Positions 1 through 35,543 of a stretch of 35,543 nt of DNA are shown piece by piece. A program made the translations under genes and the position numbers. The DNA is from Myxococcus sp. (lineage in GTDB: Bacteria > Myxococcota > Myxococcia > Myxococcales > Myxococcaceae): NCBI GenBank assembly GCA_014879945.1, contig JACSRE010000224.1, positions 1 to 35,543 of the forward strand. The letters run 5' to 3'. Within the stretch, counting starts at the first letter, position 1; each line of letters starts with the position of its first letter. The notes beneath the pieces are model-generated. The model searched no databases. It saw only the letters and a list, made by a program, of their open reading frames with translations, and was not told where the DNA came from.

Positions 1-120
1 CCCCGCGCTGCAGGTGCAGGCCGCCTCGCACTTCGGTTCGCCGCAGGCGCAGCCGGGCTTGGGGTCCTCGGCGAAGGCGCTCACCGAGAAGGCGAGCCAC
101 AGCAGGAGCATCAGGCGCAT
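1..120 (-). CDS. Partial gene: start of a small cysteine-rich exported protein
   Basis: The reverse complement of the first 120 bases opens with ATG (118-120) and stays open for 40 codons to the window edge. It reads MRLMLLLWLAFSVSAFAEDP and then a cysteine-dense stretch (CACGEPKC..AACTC). The first ~17 residues are a good signal peptide with an SAFA-type cleavage site, and six cysteines follow within 20 residues, so this is probably a periplasmic or secreted protein that binds metal or is disulfide-rich. It faces away from the plus-strand gene at 203. The rest lies outside the window, so the family cannot be named. Confidence 0.6.
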   Translation of the reverse strand, partial: MRLMLLLWLAFSVSAFAEDPKPGCACGEPKCEAACTCSAG

Positions 121-202
121 GGGCCTGAGATGCACGGACGGCCCCGATGGGTACATCGCGCCGCGCGAACGGTGGATCGCGGGGCCGAAACGCGCGAGAT
201 CC

Positions 203-856
203 ATGGGCGTGAGCGCCTGGTTGCCCCTCGCACTGCTGGCCGCCACCGAGCTGCTCGGGCCTCCGCTCAAGCACGACGGGGTGACGGTGCGGCCGCCGCG
301 CGCCTTTCACCTGGCCCGCATGGACCTCTTTCACGGCACCCGCGTGATCGGCACCGGCTCGAAGGAGAACGCCCCGCGCTACCTGAGCCTGGCCTTGATG
401 GACGGCGACGGGGAAGACGCCGCCAGCATGCTGGTGTCGGTGATCGAAGATCCGCTCCGGCTGGGGCCCAACGCGCGCGACGACGCAGCGACCACGGTGA
501 CGCGGCACCTGCGCGACGAGCTCGGGCTCGACTTCACCCTCGAGCGGGCCGACGTGGTGACCGGCAGCGCGGCGCGGGTCGAGGTGCGCGGCTCGATTCG
601 CGAAGGCGCGCAGCTGCGCAAGGTGCTGGTGGCGCTGTTCGCGGGCGACGCGCGCCGGTCGGTCGTCTTGTTCAGCGTGCCGTCGGGCCGCTGGGACGAG
701 CTGGTGCCGGGCCTCGACGCGTCGCTGGAGTCCATGCGCGTCGATCAGCGGGCCGGCCCCTCACGCCCGCTGGCCCTGGCCTTCGCGGTGCTGGTGGGCG
801 CCGCGCTCCTGGCGTCGGTCGGGCTGTGGCGCCGTCGGGTGGCGCGGCGCTCGTGA
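203..856 (+). CDS. Hypothetical exported protein with C-terminal membrane anchor
   Basis: This is an unrecognised protein of 217 residues. It begins with a hydrophobic leader (MGVSAWLPLALLAATELLG) and ends with a hydrophobic helix (about residues 186-206) followed by the basic tail WRRRVARRS. That suggests a non-cytoplasmic domain held in the inner membrane with a short cytoplasmic tail. The middle has no motif I know. The same frame is open back to 14, but that part would overlap the divergent gene at 1-120 and lacks a leader, so I place the start at ATG 203. No convincing ribosome binding site is visible, so the start is uncertain. It converges with the minus-strand gene ending at 869. Confidence 0.6.
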   Translation: MGVSAWLPLALLAATELLGPPLKHDGVTVRPPRAFHLARMDLFHGTRVIGTGSKENAPRYLSLALMDGDGEDAASMLVSVIEDPLRLGPNARDDAATTVTRHLRDELGLDFTLERADVVTGSAARVEVRGSIREGAQLRKVLVALFAGDARRSVVLFSVPSGRWDELVPGLDASLESMRVDQRAGPSRPLALAFAVLVGAALLASVGLWRRRVARRS

Positions 857-868
857 CCTGAAGGCGCC

Positions 869-1384
869 TCAGTTCTCGACGGTGAAGCTGGCCGAGCCGA
901 GCTCCTTGTTGTCCTCGCCCTGGAGGATCTTCACCGTCCACTTGCCGGCCTTCCTGGGCGTGTGCGCCAGCCAGGTGCGCGCGCGGGCCAGGCCCTTGAT
1001 CTTGAAGTCCTTCGTCTCGCGAACCTCGCTGCCGTGCAGCCACTGCACCTTGAGATCTTCGTACTCGCCGCCCCTGGGCACGAAGAACTGCAGCCACGCG
1101 TTGAGGGTGACGTCCTTCTTGGCGGGGCCGGTGATCGGCTCGATGCAGGTGAAGATGGTCTCGCTGCCCTTGGTCTGATCGACCTTCGCGCAGACGATCA
1201 CGTCGAGCAGGGCGGGGCCGCGGTCCTTCCCGTTGTCCTGGTACTCGAGCACCCGCTTGATCTCGTCGGCCGTCGGTGGCGGCTTGGCGGCCTCGACTGG
1301 CTTGGCGGGCGCTGCGTCTTGCGCGAACGCGAACGGAGCGGTGAGCAACACGGCGGGCATCACGAGGCGGCGAATCGAGTGCAT
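869..1384 (-). CDS. Hypothetical periplasmic protein
   Basis: This is a 171-residue protein of no family I recognise. It has a signal peptide ([21 protein letters not shown]), then a Pro/Ala/Lys-rich linker, then a compact domain with two cysteines (VIVCAKVDQ and IFTCIEP) that could form a disulfide. The C-terminal half (VQWLHGSE.., [19 protein letters not shown]) alternates like a small beta-sandwich, as in periplasmic carbohydrate- or protein-binding modules; this is inference only. The start at 1384 is preferred over an upstream in-frame start at 1429 because GGGGGA lies just ahead of this ATG and the signal peptide begins here. It is transcribed away from lepA, and the 155-base gap between them must hold both promoters. 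Confidence 0.7.
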
Positions 1385-1539
1385 GGTTCCCCCAGCAGCA
1401 GGCGTTGAGCCCAAAGTGTGCCTCACCACGCCCCCAGGGGCCTCGCGAAAAACGTCGCGCGCGCGTGAAAGTGGGGGCGCCTCGGGTCGCGCTGGCTCCG
1501 TGGCTTTCCGAGAGGCTCGATGCTACGGGCCTGCGCAGC

Positions 1540-3354
1540 ATGCCGTCCGAAAACGCCCACATTCGTAACTTCTGCATCATCGCTCACATCGATCACGGCA
1601 AGTCGACGCTGGCAGACCGGCTCCTCGAGAAGACCGGCACGGTCTCGAAGCGCGAGTCGCAGGCCCAGTTCCTCGACAACATGGACATCGAGCGGGAGCG
1701 CGGCATCACCATCAAGGCCCAGTCGATTCGCATGAAGTACACCGCGAAGGACGGCCAGAGCTACATCCTCAACCTCATCGACACGCCGGGCCACGTCGAC
1801 TTCGCCTATGAGGTCAGCCGCTCGCTCGCCGCGTGTGAAGGCGCGCTGCTGGTCGTGGACGCGACCCAGGGCGTCGAGGCGCAGACCCTCGCGAACGTCT
1901 ACATGGCGCTCGAGCACGACCTCGCCATCATCCCCGTCATCAACAAGATCGACCTGCCGTCGGCCGACGTGGAGCGCACCAAGGCCGAGATCGAAGACGT
2001 GATCGGCCTCGACGCGTCGGTGGCGGTCGCGGTGTCGGCGAAAGAGGGCCTCAACATCGAGGACCTGCTCGAGGCGATCGTCAAGACGGTGCCGCCGCCG
2101 TCGGGCAGCCAGGAGGCGCCGCTCAAGGCCCTGGTGTTCGACAGCTGGTACGACAACTACCGCGGCGTGGTGATGCTGGTGCGCGTGCTCGAGGGCGCGG
2201 TGGCCGTCGGCCAGAAGATTCGCCTCTGGTCGAACCAGAAGATGTTCGAGGTGCAGGAGCTCGGCGTGATCGCGCCCTTCGCCACGCCGGTGAAGCGGCT
2301 GATGGCGGGTGAGGTCGGCATTCTCGTCGCCAACGTCAAGGAGCTCGCCGACGCCAAGGTGGGCGACACCATCACCGACGACGCGCGGCCGACCGACTCG
2401 CCGTTCCCCGGCTTCAAAGAGGTCAAGCCGATGGTGTTCTCGGGCGTCTTCCCGGTGGACGCCGCCGACTACGAGAACCTGCGCGACGCGCTGGTGAAGC
2501 TGCGGCTCAACGACTCGGCCTTCACCTACGAGCCCGAGAGCTCGACGGCGCTGGGGTTCGGGTACCGCTGCGGGTACCTGGGGCTGCTCCACATGGAGAT
2601 CGTCCAGGAGCGCCTCGAGCGCGAGTACAACCTCAACCTGATCTCGACCGCGCCCAGCGTGGTCTACAAGGTCTTCACCCACGGCGGGGCCGAGCCGATG
2701 TTCGTCGACAACCCGGCGAAGCTGCCGCCGGTGCAGCAGATCGAGCACCTCGAGGAGCCCTTCCTCACCTGCCACATCCACGTGCCCAACGATCACCTCG
2801 GCGCGATCCTCGGGCTGTGCCAGGAGCGCCGCGGCATTCAGAAGGCCATCGACTACATCGGCACCTCGGGCACGCGCGTGCGCGTCACCTACGACATGCC
2901 CCTGGCCGAGGTGGTGTTCGACTTCTTCGACAAGATGAAGAGCGTCAGCCGCGGCTACGCGTCGCTCGACTACGAGCTGGCCGGCTACCAGACCAGCGAG
3001 CTGGTGAAGCTCGACATCTTGATCAACGGCGAGATCGTCGACGCGCTGTCGATCATCGTGCACCGCGAGCGCGCGTACTACCGGGGCCGTGAGGTGTGCG
3101 AGAAGCTCAAAGAGGTCATTCCCCGCCAGATGTTCGAGGTCGCCATTCAGGCCGCCATCGGCAGCAAGGTGATCTCGCGCGAGACGGTGTCGGCGATTCG
3201 AAAGAACGTGCTCGCCAAGTGCTACGGCGGCGACATCTCGCGAAAGCGCAAGCTCCTCGAGAAGCAGAAAGAGGGCAAGAAGCGCATGAAGCAGGTCGGC
3301 TCGGTCGAGCTGCCGCAGGAGGCGTTCCTCGCGGTGTTGAAGTCGGAGAACTGA
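1540..3354 (+). CDS. lepA: Elongation factor 4 (LepA GTPase)
   Basis: LepA/EF4 is a ribosome-associated translational GTPase that acts on stalled or mistranslocated ribosomes and in initiation/assembly. The 604 residues match the usual ~600. The G domain is complete: P-loop AHIDHGKS near residue 15, the G2 region with RGITIKAQ, G3 DTPGH, G4 NKID and G5 SAKEG. It is followed by domain II, the EF-G-like domains III and V, and the LepA-specific C-terminal domain with the lysine-rich segment [20 protein letters not shown]. An open frame runs upstream to 1405, but family alignment and the [16 protein letters not shown] start place translation at ATG 1540. The stop is 1 nt before the GTG of lepB, so the two are translationally coupled. 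Confidence 0.97.
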
Positions 3355-3355
3355 C

Positions 3356-4672
3356 GTGGGGAACGAGACGGCCGCTCCGAAGGCGCCAGGCCTCAAGTCG
3401 CTGGCGGAGTCTGCGAAGGCCAGCCTGTCGCCGCCAGAGCTCAAGGCGCTGGCCAGGGTGCGCTGGGTCGAGCGCTGCAAGTCGCTGTGGGCGCCCGTCA
3501 CCGTGCTGGCCCTGGGCTTCCTGGTCTACCTCGCGATCGTCGAGTCCAGCGTCTGCGCCTACCTGCCGCTGCAGCCGGTGATGAAGGCGTTCGGGCTCCT
3601 CTGCGTGCTGTGGTGGGCCGCGCTCGTGGTGCTGCGCTACGCGTGGCCGAAGTGGGAGGCGCTGCGGCTGGCCCGGCACGAAGCCGAGGAGCTGCTGTCG
3701 GAGGTCGAGGCCCTCGCCGACAAGCACCGCGCCGCGCTCAAGGAGCACGCCTTTGCCGAGCTGGTCGATCGCGCCGCGTCGCTGGCCAGGGCGCTGCCCG
3801 CGGCGGCGGCCCCGCAGCTGAAAGAGGCGACGCACAAGCTCTCGGACAGCTACGAGAAGCACCTGGCGAAGCTCAAGCAGTCGGGCTGGCTCGAGACGGG
3901 CTCGGGGCTGGTCAAGGCGCTGGCCATCGCGCTGCTGGTGCGCACCATCTTCCTCGAGCCCTTCAAGATCCCCTCGGGCTCGATGCTGCCGACGCTCGAG
4001 ATCGGCGATCAGGTCTTCGTCAACAAGTTCATCTACGGGGTGCGGCTGCCGTTCACCAACTACGTGCCCTTCACCATCGTGCGGCCCCCGAAGCGCGGCG
4101 ACGTGATCGTGTTCAACAACCCCGTCTCACCCGACAAGGACTACATCAAGCGGGTGGTGGGCGTCGGCGGCGACACCCTGGCGTTCAGCGGCCGCGAGCT
4201 GCGCCTCAACGGAGCGCTCGTCACCACCACGCTCGAGGCTCCCCAGCACACCTATTGGGATCAGCGCTACCAGCTGAGCCAGCCCCGCATGTGGATGACC
4301 GACGACTGGTTCTTGTCGGACTCGGCGTTGCTGAAGGAGCAGCTCAACGGCGTCACCCACTGGATCCTCAACGACCCCCGGCGCCCCCGCGATCGTGACG
4401 GCGAGGTGAAGGTGCCCGAGGGCTCGGTCTTCGTGATGGGTGACAACCGCGACAACTCCGAAGACAGCCGCTTCGGGCTCGGCGGCGGGTCGGACGACTT
4501 CGAGTTCGTGCCGCACGGCCACATCAAGGGCAAGGCGACGGTCATCTGGCTCGCGCTCGGGCGCGGCGGGCTGTTGAGCGGCGTCTTCGGCGGCACCGGG
4601 TTCCGCACCGATCGCCTCTTTCAGCCGATGGAGCTGTGCGGCGCAGAGGGCGCGCCGCCGACGCCGAAGTGA
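3356..4672 (+). CDS. lepB: Signal peptidase I with long N-terminal extension
   Basis: Type I signal peptidase cleaves leader peptides from exported proteins at the periplasmic face of the inner membrane. At 438 residues it is longer than the usual ~200-330. The catalytic module is in the second half: PSGSM with nucleophile Ser209, the general-base lysine Lys265 in KDYIKRVVGVGGD, and box E GDNRDNSEDSR at 362-372. Ahead of it are two hydrophobic helices (about 48-64 and 76-94), then a ~90-residue charged, probably coiled helical stretch, and a third helix (185-200) directly before the active site. The start is GTG 3356, with GGAG at 3345-3348 inside the end of lepA. The lepA-lepB order is common in bacteria. 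Confidence 0.95.
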   Translation: MGNETAAPKAPGLKSLAESAKASLSPPELKALARVRWVERCKSLWAPVTVLALGFLVYLAIVESSVCAYLPLQPVMKAFGLLCVLWWAALVVLRYAWPKWEALRLARHEAEELLSEVEALADKHRAALKEHAFAELVDRAASLARALPAAAAPQLKEATHKLSDSYEKHLAKLKQSGWLETGSGLVKALAIALLVRTIFLEPFKIPSGSMLPTLEIGDQVFVNKFIYGVRLPFTNYVPFTIVRPPKRGDVIVFNNPVSPDKDYIKRVVGVGGDTLAFSGRELRLNGALVTTTLEAPQHTYWDQRYQLSQPRMWMTDDWFLSDSALLKEQLNGVTHWILNDPRRPRDRDGEVKVPEGSVFVMGDNRDNSEDSRFGLGGGSDDFEFVPHGHIKGKATVIWLALGRGGLLSGVFGGTGFRTDRLFQPMELCGAEGAPPTPK

Positions 4673-4725
4673 GTTGCGGTAGCTGTTGACGCGCCCGCGC
4701 AGCCCCCGCTACAGCCCTTCGACCG

Positions 4726-5136
4726 ATGCGAAAATTCCTCGGCTACCTCATGGCCCTCAGCGTCTTCGCGGCGCTCTATGCCGTCGTGATGTTCATGCCG
4801 ATCGTCATCGATCACGGGAGCGCGAAGGACCTCGTCAACAGCACCTTCAACGCGTTCCGCGAGTACGGGCCCGATCAGTTCAAGGTCGAGCTCCTGCGCC
4901 GGCTCAACGAGGTGACGTGGGCGACCCACATCGAAGAAGACGAGTACGGTGAGAAGAAGGAAGTCACCGGGCTCGGCCTCGGGGAAGACGACGTGTTCGT
5001 GGAGTTCGACGACCGCACGAAGGTCCTCTGGGTGAAGGTCTCGTACGTCCGCCGCGTGGTGCTCAAGCCCACCGACAAGGTGCGGGTGGTGAAGTTCACC
5101 ATCGAGCGCAAAGAGAAGCCGCCCAACGTCTTTTGA
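4726..5136 (+). CDS. Hypothetical membrane-anchored protein
   Basis: This is an unrecognised 136-residue protein. One hydrophobic segment near the N-terminus (about residues 5-27, [20 protein letters not shown]) would act as an uncleaved signal anchor. The rest is a soluble, acidic and basic mixed domain ([40 protein letters not shown]) that looks beta-rich and probably faces the periplasm. It sits 53 nt after lepB. Its stop TGAGGAG at 5134-5140 supplies the ribosome binding site of carA, so the two genes are probably on one message. The function is unknown. Confidence 0.7.
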
Positions 5137-5150
5137 GGAGCAACTTCAAC

Positions 5151-6271
<1,121 letters not shown>

Positions 6272-6275
<4 letters not shown>

Positions 6276-6916
6276 GCTTGTCGCTCCCGCTGAGCTCGAC
6301 CTTCGACGAGCTGGTGCAGTGGGCGATGACGCCGGAGCGCCAGGACGACGTGGTCGCCGCGCGCGCGGAGTACTCGCAGCTGGCGGGTGAGGTCTTCGAC
6401 GAAGATCGCCAGCTCGAGCTACGGCTCGCCGGGTTCCTCGAGTACTACCTCTGCGATCGCGTCGCGCCCTGGGCGGGGGCGACGCCCGCCCGCGCCCGCT
6501 ACCTCGAGGCGCTGCGGTCGAGCACGCCGGCGATCGCGGCCACCTGGCGCGCCTTCACCGAGACCTGGCACGGGCTCTTTCAGGTGCTCGCGCTGCGGCC
6601 GGGCGCGGTGCGGGTGAGGGCCCTGAGCGCGCGCAGCGAGCTCGAGGTGACCGAGCGTCGCGCCATGCACGGGCTCTCGGTCGGCGACGTGCTCGAGGCG
6701 CGGCTGCTGCCCTTCGACGGGGCGCTGTCGTTCTCGAGCGCCTGGGTCTGGCACCCACACGAGGCCGCGCCCCTGATCGTGGCCGAGGCGGAGCGGCGGC
6801 GGGTCGGCGGGCTCCCCGAGCGCGAGCTGCTCTTCGACTGCGCCCGGCGCTCGCTCAAGGCCGACCGCTACCGGCAGATCGCGATCTCGCGCATCTACGA
6901 CTTCGCGGCGAGGTGA
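6272..6916 (+). CDS. Hypothetical cytoplasmic protein coupled to carA
   Basis: This is a 214-residue protein with no signal peptide, membrane segment or motif that I recognise. It begins inside the carA stop (ATGA overlap at 6272-6275), so it is translationally coupled to carA. The N-terminal half is probably helical ([40 protein letters not shown]). The middle looks beta-rich and carries the phrase [19 protein letters not shown], which resembles small RNA-binding-like or OB-type folds, but this is only an impression. Conservation next to carA in relatives would be the best clue to its job. The next gene converges on it with a gap of 2 nt. Confidence 0.7.
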
Positions 6917-6918
6917 CG

Positions 6919-7287
6919 TCAGCGAACCTCGAGCAGCTCGAGGAAGTCGCGCAGCCGCTCCAGCTCGTCGTCGTCGATCGCGAGGAACTCGACGCCGTAG
7001 CCGTGCGCGGCGACGGTGACGTGATCGGCCCTTGGGTTGCGGAGCTCTTTGAGGGTCGACCCGTGCCGGCTGATGCGAAAGCCGCCCGTCCACGGCGCGC
7101 CGCCCGGCAGCGCCAACGTCAGGGCGCCCTCGTCGCCGACCTGCTGATCGTCGAAGCCGGGGGCCTCTTCGACGAAGGCGCCGGTCTCGGAGACCTCGAG
7201 CACGCGCGCCTTCACGCTGGCGGTCGGCACGTCGATTCTCGCGTACAGCTCGCAGCGGTAGCGGACTGGGCGAGGCTGCGTCGTCAT
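6919..7287 (-). CDS. PilZ-like domain protein
   Basis: PilZ domains bind cyclic di-GMP or act as non-binding adaptors. The 122-residue protein has the outline of the fold: an arginine-rich N-terminus (RPVRYRCELYARI), the turn EVSETGAFVEEAP where a canonical protein has (D/N)xSxxG, and beta strands to the end. The RxxxR motif is not clean (RYRCELY) and the D/N of the second motif is Glu, so nucleotide binding is doubtful. The start at ATG 7287 is chosen because upstream sequence in the same frame runs through the probable promoter. It is divergent from the second PilZ gene at 7430, and the pair may be co-regulated through the region between them. Confidence 0.65.
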   Translation of the reverse strand: MTTQPRPVRYRCELYARIDVPTASVKARVLEVSETGAFVEEAPGFDDQQVGDEGALTLALPGGAPWTGGFRISRHGSTLKELRNPRADHVTVAAHGYGVEFLAIDDDELERLRDFLELLEVR

Positions 7288-7320
7288 GCCGAAAGGGTGC
7301 CCCGCTGATCGATGAAAGCC

Positions 7321-7350
7321 AATGTAGGAATCAGGCGCCTGAGAGGTGAA
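7321..7350 (-). promoter_or_regulatory. Candidate promoter with a 12-bp palindromic operator in its spacer
   Basis: Read on the minus strand, TTCACC (7350-7345) and TACATT (7326-7321) are separated by 18 nt and lie about 35 nt upstream of the minus-strand PilZ-like gene. They match 4 of 6 bases each of the sigma-70 consensus. The spacer contains the perfect palindrome TCAGGCGCCTGA (7331-7342), a plausible dimer-binding site for a repressor. Seen in sequence; function inferred. Confidence 0.4.
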
Positions 7351-7353
7351 CGC

Positions 7354-7383
7354 TTGACCATCTTCGCCAGGGCTCCCTACCAT
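7354..7383 (+). promoter_or_regulatory. Candidate sigma-70-type promoter for the plus-strand PilZ gene
   Basis: TTGACC (7354-7359, 5 of 6 to the -35 consensus) is followed after 18 nt by TACCAT (7378-7383, 4 of 6 to the -10). It lies about 45 nt upstream of GTG 7430. Its -35 box is only 3 nt from the -35 box of the divergent minus-strand candidate, so the two promoters are back to back. Confidence 0.45.
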
Positions 7384-7429
7384 TCACACGAGTCATTGGG
7401 CGTGTGGGAGTTCCTGGAGGCGTCGGCGC

Positions 7430-7789
7430 GTGCTTGAGAATCGCAAGTTCCTTCGGGTTCCTTCTCGGCTTCGCTGCTGGTGCGAAGGTGAGAACATCAC
7501 CGTCTACGCGCGCATCGGCAACCTCTCGGAGGGCGGGCTGTTTCTGCGCACCAGCACGCCGCTGATCGAGGGCAGCAAGGCGCTGCTGCGCTTTGGCAGC
7601 GAGAGCCCGGTCGAGGCCCAGGCGCGGGTCGTCTGGGCGCGGCTCGAAGGGCAGGGCGGGCCGCCGGGCATGGGGCTGGTCTTCGAAGGCGTCGACGCCG
7701 ATCGGCTCGACACCATTCGGCGCCTGGTGCAGGCCGAGACGCACCCCAACCGCCCAGCGACCTCGTCGCCCCCGCCGCAGCAGCCCTGA
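7430..7789 (+). CDS. PilZ domain protein, canonical c-di-GMP-binding motifs
   Basis: This is a stand-alone PilZ domain protein of 119 residues. Both signature motifs are present: RxxxR as R5-KFL-R9 and NxSxxG as N31-LSEG-G36, so c-di-GMP binding is likely from family knowledge. The strand VEAQARVVWARLE and the final GMGLVFEGVDADRL match the end of the barrel and the following helix. The last ~20 residues are Pro/Ser-rich and probably disordered. The start is GTG 7430 with GGAGG at 7416-7420. In myxobacteria such small PilZ proteins act in motility, exopolysaccharide or development control; which one applies here cannot be told. Confidence 0.88.
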   Translation: MLENRKFLRVPSRLRCWCEGENITVYARIGNLSEGGLFLRTSTPLIEGSKALLRFGSESPVEAQARVVWARLEGQGGPPGMGLVFEGVDADRLDTIRRLVQAETHPNRPATSSPPPQQP

Positions 7790-7827
7790 AGGTGACGAGA
7801 CCCGCCCCTTTGTGACAAAGGCCCCCC

Positions 7828-8559
7828 GTGCGCATCGCGATCATCTCTGACATCCACAGCAACATCGAAGCGCTGACCGAGGTCTTTCGCGTCATCGAGG
7901 CCAGCCGCGTCGATCGCATCGTCTCGCTCGGCGACATCGTGGGCTATGGCGCGTCACCCAACCCCTGCTGCGAGCTGGTGCGGAAGAACGCCGAGGTCAC
8001 CCTGCTGGGCAACCACGACGCCGCCGTCGCCGGCCGCATGGACTACTCGTTCTATTACGACGCCGCCCGGCACGCCCTCGACTGGTCGGCCAACGTCATC
8101 AGCGAAGAGAACCTCGCGTGGCTGCGGAGCCTGCCCTTCACGTACCGCATCGGCGAGGTGGGGTTCTGCCACGGCTCGCCGATCGAGCCGCGCGCCTACG
8201 AGTACATCTTCGCGCTCGAGCAGGCCCGCGAGCTGACCCCCTTCACCACCGACCTGCCCGAGGTGACGTTCATCGGGCACAGCCACCTCTGCAAGGCGTT
8301 CGCGCTCGGCTCGGGTGAGGTGAACGACGTGGTGGCCCAGAAGTTCGGGATTCGAAAGGGCTACAAGTACATCATCTCGGTGGGCAGCGTCGGCCAGCCC
8401 CGCGACTACGACAACCGCGCCTGCTTCGTGATCTACGACACCGAGGCGAGGACCGTGGAGTACATGCGCGTCGAGTACGACATCGATGGCTCGGCGCAGA
8501 AGATCTTCGACGCCGACCTCGCGTTGAACTTCGGCAAGCGGCTGTTCCTGGGCGTCTGA
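7828..8559 (+). CDS. Calcineurin-like metallophosphoesterase
   Basis: The 243-residue protein carries the full dinuclear-metal signature: D8-I-H10 (SDIHS), G35-D36 (GDIVGYG), G61-N62-H63-D, H115 (FCHGS) and G150-H151-S-H153. It belongs to the YfcE/MJ0936-like branch of small cytosolic phosphodiesterases. The substrate is not predictable; relatives act on cyclic nucleotides or p-nitrophenyl phosphodiesters in vitro. It starts at GTG 7828, 38 nt after the PilZ gene and in the same direction, so co-transcription with a c-di-GMP-responsive protein is possible. No signal peptide is present. Confidence 0.88.
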   Translation: MRIAIISDIHSNIEALTEVFRVIEASRVDRIVSLGDIVGYGASPNPCCELVRKNAEVTLLGNHDAAVAGRMDYSFYYDAARHALDWSANVISEENLAWLRSLPFTYRIGEVGFCHGSPIEPRAYEYIFALEQARELTPFTTDLPEVTFIGHSHLCKAFALGSGEVNDVVAQKFGIRKGYKYIISVGSVGQPRDYDNRACFVIYDTEARTVEYMRVEYDIDGSAQKIFDADLALNFGKRLFLGV

Positions 8560-8619
8560 AAACCAGCCTCGTCGCGCAAAGAACTTGCCGCGGCCCACAA
8601 AACGACGGGAAGTCACGCC

Positions 8620-9435
8620 ATGCGAACCCTCGCCCCGGTGTCCCTCATCGCGCTGGCCCTGCTGATGCCCGGCTGCGGGAAGAAGAGCTCCAAGGAGTAC
8701 TTCGAGGCGCAGCGCAGCTACGAGACCCTCGTCAACCAGGGCGGCGAAGACGCGTACCTGACCGCTGAGATGGCGCAGGTCTCGGCGGTGCTGGCGGCCG
8801 TGCCCAAGCGCGCCGTCGAGTACGAGCTGGCGCAAGCCCTGGTGGCGAAGATCGCCGCGGAGCGCACGCGGCTCGAGGCAGAGCGCGCGGCCGTCGCCCG
8901 GGTGGACGAAGCGGCCGCTGGGGACCGCGGCCTGGGGGTGAACATGCCGCCTTCGCTCCTCCCGACGCAGGTCGCGGGCGTGGCGCTCGAAGAGTCCGAC
9001 GGGGGCCCGGGCGACGACGCGCCCACCGCGGGCATGCTCGAGGCGCTCTTCAAAGAGAAGTACGCGGGGTGCGTCAGCGGGCCTGAGCCGCTCGCGATCG
9101 CCGGAGAGGGTGACGTGCCGGCCTACCGCGTCAACGACAGCGCCGCCTGCATGAAGAAGCTGGGCGTCACCGCGCCCTCCCGGTTCTTCTTCATCAAGGG
9201 CAGCCTCGCGGGCCGGGCCAGCAGCACCACCACCCGCACCACGGTGATCCTCGACGGCGGGGCGAGGGCCGCGGGGCCTGGCACTGCGCCGGAGCCCCAG
9301 GTGAGGGCGGGCCCGCCCCTGCCCACCACGCCGCCGCAGGCGCCGCGGCCGGGCGACCTGACGCCAGCGGGCACCGGCGCCGGCATGCAGTACCACGAGA
9401 CCGGCTCGGGCCTCGCCCCGCGCCCCAACCCCTGA
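8620..9435 (+). CDS. Hypothetical lipoprotein
   Basis: The 271-residue protein has a lipoprotein signal peptide with lipobox LMPGC (Cys19). The Gly-Lys-Lys after the cysteine carries no Asp at +2, so outer-membrane sorting is plausible. Residues ~25-100 form a charged helix, probably coiled coil, starting KEYFEAQRSYETLVNQGGED. The C-terminal ~60 residues are Pro/Gly/Ala-rich and low in complexity. Two cysteines in the middle (YAGCVSG, SAACMKK) may pair. I recognise no family. GGGAAG lies just ahead of ATG 8620. It stands between the phosphoesterase and psd in the same direction. Confidence 0.75.
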   Translation: MRTLAPVSLIALALLMPGCGKKSSKEYFEAQRSYETLVNQGGEDAYLTAEMAQVSAVLAAVPKRAVEYELAQALVAKIAAERTRLEAERAAVARVDEAAAGDRGLGVNMPPSLLPTQVAGVALEESDGGPGDDAPTAGMLEALFKEKYAGCVSGPEPLAIAGEGDVPAYRVNDSAACMKKLGVTAPSRFFFIKGSLAGRASSTTTRTTVILDGGARAAGPGTAPEPQVRAGPPLPTTPPQAPRPGDLTPAGTGAGMQYHETGSGLAPRPNP

Positions 9436-9478
9436 CGTCGTTGAGCCGCGCGCCCCGAGGGGCTACACGCCCCCGGCG

Positions 9479-10321
9479 ATGAATGACTCGACGTTCATGA
9501 CCATGATGCGCCTGCTGCCGAAGTCGGCGCTCTCGACGGCCGTGGGCCTGGCGACGCGCGCGCCCGTGCCCGCGGCGCTCCACCAGGCGGCCGTGCGGTG
9601 GTTCGCGAAGCAGTACCGGGTGAACCTCGACGAGGCCGAGGGGCCGATCGAGCAGTACCCCACCTTCGGCCAGTTCTTCACCCGCCGCCTCAAGCCGGGC
9701 CTGCGCCCCATCGACGAGGCGCCCGACGCCGTCGTCAGCCCCTGCGACGGCGCCATCTCGCAGCTCGGCGCCATCGAGGCCGGGCGGTGCCTGCAGGCCA
9801 AGGGCATCTGGTTTCCCGTCGACAAGCTGATCGGCGACGCGCGCCGGGCGCTCGACTTCGAGGGCGGCAGCTTCGCGACGATCTACCTGTCGCCGCGCGA
9901 CTACCACCGCTTCCACTCGCCCATCGAAGGGCAGGTGACGGGGTACTCGTACCTGCCCGGGGCCTTCTGGCCAGTGAACCAGGCCTCGGTGCGCTCGGTC
10001 GACGCCCTCTTCGCGATCAACGAGCGCCTCGTCACCTGGCTCGAGACGCCGCTGGGCTCGGTCGCCTACGTCGCCGTGGGGGCCACCTGCGTCTCGCGCA
10101 TTCACGCCGCCTACGACGCGATCGTCACGCACACCGGGCAGGGGCAGCAGGTCAAGCGCTACGACCGGCCCATCCCCATGCCCCGGGGCGGCGAGATCGG
10201 CATGTTCGAGATGGGCTCGACCGTCATCTTGCTGTTCCAGAAGGGCAAGCTGACGTGGGACCCGGCGCTCTCGCCCGACGTCCCGGTGCGCCTCGGTCAG
10301 CGCATCGCCACCCGCACGTGA
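9479..10321 (+). CDS. psd: Phosphatidylserine decarboxylase proenzyme
   Basis: Psd converts phosphatidylserine to phosphatidylethanolamine at the inner membrane. The 280-residue proenzyme shows the self-cleavage site as M-G246-S247-T (family LGST), where Ser247 becomes the pyruvoyl group of the small alpha chain. It also has the Asp-His pair of the processing triad at Asp90 (SPCDGAI) and His146 (YHRFHSP). Further family marks are FFTRRLKPGLRPI and the substrate-loop region LPGAFWPVN. The leucine instead of methionine common before GST is a normal variation. The start at ATG 9479 is the first of four nearby Met codons and could be up to nine residues too early. hisS follows 22 nt downstream. 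Confidence 0.96.
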   Translation: MNDSTFMTMMRLLPKSALSTAVGLATRAPVPAALHQAAVRWFAKQYRVNLDEAEGPIEQYPTFGQFFTRRLKPGLRPIDEAPDAVVSPCDGAISQLGAIEAGRCLQAKGIWFPVDKLIGDARRALDFEGGSFATIYLSPRDYHRFHSPIEGQVTGYSYLPGAFWPVNQASVRSVDALFAINERLVTWLETPLGSVAYVAVGATCVSRIHAAYDAIVTHTGQGQQVKRYDRPIPMPRGGEIGMFEMGSTVILLFQKGKLTWDPALSPDVPVRLGQRIATRT

Positions 10322-10343
10322 GTCTCACAGGGAGTTCGTGCTC

Positions 10344-11660
10344 ATGAGTCAGAAGCTGGTCGCCGTGAAGGGCATGAACGATCTGATGTCGCCGCAGATC
10401 GAGCTCTGGCAGTTCGTCGAGCGCACGGCCCGAGAGATGTTCGGCACCTGGGGCTACTCCGAGATCCGCACGCCCATCGTCGAAGACACCGCGCTGTTCG
10501 TGCGGAGCGTGGGCGAGGTGACCGACATCGTCTCGAAGGAGATGTACACCTTCGAAGACAAGGGCGGCCGGAGCCTCACCATGCGGCCCGAGAACACCGC
10601 GCCCGCGGTGCGCGCGTACATCGAGCACGGCCTGGGTCAGCAGCCGCTGACGCGCTGGTACTACCTGGGGCCGATGTTCCGGTACGAGCGCATGAAGACG
10701 GGGCGCTACCGCCAGTTCTACCAGCTCGGCGCCGAGGCCTACGGGCCGGCCGACGCATCGCAGGACGTCGAGAACATCGCGCTGGCCTGGAGCTTCCTCA
10801 AAGCCATCGGCATTCAGCACGTGACGCTGCACCTCAACTCGCTCGGCGACGCGGCCGATCGGCCCCGGTACCTCGAGGCCCTCAAGGCGTACTTCGCGCC
10901 GCACGTCGCGACCTTCAGCGAGGCTGCGAGAGACACCTTCGAGCGCAACACCATGCGCCTGCTCGACACCAAGGAAGAGGCGCTGCGGCCGTTGGTGGCG
11001 GGCGCGCCGGTGATCGGCGACTTCCTCGGGGACGCGGCGCGCGCGCACTTCGACGAGGTGCAGGCGCTGCTGACGAAGCTCGAGATCCCCTTCGTGCTCG
11101 ATCGCTCGTTGGTCCGCGGGCTCGACTACTACACGCGCACCACCTTCGAGTTCATCTACGAGCCGCCGTCGGGAGAGAGCACCCTGGGCACGGCCGGGAC
11201 GGTCTGCGGGGGCGGGCGCTACGACAACCTGGTGCACGAGCTAGGTGGGCCCGAGAAGCCCGCCGTCGGCTTCGCGATGGGGCTCGATCGCCTGGTGCTG
11301 CTCCTCGAGGCGCTCGGAACCCAGGCCCCGCTCCGGCCGTTGCTCTTCGTGGCCACCATGGAGGGGGAGCTGAAGGCCCACGCGTTCAAGCTGGTGACCG
11401 ATCTGCGCCTGAAGGGGCTGGCCGTCGACTTCGACCCGCGCGGAGGGAAGATCAAGCGCCAGGCCGAGCGCGCCTCGGCGGTGAAGGCGCGCCACTTCGT
11501 GGTGTACGGCCAGTCGGAGCACGAGGCGAAGGTCCTCAAGATCAAGAACATGGACCTGCCCGACGCCGACCCGAACAAAGAGGTGTCGGTTCCCCTCGAC
11601 GACCTCGCGCCGTGGCTCTTGAATGCGTCGAAGGCCGTCTCCGTCTCGAGCTCGCCCTGA
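10344..11660 (+). CDS. hisS: Histidyl-tRNA synthetase
   Basis: This class II aminoacyl-tRNA synthetase charges tRNA-His. The 438-residue protein has motif 1 around WGYSEIRTPIVEDTALFVRS, motif 2 with FRYERMKTGRYRQFYQLGAE, the histidine-specific signatures LVRGLDYYT and CGGGRYDNL, and motif 3 GFAMGLDRL. The C-terminal anticodon-binding domain follows (LRPLLFVATM...FDPRGGKIKRQAERASAVKA). GTG 10338 and ATG 10344 are both in frame. GGAG at 10331-10334 is 9 nt from the ATG but only 3 nt from the GTG, so I chose the ATG. It is likely in a transcription unit with psd upstream and the thioredoxin-like gene and miaA downstream. Confidence 0.97.
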   Translation: MSQKLVAVKGMNDLMSPQIELWQFVERTAREMFGTWGYSEIRTPIVEDTALFVRSVGEVTDIVSKEMYTFEDKGGRSLTMRPENTAPAVRAYIEHGLGQQPLTRWYYLGPMFRYERMKTGRYRQFYQLGAEAYGPADASQDVENIALAWSFLKAIGIQHVTLHLNSLGDAADRPRYLEALKAYFAPHVATFSEAARDTFERNTMRLLDTKEEALRPLVAGAPVIGDFLGDAARAHFDEVQALLTKLEIPFVLDRSLVRGLDYYTRTTFEFIYEPPSGESTLGTAGTVCGGGRYDNLVHELGGPEKPAVGFAMGLDRLVLLLEALGTQAPLRPLLFVATMEGELKAHAFKLVTDLRLKGLAVDFDPRGGKIKRQAERASAVKARHFVVYGQSEHEAKVLKIKNMDLPDADPNKEVSVPLDDLAPWLLNASKAVSVSSSP

Positions 11661-11677
11661 CGCCGCCCCAAGGACGT

Positions 11678-12244
11678 ATGCCCGCTCTTCGCCTGATCGT
11701 GCTCACCGTCGTCTGTGCCGCCTCGCTCGCCTTCGGTCAGGAGGAGCTCGCCACCGTGGACAAGGCCGCGCCGACCTTCCGGCTGCCCGTCTACAACGCC
11801 GCGGCGATGGGGGAGCCGAAGCTCACCATGCTGGGCATCGATCGCTACACGGGCACCGACGCGCAAGACAAGAAGACCAGGCTGGTGGTCGTCTCGTTCA
11901 TGGCCAGCTTCTGCGGCCCCTGCAAGAAAGAGATGCCGTACCTGCAGGCGCTCCACGAGAAGTACCGCGATCAGGGCCTGCGGGTGATGATGGTGGCGAT
12001 CGACCGCGAAGAAGAGGGCCAGCAGAAGGTGGCCGAGCTCATCAGCCTCAACAAGGTGACCTTCCCGGTGCTGAAGGATCGCTTCAACATCGTCGCGCGG
12101 CGCTGGCTCGGCACGCAGAGCCCGCTCCCATCGCTCTTCATGCTGCGACCCGACGGCACGGTGAAGACGGTGCACCGCGGCTACAGCGAAGACGCCAGCG
12201 CGCTCCTCGAAAAAGAAGTGCTGGCGGCGCTCGCCCCCCGGTGA
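11678..12244 (+). CDS. Exported thioredoxin-like (TlpA-type) protein
   Basis: The 188-residue protein has a signal peptide (MPALRLIVLTVVCAASLAFG) and a TlpA/ResA-like thioredoxin fold. Its redox motif is Cys79-Gly-Pro-Cys82 (MASFCGPCKKEMPYL), and the cis-proline loop is LPSLFML. This family reduces disulfides in the periplasm, for example in cytochrome c maturation, but no such partner is nearby. AAGGA at 11670-11674 precedes ATG 11678, so the longer open frame back into hisS is not used. The stop overlaps the GTG of miaA by 4 nt (GTGA), which couples the two in translation. Confidence 0.88.
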   Translation: MPALRLIVLTVVCAASLAFGQEELATVDKAAPTFRLPVYNAAAMGEPKLTMLGIDRYTGTDAQDKKTRLVVVSFMASFCGPCKKEMPYLQALHEKYRDQGLRVMMVAIDREEEGQQKVAELISLNKVTFPVLKDRFNIVARRWLGTQSPLPSLFMLRPDGTVKTVHRGYSEDASALLEKEVLAALAPR

Positions 12245-13119
12245 GTCCTCCCGAGCTGCTGGTCATCGCGGGCCCGACCGCGTCAGGGAAGACGCGGCTC
12301 GCTATCGAGCTCGCCGAGCGGGTGGGCGGAGAGATCGTCAACGCCGACTCACAGCAGGTCTACCGGCACTTCGACATCGGCACCGCCAAGCCGTCGGCGG
12401 CCGAGCTGGCGCGCGTCCCCCACCACCTGCTCTCGTGCGTCGAGCCGACCGAGGCCTTTCACGCGGCGCGGTTCGCGCAGCTGGCCGACGCCGTGATCGC
12501 GGACCTCCACGGACGAGGCAAGCGCGTGGTGCTGGTGGGCGGCACCGGGCTGTACATTCGCGTGCTGCTCCACGGCGTCGTGCCTGCCCCCGGCACCGAC
12601 GGCGCGCTGCGGGCCGAGCTCGAGACGTTCTCGGACGAGGTGCTCCACGCGCGCCTGATGGGGGTCGACCCGGTCAGCGCGCAGCGGCTCCCGGTGCCTG
12701 ATCGGGTGCGGGTGATCCGCGCGCTCGAGATTCACGCCCTCACCGGCGAGGCGGCCTCGGCCCACCGTGAGCGCCACGCCTTTCAGGGCGATCGGTACCC
12801 GTTTCGGCTCTGGGTGCTCGACCCGCCACGCGAGGCGCTCTACGCCGCCATCAACGCCCGCGCGCAGGCCATGTTCGACGCCGGCCTGGTGGAGGAGACC
12901 AGGCGCCTGGTCGAGGCCGGCTATCGACAGGCGGCCCCGATGCGGGCGGTGGGCTACGCGCAGGCCCTGGCGGTGCTCGACGGCGCGATGACGGTGCCGC
13001 AGGCGATCGCCGACGTCGCCCAGAAGACCCGCCACTACGCCAAGCGGCAGTGGACGTGGTTCAAGAAGGAGCCGGGCGCGGTGTTCGTCCCGCCGCCGTA
13101 CGACGCGATCGGCGCCTGA
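12241..13119 (+). CDS. miaA: tRNA dimethylallyltransferase
   Basis: MiaA adds the isopentenyl group to A37 of tRNAs that read codons starting with U. The 292-residue protein has the P-loop GPTASGKT (11-18), the catalytic-Asp motif NADSQQVYRHFDIGTAKPS, the segment LVGGTGLYIRVL and the tRNA-binding C-terminal part (GYAQALAVLDG...TRHYAKRQWTWFKK). Start GTG 12241 lies inside the stop of the preceding thioredoxin-like gene. The tRNA-Leu(CAA) 900 nt downstream has A at position 37 and reads a UUG codon, so it is itself a likely substrate. Confidence 0.96.
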   Translation: MSPPELLVIAGPTASGKTRLAIELAERVGGEIVNADSQQVYRHFDIGTAKPSAAELARVPHHLLSCVEPTEAFHAARFAQLADAVIADLHGRGKRVVLVGGTGLYIRVLLHGVVPAPGTDGALRAELETFSDEVLHARLMGVDPVSAQRLPVPDRVRVIRALEIHALTGEAASAHRERHAFQGDRYPFRLWVLDPPREALYAAINARAQAMFDAGLVEETRRLVEAGYRQAAPMRAVGYAQALAVLDGAMTVPQAIADVAQKTRHYAKRQWTWFKKEPGAVFVPPPYDAIGA

Positions 13120-13173
13120 CGGCCGGGCTTCAGCCACGCCCCGACGACACGGTGCTTCGAGCGAAGGCGCGCC

Positions 13174-13917
13174 TCAGCGGCGCATGCGGCCACGCCGCCC
13201 GCCGCCCATGAACTGCGGCTGCTGCATCGGCGGCGTCTCGAGGCCGAACTGCCACCAGGCCGGCTCCCACGCCTTCATCTTGAGCTTCTTGTCGTTCTGC
13301 AGCGCGCTCAGGGCCGTCTTCAGCTTCTCGTCGCTGGGGTTCTCGGCCACGCTCCGCGAGAGCACCTTGAGCGCGCCGTCCACGTCGCGGTTGGCCTGCA
13401 GGCACCAGGCGTACGCGGCCCACACCATGCCGTCCTTCTTGCCGTGCTTGACCGCCTCTTCGAACGACTTGCGCATCGCCTCGAAGTCCTTGCGCTGGAA
13501 GTAGATCGCGCCCTGCATCGCGCGGGCGAGGTAGCTGCGCGGCGCCGTCTTCGCGAACGCGGCCATGGCGGCGTCGGTGTTCTTGAAGAGGTGGTGGATC
13601 ATGCCGATCTGCGCCTGCACCTCGCTCTCGACCAGGAACTGCTCCTTGCCCAGGGGGAGCGCGCCCTCGAGGAGCTTGATCACCTTCTCGGCGCGCACCT
13701 TCTGCTCCTTGGGGTTGGGCGGCATCGCCTCGAACTCCTTCTTCACCTGCTCCATCACGCCCTGCACCTTCATGAAGGTGCGGCGGGCCAGCACCACGTA
13801 CAGGCCGAGGAAGACGATGGTGCCGGGCACGATGCCGGCGATGAGAGAGAAGCCGGCCACCTTGACGACGATGGTCACCAGGACTCCAGCCACGAGCGCG
13901 TACACCAGGTTCAGCAT
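13174..13917 (-). CDS. Membrane-anchored TPR-like protein
   Basis: The 247-residue protein has two hydrophobic helices in its first ~46 residues (MLNLVYALVAGVLVTIVVKV, then SLIAGIVPGTIVFLGLYVVL). After them comes a helical region with degenerate tetratricopeptide-like pairs (YLARAMQGAIYFQRKDFEAM, MVWAAYAWCLQANRDVDGAL), and then a Pro/Gln tail ending GGGRRGRMRR. It looks like an inner-membrane scaffold with a cytoplasmic TPR domain; the partner is unknown. A TTG start at 13953 is possible, since the minus strand has GAGGGGGA shortly upstream of it; it would add 12 basic residues. It converges with miaA and is divergent from the tRNA-Leu gene. Confidence 0.75.
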   Translation of the reverse strand: MLNLVYALVAGVLVTIVVKVAGFSLIAGIVPGTIVFLGLYVVLARRTFMKVQGVMEQVKKEFEAMPPNPKEQKVRAEKVIKLLEGALPLGKEQFLVESEVQAQIGMIHHLFKNTDAAMAAFAKTAPRSYLARAMQGAIYFQRKDFEAMRKSFEEAVKHGKKDGMVWAAYAWCLQANRDVDGALKVLSRSVAENPSDEKLKTALSALQNDKKLKMKAWEPAWWQFGLETPPMQQPQFMGGGRRGRMRR

Positions 13918-14007
13918 GCGGCGCCTGTAACCGATGCGGCGTGCCCGCCACAAGGAGCTTCCCCCTCGTCTGGAATCTGGTACTCACGCGTCGGTCGAGG
14001 CAGCGCT

Positions 14008-14093
14008 GGCCTTCTGTCGAAACTGGTAGACGAGGCGGACTCAAAATCCGCTGCGGCTGACCCCGCGTCCCGGTTCGAGTCCGGGGAAGGCCA
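14008..14093 (+). tRNA. tRNA-Leu (anticodon CAA)
   Basis: This is an 86-nt class II tRNA. The acceptor stem GGCCTTC (14008-14014) pairs with GAAGGCC (14086-14092), with discriminator A at 14093. The anticodon stem GCGGA/TCCGC encloses loop CTCAAAA with anticodon CAA at 14042-14044. A long variable arm and the T arm CCCGG-TTCGAGT-CCGGG complete it. The 3' CCA is not encoded. The methyltransferase gene starts only 14 nt later. Confidence 0.95.
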
Positions 14094-14107
14094 CTGGTAG
14101 TTCCCGC

Positions 14108-15409
14108 ATGGTGACGTCGACTGTTCCGCTCCAGGTCCACCCGCTGATCGGTCGGGCCTCGCGCGCCGGCGTCACGGCCGTCATCGAAGCCCACCTCGCC
14201 ATCGCGAAGGGCAAGCCGATGCGGGCGGCGATCTCAGAGACCCTCGCCAGACACCAGAAGCTGGGCGGCAACGATCGACGCTTCGTCGCCTTCGCGGTGC
14301 GCGAGCTCTCACGCCACCTGCGCCTGATCGATCTGGCGGCCAGGGCGCGGGGGCGGCCCGCCTCGTCGCTCAAGCTCGCCGAGGATCAAGCGATCTTCCG
14401 CTACGCGATCTGGCGGCGGGTGGTGACGGGCGCGAGCGTCGAGGCGGTGATGGCCGAGGTCGGCTTGCCGGGCCCGGTGCGGCCGCGCTCGGTGCAGGAC
14501 GCGGTGATCAAGGACGAGCTGGCGAAGGACGTCGAGCTCGACTTCGGTGACGACCCGGTCGAGCGCGCCGCCGCGAAGCACTCGTTCCCCAACTGGCTGG
14601 CGAAGGCGATCGGCGAGCAGGCGCCCGACGGGAGCCTCGACGCGGTGCTCGCGGCGCTCAACCGGGAGCCCTTCGTCACCATGCGCGTGCGCCCCCTGGG
14701 CACCCGCGACGCGCTCCTGCCCGAGCTGATCGCCGCCGGGTTCCCCGTGAAGGCGTGCGCGGAGCTCCCCGACGCCATCGTGCTCACCGACGAGGGCAGG
14801 GCGATCTTCGAGTCGCGGTGGATGAAGGAGGGGCGCCTGCTGGTGATGGATCTGGGCAGCCAGCTGCTCGCCGACCTCTGCCGCGCGAAGCCGGGGCAGA
14901 TCGTCGTGGACTACTGCGCAGGCGCCGGCGGCAAGACGATCTTCCTCGCTGACGCCGTCGGCCCCACCGGGCGGGTGTACGGGCACGACACCTCGGCGAA
15001 GCGGCTGGTCGAGGCGAAGGAGCGCACCGCCCAGCTCAAGCTGCAGCACGTCAGCTTCCCGAAGGTGCCCCGCCTCGATCTCGCCGATCTCGCGCTGGTG
15101 GACGCGCCCTGCAGCGGCGTCGGCACCCTGGCGCGGGAGCCCGATCAGAAGTGGCGGCTCACCAGAGAGAAGGTGCTCGAGTTCCAGAAGGCCCAGCTCG
15201 AGATCCTCGAGGCGGTGGTGGCGGGGCTCAAGCCGGGTGGGGTGATCGTCTACGGCACCTGCAGCCTGCTCCGAGACGAGAACGACGCGGTGGTGGAGCA
15301 GTTCCTCGCCCGCCACCCCGAGTGCGCGCTCGAGGGCCCCGTGCTGCGGGTGTGGCCACACCAGGTCGAGGGGGGCGGGTTCTTCGGTGCCCGCCTTCAG
15401 AAGCGGTGA
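14108..15409 (+). CDS. rsmB: RsmB-family 16S rRNA m5C methyltransferase
   Basis: This enzyme family transfers methyl from SAM to cytosine C5 of rRNA; RsmB modifies C967 in E. coli 16S rRNA. The 433 residues are near the family length (~430). The N-terminal ~150 residues form a NusB-like helical domain. They are followed by the SAM-binding motif VVDYCAGAGGKT (267-276), motif IV DAPCSGVGTLAREPDQKW with Cys335, and motif VI VYGTCSL with the likely nucleophile Cys385. It begins 14 nt after tRNA-Leu, so its mRNA may be released by processing of the tRNA 3' end. Another NSUN/RsmB-type target cannot be excluded from sequence alone. Confidence 0.88.
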   Translation: MVTSTVPLQVHPLIGRASRAGVTAVIEAHLAIAKGKPMRAAISETLARHQKLGGNDRRFVAFAVRELSRHLRLIDLAARARGRPASSLKLAEDQAIFRYAIWRRVVTGASVEAVMAEVGLPGPVRPRSVQDAVIKDELAKDVELDFGDDPVERAAAKHSFPNWLAKAIGEQAPDGSLDAVLAALNREPFVTMRVRPLGTRDALLPELIAAGFPVKACAELPDAIVLTDEGRAIFESRWMKEGRLLVMDLGSQLLADLCRAKPGQIVVDYCAGAGGKTIFLADAVGPTGRVYGHDTSAKRLVEAKERTAQLKLQHVSFPKVPRLDLADLALVDAPCSGVGTLAREPDQKWRLTREKVLEFQKAQLEILEAVVAGLKPGGVIVYGTCSLLRDENDAVVEQFLARHPECALEGPVLRVWPHQVEGGGFFGARLQKR

Positions 15410-15445
15410 TACCCTCGGGGCTCCCCTCTCTTTAAGGAGCGACGC

Positions 15446-15844
15446 GTGCCGCCTCCCCCCTCGAGCAACGACGCCACCCTGCAGCAGATCCAGGCTGCGT
15501 GGGACGAGGCCCAGGCCCAGCTCCGGGCGCTCCGAGACCAGGTCGAGCACCTCAACAACATGGCGCTCGCGAAGGTCGCCTCGAACATGCTCGAGCGCGA
15601 CATGGACCGCGCCTACCGCGATCTCGGCGAGGCCGTCTGGGCCGAGGTGTCCAAGGGCCGGCTGCAGCTCGGCAACAACCTCAGCTCCGTGCGCAAGTCG
15701 CTCGAGGTCGTCACCCAGAAGATCCAGGCCCAGAACGCCTCGATCAACGATCTGCTGGCCGAAGGGGCCGAAATCGCGAAGCGCCTTCAGGAAAAAATGA
15801 CGACCGCGTCGAAGGGTGTAGCGTCGCACACAAAAAGGCGGTAG
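15446..15844 (+). CDS. Small coiled-coil protein
   Basis: This is an unrecognised cytoplasmic protein of 132 residues. It is almost entirely helical with heptad-like spacing: TLQQIQAAWDEAQAQLRALR near the N-terminus and VRKSLEVVTQKIQAQNASIN near the C-terminus. It has no cysteine and no membrane segment. GTG 15446 is preceded by AAGGAGC at 15434-15440, a strong ribosome binding site. It lies 36 nt after rsmB and 47 nt before tRNA-Ala in the same direction. It may be a structural or polar-associated small coiled coil, but nothing specific can be assigned. Confidence 0.75.
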   Translation: MPPPPSSNDATLQQIQAAWDEAQAQLRALRDQVEHLNNMALAKVASNMLERDMDRAYRDLGEAVWAEVSKGRLQLGNNLSSVRKSLEVVTQKIQAQNASINDLLAEGAEIAKRLQEKMTTASKGVASHTKRR

Positions 15845-15856
15845 GACGCGTGCCGC

Positions 15857-15876
15857 TTCGGGCTCCCAAGCCCGAA
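15857..15876 (+). other. RNA hairpin between coiled-coil gene and tRNA-Ala
   Basis: A perfect 8-bp stem, TTCGGGCT (15857-15864) and AGCCCGAA (15869-15876), encloses a 4-nt loop. It starts 12 nt after the stop of the coiled-coil gene and ends 15 nt before the tRNA. No T-run follows, so it looks more like a 3' mRNA end or processing element than an intrinsic terminator. Confidence 0.45.
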
Positions 15877-15891
15877 CAACATCGTGAATAC

Positions 15892-15964
15892 GGGGTCATA
15901 GCTCAGCTGGGAGAGCGCCTGAATGGCATTCAGGAGGTCCACGGTTCGATCCCGTGTGGCTCCA
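15892..15964 (+). tRNA. tRNA-Ala (anticodon GGC)
   Basis: This is a 73-nt tRNA. The acceptor GGGGTCA (15892-15898) pairs with TGGCTCC (15957-15963) with two G-T pairs. The D arm has AGCTCAGCTGGGAGAGC. The anticodon stem CCTGA/TCAGG carries loop ATGGCAT with anticodon GGC at 15925-15927, and the T arm is CACGG-TTCGATC-CCGTG. The discriminator is A, and the CCA is not encoded. A strong terminator begins three bases later. Confidence 0.96.
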
Positions 15965-15966
15965 CA

Positions 15967-16006
15967 AAGAAGGGCTCCGGTGGAAACACCGGAGCCCTTC
16001 TTCTTT
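15967..16006 (+). terminator. Rho-independent terminator after tRNA-Ala
   Basis: A perfect 16-bp stem (15967-15982 with 15987-16002, AAGAAGGGCTCCGGTG and its complement) closes a GAAA tetraloop and runs into a T-rich stretch (TTCTTCTTT). It is the strongest terminator in the window and ends the tRNA-Ala transcript. The A-rich foot makes it partly effective for the opposite strand too. Confidence 0.9.
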
Positions 16007-16034
16007 GCCCAGCGCTAGCCTGCACAAACGACGA

Positions 16035-16066
16035 TGGGCGCCCGCTCCACCTCGAGCGAACGCCCA
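16035..16066 (-). terminator. Possible terminator hairpin of the FKBP group
   Basis: TGGGCG (16035-16040) pairs with CGCCCA (16061-16066) around an inner GCTC/GAGC stem with a CCC/GAA internal loop. It lies 30 nt beyond the stop of the last minus-strand FKBP gene. The minus-strand tail TCGTCGTTTGTG is only weakly T-rich, so termination is plausible but unproven. Confidence 0.35.
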
Positions 16067-16095
16067 CCGGGACTGCCTGCGCTGCGGCCCGAGGC

Positions 16096-16875
16096 TTACT
16101 TCGCCTTGGCCTTCACCTCGATCAACTCCACCTCGAACGACAGCACCGAGTTGGGCGGAATCGACGGCGGCGCGCCGCGCTCGCCGTAGGCGATGTCAGG
16201 CGGGCAGATGAGGCGGGCCTTGCCGCCCGGCTTCATCATGCCGACGCCCTCGGTCCAGCACTTGATGACGCCGTTGAGGGGGAACTCGGTCGGCTCGTTG
16301 CGCTTGTAGGACGAGTCGAACTCGGTGCCGTCGAGCAGGGTGCCCCGGTAGTGCACCTTCACGGTGTCTTCCGGCTTGGGGACGGCGCCCTTGCCCGCCT
16401 TCTGCTCGATGTACACCAGGCCCGAGGCGGTCTTCTTGGCGCCCTTCTCCTTGGTGAACTTCACGAGCTCCTTCTCGGCGAGCTCCTTGGCCTTGGCGGC
16501 GCGCTCGGCGCCCTTGGCCTGGAGGAGCTGATCGACCTTCGGGCCGTACTCCTCGAGCTTCACCGCGAGCTCCTTGCCCATGGCGGCGTCGTTGATGCCC
16601 TTGAGCACCTCGTTGAGCTCGGCCTCGGAGAAGTCGATCGAGGCGATCGGCGTGCGCTGCGCGACGAAGGTGCCCAGCACGTAGGCGACCTTGGTCACCT
16701 CTTCGGGCGACAGCGGCGGGGGAGCCGGCGGCTTGGGGGGCTCGGTGGGGTTCACCGGCGCGACGGTGTTGGCGACGGGCGTGGTGCCACCCGAGCCGGT
16801 GTCCTTCTTCTCGCTGGGGCAGCCGGCGAAGAGGAACGAGGCAGCGACGATCGACGACAGAATTCGGGTCTTCAC
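16096..16875 (-). CDS. FKBP-type peptidyl-prolyl isomerase, lipoprotein
   Basis: The 259-residue protein has a lipobox (LFAGC, Cys19), a Thr/Pro-rich linker, a helical FKBP_N-type dimerisation region (about 55-145) and a C-terminal FKBP domain (about 168-255). Isomerase-pocket residues are visible in [32 protein letters not shown] and [12 protein letters not shown]. By architecture it is an FkpA/Mip-like periplasmic folding factor, probably anchored in the outer membrane. It starts at GTG 16875 with GGAGG upstream, overlapping the stop of the preceding FKBP gene by 3 nt. The two genes are clear tandem paralogues, about four fifths identical by eye across the FKBP domain. Confidence 0.9.
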
Positions 16876-17612
16876 TGCGGACCTCCGGGGAGCGGCATGG
16901 GCATGGCGGGCGCGGCCTTCTTCACCTCGAGCAGCTCGACCTCGAAGGTGAGGGTGGCGTTGGGCGGAATCGAGGGACGGCCACCTTCGCCGTAGGCGAT
17001 CTCAGGCGGGCAGATCAGCGTGGCCTTGCCGCCGGTCTTCATCTTCGCGACGCCCTCGGTCCAGCACTTGATCACGCCGTTGAGCGGGAACTCGGCCGGC
17101 TGGTTGCGCTTGTACGAGCTGTCGAACTCGGAGCCGTCGATGAGCGTGCCCTTGTAGTGCACCTTCACGGTGTCGGTCGCCGTGGGCTGGTCGCCCGCGC
17201 CCGCGGTGGTCTCGATGTAGATGAGGCCCGAGGGCAGCTTCTGCGCGCCCTTCTCGGCGGCCATCTTGGCAGCGTACTCGGCGCCCTTGACCTTCTCCTT
17301 GGCGCCGCGCTCCTCCTGGCGCTGCTTGAGGAACTGGCCCACCTTCGCGTCGTACTCCTGCGCGTTGACGGTCAGCGGCTTCTTCAGCGCCGCGTCGAGG
17401 AAGCCCTTCTTCAGCTCGGCGAACTCGGCCTCAGACAGGCTGGCCATGCCGACGGGGGTGTTCTTCGCGAGGAGAACGCCGAAGGTGTACAGCACCTTGT
17501 TGAGCTCTTCTCCGGTGGGGACGGCAGGGGGCTTGGGCGCTTCCGGCGCTTTGCCCGCCTGCGCGAGCGCCAGGCTCGACGCCAGGCACAGCGACAGCAC
17601 GAGGTTCTTCAC
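16872..17612 (-). CDS. FKBP-type peptidyl-prolyl isomerase, periplasmic
   Basis: This is a soluble paralogue of the downstream lipoprotein. It has a cleavable signal peptide ([19 protein letters not shown]), a helical FKBP_N-like region (about 35-130) and an FKBP domain with [29 protein letters not shown] and [12 protein letters not shown]. An in-frame ATG at 17624 would add only MESQ. GTG 17612 is preferred because GGAG lies 6 nt before it and the leader then starts with a normal Met-Lys, giving 246 residues. It lies 46 nt after the aldolase gene on the same strand and overlaps the next gene. So one isomerase is free in the periplasm and the other membrane-tethered. Confidence 0.88.
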
Positions 17613-17658
17613 TTGGCTCTCCATGAGCAGCGACTGCGTGGAACGACGGGGGTGAAAC

Positions 17659-18573
17659 TCAGGCCTTGAAGATGGTCATCACGTCTTTGAGGAGCTGCAG
17701 CGCCTCGGCGCGCGGCCGCTGGAAGGCGTTGCGGCCCATGATCGAGCCGAAGCCGCCGCCGGCACGAATGCCGCGAATCTCTTCGAGCAGCGCAGGCGTG
17801 TCTTTGGCCTCACCGCCCGAGAAGATCACGATGCGCTTGCCGTTGAACGCGCTCTGCACGACGTGGCGAACGCGGTCGGCCATGGTCTTGGTGGGAATGG
17901 CGTACTTCTCGAAGACCTTCTTCGCCTCGGCCTGCTCCACGAAGTCCTTCGGCGGCTTCACCTTGATGACGTGCGCGCCCAGCTGCGCCGAGATCTGCGC
18001 CGCGTAGGCCACCACGTCGGTCGCCGTCTCGCCGTCCTTCGACATGTTGCCGCGCGGGTAGGCCCACAGCACCGTCGGCAGGCCGGCGGCCTTCGCCTCG
18101 GCGATCAGATCGCGCAGGTCCTGGTACTGCTGGTTGCGCTCGCTGGAGCCCGGATAGATCGTGTAGCCGATCGCCACGCAGCCCAGGCGCACCGCGTCTT
18201 TGACGCTGCCGGTGAGCGCCGACATCGGCTCGACCTTCGCGAGCGAGTCGGAGTTGTTCAGCTTCAGGATGAGGGGCACCTCGCCACAGAGCTTGCCCGC
18301 GACGGCCTCGAGGAAGCCCAGGGGCGCCGCGTACGCGTTGCAGCCCGAGTCGATGGCCAGCTGCGCGTGGTAGTCGGGATCGTAGCCGGCCGGGTTCGGC
18401 TGAAAGCTGCGCGCGGGGCCGTGCTCGAAGCCCTGATCGACCGGGAGGATCACCATGTTGCCGGTGCCCGCCAGCGTGCCCGTGTTCATCAGGCGCGCGA
18501 GGTTGGTCAGCACGCCGGGAGAATCAGACGGGTACCACGAGAGGATCTGCTTGACGCGTTCGGTGTAGGCCAC
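17659..18573 (-). CDS. Class I fructose-bisphosphate aldolase (DhnA type)
   Basis: The 304-residue cytoplasmic protein belongs to the DhnA/archaeal-type class I aldolases, which cleave fructose 1,6-bisphosphate through a Schiff base. Supporting segments are [16 protein letters not shown] near the N-terminus, the Schiff-base strand [10 protein letters not shown] (Lys204 or Lys206), and the phosphate-binding ends [11 protein letters not shown] and [15 protein letters not shown]. It starts at GTG 18573 with AAGGAG 7 nt upstream. The two FKBP genes follow in the same direction. An alternative activity of the family, such as 2-amino-3,7-dideoxy-D-threo-hept-6-ulosonate synthase, is less likely at this length and sequence. 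Confidence 0.88.
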
Positions 18574-18644
18574 GGGCGGTCTCCTTGGAAAAGGACCGCG
18601 CTCCCTTAGCCCAGTGCACTCACAGCGTCATTGGTTGTGTGGCC

Positions 18645-19238
18645 TCACGGCTTCGCGTCGGTCTTCGCCTCGATCTTGAGCGGGAAGGTGCCCAGCGGGT
18701 TTCCGCCGATGCGCACCAGCACCTGAAAGTCGCCCGCGGTCCGAATGCCCGTCGGGTCCCAGTCGACGGTCCAGTCGGCCTCGTCGCTCTTGAAGGTCAG
18801 CTGGCCCTGGGCGTCCATCACGGTGTCGCCGCGCGGGTCGAGCACCGCCACCTCGATCGAGGTGTTCTTCTTCTCGGGCGCCTTCACCCGCACCACGGTC
18901 GAGAACTTCTCGGTCATCAGCGGGGCGCCGCTCGCCGTCGCGGCCGGGAAGGGCGCGCTGGGCTTGCTGCCCGTCGGGGTGCGCACGAAGCCCTTGCCGT
19001 GCTGCACGCTGACGATGGTGTAGGGGGCGACGCCGGGCGCGGTGGTGCGCTCCTCGACCTTCTTCTCTTCGACCTTCTTCAGCTCGTCGCCTTTGGGAAT
19101 GGCGTCGAACTTCGGAATGCCGAGATCGAGCTTCGGGGCGCTCTGCTTCATCGAGCCCTTGAGCTTCGGCTCCGGCTTGGCCTGCGCGCTGACCACCACC
19201 GACAGCAGCACTCCCCCGACCAGCAGCGTTCGTGACAT
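18645..19238 (-). CDS. Hypothetical periplasmic protein
   Basis: This is a 197-residue protein with a signal peptide (MSRTLLVGGVLLSVVVSAQA), a basic Lys/Pro-rich linker with KKVEEKKVEERTTAPG, and a C-terminal domain of about 90 residues. That domain looks like an immunoglobulin-type beta-sandwich (STVVRVKAPEKKNTSIEVAV, GDFQVLVRIGGNPLGTFPLK). I recognise no family by name. The same frame stays open far upstream to 20786, but that part is antisense to the TolC-like gene and is not coding; ATG 19238 begins the signal peptide. It is divergent from the TolC-like gene 45 nt away. Confidence 0.7.
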   Translation of the reverse strand: MSRTLLVGGVLLSVVVSAQAKPEPKLKGSMKQSAPKLDLGIPKFDAIPKGDELKKVEEKKVEERTTAPGVAPYTIVSVQHGKGFVRTPTGSKPSAPFPAATASGAPLMTEKFSTVVRVKAPEKKNTSIEVAVLDPRGDTVMDAQGQLTFKSDEADWTVDWDPTGIRTAGDFQVLVRIGGNPLGTFPLKIEAKTDAKP

Positions 19239-19283
19239 GGCGGGCACTGTACTGCGCCCACGGCGCTTCAATTCAAAGGCTGT

Positions 19284-20720
19284 GTGCGGTACGTCGCGCG
19301 CGGCCCCGTGCGTGCACTGATCGTCACCCTGATTCTCGGTGGTTCTGTCGCGGCCTCGGCGGCGCCGCTGACCCTGGCCGAGCTCGTGGAGCGGGCGCGC
19401 AAGAACGATCACCGCGTCAAAGAGAGCCAGGCGCAGCTCCAGTGGTTCCGCGCGAAGTACGAAGAGGCGCGGTGGGCCTGGTTCCCGCGGGTCGAGTCGT
19501 ACGTGGCGGTCGCCGGCCCCACGCCCGAGGCGCGCAACGACGGGCTCGGCGGGCCCCCCACGACGAAGGCGTCGCTCCAGTACGATCTCGACTTCGGGCA
19601 GGTGGGCGTGCAGTTCCGCGCCGGCGCCGAGGCGCTGCTGCCCATCTACACCTTCGGCAAGCTCGACGCCCTCGAGGCCGCGGGCGCGAAGGGCGTGGAG
19701 GCGGGCGAGGCGCTCGCCGCTCGCGCGGCCGACGAGGCCGAGCTCCAGGTCTCTCAGGCCTACTGGGGCCTCTCGCTGGCCCGAGAAGGCGTCGGCGTCA
19801 TCGACGAGACGATGAAGCGGCTCGACGACGCGAAGGTGACGCTGGAGCGGCTGCGCAAGGTCGAGAGCCCGCAGGTCAGCCAGCTCGATCTCTACAAGCT
19901 CGAGTTCTACCGACAGCAGGCCGAGGTGCAGAAGAACGCCGCGCAGCAGGGCGAGGCCTACGCGCTCGCGGCGATCAGGCTCCTCATCGCCGCCGAGCCC
20001 GAGGAGACCGTCGAGGTCGCGACCTCGGGGCTCCCCGACCCGCGCAAGGGCCAGCTCGAGGGCACCGCGACGCTGCTGGAGCAGGCCCTCACCCATCGCC
20101 CCGAGCTGCGGGCCGTCGAGGCCGGCGTCGCCGCGCGCGAACAAGAGGTGCTCATTCGCGAGCGCATGTACTACCCGGACTTCGGCATCGCCGGCTTCGC
20201 GCGCTGGGTGTGGACGACGAGCGCGACCCGCCAGCGCTCGGCCTTCGCCTACGATCCGTACAACGATCTCTCGGCCGGCCTCGCCCTGGTGTCCCGCTAC
20301 ACCTGGGACTTCCCGCAGAAGAGCGCGCTGCTCGACGGCGCCCGCGCCGAGCTCGCCAAGATGCGGGCCCAGCGCGATCTGCTCAGGGCCGGCGTCCGCC
20401 TCGAGCTCGAGAAGGCCCACGGCGAGACCCGCTCGGCCATGGTGCGGGTCGAGCGACAGACGCTCGCCGAGCGCGCCGCGCGACGCTGGGCGACCGCCGC
20501 CTTCGCCGCCTTCGATCTCGGCACCGGCGACACCCGCGAGCTGGTGGAGTCGTTCACCGCCCTGGCCAGCGCCTCGGCGCAGCGGGCCCAGGCGCTCCAT
20601 GACGTGCAGCTCGGCTTGCGCCAGCTGTCCCGGGCCGTTGGCCAGCCGGTGTTGCTGCAGACCCCGTATGACGTGGCCCCGGCGTCGGCCCCCGTGCCGG
20701 ACTCGCTCAAGCCCCGTTGA
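19284..20720 (+). CDS. TolC-like outer-membrane efflux protein
   Basis: The 478-residue protein resembles the TolC/OEP family, trimeric outer-membrane channels of efflux pumps and type I secretion. It has a signal peptide (ALIVTLILGGSVAASAAP) and the family opening LTLAELVERARKNDHRVKES. Two similar helical halves follow, with long coiled stretches (SQAYWGLSLAREGVGVIDET; VRLELEKAHGETRSAM) and membrane-strand regions rich in Tyr/Trp/Phe (IAGFARWVWTTSATRQRSAF). The start is GTG 19284 or GTG 19308; AAAGG stands just before the first. No inner-membrane pump or adaptor gene is adjacent. The MlaC-like gene follows after 80 nt. Confidence 0.82.
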   Translation: MRYVARGPVRALIVTLILGGSVAASAAPLTLAELVERARKNDHRVKESQAQLQWFRAKYEEARWAWFPRVESYVAVAGPTPEARNDGLGGPPTTKASLQYDLDFGQVGVQFRAGAEALLPIYTFGKLDALEAAGAKGVEAGEALAARAADEAELQVSQAYWGLSLAREGVGVIDETMKRLDDAKVTLERLRKVESPQVSQLDLYKLEFYRQQAEVQKNAAQQGEAYALAAIRLLIAAEPEETVEVATSGLPDPRKGQLEGTATLLEQALTHRPELRAVEAGVAAREQEVLIRERMYYPDFGIAGFARWVWTTSATRQRSAFAYDPYNDLSAGLALVSRYTWDFPQKSALLDGARAELAKMRAQRDLLRAGVRLELEKAHGETRSAMVRVERQTLAERAARRWATAAFAAFDLGTGDTRELVESFTALASASAQRAQALHDVQLGLRQLSRAVGQPVLLQTPYDVAPASAPVPDSLKPR

Positions 20721-20800
20721 TCGGTTCGCTGGTGAATGACATCTCGTCAATCGAGTCGTAGGAGTCTCGACCCGCGCTGACTTCACCCAGAGGTGCCCTC

Positions 20801-21403
20801 ATGTTCGCCATGCTCGCCGCAACCGTCGTCGCTGCCTCGCCGGGCCCGCTCGGGGTGGTCAAGGCCGCCGACGCCGACGTGCAGAAGGTGCTCGCGAACG
20901 ACGCGACCATCGAGAAGCTGGCCGCGACGGCTGACGGGTACATCGACTTCGGCGAGCTCGCCCGGCGCGCCCTCGGCCAGAAGGAGTGGGCGAAGCTCGA
21001 CAAGAAGAAGCAGGAGGACTTCAGCGCCACCATGAAGGGCGTGCTCCGCGCCAGCTACGCGCAGAAGGCCCTCGGCGACGGCAAGAACGGCGCGAAGTTC
21101 GAGTACGTCGGCGAGAAGGTCGAGGCCAACGAGGCGACCGTGCAGGCCACCCTCGTCACCAGGGAGGACAAGTTCCCCGTCAGCTACAAGCTCTTCCGGC
21201 GGGACGCGAAGGGCGCGTGGAAGATCTACGACGTGGTCACCGACGACGTCTCGCTGGTGGGCACCTACGCCGATCAGTTCCGCAAGCTGATCGCCGCGAA
21301 GGGCTTCGATGGGCTCCTGGCGACGCTCAAGAGCAAGCTCGAGCAGCTCGACCAGACGGCGGCCCCGGAGCCCTCGGGCAGCGCCGGGTCGGCCGCCAAG
21401 TAG
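20801..21403 (+). CDS. MlaC/Ttg2D-family periplasmic lipid-binding protein
   Basis: MlaC proteins shuttle phospholipids between outer-membrane MlaA and the inner-membrane MlaFEDB transporter. The 200-residue protein fits the family: YIDFGELARRALGQKEWAKL, FSATMKGVLRASYAQKAL and DDVSLVGTYADQFRKLIA. A short hydrophobic leader (MFAMLAATVVAASPG) serves as signal peptide, and the C-terminus is a short Ser/Ala/Gly tail. ATG 20801 or ATG 20810 could be the start. No mlaE, mlaF, mlaD or mlaA lies nearby, so it must work with partners encoded elsewhere. Its neighbour is a TolC-like protein, another cell-envelope component. Confidence 0.82.
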   Translation: MFAMLAATVVAASPGPLGVVKAADADVQKVLANDATIEKLAATADGYIDFGELARRALGQKEWAKLDKKKQEDFSATMKGVLRASYAQKALGDGKNGAKFEYVGEKVEANEATVQATLVTREDKFPVSYKLFRRDAKGAWKIYDVVTDDVSLVGTYADQFRKLIAAKGFDGLLATLKSKLEQLDQTAAPEPSGSAGSAAK

Positions 21404-21413
21404 CGCCGCCCGC

Positions 21414-22751
21414 CTACTTCCTCGGGCGCGCGCGATCGACCAGCGCGCGCAGCCGGTCGGCCCCGGGGAGGCTCCGCAGCTGCCCCGACTGGCCGCTCGC
21501 GATGCGCCACGTCATCGTCTCGACGGTGTCGAAGAGCCGCTCCCGCATGGAGCGCCCGTCGTTGACGGGCGCCGCGCTGGCCGGCGAGGGGGGCATCGCA
21601 GGGAGCCAGCGCGGGTGACAGGGCGTCGCGATGGCGAAGGAGCCGGGGCGCGCGATGGTGATCGTCCTGGGCGCGTGGGCGTCGAGCGTCGGCGGGGCGC
21701 CGAGCTTCTTCTCGAGCTTCTCGAGGGCGTCGACGAGCTGGCCGAGCTGCCCGTCGGTGAAGGTCGCGGGCACCGACAGCAGCAGCCGTGAGCGCGGCCC
21801 GTCGAGCAGGCCTCGGCAGAAGACGCCTTGTTCCGCCAGCTGCCGAAGCCAGATGTCGGTGAGGCCCTCGTCGCCCAGCCACACCGGCACGATGGGGGTG
21901 ACCGAGGGCCCGGTGTCGAAGGCCCGCACCCGCAGCGACTCCTGGAGCGACTCGGCGAGATCGAGCGAGCGGGCGCGCCGGTGCGGCTCGGTGTCGATCA
22001 GCTCGAGGCGCTTGCCGATGGCGGCCGTGGAGCCGGTGCCGACGCGGCTCGGGAGGAACGGGAGGAACGCCTCGACCACCGCGCGCACGCCCGCGATGGC
22101 CACCGCGCCCGGGCCCAGGGTGCTGACCGAGAGATCGACCTGGCCCGCGAGCTCGAAGTGCTCCAGCACGCCGGTGCCGTTCGCGCCGAGCGGGCCGGGC
22201 CCCATGGCGTCGAGCACCACCACCGGAACGTGGTTGCGCTGCGCGATCTCGACGAGGCGGGGCAGGGGCGCGAGGTCGCCCTCGTAGAGCCGCACCCCGT
22301 CGATGAGCACCAGCCGCTCCGAGGCGCCCGACTGCCCGAGCTGCGCCGCGAGCTGCTCGGGTGAAGAGAAGAGCGTGCCGGTGGTGCCCAGCCGGCGCGA
22401 GAGGCGAACGTCGACGAAGCGCACGGCCTCGGCCTGCTCCAGGGCCCGCAGCACCGTCGCCAGGGAGTCCACCAGCGCCGCCGAGTCGGCCTTCAGCCGC
22501 GCCGCCAGCCGCGACTCGAGCTGCGCCACCAGCGTGGAGGACCGGCTCAGCTCCACCCCGAAGCGCTTCACCGCCGCGTTGGCCGCTTCCTTCACCCGGG
22601 TGTCGGTGGCCAGGCCCAGCACGTCGTCGGCCGAGGCGTTGAGGAGCCGGGAGCCGTCGGTCTCGAGCTCGGAGCCCGAGGGCACCGCGTCCACCCGCGC
22701 GTTGGCGACCAGCCGGGGTCCTCCGTGGGGCAGGGCGAGGCTGAGCGACAT
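21414..22751 (-). CDS. Alpha-oxoamine-synthase-like protein lacking the PLP lysine (probable pseudoenzyme)
   Basis: The 445-residue protein follows the layout of the AONS/KBL/ALAS/SPT family of PLP enzymes: the early LNASADDVLGLATDTRVKEA region, then QLESRLAARLKADSAALVDS, then LIDGVRLYEGDLAPLPRLVE, then VVVLDAMGPGPLGANGTGVL. Where active members have DEAHSTG it has Asp181-AMGPG. Where they have the Schiff-base lysine in TLSKAFG it reads TLGPGAVA, with Pro214 at the lysine position. The cofactor aspartate is kept but the aldimine lysine is lost, so it probably does not catalyse the family reaction. It carries an extra C-terminal ~85 residues (from TITIARPGSFAIATPCHPRW on). Noncatalytic LCB1 of serine palmitoyltransferase is a known parallel. 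It is divergent from rplC. Confidence 0.72.
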   Translation of the reverse strand: MSLSLALPHGGPRLVANARVDAVPSGSELETDGSRLLNASADDVLGLATDTRVKEAANAAVKRFGVELSRSSTLVAQLESRLAARLKADSAALVDSLATVLRALEQAEAVRFVDVRLSRRLGTTGTLFSSPEQLAAQLGQSGASERLVLIDGVRLYEGDLAPLPRLVEIAQRNHVPVVVLDAMGPGPLGANGTGVLEHFELAGQVDLSVSTLGPGAVAIAGVRAVVEAFLPFLPSRVGTGSTAAIGKRLELIDTEPHRRARSLDLAESLQESLRVRAFDTGPSVTPIVPVWLGDEGLTDIWLRQLAEQGVFCRGLLDGPRSRLLLSVPATFTDGQLGQLVDALEKLEKKLGAPPTLDAHAPRTITIARPGSFAIATPCHPRWLPAMPPSPASAAPVNDGRSMRERLFDTVETMTWRIASGQSGQLRSLPGADRLRALVDRARPRK

Positions 22752-22779
22752 GCGGGGCTTGTACCGTAACGGCTGCTGC

Positions 22780-22808
22780 TTGCGTGAGCGGGGAGCCCCT
22801 GCTATTCG
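22780..22808 (+). promoter_or_regulatory. Candidate promoter of rplC
   Basis: TTGCGT (22780-22785) and TATTCG (22803-22808) are separated by 17 nt, with the ATG of rplC 84 nt further on. Each box has only 3-4 matches to the sigma-70 consensus, so this is a weak call supported mainly by spacing and by being in the only sizeable gap. Confidence 0.3.
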
Positions 22809-22892
22809 CGCGGCCCGCTCAGAATCATCTGGGCTGAATCACCGCACCTCTGGGCCAGACGTCCCACGTGCGAGAGAAAGAACGGCACCACC

Positions 22893-23561
22893 ATGAAGGG
22901 TCTCATCGGCAAGAAGATCGGCATGACGCAGATCTTCAATGAAGACGGCAACGTCGTCCCCGTGACGGTCATCGACATCACCTCGTGCGAGGTCGTCGGC
23001 CACCGCACGATGGAGAAGGATCAGTACACCGCCGTCATCCTCGGCCTGAAGGACGCCAAGCCCAAGCACCTCACCAAGGCGCAGGCGGGCAACTTCAAGA
23101 AGGCCGGCGCGAACCCCAAGCGCATCGTGCGTGAGTTCCGCGTCGAGGCCGCCGAGCTGGCGAACTTCAAGATCGGCGAGCCGGTCAAGGTCGACGCGCT
23201 CTTCAAGAAGGGCGAGCTGGTTGACGTCACGGGCATCACCAAGGGCCGTGGCTTCCAGGGCGTGGTGAAGCGCTGGGGCTTCCGCGGCTTCGGCCAGACC
23301 CACGGTACGCACGAGTACCGCAAGCACCCGGGCGCCATCGGTCAGCGCAAGACGCCGGGCCGCGTGTACCCGAACAAGAAGCTCCCCGGTCACTACGGCG
23401 TGGAGCAGGTCACCGTGCAGAACCTGCTGGTGGCCGACGTGCTCGCCGACAAGGGCATCATCCTCATCAAGGGCGGCGTGGCCGGCCACAACGAGGCCCT
23501 GGTCGTGGTGAAGCCCGCGATCAAGTCGGCGCTCCGCGCGAAGCACGCCGCCAAGAAGTAA
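22893..23561 (+). CDS. rplC: 50S ribosomal protein L3
   Basis: L3 is an early-assembly protein of the large ribosomal subunit whose loop reaches the peptidyl-transferase centre. The 222-residue protein is clear from MKGLIGKKIGMTQIF at the start, DVTGITKGRGFQGVVKRWGF, the loop PGAIGQRKTPGRVYPNKKLP (with the Gln that is N5-methylated in E. coli) and the end ILIKGGVAGHNEALVVVKPA. Normally rplC lies between rpsJ and rplD in the S10 operon. Here a divergent pseudoenzyme gene is upstream and a cysteine-rich lipoprotein gene 22 nt downstream. If it is the only copy, the S10 operon of this organism has been broken. Confidence 0.97.
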   Translation: MKGLIGKKIGMTQIFNEDGNVVPVTVIDITSCEVVGHRTMEKDQYTAVILGLKDAKPKHLTKAQAGNFKKAGANPKRIVREFRVEAAELANFKIGEPVKVDALFKKGELVDVTGITKGRGFQGVVKRWGFRGFGQTHGTHEYRKHPGAIGQRKTPGRVYPNKKLPGHYGVEQVTVQNLLVADVLADKGIILIKGGVAGHNEALVVVKPAIKSALRAKHAAKK

Positions 23562-23583
23562 CCTCTTTCAGGAGAGCTCCACG

Positions 23584-25419
23584 ATGCGCGGGAACGGGTC
23601 CTCGATCTTCCCGACTCACACGCGGCCAGAGCCCTGGGTTCTGGCTGGCGTGGTGGCCATCGCGGCGGTGCTCACTGGGTGCGGGCCGACCAGCCGCACC
23701 ACGCTCCTGAACCTCGGCGACCCCTGCACGCCTGGCGACACGTTCGCTGAGTGCCGCGACGGGCTCTGCATCGCCCTCGACAGCCAGTCTGGCTTCTGCA
23801 CCAGCCAGTGCACCGACGTCTGCCCCGACGGCTTCGTCTGCGAAGGGGCAGGGCGGTACGGGCGCATCTGCAAGGCGCTGTCGGGCTGCAAGACCAACGT
23901 CGACTGCCCCGCCGGCCACACCTGCAACCCCGAGACGGGCAACTGCTACATCCAGGTGTCGCGCGCGCTCTGCTCTCCCTGTCAGGACGTCTCGCAGTGC
24001 CCGACCGGCGGCGCGTGCTTCAAGGCCATCGGCTCGGGCGAGCAGTTCTGCACCGGGCCCTGCGGCGCCGCCGACGCGTGTCCCTCGGGCTCGACGTGCC
24101 GCGAGATCCCCGCGGGGAAGGACAACGCGCTGGTCAAGCAGTGCGTGCCGGCGAACGAGACCTGCAACGCCGGCCGCGCCCTCTGCGACGCCTGCGCCGG
24201 TGACGACGAGTGCGGGGGCCCGTTCGATCTGTGCGTGCGCAACATCGTCTCGAACGAGACCTTCTGCGGCCGCGACTGCAACCCGGCGAAGAACGTCTGC
24301 CCCATGCCGGGCTGCGACCCGAAGCGCCTCGACAACGCGCAGAACCCCGAGTGCCCCTCGGGATTCTCGTGCGTGAACCTGAAGTCGCCCGCGGCCGAGG
24401 GCGGCCTGGGCCCGTACCAGTGCGTGCCCAACTCGAACACCTGCAAGGGCTACTGCGATCCGCTCCGCGATCAGGGCCAACTGTCGAACCAGTGCGGCAT
24501 CGGCCGGCTCTGCCAGGGCGGCACCTGCCAGCCGGCCCTCGACGGGCGGCAGTGCGCTCCGTGCAGCAACAACGACGACTGCCGCCGCGGCGGGTTCACC
24601 GAGAACCGCTGCATCGTCAACGACTGCCCCAGCTGCCCCTTCAAGGGCGAGTCGTTCTGCTCGACGCCGTGCCTCGATGACAACGCCTGCGTGCGCTCCT
24701 ACGGCACCGGCTTCGTCTGCAAGGACGTGACGGACCCGACCGGCCCCACGCGGAAGTACTGCATGCCGCAGCGGGGCTCGTGCAAGGGCGGGCTCAAGCG
24801 CCTGGGCGAAGACTGCAACGCCAACGGGGCCTTCGACTGCCTCACCGGCGTGTGCGTGAAGGCCGGCGTGAACGCGTTCTGCTCCAACACCTGCACCCAG
24901 GACACGCAGTGCGGCGACAACCGCTACCGCTGCTGTGAGTCGTCGCCCACCGGCTACGACTGCTCCCCCGACAAGCGCAGCGCGACCGGCCCCGCGAGCG
25001 GCTCGGGCGTCTGCGCGCCCATCGGCGGGCTGTTCGGCGACGACTGCACCCCGGGCCGCCCGCCGTGCCAGTCGGGCACCTGCCTCGACCTCGGCACCGC
25101 CCGCGTCTGCAGCGTGACGTGCCCGGCCGGCACCTGCCCCATGGGCTTCTCCTGCCGCAAGGCCCAACGGAGCACCGCCTCGGATCAGACCGTCGACGTC
25201 TGCTTCCCTTCGGGCGGCGGCGGGGCAGGGGCCAGCTGCACCTTCGGCCCGGCCGCCTGCGAGACCGGCCTCTGCATTCGCAAAGACTCAGGCCCCATCT
25301 GCACCCAGCCCTGCACCGGCGACCCCGACTGCCCCGAGGGGTGGACCTGCGACACCCTCGCCACCGTCGACAGCCGCTCCGTTCAGGCCTGTCTGCCGCC
25401 TGCCCTGCAGGAAGGTTGA
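23584..25419 (+). CDS. Cysteine-rich repeat lipoprotein
   Basis: The 611-residue protein has a lipoprotein signal (AIAAVLTGC, Cys33) and 77 cysteines by direct count. They recur in units of the form CxxDxxCPxGxxC, for example CKTNVDCPAGHTC, CQDVSQCPTGGAC, CSNNDDCRRGG and CTGDPDCPEGWTC, so it should be a rigid, multi-disulfide, surface or periplasmic lipoprotein. AGGAGA at 23570-23575 is a good ribosome binding site, 22 nt after rplC. It stands at the head of the gliding-gene group and may be a surface partner of the vWA lipoprotein. A relation to M. xanthus gliding lipoproteins such as CglD is possible but I cannot show it. Confidence 0.85.
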   Translation: MRGNGSSIFPTHTRPEPWVLAGVVAIAAVLTGCGPTSRTTLLNLGDPCTPGDTFAECRDGLCIALDSQSGFCTSQCTDVCPDGFVCEGAGRYGRICKALSGCKTNVDCPAGHTCNPETGNCYIQVSRALCSPCQDVSQCPTGGACFKAIGSGEQFCTGPCGAADACPSGSTCREIPAGKDNALVKQCVPANETCNAGRALCDACAGDDECGGPFDLCVRNIVSNETFCGRDCNPAKNVCPMPGCDPKRLDNAQNPECPSGFSCVNLKSPAAEGGLGPYQCVPNSNTCKGYCDPLRDQGQLSNQCGIGRLCQGGTCQPALDGRQCAPCSNNDDCRRGGFTENRCIVNDCPSCPFKGESFCSTPCLDDNACVRSYGTGFVCKDVTDPTGPTRKYCMPQRGSCKGGLKRLGEDCNANGAFDCLTGVCVKAGVNAFCSNTCTQDTQCGDNRYRCCESSPTGYDCSPDKRSATGPASGSGVCAPIGGLFGDDCTPGRPPCQSGTCLDLGTARVCSVTCPAGTCPMGFSCRKAQRSTASDQTVDVCFPSGGGGAGASCTFGPAACETGLCIRKDSGPICTQPCTGDPDCPEGWTCDTLATVDSRSVQACLPPALQEG

Positions 25420-25507
25420 GCCGGTTTCTCATCGGCTGAGACCTTGTTTTTCTGGCTGTTTTTTCCGCTGGTGGGTGTGCTAGCACCGCGCACCCTTTCC
25501 GACACCG
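25419..25507 (+). promoter_or_regulatory. T-rich gap with hairpin and palindrome before the gliding genes
   Basis: This 88-nt gap holds a short hairpin (AGCCG 25419-25423 with CGGCT 25433-25437), two T-tracts (TTTTT and TTTTTT) that stand out in GC-rich DNA, and the perfect palindrome GTGCTAGCAC at 25477-25486. The palindrome lies in the position and form of an extended -10 element (TGTGC-TAGCAC). It could combine a weak terminator after the cysteine-rich gene with the promoter/operator of the vWA-glt genes. Confidence 0.35.
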
Positions 25508-26962
25508 ATGCGCGCGTCTGCTGTCAAGCTGGTGGTTCTGCTGGCCTCGTTCGGCGTGGCGGTCTCGGCGTGTCAGGATCGCCAGCGCACCAGGCGGATC
25601 ATCGAGGCCTTCACCGTCGTGCCCGGCACGCCGAGCGTCGACGAGAAGGCTCCCGAGGTCGCCATCGACCCGACGCGCGCGACCGACAACTTCGCGGTGA
25701 ACGTGCCGCGCCAGTGCGACACCTTCACCCAGCTGTCGGTGCGAAAGGTCGACATCCTCTGGGTGGTGGACTCGTCGGGCTCGATGGGGCCCAAGCAGCA
25801 GCGCCTGGCCGCCAACTTCCAGGGCTTCATCAACCAGCTCGTCTCGGCGATGCCGCCCATCGACTTCCACATCGCCGTCACCACCACCGACACCGACGAC
25901 CCAGCGACCCGTGGCCGCCTGCGCCCGTGGACCCTGGCGGCGCTGCGCGACGACTTCATCTCGTGCGCGCCCGACATGCAGGGCACGGTGACGTGCAACA
26001 CCGGCGGCAGCACCTTGACCGCGGAGATGGCCTTCAGCCAGATGGCGCAGGTCGGCACCTCGGGCAGCCCCCAGGAGCGCGGCTTGTTCGCGGCCTACCT
26101 GGCCCTCACCAACCCGATCAACATCTCGACCGAAGCGGTCGTGCGCTTCGTCCGGCCCGAGGCCGCCCTCTACGTCGTCTTCGTGTCCGATGAAGATGAC
26201 GCCTCGTGCACGCCGCTGACGCGCCAGCCGGTGTGCACCGCCGACCCGGGCTGCCGGTGCGCGAACGATCAGATCCTCACCGCGGCCGGCAACTGGGGCT
26301 CGTCGGACTACTTCGTGCGCTTCTTCGAGACGTACAAGGGCTACGGCAACGGTGACGCGGTCGCCGTGGCGGCCATCACCGCCATCAACCCTGACGGCGG
26401 CGTGCCCTCGCAGTTCGGCGACCCGAGCCCGCACGTCGGGTGTTGCCGCAACCAGCGCGCTCCCGACGCCGGGTGCCCGACCAGCGGCACCAACGACGGC
26501 GGGCTCGAGATCGCCTACTTCGGAGGCCGCTACGTGCAGGTCGCCGCGCAGACGGGCGGCGTCTCGGTCGACATCTGCCAGGACGACTTCTCGGGAGCGC
26601 TCGCCTCGCTCGGCTTCTCGGCCTCGGGACTGCGCCGCGAGTTCCGCCTCACGCGCGGCCCCGATCTGCGCCCGCTCAACGGCGTGGCGCGTGGCCTCGA
26701 GGCCTTCGTGTCGCCGCCGGCGTCGATGATGTGCACGGTCGACGGCAACTGCCCCGTCGATCAGTTTTGCCGAAACAGCCGTTGCGCCCGGCGCGTCGAG
26801 GTGCGCACGGATGGCCCCATGAACGGCGCGCAGTACGTGCAGTGCGATCTCGCGGGCCTGCGCAACATGGTCCGCTTCGAGGGCACCTCGGTGCCCGAAT
26901 CCTTGAGCACCGTCGAGGTCTGCTACGACGTGCTCGCGAACTTCCAGACGAGCTGTCCTTAG
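25508..26962 (+). CDS. vWA-domain outer-membrane lipoprotein, CglB-like gliding adhesin candidate
   Basis: The 484-residue protein has a lipobox AVSAC (Cys22) and a von Willebrand A domain from about residue 80. The metal-ion-dependent adhesion site is intact at Asp88-x-Ser90-x-Ser92 (VDILWVVDSSGSMG), with a later acidic strand end LYVVFVSDEDDAS around Asp228. About 20 cysteines are spread over the rest, suggesting disulfide bracing. In M. xanthus the gliding adhesin CglB is a cysteine-rich lipoprotein with a vWA domain exposed at focal adhesions. This gene lies 12 nt before two Glt-type beta-barrel genes, which supports a similar job. Orthology to CglB rather than another vWA lipoprotein is inference. 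No clear ribosome binding site precedes ATG 25508. Confidence 0.75.
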   Translation: MRASAVKLVVLLASFGVAVSACQDRQRTRRIIEAFTVVPGTPSVDEKAPEVAIDPTRATDNFAVNVPRQCDTFTQLSVRKVDILWVVDSSGSMGPKQQRLAANFQGFINQLVSAMPPIDFHIAVTTTDTDDPATRGRLRPWTLAALRDDFISCAPDMQGTVTCNTGGSTLTAEMAFSQMAQVGTSGSPQERGLFAAYLALTNPINISTEAVVRFVRPEAALYVVFVSDEDDASCTPLTRQPVCTADPGCRCANDQILTAAGNWGSSDYFVRFFETYKGYGNGDAVAVAAITAINPDGGVPSQFGDPSPHVGCCRNQRAPDAGCPTSGTNDGGLEIAYFGGRYVQVAAQTGGVSVDICQDDFSGALASLGFSASGLRREFRLTRGPDLRPLNGVARGLEAFVSPPASMMCTVDGNCPVDQFCRNSRCARRVEVRTDGPMNGAQYVQCDLAGLRNMVRFEGTSVPESLSTVEVCYDVLANFQTSCP

Positions 26963-26974
26963 AACCGGGGTGTC

Positions 26975-27760
26975 ATGAGTATTCGAAACGTGTTCCAGGT
27001 GAGTGCGCTGTCGCTGGTGATGCTGGCCAGCAGCGCGTGGGCTCAATCGGCTGAAGACGAGGCCGAGGTCGTCGAGAAGGTGGCGGTGCGCAACCGCCTC
27101 TTCATGGTCGAGAAGCGCTGGGAGGTCGGCGGCAACGTCGGCTTCACGCTGCTGCCCCGGCTGACCGACCACTACAACCTGAACGTGTCGGTCGGGTACA
27201 ACGTCGCCGAGTGGCTCGGCCTCGAGTTCCGCGCTGGCTACGCCATCTCGCGCCAGACCTCGCTCGCCGATCAGGTGAAGCAGGCGTTCCTCTCGCAGAT
27301 GAACCTGCCGCGCATCAACGACTTCTCCGACCTGTGGCAGATGACCGCCAACGGCGTGGTGGGCGTTCGGTTTCAGCCCATCTACGGCAAGCTGAACCTG
27401 CTGGCCGAGCTGCCCGTGCACTTCCAGCTCTACTTCTGGGCGGGCGGCGGCGCGGGCCTCTTCAACCGCGAGTCGCTGCTCATCTGCCTGCAGCGCACCG
27501 GCAGCGGCTGCGGCCAGTACTTCACCGAGACGAAGGTGAGCCCCATCGTCTCGCTGGCGCTGGGGTTCCGCTTCTTCATCGTCGAGAAGCACGCGGTGAA
27601 GCTCGAGGCGCGCACCTGGTCGTTCCTCGACTCGTACTGGGTCAACGTCGATCGCGCGAACGTCAGCGCGGCCAACCCCACGGCGGGCGGCATGCAGTCG
27701 ACCAACGCCGGTGTCAGCACCATCAGCCAGATCGATCTCGGCTACAGCTTCGTCTTCTGA
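26975..27760 (+). CDS. gltB: Outer-membrane beta-barrel protein, GltB-like
   Basis: The 261-residue protein has a signal peptide (VSALSLVMLASSAWAQ) and then alternating amphipathic strands typical of a small outer-membrane barrel (LNVSVGYNVAEWLGLEFRAG; KLNLLAELPVHFQLYFWAGG). It ends in a terminal phenylalanine (DLGYSFVF), the signal for barrel insertion. It resembles the myxobacterial OMP_myx_plus barrel family. In M. xanthus the order gltK-B-A-C encodes the outer-membrane part of the gliding complex. Being the first of two barrels directly before a GltC-like gene, this is assigned GltB by position. Two cysteines (LLICLQRTGSGCGQ) probably lie in one extracellular loop. Confidence 0.7.
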   Translation: MSIRNVFQVSALSLVMLASSAWAQSAEDEAEVVEKVAVRNRLFMVEKRWEVGGNVGFTLLPRLTDHYNLNVSVGYNVAEWLGLEFRAGYAISRQTSLADQVKQAFLSQMNLPRINDFSDLWQMTANGVVGVRFQPIYGKLNLLAELPVHFQLYFWAGGGAGLFNRESLLICLQRTGSGCGQYFTETKVSPIVSLALGFRFFIVEKHAVKLEARTWSFLDSYWVNVDRANVSAANPTAGGMQSTNAGVSTISQIDLGYSFVF

Positions 27761-27775
27761 GGAACGTCAAACACC

Positions 27776-28879
27776 ATGCGCACGACTCTCCTCCTTGCAG
27801 CCCTGTTCTTCGTCGCCAGCCCGGCCTTCGCGGCCTCGCCGGTGGTGGTGCCCTCGCTCGTGCTGAGCCAGGCGACCACGCCGCCCGCCGACGACGATGA
27901 AGAAGATCCCGCTCCGGCCGCGGACCCCAAGCCTGCCGAGCCGGGCACGACGGCGACGACCCCGGCCGCCGCCACCACGCCCGCGGCCACCACGGCGCCG
28001 GCCGCCGCCACGCCAGCGCCTGTCGCGTCGACGGAGCAGATGAAGCTCGTCAACGGCGCGCCGCTCTTCAACCCCAACGTCGGCGTGCACATCGTCGAGC
28101 AGAAGCGCTTCTCTGACTCGGGCCGCTTTGAGGTGACGCTGTACCCGGTCTCGGTGCAGGTGAACGGCAAGTTCACCCAGCACTTCGGCACCATGGGGCA
28201 GCTGACCTACCACCTGCAGGAGAACTTCGGCCTGATGGTGACGGGCGGCGGCAACTGGTTCAACTCGGAGTCGTCGCTCAACGGCGAGCTGGTCGAGAAG
28301 GCCCGCGTCGAGGCGCAGGCGGCCTCGTCGCTGCTGTGGACCTGGGGCGTGATGGGCGGCGTCGAGGTGACGCCGTTCTACGGCAAGTTCGCCTTCTTCG
28401 AGGGCACGCTGGCCCAGTTCTCGTTCGTGCTCAACGGCGGCGCCGGCATCGGCGGCACCCGCCACCAGCTCAAGCCCGAGAGCGCCCGCACCGACGGCTC
28501 CATCTCGCCGGCCACCTACGGAGACACCGGCTACCGGTTCATGGCCGGCCTCGGCGCCGGCTTCCGCCTGCAGCTCGGCTCGCGCTTCGCCTTCCGCCTC
28601 GAGGTGCGCGACGTCGTCTACACCGCGCGCGTCGAGCGGGTGAACGGCTGCGGCGTCGATGATCTGCGCGCGATGGACAACGCCTTGCGCGGCGGTCGCC
28701 TGGTCACCAGCGCCATGACGGGGGCAGGGTGCCGCGTAGACACCTTCGATGGCACCGACCCCGAGACGGGCCTCAAGCGCTCCAACGACGTGCCGCTCGC
28801 GCTCGGCCTCGTCCGCAACCCCTCGTCGGACGCGCTCAACAACGTCGGCCTCTACGCCGGCATCTCGTTCCTGTTCTGA
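27776..28879 (+). CDS. gltA: Outer-membrane beta-barrel protein, GltA-like
   Basis: The 367-residue protein has a signal peptide (MRTTLLLAALFFVASPAFA) and a low-complexity Asp/Glu then Pro/Ala/Thr linker (about residues 33-86). A barrel of alternating strands follows (FEVTLYPVSVQVNGKF, AFRLEVRDVVYTARVER) and closes with the terminal Phe of AGISFLF. The linker is unusual for a porin-like protein and would lie in the periplasm, where it could contact GltC or peptidoglycan. A cysteine pair (VNGCGVDD, GAGCRVD) is probably in a loop. It starts 15 nt after the first barrel gene. GltA and GltB partner with GltC in M. xanthus; which barrel is A and which is B is assigned by gene order only. Confidence 0.7.
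   Translation: MRTTLLLAALFFVASPAFAASPVVVPSLVLSQATTPPADDDEEDPAPAADPKPAEPGTTATTPAAATTPAATTAPAAATPAPVASTEQMKLVNGAPLFNPNVGVHIVEQKRFSDSGRFEVTLYPVSVQVNGKFTQHFGTMGQLTYHLQENFGLMVTGGGNWFNSESSLNGELVEKARVEAQAASSLLWTWGVMGGVEVTPFYGKFAFFEGTLAQFSFVLNGGAGIGGTRHQLKPESARTDGSISPATYGDTGYRFMAGLGAGFRLQLGSRFAFRLEVRDVVYTARVERVNGCGVDDLRAMDNALRGGRLVTSAMTGAGCRVDTFDGTDPETGLKRSNDVPLALGLVRNPSSDALNNVGLYAGISFLF
27962..28011 (+). repeat. Low-complexity repeat in the gltA-like linker
   Basis: The 14-mer CCGGCCGCCGCCAC occurs at 27962-27975 and again at 27998-28011, in frame, within the Thr/Pro/Ala-encoding linker. Such a tract can change length by slippage, which would alter the spacing between signal peptide and barrel. Confidence 0.6.
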
Positions 28880-28894
28880 TCGGTGACCATCAAC

Positions 28895-30433
28895 ATGACT
28901 CGCGCACTCACGCTCGTTGCTCTGCTCACCGGCCTCGTCGCCTCGGCGCAGGACCTGGCCACCTACAACAAGGCGCTGTCGGCCTACAACGGCAGCTCGT
29001 TCGAGGACTCGGCGAAGCTCTTCTACGACGTCTACAACACCACCACCGACAACGACTTGAAGCTGAAGGCCGAGTACTACCTGGCCTCGAGCTTTCAGCG
29101 GCAGAACCTGCCGTTCACGGCGTTCGTCTTCTACAGCCCGATCTTGAAGGCCGGCCCCGCGCACCCGTTTCACGGCAAGGCGGTCGAGGCGCTGGTGACG
29201 CTGCAGGAGCAGCTCAACGACGACTACCTGATCCCCTCGCAGCTCAACAACCTCTACGACAAGTTCGCCGAGGCCTGGGCCACGCTGCCGCTCGAGGTGC
29301 TCTCGCGCATCAACTACCTCATCGGCCGCATCGCGCACCGTAAGGGCAAGCTCGACGAGTCGAAGCAGTTCCTCGAAGCCGTTCCCGACACCAGCCAGGT
29401 CTACGCCAAGGCGCTCTACCTGCAGGGCATCGCCCTGTCTGATCCGCGCTACCCGGCCAGCAGCGAAGACGAGAAGCGCAAGCACCAGGAAGAGGCGGTC
29501 GAGATCTTCGAGAAGGTGATCAAGATCGACCCGCGCGCCAAGATGATGGACCTGGCCGAGATTCAGCAGCTCGCGACGCTCGGCCTCGGCCGCGTGCAGT
29601 ACGGCCTGGGCAACTTCGACAAGGCCGTGAAGGCCTACGAGAAGATCCCCCGGTTCTCGAAGTACTGGGACCAGTCGCTGTTCGAGAACGGCTTCGCCCG
29701 CTTCCAGAACGATGACTACGGCGGTGGCCTCGGCTCGCTCCAGGCGCTCTATGCGCCCCAGTTCGCCGGCGCCTTCCAGCCCGAGTCGTGGGTGCTGACC
29801 TCGACCATCTACTACTTCGCCTGCCTCTACGAGGAGTCGAAGTCGGCGCTGCTGGAGTACGAGAACATCTACCTGCCGCAGGCCGAAGCGCTCAAGAAGC
29901 TCGTCGAGGGCGAGGCCAAGGACAACACGTTCTACTTCAAGCTCGTCGAGACCAGCGACTCCGACAAGCTGCCCCGGCCGGTGATGAACTGGGTGCGCTC
30001 GAACGAGCGCATGCTGGGCCTGTTCTCGATGCTCAAGGCCATCGACTCCGAGAAGGTGACCATCGACGGCATTCAGTCGTGGAAGAGCGCGAAGCTCTCG
30101 GGCGAGCTCATCTCGTACCTCGATCAGAACCGGGGCACCCTCGAGCAGGTCGCCGGGCAGACCGCCAAGAACCGCATTCAGGAGGCCTACCGCACCATCA
30201 AGGGCTTCGCCGACCAGGCCGAGATCATTCGCTTCGAGGTCGCCAAGGCCGAGAAGGAGTTCGCGGAGTCGGGCAGCGATCAGGGCTCGGTGCTGCGCAA
30301 GCAGACGCTCTACCGGCCCTCGATGCCGGCCGAGAACTGGAACTACTGGAAGTTCCAGGGCGAGTTCTGGCGCGACGAGATCGGCTACTACCAGTACACC
30401 CTCAAGAAGGGCTGCCCGGTCGGCAAGAACTGA
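28895..30433 (+). CDS. gltC: Periplasmic TPR protein, GltC-like
   Basis: The 512-residue protein has a signal peptide (MTRALTLVALLTGLVASAQ) and an all-helical body with tetratricopeptide-like pairs (TLGLGRVQYGLGNFDKAVKA, LKLKAEYYLASSFQRQNLPF, IGRIAHRKGKLDESKQF). In M. xanthus GltC is the periplasmic TPR partner of the barrels GltA and GltB in the gliding complex. Length, predicted location and position directly after two barrel genes all fit. ATG 28895 is preferred over an in-frame GTG at 28883 because it begins the signal peptide and has GGTGA about 8 nt before it. One cysteine near the C-terminus (KKGCPVGKN) stands almost alone. Confidence 0.8.
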   Translation: MTRALTLVALLTGLVASAQDLATYNKALSAYNGSSFEDSAKLFYDVYNTTTDNDLKLKAEYYLASSFQRQNLPFTAFVFYSPILKAGPAHPFHGKAVEALVTLQEQLNDDYLIPSQLNNLYDKFAEAWATLPLEVLSRINYLIGRIAHRKGKLDESKQFLEAVPDTSQVYAKALYLQGIALSDPRYPASSEDEKRKHQEEAVEIFEKVIKIDPRAKMMDLAEIQQLATLGLGRVQYGLGNFDKAVKAYEKIPRFSKYWDQSLFENGFARFQNDDYGGGLGSLQALYAPQFAGAFQPESWVLTSTIYYFACLYEESKSALLEYENIYLPQAEALKKLVEGEAKDNTFYFKLVETSDSDKLPRPVMNWVRSNERMLGLFSMLKAIDSEKVTIDGIQSWKSAKLSGELISYLDQNRGTLEQVAGQTAKNRIQEAYRTIKGFADQAEIIRFEVAKAEKEFAESGSDQGSVLRKQTLYRPSMPAENWNYWKFQGEFWRDEIGYYQYTLKKGCPVGKN

Positions 30434-30459
30434 CGTCCGCTGAGGGGGAACGCGGCGCC

Positions 30460-30483
30460 GCCTCCCCGTGTTCGTGGGGAGGC
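30460..30483 (+). terminator. Hairpin in the gltC-gltD gap
   Basis: A perfect 8-bp GC stem, GCCTCCCC (30460-30467) and GGGGAGGC (30476-30483), with an 8-nt loop starts 27 nt after the gltC-like stop. No T-run follows, so it may be an mRNA-stabilising or partial-termination element that separates expression of the two halves of the cluster. The remaining ~140 nt before gltD must contain its own promoter if termination is complete; I see no strong -35/-10 pair there. Confidence 0.4.
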
Positions 30484-30626
30484 ACGCAACACTCAAGAAA
30501 CGTTCGCGTTTCGCAGAGCCGGCGCCCGCTGGCTCCCTTTCATTCGATCAAACGCGTGGTGTAGGGTCCGCGCGATTTTGCCGACCTGGTCGGCGCCGAG
30601 CCTGATTTCTATTTGAAGGAGTTTCG

Positions 30627-33600
30627 ATGAAGTCTTACGCCCGCCTGCTCACCGTCTCAGCTGCCGCGCTGCTGCTGATTCCCTCGACCGCTCCTGCCCA
30701 GGCCAAGAAGGGCGCCAAGCCGGCCGCCGCCAAGACCGAGCCCAAGCCCGACCCGAAGAAGGTCGAGGCCGCGAAGAAGCCCGAGGAGCGCAAGGGCCCC
30801 GCCAAGCTCGACGCGCGCGCCCAGTCGACGATGAAGGCCGAAGACGTCGAGCGCGAGGCCACCGCCGACAAGAAGCGCGACGAGCAGATCGAGAGCGCGA
30901 AGAAGATCATCCCCAAGATCGAAGACGGCAACCCGCAGAAGTCCGAGCTCCTCTTCCAGCTCGCCGAGCTCTACTGGGACAAGTCGCGCTACCTCTACCG
31001 GCGCGAGATGCTGAGGTTCTTCGAGCAGCAGAAGGAGATGGACGAGAAGAAGAACCGCGGCGAGAAGGTCGCCGAGCCCAAGGAAGATCACCGCGAGTCC
31101 GAGCTCTACCGCTCCGAGACGATGCGCCTGTACGAGACGATCCTCCGTGAGTACCCGTCGTACGAGCGCAAGGACGAGGTGCTCTTCAACCTCGCCTACA
31201 ACCTCTACGAGACCAACAAGCGCGACGGCGCGGTGAAGCGCTACGAGGAGCTCCTCAAGTCGTACCCGGGCTCGAAGTTCGTGCCCGACACCTACGTGCA
31301 GCTCGGCAACCACTACTTCGACGTGGCCAACGTGCTCGAGAAGGCGCGCAGCTACTTCGAGAAGGCGTACGCCACCGCCAACCCGCGCATCAAGTCGTAC
31401 TCGCTCTACAAGCTGGCCTGGTGTGACTTCAACGCCGGCGAGCACGAGAAGGCGCTCAAGAAGCTCCAGGACACGGTGGCCCTCGCCGAGAACAGCGGCA
31501 AGGATCGCGTCTTCACCGATCTGAAGAACGAGGCGCTCCAGGACTCGGTGCGCATGTTCGTTCAGCTCAACCGCGCCGACGACGCCATCGCCTACTACAA
31601 GGCCAAGGCGGGCAAGAAGAAGCAGACCAGCCTCATCGGCAAGCTCGCCTACGCGCTCGCCGACGCCGGGCACCACGACAACGCGATCAAGTCGTTCCGG
31701 TACCTGCTCAACGACAACCCCAACGCCGAGTCGGCGCCCGAGTTCCAGCAGTCGGTGATCCGCTCGTACGAAGGCCTGCGCCAGCGCGACAACGTGAAGG
31801 CCGAGGTGAAGAAGCTCGCCGAGCTCTACCGCCCGGGCTCGAGCTGGTGGGAGGCCAACAAGTCGAAGAAGGACGTGCTGCGCGCCGGCTTCAACGTCGC
31901 CGAAGAGGCCATGCGCACCACCGTCACCGAGTACCACAACGAGGCGCAGAAGACGAAGCAGGTGGTGACGTACCGCCTCGCGCGCGACATCTACAAGCAG
32001 TACGTCGACGGCTTCGCGTCCTCGGAAGACGAGCAGTTCGTCTCGGACCACGCCTTCAACCTGAAGTTCTACTACGCCGAGATCCTCTGGGCCCTCGAGG
32101 AGTGGGAGGCCGCGGCCGCGCAGTACGACCAGGTCACCGCCTTCAAGATCCCCGGTCGCCCCGACGCCAAGGAGATCGCGCAGGAGAAGTACCGCCAGAC
32201 CGCCGCCTACAACGCGATGCTCTCGTACGACAAGCTGGTGAAGATCGAGCGCGGCATTCTGCAGAAGACCGACCTCAAGGACGACAAGCTCGTCGAAGAG
32301 AACAAGAAGAAGGACAAGGTCGAGAAGTCGAAGAAGGTCACCAAGCGCAGCATCAAGGAGCTCGAAGAGAAGCCCATCACCAAGTTCGAGCAGGCCCTGA
32401 TCGCCGCGTGCGACAAGTACAACCAGCTGTACCCGAAGACGGCCGAAGAGGTCGACATCGCCTACCAGGCGGCCGTCATCTATTACGACAAGAACCACTT
32501 CGTCGAAGCCGCGCGCCGCTTCGGTGACATCATCAACAAGTACCCCGAAGAGGCCCGCTCGGCCGACGCCGCCGACCTCTCCATGGGCGTGCTCGAAGAG
32601 AAGGAAGAGTGGCTCGAGCTGAACAAGCTCTCGCGCATCTTCAAGGCCAACGAGAAGCTGATGAAGAAGGCCAAGCCCGACTTCGTGGCGCGCGTGGCCA
32701 CCGTCGTCGAGGGCTCGCAGTACAAGTACATCGACGAGGTCGTCTACAAGAAGGAGAAGGACACCAGGAAGGCGCGCGACCTCTTCCTCGAGTTCACCAG
32801 GGAGTTCCCCAGGTCGAAGAACGCCGACCGCGCGCTCGTGTACGCCATGGAGGTCTCGCGCGAGGCCAACGAGCAGGACAAGTCGATCGAGATCGGCGAG
32901 CGCATCTTGAAGGAGTACCCGAACTCGATGTTCGACCTCCGCGTGAAGAACGGCCTGGCCTTCTTCTACGAGAAGGTGGCGAACTTCGAGAAGTCGGCCG
33001 CGATGTACGAGAACTTCATCGCGACCTACGACCTCGCGGCCGGTGACAAGGCCATCGGCTACGAGAACATCAAGGAGCTCATCAAGAAGGAGCGCGAGGC
33101 GAAGGAGAAGGAGGCCAAGGCGAACAAGGGCAAGCCCGCCCCGAAGGACGCGCCGGCCGCCATCACCACCTTCGTCATTCCCACCAAGGGTGACGACGCC
33201 GCGGCGCTCAAGACCGAGCGCGAGGCGCAGATCAAGGCCGCCGCCGACTGGGTCGCCGACGCGCAGTACAACGCCGGCTTCTGGTACGAGGGCATCGGCA
33301 AGTTCGACAAGGCGCTCGCCGCCTACGGCCGCTACGTCGCGCGCTTCAAGGACAAGAAGGACGCCCCCGACATCGCCTTCAACATCGGCCTGGTGCTCGA
33401 GAAGACCAACCAGCTCGCCGAGGCGACCAGGACCTACGACGCCTACCTGACGACCTACGCCAAGGATCCACGCGTCACCGACACCCGGAAGCTCGACGTG
33501 AAGTACCGCCAGTTCCTGATCGCGCAGAAGCTCAAGGACAGCGCGACCATGGACCGGCTCGCCAAGGACATCACGGCGTCGTTCCCGAAGCTGAAGGAAG

Positions 33601-34253
33601 AGGAGCGCAAGAACGACCGCGCCATGCTCGCCGCCGCGCACACCCGCTTCTACCAGCTCGAGCCCGCGTGGAACGCGTACCTGGCGCTCAAGCTGAAGAA
33701 CTTCGCGACCTTCAAGAAGGACCTCGCCGAGAAGCAGAAGAAGCTCACCGAGATGGAGAAGAACTTCACCGAGGTGCTGACCATCGGCAACCCGGACTAC
33801 GGCATCGCCGCGCTCACCCGCATCGGCTTGCTGTACTCCGACCTCGCGGTGAACCTCACCGAGCTGCCTGACCCCAAGGGCTTCGACGAAGACCAGGTCG
33901 CGCTCTTCCGCGGCCAGCTCGAGGAGCAGTACATCTTCCCCCTCGAAGAGAAGGCCGTCGAGGCGCTCGAGAAGGCCCTGGTGAAGTCGAGCGAGCTGAC
34001 CCTCTACACGGACTGGACGCTGCTCGCGCAGGACAAGCTCAACAAGTACAAGCCCGGCAGCTACGGCAAGACGCGCGACGTCTCGTACCGCGGCAGCGAG
34101 TTCTTCGTGACGTCGGGCTTCGAGAAGCAGCCCCCCGCCAACGACGCGCCGCTGCCCACCGAGGCCGAGCCCGCGAAGCCCGCGGTCGCGCCGACGCCTG
34201 CTCCCACCCAGCCGAGCGCCGCCGCCACGGGCGCTGGCGCCGGTAGCCGCTGA
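30627..34253 (+). CDS. gltD: Giant periplasmic TPR protein, GltD (AgmU)-like
   Basis: The 1208-residue protein has a signal peptide (LLTVSAAALLLIPSTAPAQA), a Lys/Pro/Ala-rich linker (to about residue 60) and then an almost continuous array of TPR-like helix pairs to about residue 1150. Examples are EVLFNLAYNLYETNKRDGAV, LGNHYFDVANVLEKARSYF and AQYNAGFWYEGIGKFDKALA. It finishes with a Pro/Ala/Thr tail. In M. xanthus GltD (AgmU) is a periplasmic gliding protein of about 1200 residues encoded directly before gltE, which matches length and order here. AAGGAG at 30616-30621 is the best ribosome binding site of the cluster. The charge pattern, very rich in Lys and Glu, is the reason for a long false reading frame on the other strand. 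Confidence 0.85.
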   Translation: MKSYARLLTVSAAALLLIPSTAPAQAKKGAKPAAAKTEPKPDPKKVEAAKKPEERKGPAKLDARAQSTMKAEDVEREATADKKRDEQIESAKKIIPKIEDGNPQKSELLFQLAELYWDKSRYLYRREMLRFFEQQKEMDEKKNRGEKVAEPKEDHRESELYRSETMRLYETILREYPSYERKDEVLFNLAYNLYETNKRDGAVKRYEELLKSYPGSKFVPDTYVQLGNHYFDVANVLEKARSYFEKAYATANPRIKSYSLYKLAWCDFNAGEHEKALKKLQDTVALAENSGKDRVFTDLKNEALQDSVRMFVQLNRADDAIAYYKAKAGKKKQTSLIGKLAYALADAGHHDNAIKSFRYLLNDNPNAESAPEFQQSVIRSYEGLRQRDNVKAEVKKLAELYRPGSSWWEANKSKKDVLRAGFNVAEEAMRTTVTEYHNEAQKTKQVVTYRLARDIYKQYVDGFASSEDEQFVSDHAFNLKFYYAEILWALEEWEAAAAQYDQVTAFKIPGRPDAKEIAQEKYRQTAAYNAMLSYDKLVKIERGILQKTDLKDDKLVEENKKKDKVEKSKKVTKRSIKELEEKPITKFEQALIAACDKYNQLYPKTAEEVDIAYQAAVIYYDKNHFVEAARRFGDIINKYPEEARSADAADLSMGVLEEKEEWLELNKLSRIFKANEKLMKKAKPDFVARVATVVEGSQYKYIDEVVYKKEKDTRKARDLFLEFTREFPRSKNADRALVYAMEVSREANEQDKSIEIGERILKEYPNSMFDLRVKNGLAFFYEKVANFEKSAAMYENFIATYDLAAGDKAIGYENIKELIKKEREAKEKEAKANKGKPAPKDAPAAITTFVIPTKGDDAAALKTEREAQIKAAADWVADAQYNAGFWYEGIGKFDKALAAYGRYVARFKDKKDAPDIAFNIGLVLEKTNQLAEATRTYDAYLTTYAKDPRVTDTRKLDVKYRQFLIAQKLKDSATMDRLAKDITASFPKLKEEERKNDRAMLAAAHTRFYQLEPAWNAYLALKLKNFATFKKDLAEKQKKLTEMEKNFTEVLTIGNPDYGIAALTRIGLLYSDLAVNLTELPDPKGFDEDQVALFRGQLEEQYIFPLEEKAVEALEKALVKSSELTLYTDWTLLAQDKLNKYKPGSYGKTRDVSYRGSEFFVTSGFEKQPPANDAPLPTEAEPAKPAVAPTPAPTQPSAAATGAGAGSR

Positions 34254-34279
34254 TTTCGACGAGAGACCAAGGACCGATC

Positions 34280-35543
34280 ATGAAGCTCCGCATCGCAGCC
34301 CTCACCATCGTCGCATCGTCCGCGGGCCTCTCGGCTTGCGTCACCACCCAGGCCGAAGAGAAGAAGGACGTCGTCGTCGCGCCGCCGCCTCCTCCGAAGG
34401 TCGCCAGCCCGAAAGAGAACTTCGACAAGGGCGTGGCCGCCTTCGACGCCAACAACCTCGACGAAGCCAACACGCTCTTCACCAAGGTCGCCGAGAAGGT
34501 GCCCACCAGCGTCGTGGCCCAGTACAACCTGGCCGTCATCGCCGAGCGCCAGGGCCGGCTCACCGACGCGCAGGTCCGCTACGAGGCCGCGCACAAGCTC
34601 GACCCCAAGCACAAGCCGACGCTGCTCAACCTCGGCCGCGTCTACCGCCTGCAGGACAAGTTCGCCGAGGCGATCGCGCTCTACGAAGAGGCGCTCAAGG
34701 ACAACGAGTTCGACGTCGAGCTGAACAACAACCTCACCGTCGCCTACCGCCTCGCGAAGAACTACGCCAAGGCCGAAGAGACGGCCCGCCGGGTGCTCCA
34801 GCGCACCAAGGACAACCCCGACGCGTACAAGAACCTCGCGCTCATCTACTTCGATCAGGGCAACTACCGGCTCGCCGAGTTCATCTCGGCCAACGCCAAG
34901 AAGCTCGATGACAAGGATCCCGGCGTCTACAACAACCTCGGCCTCATCTACCTGAAGCTCGACGAGAAGCGCTTGGCGCTCGCGCAGTTCCAGAAGGCCG
35001 TCGCGCTGAACAAGGACTTCGCGCCCAGCCTCTTCAACATCGGCGCGATGGCCCTCAGCTACCGCGACTACGTCACCGCCGAGAAGTCGCTGGGCCGCAC
35101 CACCGAGGTCGACCCGACCCGGTACGAGAACTTCCTCGCCTACGCCTGGTCGCTCGATGGCCAGAAGGGCAAAGACGCCAAGAAGGGCATCAAGGCCGGT
35201 GAGGTCTTCGAGAAGGTGCTCTCGCTCAAGCCCGAGCAGAGCGACGCGCTGTGCGGCGCCGGCTGGGCCTACGCCGCCGACAAGACCGGCTGGGACCGCG
35301 CCCTTGAGTACTTCCAGAAGTGCAAGGCGCTCCCGACGACGACCCCGCAGGAGCAGACCCTCATCGACAACAAGGTGAAGGGCATTCTCGCGATGCAGAA
35401 GTCCGGTCAGCCGGCCGCCCAGCCCCCCGCCGAGAAGCCCAAGCCGACCGGCACCGGCGGCCCGTCGATGCTCGACAAGGCCGAGAAGGAGGCCGAGAAG
35501 GAGGCCCCGACGCCTGCCGAAGGCACGCCCGCACCCACGCCCT
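34280..35543 (+). CDS. gltE: TPR lipoprotein, GltE (AglT)-like, cut by window edge
   Basis: The open frame from ATG 34280 runs 421 codons to the window end without a stop. It has a lipoprotein signal (VASSAGLSAC, Cys20) and a Pro-rich linker (VVVAPPPPPK). At least six canonical TPR units follow, for example VAQYNLAVIAERQGRLTDAQ, PTLLNLGRVYRLQDKFAEAI and PGVYNNLGLIYLKLDEKRLA. A disordered tail of Pro/Ala/Lys with DKAEKEAEKEAPTPAE comes last. GltE (AglT) in M. xanthus is the TPR lipoprotein encoded next to GltD. AAGGA about 6 nt upstream supports the start. gltF-J homologues would be expected to the right. Confidence 0.85.
   Translation, partial: MKLRIAALTIVASSAGLSACVTTQAEEKKDVVVAPPPPPKVASPKENFDKGVAAFDANNLDEANTLFTKVAEKVPTSVVAQYNLAVIAERQGRLTDAQVRYEAAHKLDPKHKPTLLNLGRVYRLQDKFAEAIALYEEALKDNEFDVELNNNLTVAYRLAKNYAKAEETARRVLQRTKDNPDAYKNLALIYFDQGNYRLAEFISANAKKLDDKDPGVYNNLGLIYLKLDEKRLALAQFQKAVALNKDFAPSLFNIGAMALSYRDYVTAEKSLGRTTEVDPTRYENFLAYAWSLDGQKGKDAKKGIKAGEVFEKVLSLKPEQSDALCGAGWAYAADKTGWDRALEYFQKCKALPTTTPQEQTLIDNKVKGILAMQKSGQPAAQPPAEKPKPTGTGGPSMLDKAEKEAEKEAPTPAEGTPAPTP

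Follow-up and report, generated by a model that had tools for sequence, protein, structure and literature searches.

Gene content and order of the locus

The window analysed here is a whole contig (C6) of 35,543 bp from a 7.7 Mb genome assembled in 448 contigs. As originally predicted, it carries six consecutive plus-strand open reading frames (ORFs) that encode, in this order, a vWA lipoprotein, two outer-membrane barrels, a periplasmic TPR protein, a giant periplasmic TPR protein and a TPR lipoprotein. The six genes stood but the start of the run did not, since the conserved block already includes the two preceding genes, rplC and one for a Cys-rich lipoprotein. The rplC gene (22893..23561, plus strand), encoding ribosomal protein L3 (TIGR03625, 256 bits), forms the left border of the block. 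It is the sole L3 gene of the genome, with a single match in a genome search, and it adjoins the block in 56 of the 74 de-duplicated loci having enough flanking sequence. The Cys-rich lipoprotein gene (23584..25419, plus strand) was recognised from its sequence (611 aa, lipobox LTGC) and is a strict partner of the vWA gene. The latter (25508..26962, plus strand) encodes a vWA/MIDAS lipoprotein of 484 aa with lipobox VSAC and a DSSGS motif, the putative surface ligand-binding component.

The five remaining plus-strand genes are orthologous to the nfs genes of M. xanthus. Both barrels exceeded the TIGR04565 cut-off of 60 bits: barrel 1 (26975..27760) scored 118 bits and is 40% identical to NfsA, while barrel 2 (27776..28879) scored 65 bits and is 50% identical to NfsB. 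The barrels are thus arranged A-B, as in nfs, and not B-A in the glt style that had been proposed. Downstream lie the orthologues of NfsC (periplasmic TPR protein, 28883..30433, 48% identity), NfsD (giant periplasmic TPR protein of 1208 aa, 30627..34253, 49% identity over 1228 columns) and NfsE (TPR lipoprotein, 34280..35543, 49% identity), the last being truncated by the contig end. The intergenic gaps from the vWA gene through the E gene measure 12, 15, 3, 193 and 26 bp.

The same gene order was found again across the order Myxococcales and is therefore not due to chance. In sister genomes, the E gene is followed by nfsF and nfsG and then by unrelated genes, GltI and GltJ not being located downstream there. 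No NfsH homologue was found beside nfsG in the genus of the window, which could mean that the complex lacks a part or has been modified. In related genera, H is located after G.

Relationship to the Nfs and Glt systems

The run had been taken for a gliding (glt) locus containing GltC, GltD and GltE. Judging from sequence comparisons, this gliding identification is wrong, and the six-gene run represents a G3-type nfs locus, which is paralogous to glt and has its counterpart in the spore-coat genes of M. xanthus. The GltC and GltE labels were not sustained by profile searches, which gave 228 bits against a cut-off of 450 for GltC and 120 bits against a cut-off of 225 for GltE; the match to the GltE model stops at residue 349 of the window protein, well upstream of the truncation at the contig end. 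Whereas identity to M. xanthus NfsC, NfsD and NfsE reaches 48, 49 and 49%, it drops to 25, 28 and 32% when the C, D and E proteins of the window are compared with GltC, GltD and GltE of their own genome, and D and E show 28% identity each to M. xanthus GltD and GltE, respectively. In a 49-row tree, NfsD, GltD, G4 and G5 formed four separate supported clades (SH-aLRT 99-100), with the window D protein placed within the NfsD clade (SH-aLRT 99). The best matches of the window genes thus belong to a different, though paralogous, system.

Searches for paralogues within the genome located the canonical gliding genes on other contigs. GltC (C19, 913 bits) and GltE (C363, 570 bits) both score above the curated equivalog cut-offs, and the window copies are therefore paralogues. 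Contig C363 carries GltD, GltE, GltF and the beginning of GltG, whereas GltJ (569 bits) lies on C328, where its neighbour is a protein the size of GltI (4086 aa). AglRQS orthologues are present on C342 (71, 58 and 69% identity), and C395 harbours two CglB-like genes in tandem, with 42% identity to a probable CglB for the closer of the two. The CglB query came from a Myxococcus-type genome and was chosen by map position and size (a 417 aa lipoprotein with DTSAS), which makes it a probable assignment; the CglB, AglRQS and gltI assignments are based on position, protein length, neighbours and M. xanthus orthology rather than on annotated records. Altogether the genome contains four gltD-like genes, located on C6 (the window), C363, C295 (adjoining mglBA) and C394. 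M. xanthus also has four, in the clusters G1 (glt), G3 (nfs), G4 and G5 (PMC3169522).

The M. xanthus reference locus, L121, was the best match to the window D protein. Its nfsB-C, nfsC-D and nfsF-G gaps (23, 214 and 55 bp) equal those published for nfs, and its nfsF has a TTG start with ATG as the third codon and the locus a convergent downstream gene, as published (PMC2875238). Two gaps deviate from the published values, namely nfsE-F (214 vs 207 bp) and nfsG-H (153 vs 152 bp). The window shares with M. xanthus nfsA-H (MXAN_3371-3378, cluster G3) the order A-B-C-D-E(-F-G), the protein types, the upstream rplC, identities of 40-50% and a large C-D gap (193 bp compared to 214 bp). It differs in the Cys-rich and vWA lipoprotein genes inserted between rplC and nfsA, and its genus differs in the NfsH homologue not found beside nfsG. 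With respect to the M. xanthus glt clusters (G1, MXAN_4870-4862, and G2, MXAN_2538-2541) and aglRQS, the window encodes a transducer that is paralogous and built from the same types of component, but its proteins fall in a different clade and its genome has a separate canonical glt set. The idea that the window locus is older than the nfs/glt split was rejected, as the genome and its relatives contain both clades.

The joining of the genes into one run, which had been contrasted with the distant loci of M. xanthus, is not new in itself and is ordinary for nfs. Its earlier description and the best matches to a paralogous system are, or come close to, findings that the original prediction had listed as refuting it. 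In M. xanthus, nfsA-H constitute a single cluster, as published between 2010 and 2013 (PMC2875238, PMC3858216), and G1 and G2 are grouped together in Anaeromyxobacter (PMC3169522). Joined glt clusters were also seen among the genomes compared here, namely three from f2 that are probably Anaeromyxobacter, G048 from f6, and G001 from f10, a family group lying outside the order. What defines nfs with respect to glt is an unbroken A-H order without gltI and gltJ, of which the window shows A-E.

The vWA and Cys-rich lipoprotein pair

Among 16 orthologues of the vWA protein, the lipobox C22 and residues S90 and S92 are invariant and D88 is conserved in at least 90%. Its AlphaFold model (mean pLDDT 77) has a beta-rich C-terminal part and finds its best match in the I domains of integrins (Z 15.9, 187 residues, 3.1 Å). 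The protein thus combines a vWA fold and a DxSxS metal site with a lipoprotein anchor, although sharing a fold is no proof of function. A sequence search of the PDB using the vWA profile returned nothing. Like CglB (MXAN_3060), the window protein is a vWA-domain outer-membrane lipoprotein that is proposed to serve a paralogous transducer. However, pairwise comparison with the probable CglB revealed no significant similarity, so that a CglB-type adhesin by descent, as initially suggested, is not what the window encodes. Its equation with CglB itself was rejected on the same grounds, together with the separate CglB-like orthologue (42%) on C395. Distant matches in the vWA/MIDAS region link the protein to CglD and to the Bdellovibrio MIDAS-family adhesin Bd0875, with scores far below the cut-offs (46 bits vs 400 for the CglD model and 61 bits vs 700 for MIDASAdhsBdello), and it differs from both in architecture and genomic context. 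The genome also contains many vWA-family lipoproteins, which makes the adhesin argument less specific. Regarding the Cys-rich lipoprotein, Pfam and NCBIfam gave no match, and dozens of its Cys residues are invariant across 14 orthologues.

We then considered how both genes are distributed. Among the 74 de-duplicated loci having at least 8 kb upstream, 21 carried both genes, 53 carried neither and none carried a single one. The pair lies between rplC and nfsA in the window and directly upstream of nfsA in all 21 bearing loci. These loci represent seven family-level groups: the genus of the window with nearby lineages of its family, part of f3, f5, f6, f7, f9 and f10. This maintenance across seven groups upholds two elements of the original prediction, that the genes constitute one conserved envelope-spanning unit and that the vWA lipoprotein and the barrels go together. 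The pair was missing from all assessable loci of named Myxococcus, Corallococcus, Pyxidicoccus and Hyalangium and of species-named Archangium, where rplC or other genes adjoin nfsA. Families f4 and f8 likewise lacked it, as did some members of f3.

The Cys-rich protein had no match in the searched genomes of M. xanthus, G012 (a second Myxococcus-like genome), G008 (f2, probable Anaeromyxobacter), f4 and f8, and in M. xanthus the vWA protein matched nothing beyond short stretches of vWA domain. Relocation of the pair elsewhere in M. xanthus was therefore rejected in favour of absence. In the genome of the window and in G048, each member of the pair has a single orthologue, located at nfs. When presence or absence of the pair was mapped on the NfsD tree, the label changed six times. 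One gain at the base of Myxococcales and relatives followed by several losses fits this pattern, a count of changes that cannot separate gain from loss. The vWA tree broadly tracks the NfsD tree, with agreement within the family, which fits common descent of the two. No report of the pair emerged from a search of the openly accessible literature. With its strict pairing and patchy absence, the added adhesin-like pair is a real variant and, it appears, one not described before.

Possible function of a vWA-bearing Nfs machine

In M. xanthus, AglRQS drives Nfs and the coat glycan is moved around the spore, while NfsA and NfsB stabilise each other and also stabilise NfsC (PMC3858216, PMC4488436). 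In the glt system, GltC is similarly lost when GltA/GltB are missing. Taking this system as a guide, we consider it probable that the window contains an nfs locus whose operon adds the Cys-rich and vWA lipoproteins as a ligand-gripping outer end. The block encodes an envelope-spanning transducer made up of the outer-membrane barrels NfsA and NfsB, the periplasmic TPR proteins NfsC and NfsD and the TPR lipoprotein NfsE, which NfsG, an FHA protein of the inner membrane, and NfsF would complete past the contig end. As in M. xanthus, the Nfs machine would be driven by the proton motor AglRQS, with cargo on the surface being carried along the cell. The vWA and Cys-rich lipoproteins, presumably co-transcribed with the nfs genes, would be exposed on the surface and touch NfsA and NfsB. 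As the outer end, they may grip a ligand, either a coat or exopolysaccharide polymer or a substrate, a function comparable to that of CglB in the gliding machine. The vWA protein would most likely represent the surface ligand-binding end of an older Nfs, an end that was lost on commitment of Nfs to spore-coat wrapping. M. xanthus Nfs functions without the vWA and Cys-rich lipoproteins, an observation that counts against this explanation.

Other readings of the locus were weighed against the same evidence. That it is a gliding locus (gltB-A-C plus gltD-E) with an adhesin joined to it, as first proposed, would agree with the shared protein architecture, the similar order and the remote similarity to the GltC and GltE profiles. 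Joined glt clusters also exist elsewhere in the group, both in probable Anaeromyxobacter and in further families (PMC3169522). Nevertheless, the curated GltC and GltE cut-offs were missed, phylogeny and identities favour Nfs, and the canonical glt/agl set and a CglB-like gene reside on other contigs, which makes a gliding locus highly improbable. The two lipoprotein genes could instead be a two-gene system of their own, a mere neighbour between rplC and nfsA that does not work with Nfs. Loss of the pair as a unit while nfs stays speaks for such independence, and so does the unrelated rplC, which is equally conserved alongside; since a neighbour as lasting as rplC can be functionally unrelated, position next to nfs is not by itself proof of joint function. 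We regard mere neighbourhood as unlikely, however, because the pair is always placed directly upstream of nfsA, with a gap of 12 bp in the window, its single orthologues in the two genomes mentioned above are at nfs, and no Cys-rich orthologue was found in the searched genomes whose nfs lacks the pair. In addition, sibling systems employ vWA-domain outer-membrane lipoproteins, namely CglB and CglD in gliding (PMC4488436).

An alternative that accepts the association with Nfs is that the vWA-bearing Nfs is a vegetative machine for surface adhesion or transport, possibly locomotion, and that service in the spore coat evolved later, as a specialisation on the Myxococcus branch, where the pair was dropped. 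The lack of the pair in all the named fruiting genera (Myxococcus, Corallococcus and named Archangium) agrees with this, as does its occurrence across seven family-level groups, which suggests an older origin. The losses in f4, f8 and part of f3, which have no known link with fruiting, argue against it, and we consider a vegetative machine possible though rather doubtful.

The tree described above indicates that the separation of nfs and glt would predate the split of the sampled families, because both clades also occur in a lineage of the class that represents another order. A "recent duplication" has been stated for nfs and glt (PMC3858216), whereas the tree presented here points to an earlier separation. 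Tentatively, and with a low probability in our estimation, the ancestral Nfs of Myxococcales might have been an adhesive surface-transport machine, equipped with an integrin-like vWA lipoprotein and its Cys-rich partner, which existed beside the gliding machine and acquired its spore-coat function after the adhesive end was lost. That a single motor can serve two cargo machines is illustrated in textbook fashion by Agl-Glt and Agl-Nfs. The existence of an older and widespread Nfs that carries a vWA lipoprotein of its own suggests that the operon formerly included the part that grips the cargo, and the vWA-bearing Nfs provides a route to asking what the role of Nfs was before spore coats.

Borders of the nfs block

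The nfs block opens with rplC (22893-23561), which encodes ribosomal protein L3 and was the sole L3 gene copy found by a genome-wide search of the window's genome. It lies apart from the other ribosomal genes, at the head of the nfs block. Among the 74 assessable loci, rplC adjoined nfs in 56, including that of M. xanthus. NfsD-like loci adjoining rplC were also observed in bins labelled Bdellovibrio sp. and Deltaproteobacteria (L157 and L159); the Bdellovibrio sp. label may be a misassignment. At the other border, no NfsH homologue was found 3′ of nfsG in the window's genus (loci L054, at 16170, and L056, at 16072), the next gene in both being acyl-CoA-dehydrogenase-like, while related genera retained nfsH in this position.

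Additional CglB-like genes and GltD-like system

Two tandem CglB-like genes, each with 42% identity to the probable CglB, were located on contig C395 of the window's genome (32199-34580), and further ones on contigs C372, C213 and C304, whereas M. xanthus presented a single match. Contig C394 carried a G5-type cluster (L024), a fourth GltD-like system with two small lipoproteins, whose conservation extended from M. xanthus as far as family f9.

Age of the glt/nfs duplication

Genomes of family f2, probably Anaeromyxobacter, retained the joined glt alone, and a search for nfs in them detected none. Both the glt and nfs clades were present within genomes of several families and also in another order of the class. 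Because the two coexist across several families and a different order, the duplication looks older than stated in PMC3858216.
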